Positions 1 to 47,687 of a DNA stretch of 47,687 bases are shown piece after piece (positions within the stretch are counted from its first letter, which is position 1; every line of letters begins with the position of its first letter). The stretch spans positions 1 through 47,687 of the forward strand of contig JAIMKV010000035.1 in the NCBI GenBank assembly GCA_020692205.1, given 5' to 3'. The notes below the pieces were generated by a model, which was given only the letters and a program-made list of their open reading frames with translations, did not search any database and was not told where the DNA came from. The translations under genes and the position numbers were made by a program. The DNA comes from Myxosarcina sp. GA_180221_E-2-1-MAG-40_15 (GTDB taxonomy: Bacteria; Cyanobacteriota; Cyanobacteriia; Cyanobacteriales; Xenococcaceae).

Positions 1-60
1 TTTAGCTATTTTACCAAGTCTCTCACTACTTTTGGGAATTGGTATCAGAAATCAGATTGA

Positions 61-305
61 AAACATGATTAACGATGACACTATTAACGGTATACTTCAG
101 GCAAGGATAATTTGAGTGTGGATACAGGCAGAAGCACAATTATAGGCCAAGATGGTAACGACTTTCTGTCAGGAGGTTTTGGTAGTAATACTCTGACAGG
201 AGATGCTGGCAATGATACTTTAACAGGGGAACAGGTGGTAATAATTTTCATGGTGCCAGGACGATGGTTGTTATGAATACTGCACTAATTGTTGATGGCA
301 GTTGA
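61..305 (+). pseudogene. RTX (haemolysin-type Ca2+-binding repeat) protein remnant
   Basis: Short stretches in different frames read as RTX nonapeptide-like repeats. NDDTING is seen near 70-90. From about 106 a frame reads DNLSVDTGRS and then DGNDFLSGGFGSNTLTGD, continuing AGNDTLTG. The next stretch (TGGNNFHGA) is only recovered after a one-base shift near 228, and this frame stops at 303-305. There is no start codon or continuous frame, so this is the decayed C-terminal end of a large secreted RTX protein whose 5' part may lie before the window. RTX repeats bind calcium and are typical of type I secreted proteins. The repeat resemblance is direct; the original gene's role cannot be told. Confidence 0.6.
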
Positions 306-497
306 ATAATAACTTAGTAAGTGTATTTATTGAGATAGAAAAATCTAATTTTAATCAAATTATTAGATCCTACGCAGACTACTGCCAGTCTCAAATTTTT
401 ATACAGAGAAGAGTAGACTGTTTATCAGTAAGTCGATTAAAGTTTAAGATCCATTTTTGGGAATTATAAGTAATAAATAATCATAATTTAATTACTT

Positions 498-1349
498 ATG
501 TCGAAGAAATTATTACTTATATTGCTTGTTGAATTATTACTTAGTACTCCTGTATTAGTAACTGCACAAACAGTAGAGAATAAAAGATCTCTTGCAATCT
601 TTTCTCAGTTAAAAGATTTACGTTCTCGCTTTCCCGCGAAAAGTAAATTTGAAACGGATGAGGAGTACCAGCAAAAAATAGAAGCAACAAGTATACTTGC
701 CAATCCTCTGTATTTAGAATTCTCACCTTATAGTGGAGAATATAATCCAGAGACTCAACAGTTAGAAATTAAATTAGGTACATCATATAGCGATGTAAGC
801 TCTGTTAATCAAGTAGACAAAGCCATTGCTAAAAAAGGAGTAATCGATGATTCATATAAATATTTACTTAATTATCGTACAGATTCACAAGTCCTTAATG
901 AAGAAGTTGTAACTTGTGTAAATGGTTTTGGCGCAAGATATCAATATGCGCACATAACATCCAAAAGCAATAACTACATGATTAATACTGTAGGAATAGA
1001 TATTGATGACAAAATTAGCTTAAAAATGCTTCCACAACAAGTCAGAAAATATTTTAAGCAGGACGAAAGTTCATTAAACGACAGATTAAAAATTAAATTA
1101 GTTTTACATCCTGTCACACCGTTTTATTCCAATTATACGACTTATCATGGTGGTGATTGCCCAGATTCGGCTCTAGCCAAATCTTTTGCTGACTTATTCG
1201 GTGAAACTTCAACAACCATGAAAAATAATCATTTGATTCATGCTGATGTTGGTAACTTAGAAGTTATTGATAGCATCACTGGTGAAAAAATCTATAATGC
1301 GTCTTTTCCAAAACAGATAGATAAAGTTGAATTTCCACTAGAGTATTAA
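498..1349 (+). CDS. Exported protein of unknown function
   Basis: 283 residues. The N-terminus (Met, Ser, two Lys, then a Leu-rich core ending PVLVTA before Gln) is a good type I signal peptide with predicted cleavage near residue 23, so the mature protein is likely periplasmic or secreted. The mature part is charged, without further membrane segments or repeats; it contains a KFETDEEYQQKI stretch of a kind often seen at the start of cyanobacterial exported proteins, and two cysteines (CVNG and DCPD) that could pair. I do not recognise the family. It is the only intact gene between two decayed ones (an RTX remnant before it and a SpoIID scrap after it) and stands alone on this strand. Its codon use is AT-rich like the surroundings. 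Confidence 0.65.
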   Translation: MSKKLLLILLVELLLSTPVLVTAQTVENKRSLAIFSQLKDLRSRFPAKSKFETDEEYQQKIEATSILANPLYLEFSPYSGEYNPETQQLEIKLGTSYSDVSSVNQVDKAIAKKGVIDDSYKYLLNYRTDSQVLNEEVVTCVNGFGARYQYAHITSKSNNYMINTVGIDIDDKISLKMLPQQVRKYFKQDESSLNDRLKIKLVLHPVTPFYSNYTTYHGGDCPDSALAKSFADLFGETSTTMKNNHLIHADVGNLEVIDSITGEKIYNASFPKQIDKVEFPLEY

Positions 1350-1381
1350 ATAGCTAAACTATTTCGTATTTAAATATTTAA

Positions 1382-1597
1382 TATTCTTACGTTGGACATA
1401 GGCATAAAGGTGGCTTTGGTCATGGAGTGGGTTTGAGTCAGTACGGTTCTTATAACTTAGCAAAATTAGGTTGGTCAGCAGCCCAAATACTAGCTTTTTA
1501 TTATCCGCAAACTGAACTCAAACCTCTAGACGACACTATTGTTTTCTGGGGAGATGACTCACTTGCAGTGAGTCGAGCGTTCCGTGGTCAAAAATAA
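1382..1597 (+). pseudogene. C-terminal fragment of a SpoIID/LytB-domain protein
   Basis: The frame ending at the stop 1595-1597 reads GFGHGVGLSQYGSYNLAKLG followed by WSAAQILAFYYPQTEL. This matches the C-terminal signature of SpoIID/LytB proteins (GHGVGLSQYGA, then a W..ILxxYYPGT block), a family tied to peptidoglycan remodelling. A stop at 1379-1381 lies directly upstream and there is no start codon or N-terminal domain, so only about 70 residues of a protein that normally has several hundred remain. It is a relic, probably left by a deletion that also removed the DNA between it and the gene before it. Confidence 0.7.
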
Positions 1598-1670
1598 GCG
1601 GGCTAGGCAAATGCGAAGAACAGATCACTTTTCCTGTTCCCTCTTCCCTCTTTCCTATCTACTAACGACT

Positions 1671-2573
1671 CTAATAAGTACGTTGTGCTGTGGCCCAACG
1701 AGAAATGATACTGGTCAATAAAACCAATAGTACTAAAATAAATGCTGCTGCCCAGGCTAATTCCTGCTGGTTTTGAAACGGTACAATCGCAAAGTTATAA
1801 ACCAATACCGACAAAGAAGCTGTTGGTTCAACTAGTAAGTTATTCCAGTTGGGCCAAAATTGAGTAAATAAGGCAGTAAAGAGTAAAGGTGCAGTTTCTC
1901 CCGCAGCACGGGCAACAGCCAAAGTAATTCCCGTGATAATTGCGGGCAATGCCGCAGGCAATACTACCTGTAAGACGGTTTGATATCTATTCGCCCCGAT
2001 ACCTACTGATGCCTGACGTACATCTTGAGGGACAAGTCTTAGGGATTCATCCGTAGTTCGGACAATAATCGGCAGCATCAATATTGCCAGGGCAAAACCA
2101 CCAGCCCAGGCAGAATAGCTTTTAGTGGTTAAAACGATCGCGCCATAGGCAAATACCCCAACGATAATCGACGGCACTCCACTCAAAACATTAGTCGCAA
2201 AGCTAATCCATTCCGAAGGTTTCCCCTCATTAAATTCCGAGAGATAAATTGCTGCCATAATGCCGAGAGGAACACTAAGTAATCCGCCAATTCCCACCAT
2301 GATGACTGTCCCTAAAATGGCATTGCCAAAACCGCCACCATCCACCATAGGAGGCGGAGGTAATTCAGTAAATACAGAGGCGGACAAAGAACTAATTCCT
2401 CTGGTCAATAGATAAGTCAAGATGATAAACAGGGGAATAATCGCTAGCAGGGTAAATAAGCCAGCAATGCCACTCATAATCAAGCCAAACAGAGTTCGAG
2501 GAGAGGTTGGGTTACGCTTCAGACTGACGACTTCAAAGTCAGCTGTTTTTTTGCCAATACTGGGTGTAGTCAT
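1671..2573 (-). CDS. pstA: Phosphate ABC transporter permease PstA
   Basis: 300 residues, the usual PstA length. A cytoplasmic N-terminal tail of about 25 residues is followed by six hydrophobic segments. The conserved permease (EAA-loop) region is seen around TDESLRLVPQDVRQASVGIG and the following ANRYQTVLQVVLPAALPAIITG, where the permease contacts the ATPase. PstA and PstC together form the inner-membrane channel of the high-affinity phosphate importer PstSCAB. It lies 39 bp after pstC on the same strand and is surely co-transcribed. What is odd is that pstB, normally next, is absent: a SpoIID relic and unrelated DNA follow. Confidence 0.93.
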   Translation of the reverse strand: MTTPSIGKKTADFEVVSLKRNPTSPRTLFGLIMSGIAGLFTLLAIIPLFIILTYLLTRGISSLSASVFTELPPPPMVDGGGFGNAILGTVIMVGIGGLLSVPLGIMAAIYLSEFNEGKPSEWISFATNVLSGVPSIIVGVFAYGAIVLTTKSYSAWAGGFALAILMLPIIVRTTDESLRLVPQDVRQASVGIGANRYQTVLQVVLPAALPAIITGITLAVARAAGETAPLLFTALFTQFWPNWNNLLVEPTASLSVLVYNFAIVPFQNQQELAWAAAFILVLLVLLTSIISRWATAQRTY

Positions 2574-2612
2574 TAATTTTCGAGATTTAGTTGAAATAAT
2601 TTTAAAAGCGCT

Positions 2613-3509
2613 TTAAATCTTTTGTAGTCTGGTTACGAGCAACTGTGCCAGAACATTTACCACTAGGGTAATAAAAAATAAAATTAATGCTGCATACATT
2701 AACGCTGCTACCTGCAAGCCACTGGCTTCGGCAAACTGGTTCGCCAATAAAGATGAAATCGTATTAGAAGGGGCAAATACTGAAGGATTGACCTGATTAG
2801 AGTTCCCAATCAACATCGTGACTGCCATGGTTTCTCCTAAAGCACGACCTAAAGCCAGCATAATTCCGCCAATAATCCCTGAAGAAGCAGTGGGCAAAAC
2901 AATCTGCATAATTGCTTCCCAGCGAGTAGCCCCCAAGCCAACGGCAGCCTGTCTCAGACCTGGATCTACGTTGATGATAGCATCACGGGCAATAGCAGCA
3001 ATGGTGGGCAGGATCATTACCGATAGAATTAGGGCAGCAGGCAGCATTGCTGGACCTTTTAAAGCAGTAAAACCTTTGAGAAAGGGGATTAAAACGAAAA
3101 TTCCCCATAAGCCATAGACTACACTCGGTACAGCTGCTAACAGCTCGACTAAAAATACTATGGTTCTTTGAACCGCTGGCGGTAGATAATCTTCGCTGAG
3201 GAAAATAGACACGCCCAAACCAATTGGTACGGCGATCGCTAAAGCAATAAAAGAACTAACCAGTGTCCCGTAAATTGCTGGCCATACTCCATATTGACTG
3301 TTAACAGGATTCCAACTCTGGGTAAACAGGAAATTCAAGCCAAATTCTTGGATAGCTGGCATGGCTGCGATCGCAACCTGAATCGTGATCCAAATTAAAA
3401 CCCCAGCGATCGCAAAAGCTAAAATTTTGGCAATCCAATAAAAACTATTGTCTAAACTTCTTTCAATTCCCGAACGAGTTCCGATCCTCGGCTCATGGCT
3501 GCTATTCAT
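2613..3509 (-). CDS. pstC: Phosphate ABC transporter permease PstC
   Basis: 298 residues with about six transmembrane segments; the family is typically 300-330. The EAA-type loop reads VDPGLRQAAVGLGATRWEAI followed by MQIVLPTASSGIIGG, and GRALGETMAVTMLIGNS is the PstC C-terminal signature. It pairs with PstA as the membrane channel of the phosphate importer. It is the first gene of a two-gene unit (pstC-pstA). The substrate-binding protein PstS, usually encoded just upstream, is not here; instead a divergent peroxiredoxin gene begins 204 bp away. In cyanobacteria this system is normally under PhoB/SphR control, but I could not confirm a Pho box in the shared intergenic region. Confidence 0.93.
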   Translation of the reverse strand: MNSSHEPRIGTRSGIERSLDNSFYWIAKILAFAIAGVLIWITIQVAIAAMPAIQEFGLNFLFTQSWNPVNSQYGVWPAIYGTLVSSFIALAIAVPIGLGVSIFLSEDYLPPAVQRTIVFLVELLAAVPSVVYGLWGIFVLIPFLKGFTALKGPAMLPAALILSVMILPTIAAIARDAIINVDPGLRQAAVGLGATRWEAIMQIVLPTASSGIIGGIMLALGRALGETMAVTMLIGNSNQVNPSVFAPSNTISSLLANQFAEASGLQVAALMYAALILFFITLVVNVLAQLLVTRLQKI

Positions 3510-3713
3510 AAATTAATTGATTAAATTGTTTTGATGACTTGAGAAAACGTTGCTAAAATTTACTATAAATTCATGCCAATATTCTACTAGTAATTTATTT
3601 ACCCGATCATAATTAAGCCTAGGTAAAGCAGAAGTTAAACCCAAATAATTAACCTACACAGCCTGATTACGTTAAAGTTTAAATGCGACTAGATTAGATA
3701 GGATATATTAACC

Positions 3714-4148
3714 ATGACTTTATCAGTTGGCACAACTGCACCAGCTTTTACCACTCTTGATGATGAAGGAAATAGCGTTTCTTTATCAGACTTCCAAGGC
3801 AAAACAGTAGTTCTTTATTTTTATCCCAAAGATGATACTCCTGGCTGCACCAAGCAGGCTCAAAGCTTCCGCGATAACATTGCTGAATATCAAAACAAAG
3901 ATATGGTAGTTCTCGGTGTCAGTCGGGATGACCAAGCATCTCATCAAAAATTTAAAGAGAAGTACGGTTTACCTTTTAAACTTTTGGTAGATAGTGATGG
4001 CGCAATCACTCAAGCTTATGATGTTGATGGTGGTGGTTATGCCAAGCGTGTCACCTACATCATTGATGGCAGTGGCACAATTAGCAAAGTTGATAGCAAC
4101 GTCAATACCAGTACTCACGCTACTGATGTTTTAGCAAGCATTGGTTAG
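3714..4148 (+). CDS. bcp: Peroxiredoxin Q/BCP, one-cysteine form
   Basis: 144 residues, thioredoxin fold. It reduces hydrogen peroxide and organic peroxides through a peroxidatic cysteine, seen here as Cys45 in KDDTPGCTKQAQSFRD. Arg and the VVLGVSRDD strand complete the usual active site. In the classical PrxQ/BCP the resolving cysteine sits five residues after the peroxidatic one (CxxxxC); here position 50 is Gln and the protein has no other cysteine. It should therefore work as a 1-Cys type and need an external thiol for recycling. That mechanism is inference from the missing residue. The gene stands alone, divergent from pstC. Confidence 0.93.
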   Translation: MTLSVGTTAPAFTTLDDEGNSVSLSDFQGKTVVLYFYPKDDTPGCTKQAQSFRDNIAEYQNKDMVVLGVSRDDQASHQKFKEKYGLPFKLLVDSDGAITQAYDVDGGGYAKRVTYIIDGSGTISKVDSNVNTSTHATDVLASIG

Positions 4149-4322
4149 CTATCGGTAAGCCAAAAAAAGTTAAATAAGCTCAACTAGCTAAAATCATTAA
4201 TTAGCCAGACGTAGAAAGCAGCTTTTCGATTCCCAACTAGCTGAGATTGAGGCAGGTTTTTAATTATCCTGTCTCTCTCAGCCGCACAACAAAATACAGA
4301 TAATTAATCATAGATGTCGAGA

Positions 4323-4949
4323 TTAGCGCAAAAAACAGCTTACCAACCAAAACAAGCAAAAAGTCACTGCTGAAGCGAATTGATCTCCACCTAAAACAGT
4401 CACACCACCTTGACCCAAAAGCAGATTAGCCAACCCTGTACCAAGTGCAATCCCTACAAACAGAGCGATAAAGCTGATTAAAAATGCTCTACCAGAACGC
4501 CCTTCTTTGCGATTGAGAAAGTAAATGTTAGCAATAAAGCCCAAAGCCATCAGCAGCGGAAGTATTGAACCTCCTGCATTCTGAGACAGTACGGCGATCG
4601 CTGATAGAGTTAAGAAAATACCTGATGGCCATAAAATATCTGCCTGAGACGGAGTATCAATCAGCTCTTGTAACCAAACTGCGGATTTGTCGTTGACGAT
4701 TTGAGGAACTTTTACCGTTTTTTCTATATTACGTTCGGGAAACCGAATTTTTTCAGGGACTTTAATTTTTCCTTCTTGGCGTAATCGCAAGCGATCCATA
4801 ATAATTGAGTCGTAAGCGATTTCTACTTTTTCTAACACCGCACTATCATTGCCATGTTGCTCGTAAAGCCGTTTTTTGGCAGCCTGTATTTCTTCAAACG
4901 AAGAATTCTCGGTGACCCCGAGTTGTTCGTAGGGATTTTGTTCGCTCAT
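4323..4949 (-). CDS. CPP1-like membrane protein with J-like domain
   Basis: 208 residues. Residues 1-60 form a J-like helical domain (NPYEQLGVTENSSFEEIQAAKKRLYEQHG) without an HPD motif. A linker rich in basic residues follows, then from about residue 105 four hydrophobic segments. This is the architecture of the CPP1-like/DUF3353 family of cyanobacteria and plastids. The plant member CPP1 holds protochlorophyllide oxidoreductase stable; the role of cyanobacterial members is less clear. The start has a good fit to the family. It is probably transcribed with the small DUF2839 gene upstream (58 bp gap, same strand). Confidence 0.85.
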   Translation of the reverse strand: MSEQNPYEQLGVTENSSFEEIQAAKKRLYEQHGNDSAVLEKVEIAYDSIIMDRLRLRQEGKIKVPEKIRFPERNIEKTVKVPQIVNDKSAVWLQELIDTPSQADILWPSGIFLTLSAIAVLSQNAGGSILPLLMALGFIANIYFLNRKEGRSGRAFLISFIALFVGIALGTGLANLLLGQGGVTVLGGDQFASAVTFCLFWLVSCFLR

Positions 4950-5007
4950 CTCTTAACCTGTTCTATATATCTATTTTAAGTTCTTTTGCTCTGCCAGGCG
5001 ACTATTT

Positions 5008-5223
5008 TTAATAAACTTCCCAAAAACCGAATGCTGGCCCAATAAACCTGACAGTAAGCCAAACGGCGATCATCACACCTATACCGATCCAAGCTCCTTT
5101 ACTAGTTATTTTAATAAATTTTTCGGCTTGAGCTTTAGTAATAGGAACCCAAGAAAGAATTCGCTCGGAGTCCTGACCATATTGGTTTCCTAATGCTGCT
5201 TTACGACGTTTTGATTCTCCCAT
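5008..5223 (-). CDS. DUF2839 small membrane protein
   Basis: 71 residues. The conserved N-terminus MGESKRRKAALGNQYGQ and the middle block VPITKAQAEKF, followed by KGAWIGIGVMIAVWLTVRFI and GPAFGFW, are the signature of the cyanobacterial DUF2839 family. It has one transmembrane helix near residues 43-66 and a basic cytoplasmic head. Function is unknown. It lies just before the CPP1-like gene on the same strand, so the pair may form a small membrane-protein operon. Confidence 0.88.
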   Translation of the reverse strand: MGESKRRKAALGNQYGQDSERILSWVPITKAQAEKFIKITSKGAWIGIGVMIAVWLTVRFIGPAFGFWEVY

Positions 5224-5323
5224 AATCTTAACTATTGACTGTCAACAAGTTAGTAGTGAGTCGATCATAGCGTTTTCTGGTCAAGCAATGAAGCACTATT
5301 CTTGCTCCATTTTATTAATAATC

Positions 5324-5479
5324 ATGAATCCTTCAAGAGTTGTTTTCGGTGATTTTGATGGCACGATTACCATACAAGATACTTTTGTTGGTGTGTTAGA
5401 AAAATTTGCTCTTAAAACAGCTATCAAGCTACTACCCGCAATTTTCAAGCGTAAAATAGCTTTTTTAGTTAAAGCATAA
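5324..5479 (+). pseudogene. N-terminal stub of a HAD-family phosphatase (MtnX-like)
   Basis: From the ATG at 5324 the frame reads VVFGDFDGTITIQDTFVGVL followed by EKFALKTAIKLLPAIF, then stops. This matches the first 50 residues of HAD phosphatases related to MtnX/SerB (DFDGTIT is HAD motif I with its nucleophile Asp). The family is normally about 210-230 residues, so motifs II-IV are lost. The frame could also start at 5288. I see no continuation in any frame downstream, so a deletion rather than a simple frameshift is likely. Confidence 0.6.
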
Positions 5480-6044
5480 CCAACCTTTGGATTCAATTTC
5501 GGCTGTTCTTTAGCCAAATATCCTGAAATATGCGGCTTGGGAGCCAATTTGTCCAGAATGCAAAAAATATAAAATTTCTTAATAATAATTATAGAAGTAG
5601 CTTTGGTCATCATCTCTAAAGAATTGCTCTGAGATCTGATCTTAGGTAAATATCTAGACCTAATACATAGCCAGTTTTTCAGTTTAGAGCTTAATCTACA
5701 CTCTGAGTTAAGTTTAAACTAGGTTCAGGCTTGTTTTTACTAGCCATTTCCAGTAATGTTATTAATTTGTAGTCATGACACCAAGCTAAATTTGGTTCTT
5801 TTCAATCGGCTAAGGGGCAAATGATTCAGCCTACTGACCTGAATGATACAGTTGTTTCCGTTCAATTAAGTACAGCAAATAATTAATAATTTTTATAAAG
5901 ATTAGCCAAATTTTAGATTTATCCAATGATTCAGACAATTAGCTAAATTGGCAAAACTTAAACAAAAAGAAATTTACAGGATTTTGAATTTCCTTTGTAA
6001 CTCAATTGTTGAGCAGCTGCGATCGCAGTATACATCAGAAGCTT
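5480..6044. other. Gene-free stretch before pyrG
   Basis: About 560 bp without a convincing gene. A short frame near 5523-5585 on the plus strand reads AAWEPICPECKKYKIS and stops; the CPEC suggests a scrap of a metal-binding protein, but it is too short to assign. Another short frame at 5779-5886 shows no recognisable family. One HIP1 octamer lies at 6019-6026. The area looks like decayed coding DNA next to the HAD stub. Confidence 0.4.
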
Positions 6045-6093
6045 GTAAACGGCGCGAAGTGAACTTGGGCAACCCCAAGCTAAACGTTTTTAC
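6045..6093 (+). promoter_or_regulatory. Structured leader candidate upstream of pyrG
   Basis: Two nested stems can form: an outer one, GTAAACG (6045-6051) with CGTTTTTAC (6085-6093, two bulged T), and an inner one, CTTGGG (6064-6069) with CCCAAG (6074-6079) around a four-base loop. The element ends about 125 bp before the pyrG start. It could be a leader structure of pyrG, a terminator-like barrier or an unrelated RNA. No ligand class is recognised. Confidence 0.3.
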
Positions 6094-6209
6094 GCCTTGA
6101 ATCTATTTACATCAATGACTGAGTGAAAATTTTAATTATCAGTCATCTTTGGTACTTAACACAATCTGACTAGGAAAAAATATGAATTGTTATCAAGCAA
6201 ACATTATAG

Positions 6210-7862
<1,653 letters not shown>

Positions 7863-7902
7863 GAATTAAATAGACCGCTGATGAAGTTTTTTACTTATAG
7901 AT

Positions 7903-7934
7903 GAAAAAATCTCCTTGCATTAGTTAGGGAGATT
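7903..7934 (-). terminator. Rho-independent terminator of the acidic-repeat gene
   Basis: On the minus strand AATCTCC (7934-7928) pairs with GGAGATT (7914-7908) around a 13-base loop and is followed by a run of T. It lies 55 bp past the stop of the minus-strand acidic protein. On the plus strand the T run is missing, so it mainly serves the minus strand, although the stem could also slow transcription coming from pyrG. Confidence 0.6.
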
Positions 7935-7988
7935 CAGATTAATCACTATTTAATTAAATAGCTGATTCAGCTAAAGCTACAAATTAAA

Positions 7989-8444
7989 CTAGAATTGATC
8001 AACATCATTAGTATCATCTTCTTCTGTTTCTAGATCATCGCTGCTGGAGGAATCTACAGACTCATCTTCTTCTGTAGATTCTAATCCAGGAGTTTGGATT
8101 TCAGTACTTTCAGCATCTTCGATTTCTTCTGTTGCATCGAGTTCAGCATCTTCGATTTCTTCGTCGGCGCCTAACTCATTGGTTTCGGTTTCTTCCGTCG
8201 CATCGAGTTCAGTGTCGTCGGTTTCTTCGTCGGCGCCCAACTCATTAGTTTTGGTTTCTTCTGTAGTCTCAAGCTCTTCATTTTCAGATTTTTCAAAGTC
8301 TTTCGACTCTATTGCCTCAGGAGATATTTCTACAGAGTTATCAGCTTCAGTAAGGTCAAGAGCGCCACTTTTAACTGAAGTACTAATACCCAAAAATGCT
8401 ACTAAACCTAGAGTAATAGATAGTGCTTTAAATTTTAATTTCAT
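7989..8444 (-). CDS. Secreted acidic repeat protein, unknown function
   Basis: 151 residues. A clear signal peptide (MKLKFKALSITLGLVAFLG, cleavage near residue 26) precedes a mature part made almost wholly of Glu, Asp, Thr, Ser and Ala. Its core is a 22-residue repeat seen twice in full: TNELGADEETDDTELDATEETE and a near copy, with partial copies on both sides. The matching DNA repeat has a 66-bp period. There is no cysteine, aromatic-rich core or anchor. Such a strongly negative, probably disordered chain could bind calcium or other cations, or act as a surface or matrix component; this is inference. I know no family for it. The gene is alone, with its own terminator. Confidence 0.7.
   Translation of the reverse strand: MKLKFKALSITLGLVAFLGISTSVKSGALDLTEADNSVEISPEAIESKDFEKSENEELETTEETKTNELGADEETDDTELDATEETETNELGADEEIEDAELDATEEIEDAESTEIQTPGLESTEEDESVDSSSSDDLETEEDDTNDVDQF
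8134..8265 (-). repeat. Two 66-bp tandem repeats inside the acidic protein gene
   Basis: 8134-8199 and 8200-8265 are near-identical 66-bp units, each beginning GCATCGAGTTCAG on the plus strand. They encode 22 residues each, so changes in copy number would keep the reading frame. Partial units flank them. Confidence 0.85.
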
Positions 8445-8836
8445 TTTTTTCCCTTTTGATTAGTTTCTTTGCTTTGTTTATCCAAGGTAAGAAGAAAAAG
8501 TGAAGAAAAAGATAGGTAAAATAAAAAAATGAATTGCTAATTTTTAGATAACAAAAAAGCTTTGCCTTTTGAACAGTTGCGGCTCAAATAATGACAAAAG
8601 TAAAAGAAAAGATCAGCTATTACCAACATTGTCTAATATTAAGTAAATCGATAAAGCTATAATTATATTGTTGATAAAATTGCTCAATATTATTTAATTT
8701 AAAATTATAATACCGTCAGATTGTTTAAAAAAGGCTTTTGAGTCATTAATTACCATGCTTTTTTGATCTGGAGCTAGAGTTTTGGATTAACAAAAACCAA
8801 ATATACCTAAATAGAAAAACTCAATAAGAAAATTGC
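8445..8836. other. Gene-free AT-rich intergenic region
   Basis: About 390 bp between the start of the acidic-repeat gene and the end of fabH. It should hold the acidic gene's promoter. I see no credible small gene, RNA or repeat in it. Confidence 0.5.
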
Positions 8837-8859
8837 TCTAGGTTAAAATTAGACCTAGA
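8837..8859 (-). terminator. Possible terminator after fabH
   Basis: A perfect 7-bp inverted repeat (TCTAGGT at 8837-8843, ACCTAGA at 8853-8859) lies 32 bp past the fabH stop. The T run behind it on the minus strand is weak (GCAATTTTC), so this is only a candidate. Confidence 0.35.
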
Positions 8860-8890
8860 ATGATTTCCTTCCAGCCTGCGAAAATCATCA

Positions 8891-9886
8891 TCAACCCCAT
8901 TTAAAGATAGCCGAACCCCAGGTTAAACCAGCACCAAAACCAGAAGCGGCAATAATATCCCCTGGTTTAACTCTACCGTCTCTTACCGCTGCATCGAGGG
9001 CAAGGGGAATAGATGCTGCTGAAGTGTTGCCGTATTCCTCTATGTTGCTTAAGATTTTAGACTGAGGAATTTTGAGACGTTTAGCTACTGCATCCATAAT
9101 GCGTTGATTTGCCTGATGTAGCAATAACCAATCAATATCGTCAGCGGTAAGATTTGCCTGAAACATCGCCTTACTAATTGCTTCGGGAACTTTAGCTACA
9201 GCAAAGCGATAAACTTCTTTACCGTTCATTGTAATGGGATTAAAGGTACCGTATTGGGCAGTGATATCTTCGGTTAATAATTTGCGATCGCCACCGTAAT
9301 TCAAGTTAAGTGAATCATTTTGGATCCCATTACTATACATTCCAAAGCTTAACAGGCGATCGTCATCTACTCTCTGACAGACTGCTGCCCCTGCACCATC
9401 ACCAAACAAAATGCAGCTTGTGCGATCTGTCCAATCTACCCAACGAGAAAGTACATCTGCACCAATAATCAAAATATTTTTGTGTACCCCAGTGCGAATA
9501 AACTGAGAAGCGGTAATTAAAGCAAACAAAAATCCCGAACAAGCAGCAGTCAGATCGAAAGCTACCGCGTTAGTCGCGCCAATCAGCCCTTGAATCTTAC
9601 AGGCACTACCAAACATATCGTCAGGGGTAGAGGTAGCTAAGATAATAAGATCGATCTCGGTGGGGGAAATTCCTGCCATAGCGATCGCGCTTTTCGCAGC
9701 AATGGCTGACAGTTGACTCAAAGATTCTGTGGGTGAGGCGATGTGACGATTTCTCATTCCTGTTCTGGTAACGATCCACTCGTCGGAAGTATCTACCATT
9801 TGAGCTAGATGATCGTTGGTTAAAACTGCCTCTGGCACAGCCGATCCGCATCCAATAATCGCAATACCCGCACCCATGTTGTTCAA
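8891..9886 (-). CDS. fabH: 3-oxoacyl-ACP synthase III (KAS III)
   Basis: 331 residues, the normal length. It condenses acetyl-CoA with malonyl-ACP, the first step of type II fatty acid synthesis. The catalytic triad is complete: Cys116 in DLTAACSGFLFAL, His257 in LLLHQANQR and Asn287 in EYGNTSAAS. The glycine-rich end (ASGFGAGLTWGS) is typical. Two starts are possible three codons apart; the second (MGAGIAIIG) fits the family as well as the first. The gene follows plsX by 42 bp, the widespread plsX-fabH lipid operon, but fabD, which often comes next, is not here. Confidence 0.96.
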   Translation of the reverse strand: MNNMGAGIAIIGCGSAVPEAVLTNDHLAQMVDTSDEWIVTRTGMRNRHIASPTESLSQLSAIAAKSAIAMAGISPTEIDLIILATSTPDDMFGSACKIQGLIGATNAVAFDLTAACSGFLFALITASQFIRTGVHKNILIIGADVLSRWVDWTDRTSCILFGDGAGAAVCQRVDDDRLLSFGMYSNGIQNDSLNLNYGGDRKLLTEDITAQYGTFNPITMNGKEVYRFAVAKVPEAISKAMFQANLTADDIDWLLLHQANQRIMDAVAKRLKIPQSKILSNIEEYGNTSAASIPLALDAAVRDGRVKPGDIIAASGFGAGLTWGSAIFKWG

Positions 9887-9928
9887 TGTTTTACTCCGTT
9901 ACTTGTTTGGGCTACCTATCCAATACTT

Positions 9929-10984
9929 TTAACTGGCAGAAGTTGCTTCAGTGTGTTTTTCTGTTGCTAGTCCTGGTTGATTATTCGCCTTAATTTTCTC
10001 GATTACTTCATTGTCGATTGCTTCTTTGGCCAAGCGAATAGCACTAAAAATCGAGCCTCGACGAGAACTACCATGACTGATAATACAAATTCCTGCTACA
10101 CCAAACAATAATGCTCCACCATGTTCGGCACGATCAATACGGCGTTTGATGTTCATCAAATTAGGCTTGAGTAAAGCAGTGCCGATCTTCCCACGTAATC
10201 CTTTGGGTAATTCCTCTTTCATAATTTGCAGCATTACTTCCCCAATTGCTTCGGCAAACTTAAGCACAATATTACCAACAAACCCATCACAGACAATGAT
10301 GTCAAATTCACCCGATAAAACATCTCTACCTTCGGCGTTACCGACAAAGGGTATTTGCGGATTGTCTGTTAATAGTTTATAAGTAGAAAGTGCCAATTCA
10401 TTGCCTTTGGAAGATTCTTCACCGATGTTGAGCAAACCTACTTTTGGTTCTTGATTGCCTAAGACATATCGACTGTAAATCGTACCCATCAAAGCAAACT
10501 GTTCCAGGTACTTGGCTTTACTATCAACATTTGCTCCTACATCTAAAACAATTACTGATTTATCAGGAACGATGGTAGGCAAAACTGCACCAATAGCAGG
10601 GCGTTCAATGCCTTGAATCCGACCTAATCTTAACAAAGCCGATGCCATTGCTGCACCCGAATGTCCCGCAGAGACTATTGCATCAGCGTCTTTTTGTTTA
10701 ACCAGATTCATCGCCACATTAATTGAAGCTTTAGGTTTGCGACGAATACCTACCAGCGGTTCTTCTTTCATTGTAATCACATCCTCGGCATGAACTACCT
10801 TGATGTGGACTGATTCCTTACCGCCATGCTTTTTAACCAGAGAGTTAATCTGTGGCTCATCTCCCACCAGTAAAACATCTACGCCTAATTCTGCTGAAGC
10901 CTCGATCGCTCCAGCAACAATTTCTTCTGGGGCATAGTCTCCCCCCATAGCATCTACTGCAATTCTTGCGCGCGTTAATCCCAT
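9929..10984 (-). CDS. plsX: Phosphate acyltransferase PlsX
   Basis: 351 residues. It converts acyl-ACP and phosphate to acyl-phosphate, the acyl donor for glycerol-3-phosphate acylation by PlsY in membrane phospholipid and glycolipid synthesis. The hallmark N-terminus IAVDAMGGDYAPEEIVAGA and the blocks DADAIVSAGHSGAAMA, VLDVGANVDSKAKYL and CDGFVGNIVLKFAE are all present. It is peripheral to the membrane in known cases. It is the first gene of the plsX-fabH unit. Confidence 0.96.
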   Translation of the reverse strand: MGLTRARIAVDAMGGDYAPEEIVAGAIEASAELGVDVLLVGDEPQINSLVKKHGGKESVHIKVVHAEDVITMKEEPLVGIRRKPKASINVAMNLVKQKDADAIVSAGHSGAAMASALLRLGRIQGIERPAIGAVLPTIVPDKSVIVLDVGANVDSKAKYLEQFALMGTIYSRYVLGNQEPKVGLLNIGEESSKGNELALSTYKLLTDNPQIPFVGNAEGRDVLSGEFDIIVCDGFVGNIVLKFAEAIGEVMLQIMKEELPKGLRGKIGTALLKPNLMNIKRRIDRAEHGGALLFGVAGICIISHGSSRRGSIFSAIRLAKEAIDNEVIEKIKANNQPGLATEKHTEATSAS

Positions 10985-11173
10985 GTAGCAAATTTTATAT
11001 AAGCCTTACAAATTTTAACAGTTTGAGGTCAAAGATTCCTAATATCTGTCAAAAATGAGATCATAAATTGATTTAGCGACTGACATCTTCAGCAAAAAAG
11101 CTATAAATGATCTTGAGGCTAAATAATGACATTTTAACTTTCAACTATAAGTAATTTTTATTTTGATTGTTCC

Positions 11174-12466
11174 ATGCTAGATTTGATTACTTCAAGTGCG
11201 ATCGCATTTCTCAGCATTTTTAGAGAAACAAATAATAGCTTAAAACCTCTAGAATTATTTCCTTGGGAACAATCGGCTATTTTTGATCTCCCTGTTAGCA
11301 GTCAAGATGTAATCAGTGAAACTCTAGTCAAGGCTTATCTCCAAAATTTAGCTAGCCAAGAATTTAATTCCGAACGTCAGGGAGTATGGGTGCAATCAGG
11401 CTGGACAACTCCCATTAGCAATCAGGGGACAACCCCGCTGCCAGCTGCGTCTTTGACCAAAATTGCCACGACTCTTGCCGCTTTAAGTACCTGGGGGGCA
11501 AAGCATCAATTTCTTACTGATATTTATATTACAGGCGAGATCGTCAACAACATTGTCACTGGAGATCTAATTGTTCAAGGCAGTGGCGATCCTTTTTTTG
11601 TTTGGGAAGAAGCGATCGCCTTGGGAAATGCTCTCAATCAATTAGGTATTCGCGAAATTCAAGGCAATCTTTTAGTTACCGATCAGTTCTATATGAACTA
11701 TGAAGAGCAGTCTGTCGAGGCAGGGGAGTTATTAAAACAAGGATTAGATCTAAAGCTATGGCAAGCAGAAATTACCCAGCAATATCTGCAAATGCGAGTG
11801 GGTACTAAGCAGCCAGAAATAGCGATCGCTGGAGCAGTAAAACAAATTAATCAAGTCCCCTCAAATGTTCAACTGTTAGTACGTCATCGTTCATTACCCT
11901 TGGCAGAAATTCTCAGACAGATGAATATCTATAGTAATAATCAGATGGCGCAGATGTTAGCTGATTTAGTCGGTGGGGCAAATTCCGTGACTCGCATTAG
12001 TGCCGAAATAGCTGGCTTTCCGACAACAGAAATAGAGTTGATCAATGGTTCGGGTTTAGGCGAAGAAAATCGAATATCTCCCCGCGCCGTATGTCAGATG
12101 CTCATCGCTATAGATCGCTTACTTCAATCAGATTCTTTTAGTGCAGCCGACTTATTTCCCACCGCAGGTAGAGATATTGTCGGCACATTACAGGATCGGG
12201 GTTTGCCAGGGGGGACAACAATTAAAACGGGAACACTAGATAACGTTAGTGCCTTAGCTGGAGTTATTCCCACCAGCGATCGCGGTAACGTTTACTTCAG
12301 CATGATTAACTATGGCAGTCAGGTTGAATATTTCCGACAACAGCAAGATAAATTATTAAACGAATTAGTGCAAACCTGGCAGCTATTACCGAATAATTTC
12401 AGTTTAGTGCCAAAAAGCCACTGGTTGCTGGGCGATCCGCAACGCAATCAAATCAAGATCAATTGA
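11174..12466 (+). CDS. dacB: D-alanyl-D-alanine carboxypeptidase, PBP4 (S13) family
   Basis: 430 residues. A short hydrophobic N-terminus (SSAIAFLSIF) may be a signal or anchor. The penicillin-binding motifs are in order: SxxK at Ser93-Lys96 (ASLTKIATT), SxN at Ser254-Asn256 (YSNNQMAQ) and KTG at 351-353 (KTGTLDNVSALAG). Large S13 enzymes carry an inserted domain between the first two motifs, and this spacing fits. It should trim or cleave peptidoglycan peptides in the periplasm. The gene is alone and converges with a DUF2237 gene 19 bp away. Confidence 0.88.
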   Translation: MLDLITSSAIAFLSIFRETNNSLKPLELFPWEQSAIFDLPVSSQDVISETLVKAYLQNLASQEFNSERQGVWVQSGWTTPISNQGTTPLPAASLTKIATTLAALSTWGAKHQFLTDIYITGEIVNNIVTGDLIVQGSGDPFFVWEEAIALGNALNQLGIREIQGNLLVTDQFYMNYEEQSVEAGELLKQGLDLKLWQAEITQQYLQMRVGTKQPEIAIAGAVKQINQVPSNVQLLVRHRSLPLAEILRQMNIYSNNQMAQMLADLVGGANSVTRISAEIAGFPTTEIELINGSGLGEENRISPRAVCQMLIAIDRLLQSDSFSAADLFPTAGRDIVGTLQDRGLPGGTTIKTGTLDNVSALAGVIPTSDRGNVYFSMINYGSQVEYFRQQQDKLLNELVQTWQLLPNNFSLVPKSHWLLGDPQRNQIKIN

Positions 12467-12485
12467 ACAATTTATCATTTTTAGA

Positions 12486-12854
12486 TCAATTCAATTCTAA
12501 AGAATGTTCTTTCAGAACTTCTAGAGGAATAAAATCAAGCATAGATTCATGGGTAGCTTCTAAGTTAATTGGTGGTGCAAACCCAGCATCGAGAGCTTCT
12601 TTCCAACGTGCAGCACATAAACACCAACAGTCTCCTGGCTTTAATCCAGGGAAGTTATACATCGGCATCGGAGTACTGAGATCGTTACCTTTTTCTTGAC
12701 TAAAGGTCAGAAACTTAGCGGTGACTTCCGCACAAACTATATGAACACCTTGGTCTTGGGGCCCTGTTTCACATTTGCCAGTACGATAAAATCCTGTCAT
12801 GGGAGATGTACAGCAGACTTTTAATTCTCCACCTAAAACATTCTTAGCTGTCAT
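12486..12854 (-). CDS. DUF2237 family protein
   Basis: 122 residues. The N-terminus NVLGGELKVCCTSPMTGFYR and the blocks DQGVHIVCAEVTAKFL, FPGLKPGDCWCLCAARW and APPINLEATHE are the signature of DUF2237 (PF09996). It has several conserved cysteines (CC, then CWCLC) that may bind a metal. It has no signal peptide and is probably cytosolic. Function is unknown in this family. It converges with the PBP4-type gene. Confidence 0.9.
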   Translation of the reverse strand: MTAKNVLGGELKVCCTSPMTGFYRTGKCETGPQDQGVHIVCAEVTAKFLTFSQEKGNDLSTPMPMYNFPGLKPGDCWCLCAARWKEALDAGFAPPINLEATHESMLDFIPLEVLKEHSLELN

Positions 12855-12918
12855 GCCTTAATTTTTTTATCTACGCGGACGTTCACCAATTCTAACTAAA
12901 TTTGGTGACTGAGGACTA

Positions 12919-12957
12919 GGAACTAGGAATAAAAACGCTTTTACTGGCTCTAGTTCC
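12919..12957. repeat. Nested inverted repeat between two minus-strand genes
   Basis: GGAACTAG (12919-12926) pairs with CTAGTTCC (12950-12957), and inside it TAAAA pairs with TTTTA around ACGC. It lies 32 bp past the antiporter stop. The sequence style (GGAACTAGGA, TTCCCTATCTCC) resembles short intergenic repeats common in cyanobacteria; it could also act as a weak terminator of the antiporter gene. Confidence 0.45.
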
Positions 12958-12988
12958 CTATCTCCCCAGACTCATCAAAGAAACAAGC

Positions 12989-14572
12989 TTAGGTATTTCC
13001 TGCTTTAGCGATAATTTCTTGTAAAACAGGAGAAAGGTTTTCACTTAGCTTACCAGCGCGGATAAACTCAGCATAAGTATCGGCTTCAATATCGAAAAGC
13101 TGTTCTTTGAGTTGTTCCATGGTGAGCGATCGCAAATTATCATGTTCTCGCTGCATGGTATTAATTTTATCTTCAATGCTTTGCAGTTGTCCTTTAACCA
13201 AACCTTGTTGATAGCGATAGTACTCAGGGTCAATTTCTGAGGCTAATTCATTGCTGTTGAGATAAGCCATAACACGAGTCATTGCTACTTTGCGCGCTAA
13301 CAGTTCCGAATATTCCTGACGTAAAGGCTGATCGCCGATTAGGTTTAAGGTACGCAATAACCACTTAGTACTCAATCCCTGGACTAAAAGGGTAAACAAG
13401 ACTACACCAAAAACCGTATCGATAATTTCTTGTCTACCCGTTAGCACTACTGGAACACTCAAGGCAACGGCAACAGAAACTGAACCCCTCAAACCACCCC
13501 ACCATAAAACAGTTTGCTCTCTCAAATTAATCTTGGTTTTGCTAATCAAATTACTAATATTACCAAGTCCAAAGATGACTATGGCTCTAGTTAATAAGAC
13601 TGCTGCGATCGCCACTATAATTAAATCGAAATTATTTTTTAGACTAGTAAAATTTATTTGGTCGCCAATTAACAAAAATACAATTGAATTGACGAAAAAC
13701 GCTAAAAAATCCCAAAATTCGGAAACCAATAGCCTAGTGCGAGGATTCATGCCAATCCGTGAGCCGAAATTACCTAAAATAATCCCGACAGTAACTACTC
13801 CAATGACTCCCGAACCGCCCAATTCTTCAGTAATTAAGTATGTACCATAAGCTGAAACCAAGGTTAAGGACTGTTCTACTAAAGGTAAATCAAACCTTTG
13901 AGTCAGATAGGAAATACCAAATCCTACTAGAGTACCAATCCCCAAGCCAATACCAACGAAGGTAACAAAACGAATCATAATGGTTGAGATTCCAAATTCG
14001 CCACTTCCCAAAGGAATATTTACCAACAAGAGAAAAGCAACTACCGCCACACCATCATTAAATAAACTTTCTCCTTCCATGAGGATAGTCAAACGTTTAC
14101 TTGCTCCCAACTCCCGAAATAAAGCAACTACAGATACAGGATCGGTAGCAGATAAGCTAGCACCAACTAAAAGCGCTGTTGCCAAAGACATATCGGTGAA
14201 ATAGCTCAACGGAAAAGCGACACCAACGACAGAAATAACCACGCCGAAAGTAGCAAACAGAGTCACAGGAATCAGATTGTCTTTGAGACTACGCCAGCGG
14301 ATATTCCAGGCTGCCTCAAATAATAAGGGTGGGAGAAAAATTTCTAGAATTAGCTCTGGTGATAAATTTACCAGACGAATATCCACAAAGGCCAAACCAA
14401 GTCCAACTATCACTAATAACAAAGTATAGGGAATTTGCCGAAACCAGCTAAAGATCCGTGAAATTGTTGCAACGCTCAAAGACACAGACAAAACGAGCAA
14501 AAATTGTTCCAGATTTCCTTTGATAGAAACTTCTGTTACGGTTGGTTCTACAGCAAAAAAGATGGTTTCCAT
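12989..14572 (-). CDS. Na+/H+ antiporter, CPA1/NhaP type
   Basis: 527 residues from the ATG chosen here (an in-frame ATG 13 codons earlier, at 14611, has a less typical leader). About 11-12 hydrophobic segments fill residues 15-400. The CPA1 signature is clear: LFEAAWNIRW, GASLSATDPVSVVALFRELG and LMEGESLFNDGVAVVAFLLL, with the paired Asp of the ion-binding site. The last 120 residues are a charged cytoplasmic tail with coiled-coil character. It should exchange sodium for protons in the plasma membrane for salt and pH balance. Cyanobacteria have several such NhaS-type proteins; I cannot say which one this is. Confidence 0.88.
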   Translation of the reverse strand: METIFFAVEPTVTEVSIKGNLEQFLLVLSVSLSVATISRIFSWFRQIPYTLLLVIVGLGLAFVDIRLVNLSPELILEIFLPPLLFEAAWNIRWRSLKDNLIPVTLFATFGVVISVVGVAFPLSYFTDMSLATALLVGASLSATDPVSVVALFRELGASKRLTILMEGESLFNDGVAVVAFLLLVNIPLGSGEFGISTIMIRFVTFVGIGLGIGTLVGFGISYLTQRFDLPLVEQSLTLVSAYGTYLITEELGGSGVIGVVTVGIILGNFGSRIGMNPRTRLLVSEFWDFLAFFVNSIVFLLIGDQINFTSLKNNFDLIIVAIAAVLLTRAIVIFGLGNISNLISKTKINLREQTVLWWGGLRGSVSVAVALSVPVVLTGRQEIIDTVFGVVLFTLLVQGLSTKWLLRTLNLIGDQPLRQEYSELLARKVAMTRVMAYLNSNELASEIDPEYYRYQQGLVKGQLQSIEDKINTMQREHDNLRSLTMEQLKEQLFDIEADTYAEFIRAGKLSENLSPVLQEIIAKAGNT

Positions 14573-14611
14573 AAAGTTAATCAAATAAATACAATTTTCA
14601 GCAGATTTCAA

Positions 14612-15101
14612 TATTATTAATCATGACGTAGATTTTATGGGCAATGACCAAGGTGGGACAGATCATCTAAAATTATTTAAGTTTTTTGAGAATTATCACC
14701 CAACTACCTTACCGACTCAACAGCGTGATTAAATCAAGGGCTAGTGCCGACAAATCCTGATTCATATCTAGCTTCTAAGCTTTAGTATCCCTCAGTCTGA
14801 GCCAGATTTTTGGCTCAAATTAACAATCTGCTGGCAAAAGTACGCCAAAATTCCCTTAATAACTTTTTGTAAGCGTAAATTTAGCCTATTTAAAGTAATC
14901 GATCAATTCTGCAAGTTAAAGTAATTCAACAAGATATTATTTTTTATTACCCTCAGCATCTCCAGTAGCTTTACAAACAGTTTAAGAGTTGATGTGTAAT
15001 CATTTTATTGCCCAGTTATCTATTAAGATAATCGGAAATACTATGTTTGAGTTGCGTTTGGGCATAAATATTAGGAATTATAGTTATTCTGGGTAGATTG
15101 A
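14612..15101. other. Divergent intergenic region with a small hairpin
   Basis: About 490 bp between the divergent antiporter and response-regulator genes, so both promoters should be here. A perfect 7-bp hairpin (TGAGCCA 14798-14804, TGGCTCA 14811-14817) has no T run behind it on either strand. I see nothing else convincing. Confidence 0.45.
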
Positions 15102-16142
15102 ATGATTAATATTTTATTAGTAGACGATCAGGCTCTTCTATGTGAAGTGCTGAAAACTTGGCTCGATGTAGAACAAGACATTCAAGTAGTGGGAGTGGCT
15201 CACAATGGTCAAGATGCTGTTGAAGAAGTAGAAAAATTGCAGCCTGATATTGTGCTAATGGATATTGATATGCCACAGATGGATGGTTTGAAAGCAACTA
15301 AAATTATTTCTCAACGTTTTCCCAAAGTAAAAGTAATTTTTCTTAGTGGTCATGATGACGATGTTTATTTAGGCAAATCTTTGCGAGCTGGGGCGAAGGG
15401 ATACCTACTCAAAAACACCACCGCTGATGAACTAGTGCAAAAAATTCGCTCGGTTGACAATAATATCAATTTACTAGAATCAGAGCCAAGCAATAATTCT
15501 TTAACACCCCTACAAATTCAGCTAGAAGAATTAATCGAAACCTATCGTTTAAAGTTGGAAAAGACAATCGAAGAATATTCTGCTTCAATGAATACCGAGT
15601 ATTATGAGCAAATGGAGCAAAAGTTAGAACAACGATTTAATGAACTAGAAAGCAAAATTGATACTAACCACACAGGAAAAATTAACGAACTAGAATATAA
15701 AAACCAGTCTAGTTGGAAATCTATTAGTAAAGAACTAATTAACGTTAATAGTCAGTTTAATCAAGCAAATCGTAATTTAAGCACCCAGTTTAATCAACAA
15801 ATTAATAACTTGAAGCAGGATCTAGACGGTAAGCTATCCAGTGCTTTGGATGATTGGTCGCGTCAAAGAGCAGCCTTGCAGGAATGGGCAGTACAGCGGG
15901 ATGAAATGCGTCCTTCAATCGAAGACTACGAATCTAAGAATCGTCAGGAATTGATGAGCGTGGTTAATCAGATTCAAGATTCAGTTAGCAACGTAGATCG
16001 GCAACTGAAAACAATGAGAAAATGGGTCATAGCTAGTGGACTATTCACCCTATTAGCTCTGACTACTTCAGGCTATGTATTGGTCTCTCAAATAAGAGCG
16101 GAAAATTCTCAAGTTGTACCCGAAGAAGATATTTTCAATTGA
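15102..16142 (+). CDS. Membrane-anchored response regulator with coiled coil
   Basis: 346 residues. Residues 1-120 are a NarL-like receiver domain with the acidic pair Asp8-Asp9, phospho-acceptor Asp54 (IVLMDIDMPQMDG) and the conserved Lys in GYLLKNTT. The usual LuxR-type DNA-binding domain is missing. Instead residues 145-305 are a long, Glu/Gln/Lys-rich coiled coil, followed by one hydrophobic helix (about 307-329, WVIASGLFTLLALTTSGYVL) and a short acidic tail. Phosphorylation would thus change a membrane-tethered coiled coil rather than transcription; this is inference. No kinase gene is adjacent. The gene is alone and converges with ndhD. Confidence 0.85.
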   Translation: MINILLVDDQALLCEVLKTWLDVEQDIQVVGVAHNGQDAVEEVEKLQPDIVLMDIDMPQMDGLKATKIISQRFPKVKVIFLSGHDDDVYLGKSLRAGAKGYLLKNTTADELVQKIRSVDNNINLLESEPSNNSLTPLQIQLEELIETYRLKLEKTIEEYSASMNTEYYEQMEQKLEQRFNELESKIDTNHTGKINELEYKNQSSWKSISKELINVNSQFNQANRNLSTQFNQQINNLKQDLDGKLSSALDDWSRQRAALQEWAVQRDEMRPSIEDYESKNRQELMSVVNQIQDSVSNVDRQLKTMRKWVIASGLFTLLALTTSGYVLVSQIRAENSQVVPEEDIFN

Positions 16143-16278
16143 TTGATTAATTTGAGGCAAGTTTGGTTAAGCTTCCTGCATTCAATTCATAATTATCAGC
16201 CCATAAAAATAAGGGTTGAGCAGTGTCAAACCCCTACAAATAAGACTTTTACTAAGTATTCAAGGTATCTAAGAAACT

Positions 16279-17874
16279 TTAATTAGCTTTAACTGGTTTA
16301 ATTTCTGGTGCAGCCAAAGACACCATTGAAGAGAGATTGGACGGAGCTTTAGCCTCTTGTAGCAAACTAGGTACAGAAGCGCGCAATCTAGCTGTAAGCT
16401 GAGTGATGCTAGAGTCATAGATTTGCGTAACCAACTTGGGATATAAACCAATTCCAATAATGGGAATTAACAAGCAAGCGATGATAAACACTTCTCTGGG
16501 TTCGGCATCTACCAGATTGGTATGATCGACTAGTTCCTTATTTTCTGGACCATAGAGCATTTCCCGCAGCATCGATAACAAATAGATAGGAGTTAAGATT
16601 ACTCCCACCGCAGCTAAGAAGATAATGCAAACTTTAAAAGTAGAGTTGTAGGCATCGCTAGTGGCAAAACCAACAAATACCATCAATTCGGCGACAAAAC
16701 CACTCATTCCTGGTAGTGCTAAAGAAGCAAAGGAACAGGTAGTCCACATCGCAAAGATCTTCTTCATTTTTTGACCAACACCACCCATTTCATCCAGCAT
16801 TAGGGTATGGCTGCGGTCATAGGTAGCACCTACCATAAAGAAAAGACTTGCCCCAATTAGACCATGAGAAATCATCTGTAGCATCGCGCCACTAGTTCCT
16901 AAATTGGTAAAGGAGGCAATTCCAATTAAGACGAAGCCCATATGGGAAATTGACGAATAGGCAATTTTGCGCTTGAGGTTGCGTTGAGCAAACGAGGTTA
17001 GTGCTGCATAAACAATATTGACTACCCCCAAAATTACTAATACTGGAGCAAAGAAAGCATGAGCATCAGGCAGCATTCCTGCATTCATCCGCAGTAGAGC
17101 ATATCCCCCCATTTTGAGCAGAATACCCGCTAGCAACATATGGGCTGGGGCAGTTGCTTCTCCGTGAGCATCTGGTAGCCAAGTATGGAGGGGGAAGATT
17201 GGGAGCTTAACACCGTAGGCAATCAGAAAGCCAGCATACAAAAATAATTGCAGATTAAAACTATAATCTTTAGCCGCGATCGCACTCATGTTAAAAGTCA
17301 CTGTATCGCCATAAAATGCCATAGTTAAGGCAGCGATCAAAATGAACAGCGAACCACCCGCGGTATAGAGAATAAACTTAGTCGCTGCATAGAGGCGTTT
17401 TTTTCCGCCCCAAATCGACAAGATAAGATATACGGGAACTAGCTCTAATTCCCAAACCAGGAAAAATAGCAGCATATCCTGTACGGCAAAGACGGCAATC
17501 TGTCCGCCATACATTGCCAACATCAAAAAATAAAATAGCTTGGGCTTGTAGGTGACAGGCCAAGCGGCCATCATTGCCAAAGTGGTAATAAAGCCCGTCA
17601 GTAGGATCAACGGCATCGATAGCCCGTCAGCACCAACCGACCAGTTAAGATCTAGCTGGGGTATCCAAGAGTAGCTTTCAACCAACTGTAGATCGGGGTT
17701 ACCAAAATCGTAGTCTTGGTAAAAGCCATAGACGATAATGGCAAAGTCAATTAAACCAATGACTAGGGCATACCAGCGCACGGTTTTGCCATCTTTGTCG
17801 GGAATTAGCGGCAAAAACAAAGATGCAGCGATGGGAAATAGAATACACGTAGTTAACCAAGGAAAATGGGTCAT
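16279..17874 (-). CDS. ndhD: NAD(P)H-quinone oxidoreductase subunit 4 (NdhD)
   Basis: 531 residues, close to cyanobacterial NdhD1. It is one of the large proton-pumping subunits of thylakoid NDH-1, which takes electrons from ferredoxin to plastoquinone in respiration and cyclic electron flow. About 14 hydrophobic segments are seen, with the conserved [37 protein letters not shown] and [14 protein letters not shown] blocks that carry the channel Glu, Lys and His. The form resembles NdhD1/D2 (respiratory and cyclic) rather than the CO2-uptake forms NdhD3/D4, by eye. It stands alone; ndhF is not adjacent. Confidence 0.93.
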
Positions 17875-18031
17875 ATATAGAGAAGTAAAAATTTTATGGG
17901 ATCTTACTTATAAGTTTCCTTTCTTGTTTATATGTTCCAAGGTTTTTAAGTATACTCCCAGTAATCTTAATAAATTGTTTAGAGGCTGGTTGGTTTTGCT
18001 TGAGGGATCGCTCTTGATTCTTTGAGGAGGT

Positions 18032-18889
18032 TTAACCGATTCCCAGAGATTCGCCACGAATGAGACGAATTTGTGCCAAGGTAAACACAATGGGAATCAC
18101 GCGACCATAGTTAGTGGCGATCGCTTTCCAACCTAAATCGGCGACAAAGTAGCCCCAGACGATTGGCCCTAGTAGACTAAACACTCCCCTGGCTGTTCCA
18201 TAACGCGCCGCATTAGTTACCATCCCTTTTTTGGCTGCCTGTAGTGCCAGTTGATTACTCAGGCCAGCTACTGCCGTTGTACCACCTTTAATCAAGGCTG
18301 TTTTGGCTGCTTGGTAAGTAGTAAAATGAAGGGCAAACTGTCGGGCAATATGTTTAAGCATCCATGATTTTAAAACAGTGCTAACTGCGACGATACCACT
18401 ACCTTTTAAAAGTATTTTGAGTGGGCTGTGCTGCAACTGTAGCGGTAAAGGTTCTGGGGGATGTGCCGTTGCCAGGGAAGTGCCTACCTGTGCCTGAAGC
18501 GATCTTTGTTCTTGAGGAGGAAGCTTATCCCAAGCTTTACTGATTAGATGTAAAAAGATTTCTGCCTCAATGTCAGTAGCGTTCATCATTCGTGAATAAG
18601 GAATTTTGAGATAGTGGCAGATTTTAACTAATATTTCTCGATAAGATACTTCCTGAGTACGCCCCCGCAGCACAGTAATACCATCGGCTGCTAGGTAACG
18701 AAATCTTTGGTCAATTGAATCAAGCCACAGATCGAGGTCCTGGCTCTGAATTTGGATTGGCTCAGGGGTCTGTAAGTAGTCTAGAGGATTGAAACGGCGA
18801 TGAAATAAGATCTGGGTTATCTGCTGTAGTTCTTCTTCCGTGGCTAATGCTAATCCTGCCTTCAGTTCATCCAATGCCGTCTCCTCCAC
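18032..18889 (-). CDS. YaaW/UPF0174-like protein
   Basis: 285 residues. The first half is soluble: an N-terminal helix pair (LDELKAGLALATEEELQQIT), then VSYREILVKICHYLKIPYSR and an acidic helical part. The second half is Ala/Gly/Leu-rich with two or three weak hydrophobic segments (about 175-275) and ends VFTLAQIRLIRGES. This order matches YaaW (UPF0174) proteins, whose C-terminus has the same IPxxxQIxxLR pattern. The family has no settled function. It lies between ndhD (157 bp away) and a Ser/Thr kinase gene on the same strand; co-transcription is possible but gaps are wide. Confidence 0.6.
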   Translation of the reverse strand: MEETALDELKAGLALATEEELQQITQILFHRRFNPLDYLQTPEPIQIQSQDLDLWLDSIDQRFRYLAADGITVLRGRTQEVSYREILVKICHYLKIPYSRMMNATDIEAEIFLHLISKAWDKLPPQEQRSLQAQVGTSLATAHPPEPLPLQLQHSPLKILLKGSGIVAVSTVLKSWMLKHIARQFALHFTTYQAAKTALIKGGTTAVAGLSNQLALQAAKKGMVTNAARYGTARGVFSLLGPIVWGYFVADLGWKAIATNYGRVIPIVFTLAQIRLIRGESLGIG

Positions 18890-19031
18890 AACATCGCCTT
18901 TATCTTAGGCTATTTTTTAGTTTAATCTTGCTTAAATCATTCCATCTTGAATTATAGCGAAGAGTTTAAAATTTGATGAGTAATTATCTTGATCTTGCTT
19001 GGGAGGACTAATTAGTGAATTGATAATACGC

Positions 19032-20321
19032 TTAAATTAGTTTTAAGCCCAAGGTTATGCCAATTGCTACCGCCCCCAACCACAAACTCGCTCTAATTTT
19101 GGTATTTAATTGAGTCGTGGGTATCTGCCACCAATAATATGAAACAAGCACAACTTCGATTACCGAGATTGTCGCCGAGATAGTTACGGCTTCGGTTATG
19201 CCCCAAATTAAACTACTGATGCTTACCAGCAGAACGGGAATAATCACCGCCAAAGCTGCTGCTTGCCATCTGGCTTGTCGATCTGCCAGGGCAATGGTTA
19301 CTGCACCTAATTCGGTTATGCTAATTGCTACTGCCGTTAAGGTGGCGATCGCTATATTAATGATTGTTGATTCAAATTGACTAGCGGCAAAATTAATTGC
19401 CCATACTGCTACCGTAGTTAAACTAGAAATTGCCCCGATTCCAGCGATCGCTCTGGATTCGACTAACGAATTTAATTGAGAATCAACGGCTGGCGTAATT
19501 TCACTCGGTGATTCCTCAGGCAGATCGAGTTCAAGTAAAGCGTTTTTAGCTGCCAAAGCATGATTAAAACGCTGACTTACTTTGGCATGAGTCATTTTTT
19601 CTAACCAGCCAATAAACTGTTGATCTAGTTGCGGTAATAGCGATTTTATAGTTAACTGATAGGGATTGTCTTCTGGTGCTGAGACACGAATTTCGTTAAT
19701 ATCCTTTCTGGTTAAAAGACAGACTAAAGTTACGCCTAAGCTATAAATATCTGAAGCCGTAGTTGGCTTAATAATTTGTTCTGGAGCAATAAAGCCAGGA
19801 GTCCCTTTAAAAACACTGCTTCCAGCAACTTCTTTACTGCCTAGGCTAGCAAATCCAAAGTCAATTAAATAAGCATTTAAAGCTTCATCTAGCAAAATAT
19901 TTTCTGGTTTTAAATCGCGGTGTAGTATGGGGGGATTTAGCTGCTGTAAATAAACTAAAATATCGAGTATTTTTAAAGCTATTTGTTTAACTTCAGCTAC
20001 AGTTAGCTCGCGAAAATTACTTAGAGCTGAAGCAGCAATATATTCTTGAATTAAGCAAAAACCCGCTTCAGTTTCTAGGCTATTTAAATATTTAGGAATA
20101 CCAGGATGATTTAGCTGTTGGAGGATCTTAATTTCTTGTTCATACGCTTTATACCCCGACCAGCTAGAGCTAGCCATAGCAAAACAAAATTGTTTGATCA
20201 CAACAGTTTGTTGTGTCTTTAGTTCTATTGCTTTCCAGGTAATTCTTCCTCCTTCTCGGTTACGCCCCAACTCAGCCTCAATCTTATATCCATGACTAGT
20301 CAAATCAAAGTTAACGCTCAT
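19032..20321 (-). CDS. Membrane Ser/Thr protein kinase
   Basis: 429 residues. A Hanks-type kinase domain covers about 10-275: Lys43 (VVIKQF), HRDLKPEN with catalytic Asp136, DFG at 154-156, APE at 179-181 and the DIYSLGVTL helix. All catalytic residues are there, but the glycine loop (ELGRNREGGRITWKA) departs from the usual GxGxxG. From about residue 290 four or five hydrophobic helices anchor it; there is no sensor domain outside. So it is a kinase with its catalytic domain N-terminal and in the cytosol, and a membrane bundle C-terminal. Substrate unknown. Confidence 0.9.
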   Translation of the reverse strand: MSVNFDLTSHGYKIEAELGRNREGGRITWKAIELKTQQTVVIKQFCFAMASSSWSGYKAYEQEIKILQQLNHPGIPKYLNSLETEAGFCLIQEYIAASALSNFRELTVAEVKQIALKILDILVYLQQLNPPILHRDLKPENILLDEALNAYLIDFGFASLGSKEVAGSSVFKGTPGFIAPEQIIKPTTASDIYSLGVTLVCLLTRKDINEIRVSAPEDNPYQLTIKSLLPQLDQQFIGWLEKMTHAKVSQRFNHALAAKNALLELDLPEESPSEITPAVDSQLNSLVESRAIAGIGAISSLTTVAVWAINFAASQFESTIINIAIATLTAVAISITELGAVTIALADRQARWQAAALAVIIPVLLVSISSLIWGITEAVTISATISVIEVVLVSYYWWQIPTTQLNTKIRASLWLGAVAIGITLGLKLI

Positions 20322-20772
20322 TTTAAGCTGTGATTATTAATATTTAATGACAATTTTCATAAATCTTCTCTAAGTTATAAATATGTTTACGCTTGAGTTA
20401 CCTCAATCAGCTTTTGCGGGTAATTTTAAAGTTAAAAATTATGCAGAGATTTAATATTTTAAAAATATTAAATTGGTTATTTTTTAGTGCCAACTAAAGT
20501 AAACTACAGTTGGTATTTATAGAACTCAATCTAGATATATACTTTTGACATAAATATTTTATTTTGATAAACAAAGGGATCAAAACGTTGCCTATGACAT
20601 ATATGATGTATTACAAGCTACAGAACCCCAGAATAATATAAGTTATGAAAAACCAAATCTAGATATCATATTTACGTCAAAAAACTGCAATATCAAGTGA
20701 TGAACTAAGTAAATATTATCAATATTCAGTCAGCAGCAAATCCTGGCTTTCTAAGTATAGACAATTTATATA
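20322..20772. other. Divergent AT-rich intergenic region
   Basis: About 450 bp between the divergent kinase and Rcp1-like genes. The undecamer AATCTAGATAT occurs twice (near 20528 and near 20657). No gene, RNA or clear operator was recognised. Confidence 0.4.
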
Positions 20773-21246
20773 ATGCCAACTAAAAATATATTATTAGTGG
20801 AAGACAATCCTGATGATCGCGAGTTAATGAAACTGGCTTTTACTCAGGATGAAATTCCGCATAACTTAATTATCGTATCGGATGGAATTGAGGCTTTAGA
20901 TTACCTTCAAAAACAAGCAGACTATGATGATTCATTAGCAGCGAGCGAGCGCAGCTTAGCCTCGATGCCTGCTTTAATTATGCTGGATTTGAATCTGCCC
21001 AGAATTAACGGAATTGAAGTTTTACGGAGAATTCGCGCCAATCCACGAACGAGAATTTTACCAGTTGTTATAATTAGTTCCTCAAATGAGCCACAGGATC
21101 TTATTGACAGTTATCTTAATGGTTGCAATAGTTATATCAGAAAACCAATACACTTTACACAACTACAAAATTTTGTTAGAGAAATAAGTACGTATTGGTT
21201 GAGCGTTAATCAGCTTCCACCTGTTTTTGGAGTCCTAAATGAATAA
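20773..21246 (+). CDS. Rcp1-like single-domain response regulator
   Basis: 157 residues, a lone receiver domain. It has the acidic pocket EDNPDD near residues 10-15, phospho-acceptor Asp72 in LIMLDLNLPRINGIEVL, and Lys in SYIRKPIHF. The long insertion before the Asp and the C-terminal extension match Rcp1, the partner of the cyanobacterial phytochrome Cph1. Here no phytochrome or kinase gene is nearby. It overlaps the start of the next gene by 8 bp, so the two are translationally coupled and probably act in one pathway in which this receiver passes or stores phosphate upstream of c-di-GMP control; this last point is inference. Confidence 0.9.
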   Translation: MPTKNILLVEDNPDDRELMKLAFTQDEIPHNLIIVSDGIEALDYLQKQADYDDSLAASERSLASMPALIMLDLNLPRINGIEVLRRIRANPRTRILPVVIISSSNEPQDLIDSYLNGCNSYIRKPIHFTQLQNFVREISTYWLSVNQLPPVFGVLNE

Positions 21247-22966
21247 ACTTCTGCGAGTCTTAATGGTTGAAGATTCAGAAGATGATGCCGAGCTGTTAGC
21301 CATTGCTTTAGAACGTGGTGGGTATGAGATAATTCACCAGCGAGTTGATACTAAACCAGGTATGCAGATTGCTCTAGAAGAACAGCTTTGGGATATCGTC
21401 TTAGCAGATTATTCTATGCCCCAGTTTAGCGCGATCGCTGCTTTGGAATTGCTTAAAGAACGTCAGCTAGATTTACCTTTTGTGATTGTATCAGGTAAAA
21501 TTGGCGAAGATACTGCCGTAGCAGCGATGAAGGCAGGAGCGCATGACTATTTAATTAAGGGACAACTATCCCGACTAATTCCCGCTGTAGAACGAGAATT
21601 ACGAGAAGCTGTCTTAAGAGAAGAATATCGTGCTGCTCAAAAAAGACTAAGATACTTAGCTTACTACGATCAGCTGACCGATTTGCCAAATCGAACTTTA
21701 TTTCTAGAACATTTAAGTCGAGAAATTGCTCGATATAACGAGTTGAAGCAATACCGCGAGCAAAACCCAGCTTTATTTGCTGTTCTACTGCTGAGTATTG
21801 ACCGTTTTCGCAGCATTAAACATAGTTTAGGCTATGCAATCAGTGAAGAGCTATTAATTGCCGTAGCTCGGCGTTTGCAGGAGTATGTAATTAATACTTG
21901 TTTTAACCTAGTTGCCAGAATAGGTGAAGATGAGTTTGCCCTACTAGTTACAGACATTAATCGCCCTCAAGAGGTTTTAAATCAAGCCGAAAGCCTATAT
22001 CGGCAGCTAATTAAACCGTTTAGCATTAACAACGCTACAGTATGTTCTACGGTGAGTATTGGTATAGCTCTAAACCACAATAACAATCAAGAATCAGAAA
22101 AGATGTTGCAGTGGGCAGATACCGCAATGCAATATGCAAAAGCCAATTTCGCCAAAACTTCGGTTTTGTTTGATGAAAAGATGCAGAGTAAGGCAGTAGA
22201 AAAACTGCGTTTGGAAAATGATTTGCAGCAGGCGATCGATAATCGGCAGCTATATCTAAACTATCAGCCAATCGTATCTTTAGACACGGGCAAAATCGAC
22301 TGTTTAGAAGCTTTAGTTAGATGGAAGCACGATTCTTTGGGGTCAATTCCGCCAGATAAGTTTATTCCGATTTGCGAAGAAACAGGACAGATTATCGCTC
22401 TTGGTCAATGGATACTTTCAGAAGCTTGTTATCAGCTAGTAGCTTGGCAAAAGACTTTTGCCGTTGATTTTCCTTTAGCAATGAGTATTAACCTTTCACG
22501 GATTCAGATTTATCATCCTGAATTAATCCCGCAAATAGATCGTTTGCTGGAGACATTAAATTTAGCGGGCAAAGATCTGAAGCTAGAAATTACTGAGAGT
22601 ACTTTGATGGAGAATACTTCGGCAGTTACCAAAGTCCTTAAACAGTTGAAAGAGCGCGAAATCAAACTATGCTTGGATGACTTTGGTACAGGTTATTCTT
22701 CCTTAAGCTACCTGCGTTATCTACCTGTCGATACAGTCAAAATAGACCGTTCTTTTATTGGGTCTGAAATAAACAGCACCAACTACGATATTATCAAAGC
22801 AATTATTAATCTAGCTCACAGCTTGGGTTTAGACGTTGTTGCCGAAGGTATTGAAACCGAAGCTCAATTAGAAACTTTGCGGAGTTTGGGTTGTGAATAT
22901 GGACAGGGATACCTTTTTGCCTATCCTCTCAATAGCGCAGATGTCCAAAGCGTAATCCAGCAGTAG
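21239..22966 (+). CDS. REC-GGDEF-EAL protein, likely c-di-GMP phosphodiesterase
   Basis: 575 residues. Residues 1-120 are a receiver domain with Asp57 (VLADYSMP). A GGDEF domain follows (about 140-305) and an EAL domain (about 325-573). The GGDEF signature reads GEDEF at 229-233, with Glu replacing the second Gly, and no RxxD inhibitory site is seen, so cyclase activity is doubtful. The EAL domain keeps its metal and catalytic residues: Glu357 of EAL, the Asn of SINLS, ITES, LDDFGTGYSS, VKIDR, EGIET and GQGYLF. It should therefore break down c-di-GMP under control of the receiver. It overlaps the Rcp1-like gene by 8 bp. Confidence 0.93.
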   Translation: MNKLLRVLMVEDSEDDAELLAIALERGGYEIIHQRVDTKPGMQIALEEQLWDIVLADYSMPQFSAIAALELLKERQLDLPFVIVSGKIGEDTAVAAMKAGAHDYLIKGQLSRLIPAVERELREAVLREEYRAAQKRLRYLAYYDQLTDLPNRTLFLEHLSREIARYNELKQYREQNPALFAVLLLSIDRFRSIKHSLGYAISEELLIAVARRLQEYVINTCFNLVARIGEDEFALLVTDINRPQEVLNQAESLYRQLIKPFSINNATVCSTVSIGIALNHNNNQESEKMLQWADTAMQYAKANFAKTSVLFDEKMQSKAVEKLRLENDLQQAIDNRQLYLNYQPIVSLDTGKIDCLEALVRWKHDSLGSIPPDKFIPICEETGQIIALGQWILSEACYQLVAWQKTFAVDFPLAMSINLSRIQIYHPELIPQIDRLLETLNLAGKDLKLEITESTLMENTSAVTKVLKQLKEREIKLCLDDFGTGYSSLSYLRYLPVDTVKIDRSFIGSEINSTNYDIIKAIINLAHSLGLDVVAEGIETEAQLETLRSLGCEYGQGYLFAYPLNSADVQSVIQQ

Positions 22967-23118
22967 GGTAAATCCGCACCCCTTAGCACTGCTACGCGGA
23001 AGTCAGAAGTTCTTAATTTTGAGGCCTGTAGGTTTTTTAAATGGTTGCTTTACTTACGCCTACGACTACTAGTTAAATTGCGCTAATTTAAAATTGTTAG
23101 ATTAGTGATTGGTTCAAA

Positions 23119-23986
23119 ATGTCTACTACTAATGGTTGGTCACATAATTTTATTAGCACTAATGGAATCAGACTGCATTATGTTAGCCAAGGATCGGGAA
23201 AGCTGATGCTTATGCTGCATGGGTTTCCTGAGTTTTGGTATTCCTGGCGACATCAAATTACCGAATTTGCTCGGGATTACCATGTGGTTGCAGTCGATCT
23301 ACGCGGATATAACGATAGTGATAAACCCGAACAGTTGGAGGCTTATCACCTGTCTGAATTGGTTGCCGATGTTAAAGGGGTAATTACAGGTTTGGGCTAT
23401 GAAGACTGTATCTTAGTCGCTCATGATTGGGGAGGAGCGATCGCCTGGAATTTTGCTTATGCCTATCCCGAAATGGTAGAAAAATTAATTGTTTTGAATA
23501 TTCCTCATCCTGCTAAATTCGCCGCAGGATTACAAACTCCTCAGCAGCTATTAAAAAGCTGGTATATCTTTGCTTTTCAACTACCCTGGTTGCCAGAATT
23601 TTTGCTTCAGTTGAATGACTATCAGGCGATTAAAGCGGCTTTTTTGGGCATGGCAATCAATAAAGCCGCTTTATAGTGAAGCAGATTTAAACGCTTACAA
23701 AAACGCTGCTGCTAAACCTGGCGCACTCACTGCGATGATTAATTATTACCGTTGTAGTTTTCAGTCTTTATTTTCGAGCGAGCGCCAACAGTGGGAAGTT
23801 TTAAATGTTCCGACTCTCACTATTTGGGGCGAAGACGATACGGCACTAGGCAAAGAACTAACCTATGGCACAGCAGCCTATGTTAGAGATTGGCAAATAA
23901 AATATATTCCCAACTGTAGCCATTGGGTGCAGCAAGAACAACCTGTATTAGTCAACAACTATATACGAGAATTCCTGACAAGCTAA
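23119..23986 (+). pseudogene. Epoxide-hydrolase-like alpha/beta hydrolase, frameshifted
   Basis: Two frames together make a complete alpha/beta hydrolase of about 288 residues. The first (23119-23676) holds the oxyanion motif HGFPEFWYSWRHQI and the nucleophile Asp in VAHDWGGAIAW, then stops at 23674-23676. The second resumes at SEADLNAYKNAAAKPGALTA and carries the acid Asp in WGEDDTALG and the His in NCSHWVQQEQP. One extra base at about 23671-23674 (TTTAT) explains the break. An Asp nucleophile and the cap fit epoxide hydrolases or haloalkane-type enzymes. All catalytic residues survive, so the break is recent, or it is a sequencing error. The second frame has no good start of its own at the break. 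Confidence 0.8.
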
Positions 23987-24110
23987 CTAATTACTGGTTA
24001 ACGTATTTCTGCTTATCAAGTACCGCAACTTCAAATTAAGGATGGTATGGTAAAACCTAGCACATCTCATCTTCTACTCTAAGCTATCAGCTAATAGCTA
24101 AATCTAAAAT

Positions 24111-26222
24111 ATGGCTAGGAAACCAAAAGTATTGCCTGGAGAAAGTTTTCCCTTGGGAGCAACTGTTTATTCTCAGGGAGTAAACTTCTGCGTCTTTTCT
24201 CAAAATGCCTCAGCAATAGAACTACTACTGTTCAACACTGCTCAGGCTGCTAAACCGTCTTATGTAATCAGACTCGATCCAGTCAAGAACAAAACTTATT
24301 ATTACTGGCACGTTTTTGTTCCAGAAATTAGAGCAGGACAGATTTACGCTTATCGTGCTTTTGGGGAATTCGCGCCTGAAACAGGACAGCGATTTGATCG
24401 CACCAAAATACTATTAGATCCTTACGCCAAAGCAATTGTCGGGTCAGAATTTTACGATCGCACTGCTGCTTCAAATCCTGGTAGTAACTGCGCCCAAGCT
24501 TTCAAAGGAGTAGTGGTAGACCCTAGTACCTATGACTGGGAGGGCGATCGACACCCCAGGATTCCCTATTCTGCTAGCGTCATCTATGAAATGCACGTGG
24601 GCGGTTTTACTCGTAATCCTAATTCTGGCGTTGCTCCTGCTAAAAGAGGAACATATGCTGGCTTGATCGAGAAAATTCCCTACCTTAAGGAGTTGGGCAT
24701 TACCGCAGTGGAACTGCTTCCCGTTCACCAGTTCGACCCCCAAGACGTGCGCCCTGGACTAAAAAACTATTGGGGCTATAGTACCATTGGCTTTTTTGCT
24801 CCCCATCGCGGCTATAGCTCTCAGCGCGATCCTTTGGGGGCGGTAGACGAGTTTCGCGACATGGTTAAAGCCATGCACAAAGCAAAAATCGAAGTAATCT
24901 TGGACGTGGTGTTCAACCATACCGCAGAAGGCAATGAAAATGGTCCAACGCTGTCATTTAGGGGATTGGATAATCAGACCTACTATATTCTGGAGGACAA
25001 TCTTGCTGAATATAAGAACTACAGTGGCTGTGGTAACACTTTCAAAGGCAACCATCCTGTAGCTGCTAGATTAATTGTTGATTCACTGCGCTATTGGGTT
25101 TCTGAGATGCACGTAGATGGTTTTCGGTTTGATTTGGCCTCAATTCTGTCCAGGGATGTCTATGGAGAGCCCATAGAAGATGCGGGGGCGTTAAAAATTC
25201 TATCTATTATTGAATCTGACCCCGTTTTGGCAGGAAGTAAGCTGATTGCTGAAGCCTGGGATGCAGCAGGGCTATACGATGTCGGTAAGTTTGTCGCTCA
25301 GGCAGACTGGTTTTCGGAGTGGAATGGGCCATTTCGAGATGATGTACGCCGTTTTGTCAAAAGCGATCGCGGCGCAGTCAATAATTTAGCAGCGAGAATC
25401 TTAGCTAGTCCTGATATTTACCTCCGTTTAGATACGGATATTAACCGCTGCGTTAATTTTGTTACCTGTCATGATGGTTTTACCCTCAACGACCTCGTTT
25501 CTTATAATCGCAAACATAACGAGGCGAATCAAGAAAATAGTCGTGATGGGGCTAATGACAACTACAGTTGGAACTGTGGTGAGGAGGGCATAACTCAAGA
25601 TCCTAAAGTCGAACAGCTACGTTGGCAGCAAATCAAGAATTTCTTAACTATTCTATTTATGTCTCAGGGAACACCGATGTTACTGATGGGAGATGAAATT
25701 CGACATACCCAACTAGGCAATAACAATGCCTACTGCCAGGATAATGAGCTAAGTTGGTTTGACTGGAGTTTGGTCGATAAACATAGCGATCTGCTGCGGT
25801 TTGTCAAAAAGTTGATTCAGTTTGTTCATGAACTAGAGATTTTTAGTGAAGAACAGTTTTTACAGGTAGACCAAATAAGCTCTAAACCACACATCATCTG
25901 GCATGGACAGCGTTTGAACCAGCCCGATTGGAGTGAAGATTCTCATAGTTTGGCTTTTTCACTGTGTCATCCCCCCAGCGGTGAACGCCTTCATGTTATT
26001 TTTAATGCTTACTGGAAATCTCTGGAATTTGAATTACCTTCGCTGAAACTGGGCAATTCCTGGCATCGCATTATTGATACAGCTTTACCTGCGCCAGAAG
26101 ATTTTTCTGACCCAAGCACAGCTAAAAAGATCTATGAGGATCATTACCTGGTTACAGCGCGATCGTCTGTAGTCTTAATGGATCGAGGTGGAATCATCCC
26201 GATCCCCAATTTTAGCCTCTAA
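24111..26222 (+). CDS. glgX: Glycogen debranching enzyme GlgX (isoamylase type)
   Basis: 703 residues, full length. It cleaves alpha-1,6 branches of glycogen that phosphorylase has shortened. An N-terminal CBM48 domain (about 10-150) is followed by the GH13 barrel. Catalytic residues are Asp341 (VDGFRFDLAS), Glu381 (LIAEAWDAAG) and Asp455 (TCHDGFTLNDL). The block ENSRDGANDNYSWNCGEEG is typical of bacterial GlgX and isoamylase. A histidine phosphatase gene follows after 78 bp on the same strand. AGCTAAT-type short repeats lie on both sides of the gene. Confidence 0.95.
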   Translation: MARKPKVLPGESFPLGATVYSQGVNFCVFSQNASAIELLLFNTAQAAKPSYVIRLDPVKNKTYYYWHVFVPEIRAGQIYAYRAFGEFAPETGQRFDRTKILLDPYAKAIVGSEFYDRTAASNPGSNCAQAFKGVVVDPSTYDWEGDRHPRIPYSASVIYEMHVGGFTRNPNSGVAPAKRGTYAGLIEKIPYLKELGITAVELLPVHQFDPQDVRPGLKNYWGYSTIGFFAPHRGYSSQRDPLGAVDEFRDMVKAMHKAKIEVILDVVFNHTAEGNENGPTLSFRGLDNQTYYILEDNLAEYKNYSGCGNTFKGNHPVAARLIVDSLRYWVSEMHVDGFRFDLASILSRDVYGEPIEDAGALKILSIIESDPVLAGSKLIAEAWDAAGLYDVGKFVAQADWFSEWNGPFRDDVRRFVKSDRGAVNNLAARILASPDIYLRLDTDINRCVNFVTCHDGFTLNDLVSYNRKHNEANQENSRDGANDNYSWNCGEEGITQDPKVEQLRWQQIKNFLTILFMSQGTPMLLMGDEIRHTQLGNNNAYCQDNELSWFDWSLVDKHSDLLRFVKKLIQFVHELEIFSEEQFLQVDQISSKPHIIWHGQRLNQPDWSEDSHSLAFSLCHPPSGERLHVIFNAYWKSLEFELPSLKLGNSWHRIIDTALPAPEDFSDPSTAKKIYEDHYLVTARSSVVLMDRGGIIPIPNFSL

Positions 26223-26223
26223 C

Positions 26224-26252
26224 ATAAAAGCTAATAGCTAATAGCTAAAAGT
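26224..26252. repeat. AGCTAAT short tandem repeat
   Basis: Just after glgX the sequence AGCTAATAGCTAATAGCTAA repeats a 7-bp unit three times. A shorter version (AGCTAATAGCTAA) lies at about 24089-24101 before the same gene. Cyanobacteria often carry such heptamer repeats between genes. Confidence 0.5.
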
Positions 26253-26300
26253 AAGACAGTTGCGTTTATCACGGATACCGCCTAACTTAAATTTTTGGTA

Positions 26301-26915
26301 ATGACTTTAAACATTTTTTTCTTAAGACACGGTGAAACCCTATCCAGCAAAATCGATAGTTTTTGTGGAACTTCTGATGTAGAATTGACTACCGCAGGAA
26401 AAATAATGGCAAAAGACTTTGCGATTGCTTATAAATCCTTACCCTGGAGGGCAATTTTTTCGAGTCCCATGGGTCGCACTATTGCCACAGCCAAACCTTT
26501 GTGCGATTTAGTAGCCATGGAAATGCAGCTACGGGATGGTTTGAAAGAAATAGATTTTGGTAAATGGGAAGGGAAAACTCCCGCAGAAGTTGATCGCCAA
26601 TTTCATGATGACTATCTACGTTGGCAGTCTGAACCTGGTTGGAATGCGCCTACTGATGGAGAAAGAGCAATTGATATAGCTCGTCGTAGTTCTGAGGTGA
26701 TTGAGGAAATTGAGCAAATTTACCGCAGTGGTAACGTGCTAATTGTGTCCCATAAAGCCACGATTCGGATTATGCTGTGTTCTTTACTGGGAATTGATGT
26801 GGGACGGTACCGCGATCGCATTGATCTGCCTGTTGCTGCTCTTAGTGTAGTTGAATTTAATGAACATGGTCCATTGCTGAAGAAGTTAAGCGATCGCTCA
26901 CATTTAAATCATTAA
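26301..26915 (+). CDS. Histidine phosphatase family protein
   Basis: 204 residues from the ATG at 26301; a TTG two codons earlier is in frame but less likely. The catalytic RHGE motif is at LRHGETLSSK, with a second Arg in SSPMGRTIATA, Glu in KEIDFGKWEG and the second His in IVSHKATIR. This is the phosphoglycerate-mutase-like phosphatase fold. Members act on sugar phosphates, nucleotides or cobalamin precursors, and sequence alone does not settle which. Being next to glgX on the same strand hints at sugar-phosphate metabolism, for instance a phosphatase of a compatible solute; that is inference. Confidence 0.88.
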   Translation: MTLNIFFLRHGETLSSKIDSFCGTSDVELTTAGKIMAKDFAIAYKSLPWRAIFSSPMGRTIATAKPLCDLVAMEMQLRDGLKEIDFGKWEGKTPAEVDRQFHDDYLRWQSEPGWNAPTDGERAIDIARRSSEVIEEIEQIYRSGNVLIVSHKATIRIMLCSLLGIDVGRYRDRIDLPVAALSVVEFNEHGPLLKKLSDRSHLNH

Positions 26916-26921
26916 AAAGAT

Positions 26922-27530
26922 TTAACTGTATTTTTGCCAAATAATCAGATCTTCGGGGCGATCAACATCAGCTAAGGTAGGAAGATAATCAACGTTTAAT
27001 TTTAACTTTCGGGCAAGATAACTAGTTTGATTTAAGACGCGATCGCTTCCCCAATTAATATTGTTAAATAGCTGTGGCAGGGGATGATTTAGACCAATCA
27101 AATAGTATCCGCCATCTTCTGCTGGGCCTAAAACCAAATCTTGCTTTTGTAATGAGTTAAAAGCTTTACTTAGTATTATTTGATCGAGATCAGGACAGTC
27201 AATCCCAATCACTACTACCCGCTGATTGCCTAAATTAAATGCGCGCTTAAATGACGCTCGCATCTTATCTCCTAAATTTCCTGAAACTTGCTCAATGTAC
27301 GATATTTCTTTGCCTAACCATTCGCTCATTTGCTGTTGATTTCCTCCTGAAAAGTGAACTTCGAGAGTAAATTTACGGCAAGATAACAGTTGTTTGGCAG
27401 TATTTAAAGTTTGTTCGGTCATTTCTTGCTGCAATTTTGCAGCACCTGCTGCACCTAAAGCAGTAATCATCCGAGTTTTAGTTTTGCCAGGTTCAGGATA
27501 GCGACTAAAAATAATTAAAGTTTCACTCAT
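26922..27530 (-). CDS. TIGR04282 family glycosyltransferase (DUF2064)
   Basis: 202 residues. The N-terminus IIFSRYPEPGKTKTRMITAL with GxxKTR is the nucleotide-binding loop of this nucleotidyl/glycosyltransferase-like group, and GIDCPDL and GPAEDGGYYLIGL are its other signatures. Members next to arsenic methylation genes are named for arsenosugar synthesis, but no arsM or similar gene is here, so the substrate stays open. It ends 6 bp from the end of the histidine phosphatase (convergent) and lies behind the CYTH gene on the same strand. Confidence 0.82.
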   Translation of the reverse strand: MSETLIIFSRYPEPGKTKTRMITALGAAGAAKLQQEMTEQTLNTAKQLLSCRKFTLEVHFSGGNQQQMSEWLGKEISYIEQVSGNLGDKMRASFKRAFNLGNQRVVVIGIDCPDLDQIILSKAFNSLQKQDLVLGPAEDGGYYLIGLNHPLPQLFNNINWGSDRVLNQTSYLARKLKLNVDYLPTLADVDRPEDLIIWQKYS

Positions 27531-27613
27531 GCAGCAATCAGTCTCCAGCAGGGAATGTCTATGGCTAGGTTATTACGCCAATCAAGTCATCAGTAATAAT
27601 TAAACAATTAAGG

Positions 27614-28108
27614 TTAATCTTGCCACTGACTATAGGGATGTTTAACTAAATAAAAATTAAAGTATTTTTGCTCGTTAACTTCTTGTTCGATCCAGGGAGG
27701 AATATTGATTGCTTGAGCTTCATTTTCTAGCTCAACTTCAGCAATAATTAATCCTTTATTTTCTCCCTCAAATTCATCGACTTCCCAGATTAAATTATCT
27801 ATGGTAATTTTATATCTAAATTTTTCAATTAAAGGTTTGATACAAAGATTATGCAGCATTTCCTGAGCATCTTGAACGGGAATAAGATATTCAAACTCGG
27901 TACGTGTAAGTCCCACAGTTTTGCTCTTAATTGTCAGATATCCCTGCTCGCCAGCAATTCTAACTCTAACTGTAGTTTCATTGTTAGCGAGAATGTAACC
28001 TTGACAATAACTTTGACCTTGAATCAGCGACTGGCTTTGTAAATACTCTTTATGCGATCGCCATTTATCTTCGTTGACCAGATACTTACGTTCTATTTCT
28101 ATTCCCAT
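27614..28108 (-). CDS. CYTH-domain protein, likely triphosphatase
   Basis: 164 residues, a single CYTH domain. The ExExK motif is at the N-terminus (GIEIERKYL: Glu4, Glu6, Lys8). Charged strands follow (TVRVRIAGEQGYLTIKSK, TRTEFEY, EKFRYKI, WEVDEFEGENKGLIIAEVEL) and line the tunnel that holds triphosphate and metal. Short bacterial CYTH proteins of this size hydrolyse inorganic tripolyphosphate; a minority are class IV adenylate cyclases. The former is the likelier role. It is divergent from the PII-like gene (104 bp between them). Confidence 0.87.
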   Translation of the reverse strand: MGIEIERKYLVNEDKWRSHKEYLQSQSLIQGQSYCQGYILANNETTVRVRIAGEQGYLTIKSKTVGLTRTEFEYLIPVQDAQEMLHNLCIKPLIEKFRYKITIDNLIWEVDEFEGENKGLIIAEVELENEAQAINIPPWIEQEVNEQKYFNFYLVKHPYSQWQD

Positions 28109-28201
28109 GAATTAATTTTGCTGACGTTTAAAATAGAGAGATCTAAACCAACTCTACAATTACAATATTATCAAGCATTAACTATTAAAGTAAAAATATC
28201 G

Positions 28202-28215
28202 AGGAACACAAATTG
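28202..28215 (+). promoter_or_regulatory. RBS supporting a TTG start of the PII-like gene
   Basis: GAGG at about 28201-28205 stands about eight bases before TTG at 28213. The family N-terminus (Met-Lys-Lys-Ile-Glu) begins exactly at this TTG and no ATG is available, so the rare start is well supported. Confidence 0.6.
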
Positions 28216-28551
28216 AAAAAAATTGAAGCGATTATTCATTCTCATAAATTAGATGATGTTAAATCAAGCTTAATTTCTGCTGGTGTAATTGGCATGACTA
28301 TTTCAGAAGTTAAAGCCTTTGGACGTAAAAAAGGTTCAATCACTCGTTACCGAGGGACAGAATATCGGGTTGACTTTGCTACCAAAATAAAAATTGAAGC
28401 CATAGTTGAAAATGAGATGGCAGATTTAGTCGTTCAGCAAATATCTTTAGCTGCGCGTACTGGCGAAATTGGTGATGGTAAAATTTTAGTTTCTAATGCC
28501 GATCAAATAATTAGAATTAGAACCGAAGAAAAGGGAATAGCAGCTATTTAA
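28213..28551 (+). CDS. glnB: PII signal protein, divergent paralogue
   Basis: 112 residues with canonical PII numbering. PII senses ATP/ADP and 2-oxoglutarate and controls nitrogen and carbon targets. The fold signature is present: YRGTEY in the T-loop, ARTGEIGDGKI (B-loop) and RIRTEEKG (C-loop). It differs from housekeeping cyanobacterial GlnB in three ways: Ser49, the phosphorylation site, is Thr; Gln39, which helps place Mg-ATP and 2-oxoglutarate, is Lys (GRKKG for GRQKG); and the N-terminal IIRPFKLDEV block reads IIHSHKLDDV. Tyr51, Lys58 and Lys60 remain. It starts with TTG. It is probably a second PII with altered effector response. Confidence 0.9.
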   Translation: MKKIEAIIHSHKLDDVKSSLISAGVIGMTISEVKAFGRKKGSITRYRGTEYRVDFATKIKIEAIVENEMADLVVQQISLAARTGEIGDGKILVSNADQIIRIRTEEKGIAAI

Positions 28552-28638
28552 TTTTCCAGCAATCACAACTTAAATAATTATTAAAATAGCCTTAACTAAG
28601 AAGAAATAAGCTAACACCTGTGTCTATGGAGTTGGCTC

Positions 28639-29148
28639 ATGTTTCTCATCAAAATAATTGTTGTTGCCGTGTTATTATTATTAGTCGGAGATTTCTTGTC
28701 TACCTTCTTCTACCATGTGCCAGAACATGTTTTTGGCAAATTCCATACTTTAGTTCATCATGGAAAAAACCGTAGCTTTATCCATTATGCAGTTTTAAGC
28801 CGCAATCCTTTAGTGATTTTAGATGGATTTTTGGGCGCTTTACCCTATTTTATTTTTATCCCTATAGGTTGGCAAATATCCCCGATTGGCACAATTTTAG
28901 GTTTGGCTTTGGGTGAACTGCACGTAGTTTGGCGACACGTTTCAATTATCAGTTGGCAAACTCCCCAAGCGATCGCTCTATGCTGCCGATGGTGTTTTAT
29001 CACTACACCAGAAAGACATTGGCAACATCACCAGAACGCACAACTAGCCTATGGAGACATTTTTACTTTTTATCATCTCCCTGCTGTGGCTTGGATGCAG
29101 TTTCTACTAGTTCTTAAAAAGAAGTACCGTCAACTACCTCATAGCTAA
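28639..29148 (+). CDS. Small His-rich membrane protein, fatty-acid-hydroxylase-like
   Basis: 169 residues with three or four hydrophobic segments. Histidine clusters occur where the sterol desaturase/fatty acid hydroxylase superfamily places its di-iron ligands: FHTLVHHGKNRSFIHY, ELHVVWRH and ERHWQHHQNAQLAYGDIFTF. It is shorter than most family members (usually 200-300 residues). It should be a membrane di-iron oxygenase acting on a lipid or carotenoid; the substrate cannot be read from the sequence. It lies 87 bp after the PII paralogue and 137 bp before a Crp/Fnr regulator, all on the same strand. Confidence 0.62.
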   Translation: MFLIKIIVVAVLLLLVGDFLSTFFYHVPEHVFGKFHTLVHHGKNRSFIHYAVLSRNPLVILDGFLGALPYFIFIPIGWQISPIGTILGLALGELHVVWRHVSIISWQTPQAIALCCRWCFITTPERHWQHHQNAQLAYGDIFTFYHLPAVAWMQFLLVLKKKYRQLPHS

Positions 29149-29285
29149 AAACTAAAGCCTAACTACTTTACACCAAACCAACTAATAATCGCCATATCCA
29201 AAGCTTAACCCGCTCCTCACTTGCTGTTTACTTTAACTATCTATACTAAACGTTAAAATGGTCACGTAATATAGCTCATTAAATT

Positions 29286-29888
29286 ATGCTACTGAGTCAA
29301 AAACCGAACTCTAACCTAAGTTTAGGACGAAGAGAAAAAGAATTAGCTTTACACCAATATCAAAAAGGAGATGAAATTTCTGTTTTAGATTCGGGGATTT
29401 GGCAGGTTTATCGGGGTGTAGTGCAATTGAGCCGAGTTCAACCAGACGGGACAGAAATAATTTCAGGCTGGGTAACGGCAAATGGCATTTTTGGTAATAT
29501 TGTCGATAATTCTGTACTATATCGTGTGGTAGCCTTGGGTGATGTTTATGCCAAGCGCTACTCTTCACTAGATGCAGCGAGATATCCTTCATTGGCACGG
29601 CAGTTCTTAGCTCAATTTAGCGATCGCTTAGTAAAATCGCAACAGTTATTAGCAATTATTGCAATTAGAAGAGTAGAAGAGCGTTTAATTCAGTTGCTAT
29701 TAATGCTAAGACAGGAAATAGGTCAGACAGTTACCGATGGCGTTCGTTTGCCAGTACGCTTTACTCATCAGCATTTAGCCGAAGCGATTCACACCACCAG
29801 AGTCACAATTACTAGAATACTGGGAGATTTACAAAACCAAGGTTTAATTTATTTTGACGATGAGCGACACATTGTAATTAAAAACTAA
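29286..29888 (+). CDS. Crp/Fnr family regulator, NtcA-like
   Basis: 200 residues. Residues 20-90 are a reduced cNMP-binding-like beta-roll (GIWQVYRGVVQLSRVQPDGT, EIISGW). A long dimer helix follows, then a winged HTH: FTHQHLAEAIHTTRVTITRI, LGDLQNQGLI. The recognition helix TTRVTITRILGDL is very close to that of NtcA (STRVTVTRLLGDL), so it may read a similar GTA-N8-TAC site. It is about 20 residues shorter than NtcA and its effector domain is divergent, so it is not NtcA itself. A clean terminator follows. Its place near a PII paralogue suggests a link to nitrogen or carbon status. Confidence 0.87.
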   Translation: MLLSQKPNSNLSLGRREKELALHQYQKGDEISVLDSGIWQVYRGVVQLSRVQPDGTEIISGWVTANGIFGNIVDNSVLYRVVALGDVYAKRYSSLDAARYPSLARQFLAQFSDRLVKSQQLLAIIAIRRVEERLIQLLLMLRQEIGQTVTDGVRLPVRFTHQHLAEAIHTTRVTITRILGDLQNQGLIYFDDERHIVIKN

Positions 29889-29918
29889 AACATCTCCAAG
29901 CTGAGAATGTAGATTTTG

Positions 29919-29946
29919 AGAGGGTAATAATCTACCCTCTTTTTTT
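29919..29946 (+). terminator. Rho-independent terminator
   Basis: AGAGGGTA (29919-29926) pairs perfectly with TACCCTCT (29933-29940) around a six-base loop and runs into TTTTTT. It lies 30 bp after the Crp/Fnr gene and is the best terminator in the window. Confidence 0.88.
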
Positions 29947-30123
29947 CCTGGCTCACAATTTAGCGAGCGCTAAGTCAATCTAGTCAGCTTTTAAGTACAA
30001 GTATACTGAAAAAATTTGTAATAGAGGAGCGATCTTTTTTACCTGTAAAGCGGAATAAGTAGGAAAATTAATCATTATGGCTGTGACTAAATGCTATCAG
30101 CTTAATTTGATCAATAATTTCCC

Positions 30124-30714
30124 ATGCTAAATAAATTACTCATTATAATCACCGTTCAGAAGATCGCTTTTGATCGCTTAATTTTTTTATTCAATTTGAC
30201 CATAATTTTTACATTCAGCTTGCTGCCAATTTGCTTACCGGCTACGGCACTTTTAAGACAACATCATGAAACCCCCAATGTTTTGCGTTACCACGCTCAA
30301 GACTCATTAAAAGATCGCGATGGCAATACTTGGCAAGTGGTGTTATTTCCAGACAATAGCCAAAGCGTTACCACAACATACTATTTACGTCTGGTAGGAT
30401 TCCCTGGAGTCAACTCTTTTATTCATCCTCAGTCTTTAGAAATTTTGACCTCCCAAGGCAAAATATTCAGCGCGACAGATGCTTATGCTCAATCTGCGCC
30501 AGCCGCTAATGTTGGTCAATATGACTTGACCTCAGTTATACCCCAGCTACCAGCTAAAGGGAGCTTGAAGTTGGCCGTACCTCTGCAAGATAATCGCGAA
30601 CTAGCTGTGAAAATTCCTGATGAAGTTCTTGAAGAATGGCAGTTACTAACTCAAGAAATTGAAGTAAACAATAAGGGATCGACTCAAGGGTTGTCTATTG
30701 ATTTTGAAAGTTAG
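30124..30714 (+). CDS. DUF3122 exported protein
   Basis: 196 residues. A hydrophobic stretch at residues 18-41 ending PATALL is a long signal peptide with an unusual charged leader; a later start is possible but no better ATG is seen before the core. The mature part shows the DUF3122 pattern: YHAQDSLKDRDGNTWQVVLF, the YYLRLVGFPG strand, LEILTSQGKIFSA and QYDLTSVIPQLP. This cyanobacterial family is exported and uncharacterised. The gene lies 78 bp before a pentapeptide-repeat gene on the same strand. Confidence 0.82.
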   Translation: MLNKLLIIITVQKIAFDRLIFLFNLTIIFTFSLLPICLPATALLRQHHETPNVLRYHAQDSLKDRDGNTWQVVLFPDNSQSVTTTYYLRLVGFPGVNSFIHPQSLEILTSQGKIFSATDAYAQSAPAANVGQYDLTSVIPQLPAKGSLKLAVPLQDNRELAVKIPDEVLEEWQLLTQEIEVNNKGSTQGLSIDFES

Positions 30715-30791
30715 TGGTTATTTTAGAGTAGCGATCGGGAATTATAAACTAGTGTGACCACTGCGAATTGTTGAGATAGCAATTTAATTTA

Positions 30792-31763
30792 ATGAATGGA
30801 GAAGAGTTATTACTGCTCTATCAGCAGGGCAATAGAGATTTTAGTCGTGCTAATCTCAGTCAAATTCAGATTTTACAAGTTGAGTTAGTCAATGTAGATT
30901 TAAACCGAACTGAGTTAGACTGGGCAAATTTTAGTGGTACAAACCTTACCGAAGCAAATTTTAGTCGTGCTAATTTGAGCAATGCTCGGCTAATTAAAAC
31001 CAATTTGGCCAAAGCAAATCTTAATAGTGCCGATTTAACTGCTGCCGATTTAAGCTGGGCTAACTTAGAAAATGCTTCTCTAGCTAGAGTCGATCTAAGC
31101 CAGGCTAATCTCAGTCAGTCATTTTTCCGCGATGCCAATTTAGCAGATGCTGATTTGAGTAATGCCAATCTTACTAGAGCAAATCTTAGTGGTGCTAACC
31201 TCAGCAGAGCTAATTTGAGTGGTGCCGATCTTACTGGGGTTGACCTAAGCGGGGCTGATTTTACTCGTGCTGATTTAAGTGAAGCCAATTTAGCAGAGGC
31301 TGATTTAACTTATGCCAGCTTTAATCGAGCTGACTTAAGCGGTTGTAGTTTGCGTCAGTCAAACCTAGAACAGGCGACGCTACAAGGTGCTAATTTACGC
31401 TCGGCTAACTTACGCAGTGCCATACTAGCAGGGGCAGTCTTAAACAACACGGATAGATCAAACAGTAGTTTGGCAACAATATCACAGCTGAGTTTAACCA
31501 ATTCTCAACAGAACCACAAAATTGATTTATGCTCTGCCAATTTAAGTAACGCTAATTTGCAGGGAGCTAGTTTGCAAAATGCTAACTTCAGATTTGCCTT
31601 GTTGTTCAAAGCTAATTTAGAAAAAGCTAATTTAGAGAACTCTAGCTTAGTAGATGTGTATCTGCGAGGAGCTAATTTAAGAGGAGCTAATCTAAAAAAC
31701 AGCGTGTTAAGTGGGATTAATTGGAAGGGAACAGTTATGCCTGATGGAACGATTCATCCTTAA
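30792..31763 (+). CDS. Pentapeptide-repeat protein
   Basis: 323 residues. Residues 1-16 form a cap (NGEELLLLYQQGNRDF); from there to about residue 220 nearly unbroken A(D/N)LxX repeats fold into a right-handed beta helix. A break of about 30 polar residues (220-255, NTDRSNSSLATISQLSLTNS) separates a second block of repeats (about 255-310). No signal peptide and no added domain. Such helices can mimic DNA or act as scaffolds; no specific role can be given. The cap is shared with the broken pentapeptide gene at 45.3 kb, so the two are paralogues. It converges with mgtE. Confidence 0.93.
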   Translation: MNGEELLLLYQQGNRDFSRANLSQIQILQVELVNVDLNRTELDWANFSGTNLTEANFSRANLSNARLIKTNLAKANLNSADLTAADLSWANLENASLARVDLSQANLSQSFFRDANLADADLSNANLTRANLSGANLSRANLSGADLTGVDLSGADFTRADLSEANLAEADLTYASFNRADLSGCSLRQSNLEQATLQGANLRSANLRSAILAGAVLNNTDRSNSSLATISQLSLTNSQQNHKIDLCSANLSNANLQGASLQNANFRFALLFKANLEKANLENSSLVDVYLRGANLRGANLKNSVLSGINWKGTVMPDGTIHP

Positions 31764-31773
31764 AATGCTCGCT

Positions 31774-33147
31774 TTATATACCCAGAATGGTGCGAGCGAT
31801 GTAGAAGTAGATTAGTACTCCCAAAACATCTACCGCAGTAGTGATAAACGGGGCAGACATCAAGGCAGGATCTAAGCCCAAAGAACGAAACAGAAACGGC
31901 AAAGCTGAACCAGCTACAGAAGCCAACAGCGCGATCGCCACTAAACTAGTTCCTACCGATATTGCCACTGCCCAACTTCCCTGGAGAAAATATGCCCAGA
32001 CGGTTGCCATTGTTCCCAAAATTAAACCCAATATAATGCCTGCTGCTGCTTCGCGAAAGACAACTTTCCCCGCCCCCATGTTTTGAATCTCTTCGGTATT
32101 TAAACCCCGGATTACCACCGTAGAAGACTGTGCGCCTACGTTCCCTCCAGTACCAGTCAGTAAAGGGATAAAAGCAGTCAGGATTACTACCTGTTGCAAG
32201 AGCGACTCTTGAGAACGAATAATTGCACCAGTTACAGTATTAGTCAGCAATAAAACAAACAACCAAACTACTCGACGACGAGCTACGATCAGTAAGTTAG
32301 TTTGAAAATAATTATCTTTATCTGACTGTACCCCACCCAAAGCATAAATATCTTCAGTGGCTTCCCGCTCAATAATATCAATTACATCATCAACGGTAAC
32401 AACTCCCACTAATCGTTCTTCACTATCAACCACTGGTAGTGCCAAAATATCGTAACGTTGAATCGTTCTGGCAACCTCTTCTTGGTCAGTATCGGTATGT
32501 ACAAACACCACATCACGAGTCATAATCTCAGCTAGAGACGTATCTGGTGCAGCAATGACTAAATCTCTTAAAGAGACAATTCCAGTTAGTTGGCGCGAAA
32601 TATTAGTTACGTAAAGATAATAGACAACTTCTGAGGCATTGGATAAACTTCTGATCCGTTCTAAAGTTTGGCTAACGGTCAGATTCTCTTTGAGCGAGAT
32701 ATATTCGGGGGTCATAATGCGCCCCGCCGTGTCTTCGCCGTAACCAAGCAAAATAGCCGTGGCTTGGCGTTCTTTTGGACTTAACTGTGACAATAAACGA
32801 CGTACTACTTTAGCCGGTAGTTCATCAAACATTCTAGCGCGATCGTCTGGAGACATTTGATCCACAACGTCTAACACCTCTTGTCGTTTAAATTCTTGGA
32901 TTAATGATTGTTGAACATCAGTATTAAGATATTCATATACTTCGATCGCTTCTGCTTTGGAAAGCAACCGAAAAGCAATTAATTGGCTTGATTCTGGTAA
33001 GCCTTCGATCGCTTCAGCAATATCTACTGGCTGTACGGGAATTAATAGAGACTTTGCTCCTTGCAAGTTGCCGCTTTCTAATAATAGTTCTAGTTGCGAG
33101 CGAACTAACTGTCTTAATTCGTTATATTTAGTTCCATTTGGTGTCAT
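31774..33147 (-). CDS. mgtE: Magnesium transporter MgtE
   Basis: 457 residues, the usual length. The order is an N-terminal helical domain (about 20-130, LSPKERQATAILLGYGEDTA), two CBS domains (about 135-260, GIVSLRDLVIA and GVVTVDDVIDIIE), a connecting helix and five transmembrane segments (about 285-455). The selectivity segment around TAFIPLLTGTGGNVGAQSST is complete. MgtE is a Mg2+-gated channel: the cytosolic domains close it when magnesium is plentiful. Alone on its strand; convergent with the pentapeptide gene 10 bp away. Confidence 0.95.
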   Translation of the reverse strand: MTPNGTKYNELRQLVRSQLELLLESGNLQGAKSLLIPVQPVDIAEAIEGLPESSQLIAFRLLSKAEAIEVYEYLNTDVQQSLIQEFKRQEVLDVVDQMSPDDRARMFDELPAKVVRRLLSQLSPKERQATAILLGYGEDTAGRIMTPEYISLKENLTVSQTLERIRSLSNASEVVYYLYVTNISRQLTGIVSLRDLVIAAPDTSLAEIMTRDVVFVHTDTDQEEVARTIQRYDILALPVVDSEERLVGVVTVDDVIDIIEREATEDIYALGGVQSDKDNYFQTNLLIVARRRVVWLFVLLLTNTVTGAIIRSQESLLQQVVILTAFIPLLTGTGGNVGAQSSTVVIRGLNTEEIQNMGAGKVVFREAAAGIILGLILGTMATVWAYFLQGSWAVAISVGTSLVAIALLASVAGSALPFLFRSLGLDPALMSAPFITTAVDVLGVLIYFYIARTILGI

Positions 33148-33448
33148 ACATCACGTCCAATAATACGGGTTTATTTTTAATTAGTTACTGTTTTTGATCG
33201 ACAAATAAAATATCTTTCCTTCAACTATTAATTATTAGATACAATTTACTTCTTATTTTTTAATATTGTTTTCCATCTTTAAATGAATCCTTTTAATTCG
33301 ACTGTGTTAATGTACTAGAAAATAGAGATTTCAATTCGGTGGGTGCGTTTGTTTAAATTTGTCATAACCTCTAGGCTATTGAATAGACTGGCAAGCTTTC
33401 TTCCGAAATATTCATCTCAAAATAATTTCGCAAATCAGGAGACAATTG
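33148..33448. other. Divergent intergenic region with rbp leader
   Basis: About 300 bp between mgtE and the RRM gene, AT-rich. Cyanobacterial rbp genes usually have long 5' leaders tied to cold control, so part of this is probably leader. The site AGGAGA at 33437-33442 fits a ribosome-binding site for ATG 33449. No other element recognised. Confidence 0.4.
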
Positions 33449-33745
33449 ATGTCAATCTATGTAGGTAATCTTAACTACGAGGTCACTAAAGAAGATCTTA
33501 CGACTGTTTTTGAAGAATACGGTACTGTATCTAGGGTTTCTCTTCCATCAGACCGCGAAACGGGTCGCCCCAGAGGTTTTGGTTTCGTAGAAATGAGTAG
33601 TGAAGAAGAAGAAGCCAAAGCAATTGAAAACTTAGACGGGGCAGACTGGATGGGAAGAGAATTAAAAGTCAATAAAGCCAGACCTCGCGAAAATAATCGT
33701 GGTGGTGGTAATCGCCGTTTTGAAAGCTCATCCCGCAACTACTAA
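33449..33745 (+). CDS. RNA-binding protein, RRM type (Rbp family)
   Basis: 98 residues. One RRM domain covers 1-80: RNP2 is IYVGNL (3-8) and RNP1 is RGFGFVEM (42-49). A short Gly/Arg/Asn-rich tail (ENNRGGGNRRFESSSRNY) follows. This is the cyanobacterial Rbp type, where such small proteins are often cold-induced and bind mRNA, in some cases helping photosynthesis mRNAs reach the thylakoid. The start is set by AGGAG seven bases upstream of ATG 33449; a TTG directly before it is ignored. A perfect hairpin follows the gene. Confidence 0.93.
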   Translation: MSIYVGNLNYEVTKEDLTTVFEEYGTVSRVSLPSDRETGRPRGFGFVEMSSEEEEAKAIENLDGADWMGRELKVNKARPRENNRGGGNRRFESSSRNY

Positions 33746-33791
33746 AAATTTAATCAATTTAGCTCAATATTTAGCATTTATAAAATTAACC

Positions 33792-33818
33792 TAAGCCCTG
33801 TAGTTTTGGCAGGGCTTA
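33792..33818 (+). terminator. Hairpin after the RRM gene, possible terminator
   Basis: TAAGCCCTG (33792-33800) pairs perfectly with CAGGGCTTA (33810-33818) around a nine-base loop, 46 bp past the gene. No T run follows on the plus strand, so it may instead protect the mRNA 3' end. Confidence 0.5.
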
Positions 33819-33932
33819 AGTTCATAAGTTGCGCCAACTTTAATGAGCAATTACCTGGACGGGTCACCAATACTGATAATTAAAGCAAGATTATGCACAG
33901 CGATCGCCTCGATCCAAAACGATTGCTCGAAA

Positions 33933-34682
33933 TTAATCTTGATTTTGCTGAAATGCGGTTTCAACCTGATTGACTGAATAACAAAAGCGATCGCCTCGAG
34001 AAATTGATTTTCCATGAACTACAGGACGATTATGAGTATAGGCAGTGTGACGATAAACTAACAAAGGATGACCCAGTGGGACATCTAAATATTCACTAAG
34101 TTCTAGATTAGCGTTAGTACATTCAATAATTGCTTTGACCCGCTCAATTTTCCAATTATGAAGTTCTAAAATAGGAAAGGTCATGTTTTGCTTTAACTCT
34201 GACTCTAGCTGATAACCTATTTCTGGAAGAATATAAGTAATATCTACACACCCAGGTTCTTGATCTGTTAATAAGATTTTTTTTTGTAGATAAGCAGTAG
34301 GATTATCTAGAGGTAATTGCAAAATTGCCTGTACTTCTTTCGGTGGTGTAACAGGTTCAAAAGTTATATTTTTTAAGGACAGTTCGATTCCTTGATTGGC
34401 TAGATCGTCTTCTAGAAACGTTAACGGATTTGAAAGAGTATAAATTACTTTACGCTTTTGGGTAACAAACGCTCCTTTGCCTTGATGAGTGGCTACCAAC
34501 CCTTGCTGAACTAAGTTAGCGATCGCTCTTCTGATCGTAATTCGGCTGACTTGCCATTGTTCAATTAGTTTGCTTTCACTAGGTAATTTAGCCCCTGGTA
34601 AATAATCACCACTAATAATTTGCTGGTGTATCTGTTCGGAAATATTTAAATGAAGTGGTATTTGTTTGTACGATTTTGCCAA
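33933..34682 (-). CDS. GntR-family repressor, HutC/UTRA type
   Basis: 249 residues. Residues 1-75 are the GntR winged HTH (IHQQIISGDYLPGAKLPSES, VSRITIRRAIANLVQQGLV, HQGKGAFV). Residues 95-240 are a UTRA ligand domain of the HutC subfamily (LQKKILLTDQEPG, LLVYRHTAYTHNRPVVHGKS). These proteins bind a small molecule that releases them from an operator. It is divergent from a desaturase gene, and the 116-bp gap holds one perfect palindrome and one related site, so it very likely controls that gene and itself. The ligand cannot be told from sequence. Confidence 0.92.
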   Translation of the reverse strand: MAKSYKQIPLHLNISEQIHQQIISGDYLPGAKLPSESKLIEQWQVSRITIRRAIANLVQQGLVATHQGKGAFVTQKRKVIYTLSNPLTFLEDDLANQGIELSLKNITFEPVTPPKEVQAILQLPLDNPTAYLQKKILLTDQEPGCVDITYILPEIGYQLESELKQNMTFPILELHNWKIERVKAIIECTNANLELSEYLDVPLGHPLLVYRHTAYTHNRPVVHGKSISRGDRFCYSVNQVETAFQQNQD

Positions 34683-34726
34683 ATTTACTCAATTGATCAG
34701 ATAAGTTACTGCAAAATTACTGACCA

Positions 34727-34743
34727 AACTATTATAACAAGCT
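34727..34743. promoter_or_regulatory. Second, imperfect GntR-type site
   Basis: This site shares the ten bases TTATAACAAG with the perfect palindrome 39 bp further on; the left half is degenerate (ACTA for CTTG). It is nearer the GntR start and could serve in self-control. Confidence 0.5.
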
Positions 34744-34765
34744 GCTGTGATTGTGTTAATTTAAA

Positions 34766-34781
34766 ACTTGTTATAACAAGT
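34766..34781. promoter_or_regulatory. Perfect 16-bp palindrome, likely GntR operator
   Basis: ACTTGTTATAACAAGT is its own reverse complement. It ends 17 bp before the ATG of the desaturase gene, so a bound repressor would block initiation or transcription there. GntR/HutC regulators bind palindromes of about this length. Confidence 0.75.
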
Positions 34782-34798
34782 GAAGTCAAAAGCCAGTT

Positions 34799-35713
34799 AT
34801 GAATACTCAAGTTAATACCAGATCGGCATCTGGTTGTAAGCCAAAAATTTTCAAGGCATCAGAGTTAAAGACTCTGAATGCTCGTTCTAATCGGCGGGGA
34901 TTAATCCAGCTAGCAGGACATATCTGCGTGATGGTATGTAGTGGATATTTAGGAACAATAGCTGATAATTGGTTAATTAAGACACCAGTATTGATTATTT
35001 ATGGCTTCAGTTTTGCTGCCATGTTTGCACCCTTACATGAATGTTCCCATCGAACAGCTTTTGCTAACAATCGTCTCAACGATTTTGTGGCTTGGATAGC
35101 TGGACTCTTATCTTTTTACAACAGTGATTTTTATCGTCGCTATCACAAATGGCATCATCGCTATGCTCAAGTTGATGGCAAAGATCCCGAACTCAACGAT
35201 CCTAAACCAAGTAACTTTTGGGAGTATCTAATCGAGTTAAGCGGTTTTAACTGGTGGGTTGGTAAATTGATCACTCATTATCGTGTAGCTACAGGTAAGC
35301 TAGAAAGTTATTGCTATATTGGCGAAGATGCGCGAGAGGAAGTAATCAGATCGACTCGCCTGCAATTAGCTATATATGGTATGGCGATCGCTGTTTCTCT
35401 AATCTTTAAGCAGCCTTGGTTTTTCACAATGTGGTTATTGCCTTTAGCTGTGGGACAGCCAATTGTACGCTTTATTTTGTTAGCCGAACATACAGGATGC
35501 ACCAACAATGACAATCCTTTGACTAATACCCGCACGACTCTAACCTGGTTTCCCCTATTGGTATGGAACATTCCCTTTCATGCCGAACACCACCTTTATC
35601 CTTCTATTCCCTTTCATGCTTTACCCCAAGCACATCAACAATTAGAAAAACATTTTTCAGTAGTCGAAGACGGTTATTTGACGGTGCATCGAAATATTAT
35701 GGCATCTTTTTAA
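34799..35713 (+). CDS. Fatty-acid-desaturase-family membrane enzyme
   Basis: 304 residues with about four hydrophobic segments. The three His boxes of membrane di-iron desaturases are complete: HECSH (80-84), HKWHH (116-120) and AEHH (ending at 264-265), plus an extra His in LLAEHTG. Family members desaturate or hydroxylate acyl chains, sphingoid bases or carotenoid-type rings. The boxes are not those of the beta-carotene hydroxylase CrtR, and I cannot name the substrate. The gene is divergent from the GntR gene, starts 17 bp after the palindrome, and is followed by cruP after 102 bp on the same strand. Confidence 0.85.
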   Translation: MNTQVNTRSASGCKPKIFKASELKTLNARSNRRGLIQLAGHICVMVCSGYLGTIADNWLIKTPVLIIYGFSFAAMFAPLHECSHRTAFANNRLNDFVAWIAGLLSFYNSDFYRRYHKWHHRYAQVDGKDPELNDPKPSNFWEYLIELSGFNWWVGKLITHYRVATGKLESYCYIGEDAREEVIRSTRLQLAIYGMAIAVSLIFKQPWFFTMWLLPLAVGQPIVRFILLAEHTGCTNNDNPLTNTRTTLTWFPLLVWNIPFHAEHHLYPSIPFHALPQAHQQLEKHFSVVEDGYLTVHRNIMASF

Positions 35714-35815
35714 TTAGCTAACAGCTCAAAACTAATTAATAAAAAGCGTAGTCTATTGAATTAAAAACTGCTGTACGTTAGGCTGCATAGAAACTAAAGC
35801 AGTTTAATCACCACA

Positions 35816-37360
35816 ATGAATTTAACCACAGAAATACTTTCCCAACAGCCAGACAATGTCTTAGCAAAATTACGCCAAGCAGATCGATTGTGGTTAAATT
35901 TACGCTCAGGAAACATAGATACATCAGAAGTTGTTACCAGCAGTTCAGCAATAATTGGCGAATCCGTCACAGATATTGTGATCTGTGGCGGAACATTAGG
36001 CATACTGTTAGGTGCAGCACTACAGAAGCTTGGTTGGCAAGTTATGCTAATTGAAAGGGGAATTCTCCAGGGAAGAAAACAAGAATGGAATATTTCGCGT
36101 CAGGAGTTAAATACACTGCTCGAATTAGAGTTGTTGACCCCAGAAGAATTAGAAACAGCGATCGCTACTGAATATAATCCCGCCAGAGTCAGCTTTAAAG
36201 AGAAGGAAGAAGTCTGGGTACAAGATGTTTTAAACATTGGAGTCGATCCTGTTTATTTACTAGCTCAACTCAAACAAAAATTTCTTCAAGCCGGGGGAAC
36301 ACTATTAGAAAATACAGCGTTTAAATCGGCTACAGTTCATCCTAATGGAGTAGTCATACAAGCAGGAGAACAAACGATTCAAGCTCGCCTGTTAATCGAT
36401 GCTATGGGACACTTTTCACCGATTATCAAACAGGCAAGAAATGGGGTTAAACCTGAAGCAGTTTGCGTCGTAGTTGGTAGCTGCGCCCAAGGATTTCCTG
36501 AAAACCAGACAGGAGATTTAATTTATTCCTTCACGCCGATCATCAATAACTGTCAGTATTTTTGGGAAGCTTTTCCTGCTAAAGATGGTCGTACTACCTA
36601 TATGTTTAGTTATTTAGATGCCGACCCAGCAAGACCAAGCCTAGAATACTTTATGGATGAATATCTTAGGCTTATGCCAAAATATCAAAATATTAGCTTA
36701 GAACAGCTAAAATTTCAGCGTTTTTTATTTGGCTTTTTTCCTGCATACAAAGACAGTCCAATAAAATTACCTTTTAATCGCATTTTGCCTGTAGGTGACA
36801 GTGCCGGGGGACAATCTCCTGTAAGCTTTGGTGGCTTTGGCGCCATGATTCGTCATTTGAAACGTCTGACTAACGGGATCAACGAAGCTTTAATCGTAGA
36901 TCGCTTAAGCAATAAAGATTTAGTTCTACTACAGCCATATCAACCCAATATCTCTGTGACCTGGTTATTTCAGCAAACCATGAGCGTAGAGGTTGGTAAA
37001 CAGGTTAACCCTGAGCAAATTAATAATTTGATGAGCGGTGTTTTTGCCGTCATGAAGCGTTTGGGAGATGACGTACTTAAACCATTTTTACAGGACGTAA
37101 TTCAATTTGCACCTTTAACCAAAACTTTGCCTTTAGTTAATCCCAAATTAATCTTGCCTTTGCTACCTCAAATTGGCATCAACTCTTTAGTGAACTGGAG
37201 TTTTCACTATTTCAACTTGGCACTTTATAGTGGTTTGTATAGTGCAGCCAAACTAGTTCAACCAGCAATCAACAATCTCTCGCCGTCTCAGCAATATTAT
37301 TATCATCGTTGGCTGGATGCCTGGAAATATGGTTCAGGTAATGATTATCAACAAGATTAA
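35816..37360 (+). CDS. cruP: CruP, lycopene-cyclase-family flavoprotein
   Basis: 514 residues. The N-terminal FAD-binding fold reads VTDIVICGGTLGILLGAALQ (51-70) with the ribose-binding Glu80 in LIERG. The block QEWNISRQEL (89-98) and the later LPVGDSAGGQSPVSFGGFGA are the CruA/CruP signature. The length fits CruP; CruA is longer. CruA cyclises lycopene, while CruP, its paralogue in cyanobacteria and plants, is reported to limit carotenoid epoxides under high oxygen and shows weak or no cyclase activity. The gene lies behind a desaturase-family gene on the same strand, perhaps under the same GntR control. Confidence 0.85.
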   Translation: MNLTTEILSQQPDNVLAKLRQADRLWLNLRSGNIDTSEVVTSSSAIIGESVTDIVICGGTLGILLGAALQKLGWQVMLIERGILQGRKQEWNISRQELNTLLELELLTPEELETAIATEYNPARVSFKEKEEVWVQDVLNIGVDPVYLLAQLKQKFLQAGGTLLENTAFKSATVHPNGVVIQAGEQTIQARLLIDAMGHFSPIIKQARNGVKPEAVCVVVGSCAQGFPENQTGDLIYSFTPIINNCQYFWEAFPAKDGRTTYMFSYLDADPARPSLEYFMDEYLRLMPKYQNISLEQLKFQRFLFGFFPAYKDSPIKLPFNRILPVGDSAGGQSPVSFGGFGAMIRHLKRLTNGINEALIVDRLSNKDLVLLQPYQPNISVTWLFQQTMSVEVGKQVNPEQINNLMSGVFAVMKRLGDDVLKPFLQDVIQFAPLTKTLPLVNPKLILPLLPQIGINSLVNWSFHYFNLALYSGLYSAAKLVQPAINNLSPSQQYYYHRWLDAWKYGSGNDYQQD

Positions 37361-37504
37361 GCGCCAAAAAAATTTGTTAATTAAAGTGGTGGGTGCATCC
37401 AATTTGAGAGCATGTTACAGCAACGCCGAATGCGGCGGGGCTATTGACCGCTGACTATTAGCAAAACACACTGCTATAAATAATTTCCGTAATTGTTCAT
37501 TGTC

Positions 37505-40186
37505 TCAGTTACCATACTTACTGCGTTGCATAATCAATTTAGCCACTAAACCCGTCCAGCCTGTCTGATGAGATGCACCCAAGCCAGCGCCGTTATCTCC
37601 GTGGAAGTATTCATTAAACAGCAACAAATTTCCCCAATTAGGATCGAAATGTAATTTGGCAAAATCGCCATACACTGGGCGAAATCCAGCTTCATTGGGT
37701 AAGAAGATACTAATTAGTCTTCGTTCTAATTCTGCTGCTACTTCCCACAGAGTTATCATGTTGCCCGAACCTGTGGGGCATTCAACTTCAAAATCACCAT
37801 CGTAATAATAATCAAATCTTTGCAAAGCTTCAATTAGTAAATAGTTGATCGGAAACCAAATCGGCCCTCGCCAGTTGGAATTACCACCAAACATCTTGGT
37901 CGGAGACTCAGCAGGTTCATAGGTTACGTCGTATTCTTCGTCATTAGTTTCAAAGACGTAAGGATTATCTTGATGGTATTTAGAAACAGAACGAATGCCA
38001 TACTCACTCAAAAATTCGGTTTCGTCGAGCATTTTCTGAAGTAGTAACTTCAGTCTAGCTTCATTGACCACGGCTAGCAGACGACGAGAATTATTGTCAC
38101 AGCCTTCCATACAGGCAAGATTACGACTCAGTTCGGGACGTTCGTTGATGAACCATTGAACTCGATTATTAAAACCCTTTAACTTTTCCATTGTTTCTTG
38201 TTCGATAGTAGTTACCGCCAAGAGAGGAATTAAGCCAACAAGCGATCGCACTTTTAGATCGATATTTTTTCCACTGGGAAGATGCAGCACATCATAATAA
38301 AAGCCATCTTCTTCATTCCACAGATCCGTGCCTTCTGTACCCAGGTGATTCATGGCATCAACGATATAAAGGAAATGCTCAAAAAACTTGCTGGCAATAT
38401 CTTCATAAACATCGTTGTCTTGGGCTAGTTCTAAGGCAATAGTGAGCAAGTCCAAACAGTAAGTTGCCATCCAGCTAGTACCGTCAGACTGAGATAGTTT
38501 CCCTCCTGTCGGTAATTCATCACCGCGATTAAATACGCCAATGTTATCTAAACCCAAGAAGCCACCTTGAAAGACGTTGTTACCTCCCTCATCTTGCTGA
38601 TTTACCCACCAGGTAAAGTTAATTAATAGCTTCTGGAAAACTCGCTCTAAAAACTTTTTATCCGAACGTCCGTACATCTCTTGTTCGATCGTATAAACCC
38701 GCCAAGCAGCCCAGGCATGAACGGGAGGATTTACGCCGTTAAAATCCCACTCATAGGCAGGCATTTGTCCTGAGGGATGCATATACCATTCACGGGTAAG
38801 GCGTTCTAGCTGTTTCTTGGCAAAATCAGGATCGATCGCTGCCAAGGGAATCATGTGAAAGGCTAAATCCCAAGCAGCAAAATAAGGATATTCCCATTTA
38901 TCGGGCATCGAAATTACATCATCGGTATGGAGATGAATCCAGCTACTATTAGTACCCTGTTGGCGTTTTTTAGGTGGTTTGGGTTGGGCAGGGTCGCCTT
39001 CTAGCCAAGTATCTACTACGTAATGATAATATTGCTTGTTCCACAGCATTCCTGCAAATGCTTGACGTTCCACGTTTTGTAATTCCCAGCTTTTTTGGTG
39101 AGGAGATACTCGCTGATAAAATTCGTCCGCTTCTTGTTGACGTGTCTGAAAAATATCGTTAAACGGCTGTCCAAATGGTGTGGTTAAGTCTGGTTGATCA
39201 CAGAGTCTTAATTGTATACCCGTAGTTTCTCCACCGCCTATTTCTAAAGTGTAATGTGCCGCGAATTTTGTGCCAATGTTGTCTGGGTTGACTGCATCTT
39301 GTTTTCCTGCGACTACGTACTTGTGAAACGCATCTTTGACGTAGGGCGAATCATTTTCTGCGTTAGATAATCGCTGATGATTAGTATTATTTTCGGTGAA
39401 CAGTAGGGGCGATGTTTGACCGTCTCTGACATTAGCACAATAGAGCCATCGCTTATCGAGATCGGGATGTTGCGCTTCAATAATGCTGTAATCTTTAGTG
39501 CGATCATATATTTTTAATCTGGGCTTTTCTACCTCGTAACCCCAAGACCAAATATTGCGAAACCAAAGAGTAGGCAGCAAGTGGATCGTTGCTGAATCGT
39601 TACTGCGATTGGTTACTTGAATATAGATTAAAATATCTTCATCACTGCCTTTGGCATATTCAACAGTGACATCAAAGTACTGATCTTGTTCAAAGATTCC
39701 TGTTTCGATTAGTTCAAACTCTCGATCTTGTAAACCTCGTTTTTTGTTTTCCTGCTCTAACTGCCAATAAGGAAAACTTTTCTGAGGATACTTGTAGAGA
39801 AACTTCATGTAAGAATGAGTCGGAGTATTATCAAGATGAAAATAGCACTCTTTGACATCTTCTCCATGATTGCCTTGGCTATTAGTTAAGCCAAATAATC
39901 TTTCTTTTAAAAAGGGATCGCGTTCATTCCATAAAGCCAATGAAAAACATAATCGCTGATGATTGTCAGAGATCCCGGCAATGCCATCTTCTCCCCAGCG
40001 GTATGCTCGATAATGTGACTGTTCAAAACTAAAATAATCCCAAGCTGAACCGTCTTCGCTATAATCTTCCCTTACTGTTCCCCATTGGCGATCGCTCAAA
40101 TAACAACCCCATCTCCGCCAATATGCCTTTCTTTCTCTGTCTTCTTTTAATCTAATTTCTTCTTGGGTAAGCTTTTGGTCTGACAT
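37505..40186 (-). CDS. Glucosidase, GH63/MGH1-like
   Basis: 893 residues. An N-terminal beta-rich domain (about 15-350, with RWGEDGIAGISDNHQRLCFS and LPTLWFRNIWSWG) is followed by an (alpha/alpha)6 barrel (about 370-890). In the barrel the blocks WEYPYFAAWDLAFHMIPLA, MPAYEWDFNGVNPPVHAWA, MFGGNSNWRGPIWFPINYL and YFHGDNGAGLGASHQTGWTG are typical of the group of bacterial proteins related to GH63 glucosidases (mannosylglycerate-hydrolase-like barrel). The Asp of AWD and a Glu near the end are candidate catalytic acids. No signal peptide, so it acts in the cytosol, likely on an alpha-glucoside or compatible solute; this is inference. It is alone on its strand. Confidence 0.85.
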   Translation of the reverse strand: MSDQKLTQEEIRLKEDRERKAYWRRWGCYLSDRQWGTVREDYSEDGSAWDYFSFEQSHYRAYRWGEDGIAGISDNHQRLCFSLALWNERDPFLKERLFGLTNSQGNHGEDVKECYFHLDNTPTHSYMKFLYKYPQKSFPYWQLEQENKKRGLQDREFELIETGIFEQDQYFDVTVEYAKGSDEDILIYIQVTNRSNDSATIHLLPTLWFRNIWSWGYEVEKPRLKIYDRTKDYSIIEAQHPDLDKRWLYCANVRDGQTSPLLFTENNTNHQRLSNAENDSPYVKDAFHKYVVAGKQDAVNPDNIGTKFAAHYTLEIGGGETTGIQLRLCDQPDLTTPFGQPFNDIFQTRQQEADEFYQRVSPHQKSWELQNVERQAFAGMLWNKQYYHYVVDTWLEGDPAQPKPPKKRQQGTNSSWIHLHTDDVISMPDKWEYPYFAAWDLAFHMIPLAAIDPDFAKKQLERLTREWYMHPSGQMPAYEWDFNGVNPPVHAWAAWRVYTIEQEMYGRSDKKFLERVFQKLLINFTWWVNQQDEGGNNVFQGGFLGLDNIGVFNRGDELPTGGKLSQSDGTSWMATYCLDLLTIALELAQDNDVYEDIASKFFEHFLYIVDAMNHLGTEGTDLWNEEDGFYYDVLHLPSGKNIDLKVRSLVGLIPLLAVTTIEQETMEKLKGFNNRVQWFINERPELSRNLACMEGCDNNSRRLLAVVNEARLKLLLQKMLDETEFLSEYGIRSVSKYHQDNPYVFETNDEEYDVTYEPAESPTKMFGGNSNWRGPIWFPINYLLIEALQRFDYYYDGDFEVECPTGSGNMITLWEVAAELERRLISIFLPNEAGFRPVYGDFAKLHFDPNWGNLLLFNEYFHGDNGAGLGASHQTGWTGLVAKLIMQRSKYGN

Positions 40187-40442
40187 AGCTTTAGACAGTA
40201 TAGAACTTATAGTAATTGCCTATTCTAAGGCGATCGCACTTCGGCTTTAATCTGACAAACGATAGACAAGATTATAGTTGATTGCCTAAAGCACCAATTT
40301 CATCACTTTTAGAGATTTCGATATTATGTAATCTTTAGCAAGTAATTTCGGATAACTTTTAATTAAATGTTTAAAAGTTCAGTATTTAAGCAATCTTGGC
40401 TAAATTACTGCCAATCAAACTAAATTAAACACTAAGTATAGA

Positions 40443-42359
40443 ATGATATCAGCAAGCAAACAAACGGCTCAACTGAAGTTAGAACAAGCGATCGCGCGCA
40501 GTCAAGACTATTTACTGTCAATTCAAAACCCTGATGGCTATTGGTGTGCCGAATTAGAGTCCAATGTAACTATTACGGCTGAAGTTGTTCTGCTGCATAA
40601 GATTTGGAGAACAGACAAAACTAGACCCTTAAAGAAAGCCGAAGCTTACTTGCGATCGCAACAGCGCAAACATGGTGGCTGGGAGCTTTATTATGGAGAC
40701 GGTGGCGAACTTTCTACTACTGTCGAAGCATACATGGCGTTACGTTTGTTAGGTGTCCCCCAAGCCGATCCAGCCTTAATCGAAGCCCAGAAATTTATTC
40801 GGCAACATGGTGGCATTAGCCAGACGCGCATCTTTACTAAACTGCATCTAGCATTAATCGGCTGCTATGACTGGCGGGGATTACCCTCAATTCCGCCTTC
40901 AATTATGCTGTTACCAGAAGCATCTCCTTTTACAATTTATGAAATGTCTAGCTGGGCAAGAGGTAGTACTGTACCGCTACTAATTGTCTTTGACCGCAAG
41001 CCGATATTCAAGCTAGATACGCCAATCAATCTAGATGAACTATACACCGAAGGAGTGGCTAACGTTCGCTATGAGCTACCCCGCAGTAACGACTGGACAG
41101 ATCTCTTTGTGCATCTCGATGATGCTTTTAAATTACTAGAGAATCTTAATCTAGTGCCATATAGAGCAGAAGGAATCGCTGCTGCGGAAAAATGGATCTT
41201 AGAAAGGCAAGAAGCGACAGGCGACTGGGGCGGAATTATTCCCGCAATGCTTAACTCTTTATTAGCTTTACGTACTCTGAACTATAACGTTAACGATCCA
41301 GTAATTCAGCGTGGCTTAACCGCCGTTGATAACTTTGCCATCGAAACTGTCGATAGCTATCGGATCCAGCCCTGTATCTCTCCTGTATGGGACACAGCAT
41401 GGTGTTTAAGGGCTTTGGTTGAGTCGGGAGTAGCTACAGATTGTCCAGCCTTGGTCAAAGCTGGACAATGGCTATTAGACAAGCAAATTCTCGATTATGG
41501 CGACTGGGCGGTAAAAAATCAGGACGTTACCCCTGGCGGTTGGGCATTTGAATTTGATAATCGCTTCTATCCCGATCTAGATGATTCAGCAGTGGTGGTC
41601 ATGGGTTTGTCTGGGGTTAAACTCCCTGATGAAGCTAAAAAACATCAGGCGATCGCTCGTTGTCTTAACTGGATGGCATCGATGCAGTGTAAACCTGGAG
41701 GTTGGGCAGCTTTTGACCGCGATAATGACCAGGAATGGATTAACTTGATTCCCTATGGCGACTTAAAAGCCATGATCGATCCCAATACCGCCGATGTTAC
41801 GGCTAGAGTATTGGAGATGTTAGGAGAATGTCGCTTGGAGATTGATGATCAACGAGTCCAAAGAGCGATCGCTTATTTGATCCAAGAACAATCAGCAGAC
41901 GGGAGTTGGTTTGGTCGTTGGGGCGTAAACTATATTTATGGTACAAGTGGGGTACTCTCTGCCTTAAGCTTGATTGCACCGACTCGTTGTCGATCGCAAA
42001 TCGAGCGGGGTGCAGCCTGGTTAGTAAGCTGTCAAAATTCTGATGGCGGTTGGGGTGAAACCTGCGCTAGCTATAACGATGATAGTTTAAAAGGTACAGG
42101 AGTTAGTACTGCTTCTCAAACAGCCTGGGCATTGCTGGGCATTATGGCAGCCATGCAAGGGATTGAGTTTGCTGGACAGCCATCAATTAATCGCGGAATT
42201 GAGTATTTGCTAAATACTCAACAGTCTGATGGAACTTGGAATGAATCTCAGTTTACTGGCACAGGTTTTCCCTGCCATTTCTATCTGAAATATCATTTAT
42301 ATCAGCAATATTTTCCGCTTCAGGCTCTTGCTAGGTATAGCCGCGCTAACATTCTGTAG
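40443..42359 (+). CDS. shc: Squalene-hopene cyclase
   Basis: 638 residues. It folds squalene into hopene and hopanol, the base of hopanoid membrane lipids. The protonating motif is Asp378-Leu-Asp380-Asp381 (YPDLDDSAVVVMG). QW repeats are frequent: DGYWCAELES, KHGGWELYYG, GDWGGIIP, KPGGWAAFDRD, ADGSWFGRWGVNYIYG, SDGGWGETCASY and SDGTWNESQF. The size is normal. No other hopanoid genes are adjacent, as is common in cyanobacteria. It converges with carA, 38 bp away. Confidence 0.96.
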   Translation: MISASKQTAQLKLEQAIARSQDYLLSIQNPDGYWCAELESNVTITAEVVLLHKIWRTDKTRPLKKAEAYLRSQQRKHGGWELYYGDGGELSTTVEAYMALRLLGVPQADPALIEAQKFIRQHGGISQTRIFTKLHLALIGCYDWRGLPSIPPSIMLLPEASPFTIYEMSSWARGSTVPLLIVFDRKPIFKLDTPINLDELYTEGVANVRYELPRSNDWTDLFVHLDDAFKLLENLNLVPYRAEGIAAAEKWILERQEATGDWGGIIPAMLNSLLALRTLNYNVNDPVIQRGLTAVDNFAIETVDSYRIQPCISPVWDTAWCLRALVESGVATDCPALVKAGQWLLDKQILDYGDWAVKNQDVTPGGWAFEFDNRFYPDLDDSAVVVMGLSGVKLPDEAKKHQAIARCLNWMASMQCKPGGWAAFDRDNDQEWINLIPYGDLKAMIDPNTADVTARVLEMLGECRLEIDDQRVQRAIAYLIQEQSADGSWFGRWGVNYIYGTSGVLSALSLIAPTRCRSQIERGAAWLVSCQNSDGGWGETCASYNDDSLKGTGVSTASQTAWALLGIMAAMQGIEFAGQPSINRGIEYLLNTQQSDGTWNESQFTGTGFPCHFYLKYHLYQQYFPLQALARYSRANIL

Positions 42360-42379
42360 GAGTTGAGCCATGCCAACTC
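42360..42379. terminator. Weak hairpin between shc and carA
   Basis: GAGTTG (42360-42365) pairs with CAACTC (42374-42379) around an eight-base loop in the 38-bp gap between the convergent genes. There is no strong T run on either side. Confidence 0.35.
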
Positions 42380-42397
42380 TTACAAGATAAGTGTTGT

Positions 42398-43558
42398 TTA
42401 ACTCTTTGTCGCGTCTCGCATTAATTTGACAAACTTCTCAAATAAATAATCAGCATCATGAGGGCCAGGGCTAGCTTCAGGGTGATATTGTACGGAAAAG
42501 AAAGGCAAGGTTTTATGACACAGACCAGCTACAGTTTGATCGTTAAGATTCAGGTGAGTTATTTCCACATCTGCCCCTAAAGATTTTTCGGCGATCGCAA
42601 ATCCATGATTTTGACTAGTAATTTCAATCTGCTTTTGTAGTCCTGCGGGTTGGTTTAAACCTCGATGTCCAAACTTGAGCTTGAACGTATCAGCACCGAG
42701 GGATAATCCTAATATCTGATGTCCCATGCAGATGCCAAAAGTCGGCTTTCCTGCCTGTAGCAGTTCTTTAGTTGTAGAGATCCCTTCTTTAACTGCTGCG
42801 GGATCTCCAGGGCCATTAGACAGAAAAATCCCGTCAGGATTATGAGCTAGAATTTCTTCGCTAGAGGTATTGGCAGGAACAACAATTACTTTGCAGCCAT
42901 AGCTAGCTAAACGACGCAAAATATTGCGTTTGATGCCAAAATCAATCGCTACTACCGTGAGGGGCTGACCCCGCCCCGTCAGGGGATCATCTTGGCTAGT
43001 ATTAGAGGCAAATTCCCATTCTGCTTCTGTCTCCTCAGACCATTGGTATACCTGAGTTGTAGTTACTTCTTTGACTAAGTTTAATCCCGCCATATTAGGA
43101 GCTTCCTGCACCAGCTTCAGTAGCCTCTGGGGATCGAGAATTTCTGTCGAAACACCGCCGTTAATTGCTCCATAGTCTCTTAATTTGCGAGTCAGCGATC
43201 GCGTATCAATGCCATAAATACCAGGAATATCTCTTTCTTTTAAATAGTCTGGTAAAGATTGAGTAGAACGCCAATTGCTTGGACGATAGGTAATATTTCG
43301 TGCAATTACCGCTCTAGCCTGAACTTTGTCGGATTCTTCGTCAGCCGAGTTTACTCCTGTGTTACCCAACTCAGGATAAGTAAAAGTAATAATCTGACCA
43401 GCATAGCTGGGATCGGTCAAAACCTCTTGATATCCTGTCATACCCGTATTAAAGACTACTTCTCCTACCGCAGTTCCTGCTGCGCCAAAAGACCAACCGC
43501 GATACGTAGTTCCATCAGCTAAAACAAGTAAAGCATCTTTGGCATTGGGTTTAAGCAT
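42398..43558 (-). CDS. carA: Carbamoyl-phosphate synthase small subunit
   Basis: 386 residues from the ATG that gives [13 protein letters not shown]; three codons more are open upstream. It hydrolyses glutamine and passes ammonia to CarB for carbamoyl phosphate, used for arginine and pyrimidines. The N-terminal CarA domain has [20 protein letters not shown] and [15 protein letters not shown]. The C-terminal class I amidotransferase has Cys277 (FGICMGHQ), His359 and Glu361 (YHPEASPGP). carB is not in the window. Confidence 0.96.
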
Positions 43559-43799
43559 ATTTACCATTTAGTTTTAGATCCTAACTAGGTTTATTCCTCT
43601 CAAAAAACAATTTATCAGTTATCGGTAAGATGAATTATTTCATTAAGAAACTAATAAACAATTGTGATTTTGACTGTAGTTAACGTTACCAAGTTCATCC
43701 CGACGAGATAGACTATTTAATGTGTTAACAATATCGTTGCCACAATTGATATCGTTATTAACAGTAAAATAACACTAGCGCGAGTTTGATTGAGAAAGC

Positions 43800-44885
43800 A
43801 TGAGTCCTAGAAAACTAACCGAAGACGATAAGCAAGATATTCTTGAACAATATCGTAATTCTGAAGCAACTACTTCAACCTTGGCCCAAAGTTATGAGGT
43901 CAGTAGTTCTACGATCAGTCGCTTTCTCAAAAATAAATTATCTTCCAATGAATATGAAGATTTAATCCAGCAAAAACGTTTGGCACGTACTCCCAGGGGG
44001 GAAAAGTCATTAGAGAAAGCTGAAAGTAGTATCCAGAAGGCTCAGACCAAGCCTACATCTCGGTTCAAAGTCAAGCAGAAAGAAGTTCAAACTGCGATGG
44101 TCGAAGACGATGCTCTGTTGGAAGCTACTGCGTCTAAGAAACCCAAGATCAATACACCCACCCAATTGGAGACGGAATCCAAAGTACCTCAGCGCCGTCG
44201 CCGTCGTTCTACGTCTGAACCAGGATTAGGAACTGTCGCCTCAGAGACGATGGATGAGTCAACTCAAACAATCATAGAATCTGCCCCCGTCAAACTGATT
44301 TTAGATACTAAAATAAGCGGTAAGTCTAATATTGAGGATCTATCTCAAAGCGATCAGCCTAGTGGCATCGCTCCGCAACGCCTAATTCTCAAAAGCGATC
44401 GAGTTGAACCAGACGAGGATGAGGATGATGATGCTATGGACATCATGGTTCTCAAAGAGATGCTAGGTGAAGATCTAGAAGATATTAATGATGACGAAGA
44501 TGACGATGACGATGAGGATTGGGAAGAGGATGAAGGCGTGCCTTACCCTAGTAGACACGCTAGTCTGAGCGATGTCCAGATTCTTCCTTTATCTCAAGCT
44601 TCAATTCCTAGAACTTGCTATTTGGTAATAGATCGCTCGGCAGAATTGATTGTTAAACCCTTAGCCGATTTTGCGGATTTAGGTGCAATTCCTGAGACAG
44701 AAGTGAGCCAAAGAACTCTTCCTGTGTTTGATAACCATCGCATTGCCAAACGATTTTCCCATCGTCGCGAACGAGTAATCAAAGTTCCTGATGGTCGCAT
44801 GTTACAAAAGACCTCACACCATCTTCAGGATAAAGGAATCACTAGACTATTGATTGATGGTCAAATTTATTCTCTATCCAATTAA
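43800..44885 (+). CDS. HTH protein with basic and acidic segments, unknown function
   Basis: 361 residues. Residues 1-60 are a homeodomain-like HTH of the kind found in transposases (KLTEDDKQDILEQYRNSEAT, AQSYEVSSSTISRFLKNKLS). A long linker holds an Arg cluster (PQRRRRRSTS, about 131-139) and, at about 200-250, a very acidic stretch (EPDEDEDDDA, NDDEDDDDDEDWEEDEG). A conserved-looking folded end (about 265-361) begins ILPLSQASIPRTCYLVIDRS and includes FADLGAIPETEVSQRTLPVF. No catalytic transposase domain is present. It looks like a stable chromosomal protein, perhaps a DNA-binding or nucleoid factor; that is inference. Alone on its strand, divergent from carA. Confidence 0.75.
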   Translation: MSPRKLTEDDKQDILEQYRNSEATTSTLAQSYEVSSSTISRFLKNKLSSNEYEDLIQQKRLARTPRGEKSLEKAESSIQKAQTKPTSRFKVKQKEVQTAMVEDDALLEATASKKPKINTPTQLETESKVPQRRRRRSTSEPGLGTVASETMDESTQTIIESAPVKLILDTKISGKSNIEDLSQSDQPSGIAPQRLILKSDRVEPDEDEDDDAMDIMVLKEMLGEDLEDINDDEDDDDDEDWEEDEGVPYPSRHASLSDVQILPLSQASIPRTCYLVIDRSAELIVKPLADFADLGAIPETEVSQRTLPVFDNHRIAKRFSHRRERVIKVPDGRMLQKTSHHLQDKGITRLLIDGQIYSLSN

Positions 44886-45280
44886 ATTCTAATTTGTAAC
44901 CAAGATTATTGTCTGGCAAAGCAGTCTCATCACTGTTGATTCCAATACAGCTCGGTCGACTATTTGTTCAATTGAATTGACCAAAAATAGCCAATGTAAA
45001 TTGAAACCTTACAAATTAAAGAGCTATTTGAAGATCATCTGTTAGCGTGATTAATATCTGGCAATTAAGAATTTGTCAACATTTATCTGCGCCTTAATTT
45101 TTATCTTTTCATTATCAACAATAGAAAAATAAAATTCATAGATTAGAATATATTAATACAAAAGTTTTTATTCTATAGCTAATAACCTAATTGCAGGTAA
45201 TAATATTAAAAATAAGCTTAGCTATATGGTTATCATTCAAACTATATCTGCGTAAAATTAAAGCTTATCAAGATTAATAT
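44886..45280. other. Gene-free AT-rich intergenic region
   Basis: About 395 bp between the HTH gene and the pentapeptide gene. No gene, RNA, operator or repeat recognised; the promoter of the downstream pentapeptide-cutA group should be here. Confidence 0.5.
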
Positions 45281-45481
45281 ATGAATAAAGATCAGCTACT
45301 AAGATTTTATGAGCAAGGCTATAGAGACTTCACAGGAGTAGATTTAGGTGGAGTGGATTTAAGTGGAGTTATGCTAATTGCCGTTAATCTAACGGGAGCT
45401 AATTTGGTTGGAACTAATCTAAGTCGTGCTTTTTTAACCAAATCAAACTTAATTGGGCAAATCTTAGCTTTGCTAAGATGA
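45281..45481 (+). CDS. Pentapeptide-repeat protein, 5' part of a broken gene
   Basis: 66 residues. It has the cap NKDQLLRFYEQGYRDF, like that of the gene at 30.8 kb, then five or six repeats, and ends with the out-of-frame LALLR. Reading resumes in the +1 frame at GANLSFAKMSEVNL if one base is added near 45458-45461, so this and the next frame are most likely one gene of about 313 residues split by a one-base deletion. The stop TGA overlaps the ATG of the next frame (ATGA), so coupled translation of two halves is also possible. Confidence 0.7.
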   Translation: MNKDQLLRFYEQGYRDFTGVDLGGVDLSGVMLIAVNLTGANLVGTNLSRAFLTKSNLIGQILALLR

Positions 45482-46221
45482 GTGAAGTTAATCTACAGCA
45501 GGCAGATTTAACCAAAGCTAATCTAAGTGGTGCATTTATGGTTAAATCTCAATTAGTCGAAGCAAAGCTAAGTGGAGCCAATCTTTCCCATACTAATCTT
45601 CGAGCCTCAAACTTATCTGGAGCTAATGCCTGTGGAGCTAAACTACAAAAAGTCAACCTCAGGCAGGCTAATCTTAATAACACCAATTTTAACTGGGCCG
45701 ATTTACAGGAAGGTAGGTTGACGGGAGCGCAACTACAAGATATTTCTTGGACAGGAGTTAATCTGAGCCAAACCTTTCTAATTGATGTCGACCTCAGCGG
45801 TACTGATTTAACTGGAATCAATTTTAGTCAAGCTAAACTAACTAGAGCCAATCTAAGCAATACGAATCTGAGTAATGCTAACTTAGTTGATGCTCAACTC
45901 AGAAATGTCGATCTAAACCATGCCAACTTAAGCAACGCTAATTTGTCTGAAGCCCAAACAAAGGGAGGAAATTTGAGCAATGCTAATTTGGTTCATGCCA
46001 ATCTAATCAATGCTGATTTAGGTGGAGCTTCACTAAAAAAAGCTAATCTTAGTAATGCTGATTTGACTCAAGCAAATTTGAGTGATGCAGATTTAGAGTT
46101 TGCAGTTTTATACAACGCTATTTTTGAAGCTACTACGTCAAACATCACTAGATTTTTACCATCTCAAGCAAAGCTAGTTAGTCAAGCTAATCTTGTTCAG
46201 CAAAGCATCCAAATAGCCTAA
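45478..46221 (+). CDS. Pentapeptide-repeat protein, 3' part of a broken gene
   Basis: 247 residues, repeats from residue 4 to about 215 (NLQQADLTKANLSGAFMV, then many AxLSNAN units), then a non-repeat tail (SNITRFLPSQAKLVSQANLV). Without the cap of the first part the helix lacks its usual N-terminal cover. It could be translated through the ATGA overlap with the first part; otherwise it belongs to one frameshifted gene. cutA follows after 16 bp, so they are probably co-transcribed. Confidence 0.75.
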   Translation: MSEVNLQQADLTKANLSGAFMVKSQLVEAKLSGANLSHTNLRASNLSGANACGAKLQKVNLRQANLNNTNFNWADLQEGRLTGAQLQDISWTGVNLSQTFLIDVDLSGTDLTGINFSQAKLTRANLSNTNLSNANLVDAQLRNVDLNHANLSNANLSEAQTKGGNLSNANLVHANLINADLGGASLKKANLSNADLTQANLSDADLEFAVLYNAIFEATTSNITRFLPSQAKLVSQANLVQQSIQIA

Positions 46222-46237
46222 TTCAAACAAACTGACT

Positions 46238-46570
46238 ATGGAATCAAACTTGGATCATTATGGAGTTGTTTTGGTCACTGTTGTTTCACTAGAAGAGGCT
46301 CAAACTATTGCTCAAAGACTAATTGAGTCAAAATTAGCAGCCTGCGTCAATATGTTCCCTATAGATTCATGGTATTTATGGCAGGGAAAAATTAATCAAG
46401 ACCAAGAATATCAGCTAATAATTAAAGCCGATTTAAATAATTTTGCCGAGCTTACTGAGCAAATCAAAACACTTCATAGCTATGAAGTGCCAGAAATTAT
46501 TGCCTTACCAATTGTTGCTGGCTCAGTCTCTTATCTCAGATGGTTAGGAGAAAGTCTAAAGCAGGATTAA
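46238..46570 (+). CDS. cutA: CutA divalent-cation tolerance protein
   Basis: 110 residues, normal length. The signature blocks are GVVLVTVVSLEEAQTIAQRL, LAACVNMFPIDSWYLWQGKI and HSYEVPEIIALPI. CutA forms a very stable PII-like trimer; the name comes from copper-sensitive E. coli mutants, and its true role is unsettled. It lies directly after the broken pentapeptide gene on the same strand and converges with a cupin gene 39 bp away. Confidence 0.95.
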   Translation: MESNLDHYGVVLVTVVSLEEAQTIAQRLIESKLAACVNMFPIDSWYLWQGKINQDQEYQLIIKADLNNFAELTEQIKTLHSYEVPEIIALPIVAGSVSYLRWLGESLKQD

Positions 46571-46609
46571 AGATAAATTCTTGTTGGCTAGATGATTGAT
46601 ATTTCCAAG

Positions 46610-46990
46610 TTAATCATCATAACGAATAATATCGTCATCTCCCAAGTATTCACCATTCTGTACTTCGATCATTACTAAGGGAATTACTCCAGGGTTTTCG
46701 ACTCGATGTGCCGTGTTCATTGGTACATAAGTAGATTGATTTTGCATGACTAGAGTTTCTTTGCCATTGCAAATTACTTTTGCAGTACCAGAAACTACTA
46801 TCCAGTGTTCACTGCGGTGATAGTGCATCTGGGTACTCATGTGTTCCCCTGGTTTAATTTCAATCTTGTTAATGCAGTATCTTTCGCCATGATCTAAATT
46901 TTTAACTTTTCCATAGGGAGGATTTCGGATACTATCATTTTCAAGTGCAGCTAAACTAGCATCATTATTTTGACCATTTTCTTGACTCAT
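46610..46990 (-). CDS. Cupin protein, phosphomannose-isomerase type II C-terminal-like
   Basis: 126 residues, one cupin fold. Motif 1 is HYHRSEHWIVVSGTAKV (metal-binding His, His, Glu) and motif 2 is VPMNTAHRVENPG. The region from PPYGKVKNLDHGERYCINKI matches the C-terminal isomerase domain of type II mannose-6-phosphate isomerase/GDP-mannose pyrophosphorylase, but the nucleotidyltransferase domain is missing. As a stand-alone domain it could isomerise mannose-6-phosphate and fructose-6-phosphate for GDP-mannose and polysaccharides. Start chosen at MSQENGQN, with a disordered leader of about 20 residues. Confidence 0.88.
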   Translation of the reverse strand: MSQENGQNNDASLAALENDSIRNPPYGKVKNLDHGERYCINKIEIKPGEHMSTQMHYHRSEHWIVVSGTAKVICNGKETLVMQNQSTYVPMNTAHRVENPGVIPLVMIEVQNGEYLGDDDIIRYDD

Positions 46991-47062
46991 AAATCAACTC
47001 CAGGCTCTAATGTTTCTTTTATTTCTTTCTTTAGTTTAAATAAACATTACTTTATCAGCCAA

Positions 47063-47437
47063 TTAAAGTTTTTCGGCTTGATAAGTATAGAAGTTTCCCA
47101 GTACTCCAATAGTTCCTAAATGATAGTTAGGTAAAGGAGGAGGCAAAGGAAGATCTGCTTGATAAATACTAAATAGTAAAAAGTTTTGTCGCTTTGTCTG
47201 CTGTTGAACGATTTGCGCTAAGTAAGGGCTAGCTGAATTGACCAAAATATGGCATTGACCTTCTAGCCATACTCCTAAGTCTTCACCAACCTGAGTGCAG
47301 ACTTGATCATTTAGCTGATTTTTCAAGGTAGAGTTGGCATACTTTTGATATCTTTTTTCCCCAGGATTAGTCAAAAAAGCGATCGCACTTATGCCTATTA
47401 TGATAATTCCACCAATACTAAGGTTTTTAACTGTCAT
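47063..47437 (-). CDS. DUF4359 family protein
   Basis: 124 residues. One N-terminal hydrophobic helix (about 7-23, IGGIIIIGISAIAFL) is followed by TNPGEKRYQKYAN, a central VCTQVGE...GQC pair of cysteines, QQQTKRQNFLLFSIY and an end reading LGTIGVLGNFYTYQAEK. This is the DUF4359 pattern of cyanobacteria. The helix is a signal peptide or anchor, so the rest lies outside the membrane. Function unknown. Confidence 0.85.
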   Translation of the reverse strand: MTVKNLSIGGIIIIGISAIAFLTNPGEKRYQKYANSTLKNQLNDQVCTQVGEDLGVWLEGQCHILVNSASPYLAQIVQQQTKRQNFLLFSIYQADLPLPPPLPNYHLGTIGVLGNFYTYQAEKL

Positions 47438-47476
47438 GTAGTTTTAACGTATTTTTCTTGATTTTAGACTAGGAGA

Positions 47477-47505
47477 TCGAAAATGCTGGTCAATGGTGTT
47501 ATAAT
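47477..47505 (+). promoter_or_regulatory. Likely promoter of tRNA-His
   Basis: A perfect -10 hexamer TATAAT lies at 47500-47505, 17 bp after TCGAAA at 47477-47482, a 4/6 match to TTGACA. The tRNA begins 18 bp after the -10. Confidence 0.55.
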
Positions 47506-47522
47506 GTCTAAGCGATAAGCAC

Positions 47523-47596
47523 GGCGGGCGTAGCCAAGTGGTTAAGGCAGTGGTTTGTGGTACCACCATTCGTGGGTTCAAGTCCCATCGTCCGCC
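47523..47596 (+). tRNA. trnH: tRNA-His (GTG)
   Basis: A full cloverleaf can be drawn: acceptor stem GCGGGCG (47524-47530) with CGTCCGC (47589-47595), anticodon stem GTGGT/ACCAC with loop TTGTGGT and anticodon GTG at 47557-47559, and T stem GTGGG/CCCAT with loop TTCAAGT. The extra 5' G (47523) pairs with C73 (47596), the identity mark of tRNA-His. CCA is not encoded. Confidence 0.95.
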
Positions 47597-47603
47597 CTCG
47601 CCT

Positions 47604-47651
47604 TGCGGCTTTAGCTAGTGGTGCTTTCGTCCACGAATGCTAGTACCGCAA
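47604..47651. repeat. Imperfect stem-loop after tRNA-His
   Basis: TTGCGG (47604-47609) pairs with CCGCAA (47646-47651), with CTAG and TGG/CCA pairs inside. CCACGAATG at 47631-47639 is also complementary to nine bases of the tRNA (47567-47575). No gene is seen from here to the window end. Confidence 0.4.
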
Positions 47652-47687
47652 CCTGAGAAGTCGCTCAATATTCGCTCAAAAGTAACA

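Follow-up and report, generated by a model that had tools for sequence, protein, structure and literature searches.

Organization of the locus

The window (the whole stretch of DNA analyzed here, 47,687 nucleotides from Myxosarcina sp. GA_180221_E-2-1-MAG-40_15) carries a gene for a UTRA-type GntR regulator that diverges from a desaturase-family gene, with a CruP-like gene next in line (Table 1). This arrangement was claimed in a preliminary description of the DNA, and the coordinates and Pfam matches agree with it: the gntR product scored 69 bits for GntR and 66 bits for UTRA, the desaturase product 133 bits for FA_desaturase, all above the Pfam cut-offs, and the CruP-like product 32 bits for Lycopene_cycl against a cut-off of 23. 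The region between the divergent genes is 116 bp long, as described. It holds ACTTGTTATAACAAGT, which is its own reverse complement and lies 17 bp before the desaturase ATG, and a second site with TTATAACAAG, 39 bp from the palindrome, which we located at 34732-34741.

Table 1. Features of the gntR-desaturase region, with positions in the window.
Feature	Position	Strand	Basis
gntR, UTRA (HutC-type) GntR regulator, 249 aa, TTG start	33933-34682	-	Pfam profiles
O1, degenerate dyad AACTATTATAACAAGC, putative operator	34727-34742		dyad score 5.7
Candidate gntR promoter, TTAACA-17-TATAAT with TG	34731-34759	-	promoter scan
O2, perfect dyad ACTTGTTATAACAAGT, putative operator	34766-34781		palindrome and conservation
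des, FADS-like membrane di-iron enzyme, 304 aa	34799-35713	+	Pfam, invariant His
des-cruP gap, 102 bp, possible read-through	35714-35815	+	no terminator-like site found
CruP-like gene	35816-37360	+	Lycopene_cycl match

The regulator and the desaturase-family enzyme

An N-terminal GntR helix-turn-helix domain and a UTRA domain, both above the gathering score, together with a dyad operator beside the gene and its target, assign the regulator to the HutC/UTRA type. The protein fell below the cut-offs of all 25 NCBIfam families among the matches listed, and its best relatives of solved structure were YvoA/NagR and DasR (97 and 54 bits), HutC-subfamily proteins that likewise combine GntR and UTRA domains and respond to amino-sugar phosphates. 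A search for plasmid relatives at E 1e-20 returned distant Priestia proteins only.

The desaturase has nine invariant His residues among 36 sequences, as well as Asn257, and its boxes read HECSH, HKWHH, and HAEHH. The His boxes and the FA_desaturase match identify it as a membrane FADS-type di-iron protein; fold matches were weak (AlkB, E 0.003; stearoyl-CoA desaturase, E 0.8), and the two with E < 0.001 were chains of the chloroplast FtsHi motor complex that carry no molecule name. None of the NCBIfam equivalogs DesA, DesB, CrtW, CrtR, and GntB was matched above its curated cut-off. The best match, over residues 22-286, was to GntB, a membrane L-arginine hydroxylase, and its 73 bits are far below the 380-bit cut-off, so that the enzyme is not a GntB; GntB nevertheless provides a precedent for a FADS-type enzyme that acts on a small amino acid. 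Decay of the desaturase in this genome was not supported, the terminal branch (0.117) being similar to those of its sisters.

A conserved putative operator accompanies gntR

Palindromicity alone means little because the window contains three perfect 16-bp palindromes, a number near the chance level, and we rejected the palindrome as evidence in itself. Its significance stems from its conservation beside gntR beyond chance. In a set of 87 desaturase loci, from which seven named-collection loci duplicating family loci had been removed beforehand, the putative operator was detected at 26 of the 26 loci with an adjoining GntR gene and at 2 of the 61 without; both exceptions fell among the nine of these 61 that have little upstream sequence. 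The conservation anticipated for orthologous gntR-desaturase pairs was thus borne out, and these counts, which derive from sequence comparison, point to strict coupling between a ligand-type GntR and a dyad operator that lies next to the divergently transcribed gene of a di-iron membrane enzyme. Twelve of the sites later scored had served to train the scoring matrix, 15 of the 26 GntR-bearing loci were outside the training set, and none of 1740 base-shuffled regions matched. The desaturase genes of two family genomes without GntR (G015 and G023) had no operator. The dyad is retained in certain variant sites (TCTT..AAGA, GCTT..AAGC) and not in others (GCTT..AAGT, TCTT..AAGG).

The exact O2 word occurs once in the genome of the window. 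Searches at up to two mismatches were uninformative: the reversed-pattern control gave eight sites against three for the operator pattern in this genome and exceeded the pattern in 18 of 27 genomes. At one mismatch or less, among the matches listed, 16 of 17 sites in genomes with GntR or a desaturase operator were located at genes named in this account, including the exporter/dmm region of G010; the remaining one (G001, C2) is 27 bp upstream of a short ORF that resembles a dehydrogenase. Genomes without GntR contained at least three such sites (G004, G005, and G016).

O1 scored 5.7 in the window and 18.3 in six sister genomes. Among the 11 other family loci with an operator, 9 had a recognizable O1 (score of 5 or more) at 38-39 bp from O2; those of G010 and G006 had none. 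The candidate gntR promoter agrees with the consensus at 11 of 12 positions, in a scan that yielded 14 sites with 11.0 expected by chance; its -10 box overlaps O1, which predicts autorepression.

Partners of the desaturase and predicted targets of the operator in relatives

Orthologues of gntR (73-85% identity) were present in 10 of the 26 other family genomes and adjoined the desaturase in all 10. Among 388 genomes, 26 carried this GntR, every one together with the desaturase or mgsC. Seven of the nine GntR copies located away from the desaturase were at the operon of N-methylglutamate synthase (mgsABC) in genomes of another family, and at six of these seven the operator scored above the threshold; the names mgsA-C are those that we presume from domain content and gene order.

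At other loci the desaturase is the first gene of an operon that also encodes an alpha/beta hydrolase and a glutamine-synthetase-like protein, GmaS. In Leptolyngbya sp. BL0902, described as genetically tractable (PMC11298460), the genes for the desaturase, the hydrolase, and GmaS (glnT) adjoin one another, with no GntR match in that stretch; Pleurocapsa sp. CCALA 161 is a laboratory cyanobacterium that carries GntR. The hydrolase gene was detected within 3 kb downstream of the desaturase at 63 of the 87 loci and gmaS within 5 kb at 31, from mechanical ORF calls; these counts are lower bounds because many loci stop at contig edges. One representative of each product exceeded its NCBIfam cut-off, GmaS with 698 bits against 470 for TIGR03105. 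Nine checked residues of gamma-glutamylmethylamide synthetase were kept in 33 of 33 GmaS sequences, K30 in 32 with one gap, and Ala replaces the ammonia-binding Asp in the pocket. Within the family, all 13 other desaturase genomes had both partners (GmaS being of the 52% mgs type in G019 and G010), and where a full desaturase was absent, 12 of 13 genomes had neither. More widely, 59 genomes had the desaturase, and GmaS was missing from 26 of these; families f8 and f33 account for 22 of the 26. The P values of these presence profiles take no account of common descent. In the genome of the window (G000), we found no match for the hydrolase, GmaS, mgsC, or the dmm oxygenase, and thus neither an N-methylglutamate pathway nor a complete version of the proposed one.

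The operator precedes mgsABC-GmaS and an operon holding dmm (dimethylamine monooxygenase) in both G019 and G010. It also precedes a detached hydrolase gene in G014, and a weak site does so in G024. No operator was found at the detached hydrolase genes of G021, G017, and G010, at any of six GmaS genes of the desaturase type that are detached in genomes with GntR, or at four of six dmm loci. We rejected the view that every hydrolase and GmaS gene belongs to the regulon.

The CruP-like neighbor

The third gene, which we take to be cruP, owes support for this name to the Lycopene_cycl match, its presence throughout the family, and the occurrence, in 25 of the 27 family genomes, of another, larger homologue with 34-37% identity; its product reached 31 bits against the cut-off of 210 for the lycopene cyclase subfamily TIGR01790. 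The gene was present in 27 of 27 family genomes, mostly without this desaturase nearby. Adjacency of the two is not conserved: a search for the trio in related genomes found cruP near this desaturase at none of 86 other loci, viewed over stretches of up to approximately 6-7 kb on either side, some ended by contig edges. In G021, the closest relative by cruP, the order is mgtE-rbp-cruP with no gntR-desaturase pair in between. The upstream regions of cruP gave no useful alignment with the 15 of 26 other family genomes compared, so that they do not reveal whether a promoter was lost or gained. We judge cruP to lie outside the conserved module, as what looks like a chance neighbor into which read-through is possible in the genome of the window.

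Discussion

The occurrence of this putative operator at operons related to GmaS, N-methylglutamate synthase, and dmm in some relatives, taken together with its strict coupling to gntR, leads us to propose that GntR is an autoregulated, small-molecule-responsive repressor of methylated-amine assimilation and that cruP is an accidental neighbor, a reading to which we assign a probability of roughly 0.75. In the absence of inducer, a GntR dimer would bind O2, immediately upstream of the desaturase start, and, more weakly, O1 over its own -10 box, resulting in self-control; the inducer, probably a methylamine or one of its early metabolites, would release the repressor. The desaturase, probably an oxygenase of the methylated-amine pathway, would hydroxylate a small nitrogen compound. 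Only gntR and the desaturase of this set were found in the genome of the window.

The reaction that we favor, tentatively, is the di-iron hydroxylation of the methyl group of gamma-glutamylmethylamide, completed by the alpha/beta hydrolase to give glutamine (or glutamate and ammonia) and formaldehyde. The pair may perhaps constitute an O2-dependent replacement for N-methylglutamate synthase and dehydrogenase, with one GntR switch serving either route. Among the 57 GmaS genomes, 19 had mgsC, 33 the desaturase, and seven neither, and only two had both, which fits a pair that handles the product of GmaS. This exclusion appears only within GmaS genomes; over all 388 it was not seen (two shared, approximately three expected from 19 and 59).

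A comparably tentative alternative places the desaturase and hydrolase upstream, where they would free methylamine from an N-methyl amide or amine for capture by GmaS. The operon order is consistent with this role, as are relatives of the hydrolase in Roseibium, Roseateles, and Paraburkholderia, the genes of which adjoin amidase and cytosine-permease genes and, at two loci, urea-transport genes as well. Furthermore, the same operator is found at dmm in two genomes, and the step catalyzed by dimethylamine monooxygenase precedes that of GmaS in the known pathway. The rarity of mgsC and the desaturase in the same GmaS genome argues against it.

It appears improbable that the gntR-desaturase pair was captured in this organism alone and placed before cruP, bringing it under partial control by read-through. 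The pair separates rbp from cruP in the window and not in G021, and the des-cruP gap has no terminator-like site; however, the pair may have been inserted here or lost in G021, and the cruP upstream regions gave no useful alignment. We consider it still less probable that GntR controls only its divergent partner, an ordinary fatty-acid enzyme, with the amine links as accidents of genome context. The FA_desaturase match, the absence of GntR, hydrolase, and GmaS from most Nostocales desaturase loci, and the missing operators at several detached partner genes would suit this explanation, which is opposed by the operators that precede mgs, dmm, and hydrolase genes located apart from the desaturase and by GntR copies at mgsABC in seven genomes. 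The single regulated lipid/carotenoid module of the preliminary description, of which the conserved palindrome stood and the succession of cruP to the desaturase did not, is very improbable: the two genes share a strand and are separated by a 102-bp gap in which no terminator-like site was found, and some FADS-type enzymes act on acyl chains or carotenoids (DesB, CrtW, and CrtR were weakly matched here), but cruP generally occurs apart from the desaturase and adjoins rbp directly in G021, and copies of the operator lie at amine genes.

Regarding known systems, PMC13390433 describes TmoR of Ruegeria pomeroyi as a GntR-family repressor of tmm in trimethylamine use, with a dimeric DNA-binding domain that binds the promoter and with DMA and TMAO as reported effectors. 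TmoR and the cyanobacterial GntR, for which the repressor role is proposed, share the GntR family and a link to methylated-amine use, a likeness by description; within the trimethylamine pathway, the same text reports TmoR for tmm only and names the AraC-type TmaR as the master regulator (PMC13390433). The same domain families as those of the N-methylglutamate pathway (GmaS and MgsABC) and dimethylamine monooxygenase stand under the one operator in G019 and G010. In the portions of the literature available, that pathway is described from heterotrophic bacteria, whereas here it is found in cyanobacteria; in the cyanobacterial version, GmaS is accompanied by a membrane di-iron enzyme and a hydrolase, and mgsC is usually absent. 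The open-licence PMC texts, as far as accessible, yielded no description of this regulator or of the operon from a cyanobacterium.

The present analysis corrects a connection with carotenoid protection that was plausible but lacked support, and it would place a family of so-called “fatty acid desaturases” within nitrogen metabolism. The 16-bp operator may serve as a means to read the regulon in genomes, and methylated-amine assimilation is predicted in many cyanobacteria. If the replacement route is true, oxygenic phototrophs could draw nitrogen from methylamine.

Conservation of the gntR-operator switch

The locus comprises a GntR-type regulator gene (gntR), a divergent FADS-type desaturase-family gene (des) and a CruP-like gene, and all coordinates in the preliminary description, for the genes, the palindrome and the second site, proved correct when re-located in the window. 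A partial second copy of the palindrome lies 39 bp upstream of the ACTTGTTATAACAAGT site. The palindrome alone is weak evidence because the window contains three perfect 16-bp palindromes, and the operator pattern, at up to two mismatches, matched the window's own genome less often than did the reversed control.

Features of the window and of two loci from compared genomes
Feature	Location	Coordinates	Strand	Remark
gntR	window	33933-34682	-	
des, FADS-type gene	window	34799-35713	+	
CruP-like gene	window	35816-37360	+	
Perfect palindrome ACTTGTTATAACAAGT (O2)	window	34766-34781		17 bp ahead of the des ATG
Acyl-CoA-dehydrogenase-like gene	locus L286	10201-11643		480 aa
Acyl-CoA-dehydrogenase-like gene	locus L313	13744-15186		480 aa

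A GntR orthologue (at least 73% identity) was present in 11 of the 27 family genomes, the window's own included, and was divergent to des in all 11, while des orthologues over most of the length occurred in 14, with a fragment in G018. The operator was found at the 11 paired family loci and in G022, the contig of which ends 75 bp ahead of des; none was found in the family set at the des genes without GntR (G015 and G023). The wider comparison joined the family set to the named genome collection and, once seven duplicates had been dropped, covered 87 des loci; GntR adjoined des in 26 of them, divergently every time. The proposed conservation of the palindrome upstream of gntR-des orthologues was borne out, with the operator at 26/26 loci with GntR vs 2/61 without; one of these two was G022, and both were among the nine GntR-less loci with little upstream sequence. 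Twenty-five of the GntR-linked operators scored at least 18 and one, a perfect variant dyad, scored 15.3. Training of the matrix had used 12 of the scored sites, leaving 15 of the 26 independent of training, and an operator appeared in 0 of 1740 base-shuffled control regions. The gntR-operator switch is real and conserved.

Regarding other arrangements at this position, locus L196, on a short contig, had an operator-like site (21.6) ahead of the desaturase gene and no detectable GntR. The remnant in G018 (L111, contig C149, 1-500) retained an internal desaturase piece, the rest being deleted, preceded by what appeared by eye to be a gntR start region, for which the search gave no gntR match. 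An XRE-cupin (PuuR-like) regulator occupied the divergent place of gntR at four loci (L156, L159, L215 and L217), and a creatininase-family gene was divergent to the desaturase at six Pseudanabaena-type loci (L157, L160, L162, L165, L166 and L180) and lay farther from it at a seventh (L158).

A GntR dimer on O2 would block the start of des, and one on O1, the degenerate dyad nearer gntR, would block its own promoter; the -10 box of a candidate gntR promoter overlaps O1. O1 was recognisable in the window and, among the 11 other family loci bearing the operator, in nine, each time at 38-39 bp from O2; the window's O1 was weakened (score 5.7 vs 18.3 in six sisters).

The cruP neighborhood

CruP has a role in oxygen protection. 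The trio had been presented as a module and CruP linked to the switch, neither of which was supported: cruP was present in 27/27 family genomes, and the window's des was the only one with cruP nearby (none among the 86 others, in stretches of at most approximately 6-7 kb on each side), and a direct search returned no other case. The most similar cruP (88%), that of G021, was directly preceded by rbp (92% identity), with mgtE (97%, part covered) beyond and no gntR-des between rbp and cruP, the order in the window being mgtE-rbp-gntR-des-cruP. Since these neighbors were found in G021 only, among 15 cruP loci compared of the 26 in other genomes, the pair has either entered one lineage or disappeared from the other; in both cases, the three genes do not form a conserved unit. 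The 102-bp des-cruP gap contained no terminator-like site, and read-through into cruP is possible in the window's organism.

Operon partners of des

At 63 of the 87 loci, an alpha/beta hydrolase gene (abh) in the same orientation lay no more than 3 kb after des, and a gene matching TIGR03105, the gamma-glutamylmethylamide synthetase (GmaS) family, lay within 5 kb downstream at 31; contig ends truncated many of the loci. Des is usually the first gene of an operon. Single representatives scored 473 bits with PRK07581 (cut-off 332) and 698 bits with TIGR03105 (cut-off 470). Both genes were present in all 13 other family des genomes, the TIGR03105 gene of G019 and G010 being the 52% type that belongs to the mgs operon, and in G025, in which des is absent; neither was found in the 12 remaining family genomes. 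In the window, two overlapping ORFs (23119-23986) appear by eye to be one alpha/beta hydrolase split by a frame shift.

The TIGR03105 protein was closest to the solved Rhodovulum GmaS (7cql, 645 bits), and we take entries of this type to be the structures of the GmaS residue paper. Their residue numbers agree with the numbering in PMC7948447, the source of the nine residues used here, all of which were kept in 33/33 des-linked copies except for one gap at K30. These residues and the 7cql match identify the operon partner, by sequence, as GmaS-like. An Ala was conserved in the des-linked copies at the position of the ammonia-binding Asp of glutamine synthetase.

Operator copies at other genes

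The search for operator copies took in the 27 family genomes and the surroundings of candidate genes. In G019, a copy with one mismatch starts 40 bp ahead of a GATase-GXGXG-Glu_synthase-glnT operon, from its domain content and gene order presumably mgsABC-GmaS (mgsABC, N-methylglutamate synthase), and a perfect copy separates an RhtA-like exporter gene from the genes of a DmmA-family protein (77 bits against a cut-off of 60), a reductase and an oxygenase of HODM alpha-like type. G010 has a copy (one mismatch) 26 bp ahead of the same type of operon and another (one mismatch) between an RhtA-like exporter gene and a five-gene single-strand run (acyl-CoA-dehydrogenase-like gene, 222-aa gene, dmmA, reductase and oxygenase). 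In G014, abh on a separate contig has its own copy (one mismatch), which precedes the matched part by approximately 90 bp. No operator was found at abh where it stands apart from des in G021, G017 and G010, at any of the six des-type GmaS genes that lie detached in genomes with GntR, or at four of six dimethylamine monooxygenase (dmm) loci. The acyl-CoA-dehydrogenase-like gene that heads the G010 dmm operon also occurs downstream of mgsC in G091.

At the order level, GntR matches (E 1e-40 or better) occurred in 26 of 388 genomes: 17 adjoined des, seven lay approximately 2 kb away from mgsC, and that of G353 was on a short contig, with mgsC elsewhere in the genome. The remaining one (G065, L145) was a fragment with an in-frame stop codon; it lacked an operator, and the desaturase gene lay approximately 12 kb away. 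The upstream regions of gntR and mgsA were both above the threshold in six of the seven mgsC-linked cases, and the seventh (G229) had variant sites only. G091 has an N-methyl amino acid/sarcosine oxidase-like gene opposite gntR and, approximately 3 kb past mgsC, an ammonium-transporter-like gene, both scoring below the NCBIfam cut-offs; a weak site (14.9) precedes the latter gene by 50 bp.

Paralogous GntR proteins (41-43%) occur in G024, G001 and G010 (L112, L113 and L114), with a perfect palindrome, ACTTGTAATTACAAGT, within 2-7 kb in each of the three genomes. The G010 paralogue adjoins genes for a BCCT-family transporter, a Rieske oxygenase that matches glycine betaine monooxygenase best, at a score under the cut-off, and an FAD-GcvT enzyme, and these regulators are probably glycine-betaine regulators with a shifted core sequence.

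The des enzyme and its proposed pathway

Des has nine invariant His plus one Asn, the ligand set expected of a di-iron FADS-type enzyme. The predicted model was confident (mean pLDDT 84) and its fold matches were weak, AlkB hydroxylase among them; the best NCBIfam relative was the arginine hydroxylase GntB, far below its cut-off. Among proteobacterial relatives (30-39% identity), those of Ruegeria and M382 have betaine-type, amino-acid or guanidino genes nearby, that of Cupriavidus adjoins a PRK07581 hydrolase gene and that of Paroceanicella an abh-family gene; the Phyllobacterium relative has neighbors of other kinds. The Nostocales desaturases group in a clade of their own, in which abh, GmaS and GntR are mostly lacking, and the same job is therefore not required of every family member. 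Eight Nostocales loci (L181, L182, L192, L194, L197, L203, L205 and L209) without hydrolase or GmaS have an FA_hydroxylase-like/SDR fusion within approximately 2.5 kb after the desaturase.

Among the 388 genomes, TIGR03105 occurred in 57, mgsC in 19 and des in 59, and TIGR03105 was present in all 19 mgsC genomes. The 57 TIGR03105 genomes comprised 33 with des, 19 with mgsC, two with both and seven with neither (hypergeometric P 3e-7, ancestry ignored), and des or mgsC was present in 26/26 GntR genomes, with both in only two. This rarity of co-occurrence points to des and mgsABC as alternative GmaS partners; the avoidance was not seen across all 388 genomes. In a control set of 14 known genomes, Synechococcus elongatus alone had a TIGR03105 gene.

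The window's own genome keeps gntR, both operator sites and an intact des, which evolves no faster than its sisters, and abh, GmaS, mgsC and the dmm oxygenase were not found in its 131 contigs (99.99% complete). This state reflects recent pathway loss, a des acting at another step, or genes missing from the assembly.

We favor the proposal that des hydroxylates gamma-glutamylmethylamide; the main rival is that methylamine is instead released upstream of GmaS. Methylamine regulators of Ruegeria described in PMC13390433 include the GntR-family TmoR and the AraC-type TmaR. The inducer of the present switch would likely be an amine or an amine metabolite, and, in place of the lipid or carotenoid role initially envisaged, the biology of the switch is most likely that of methylated-amine nitrogen.
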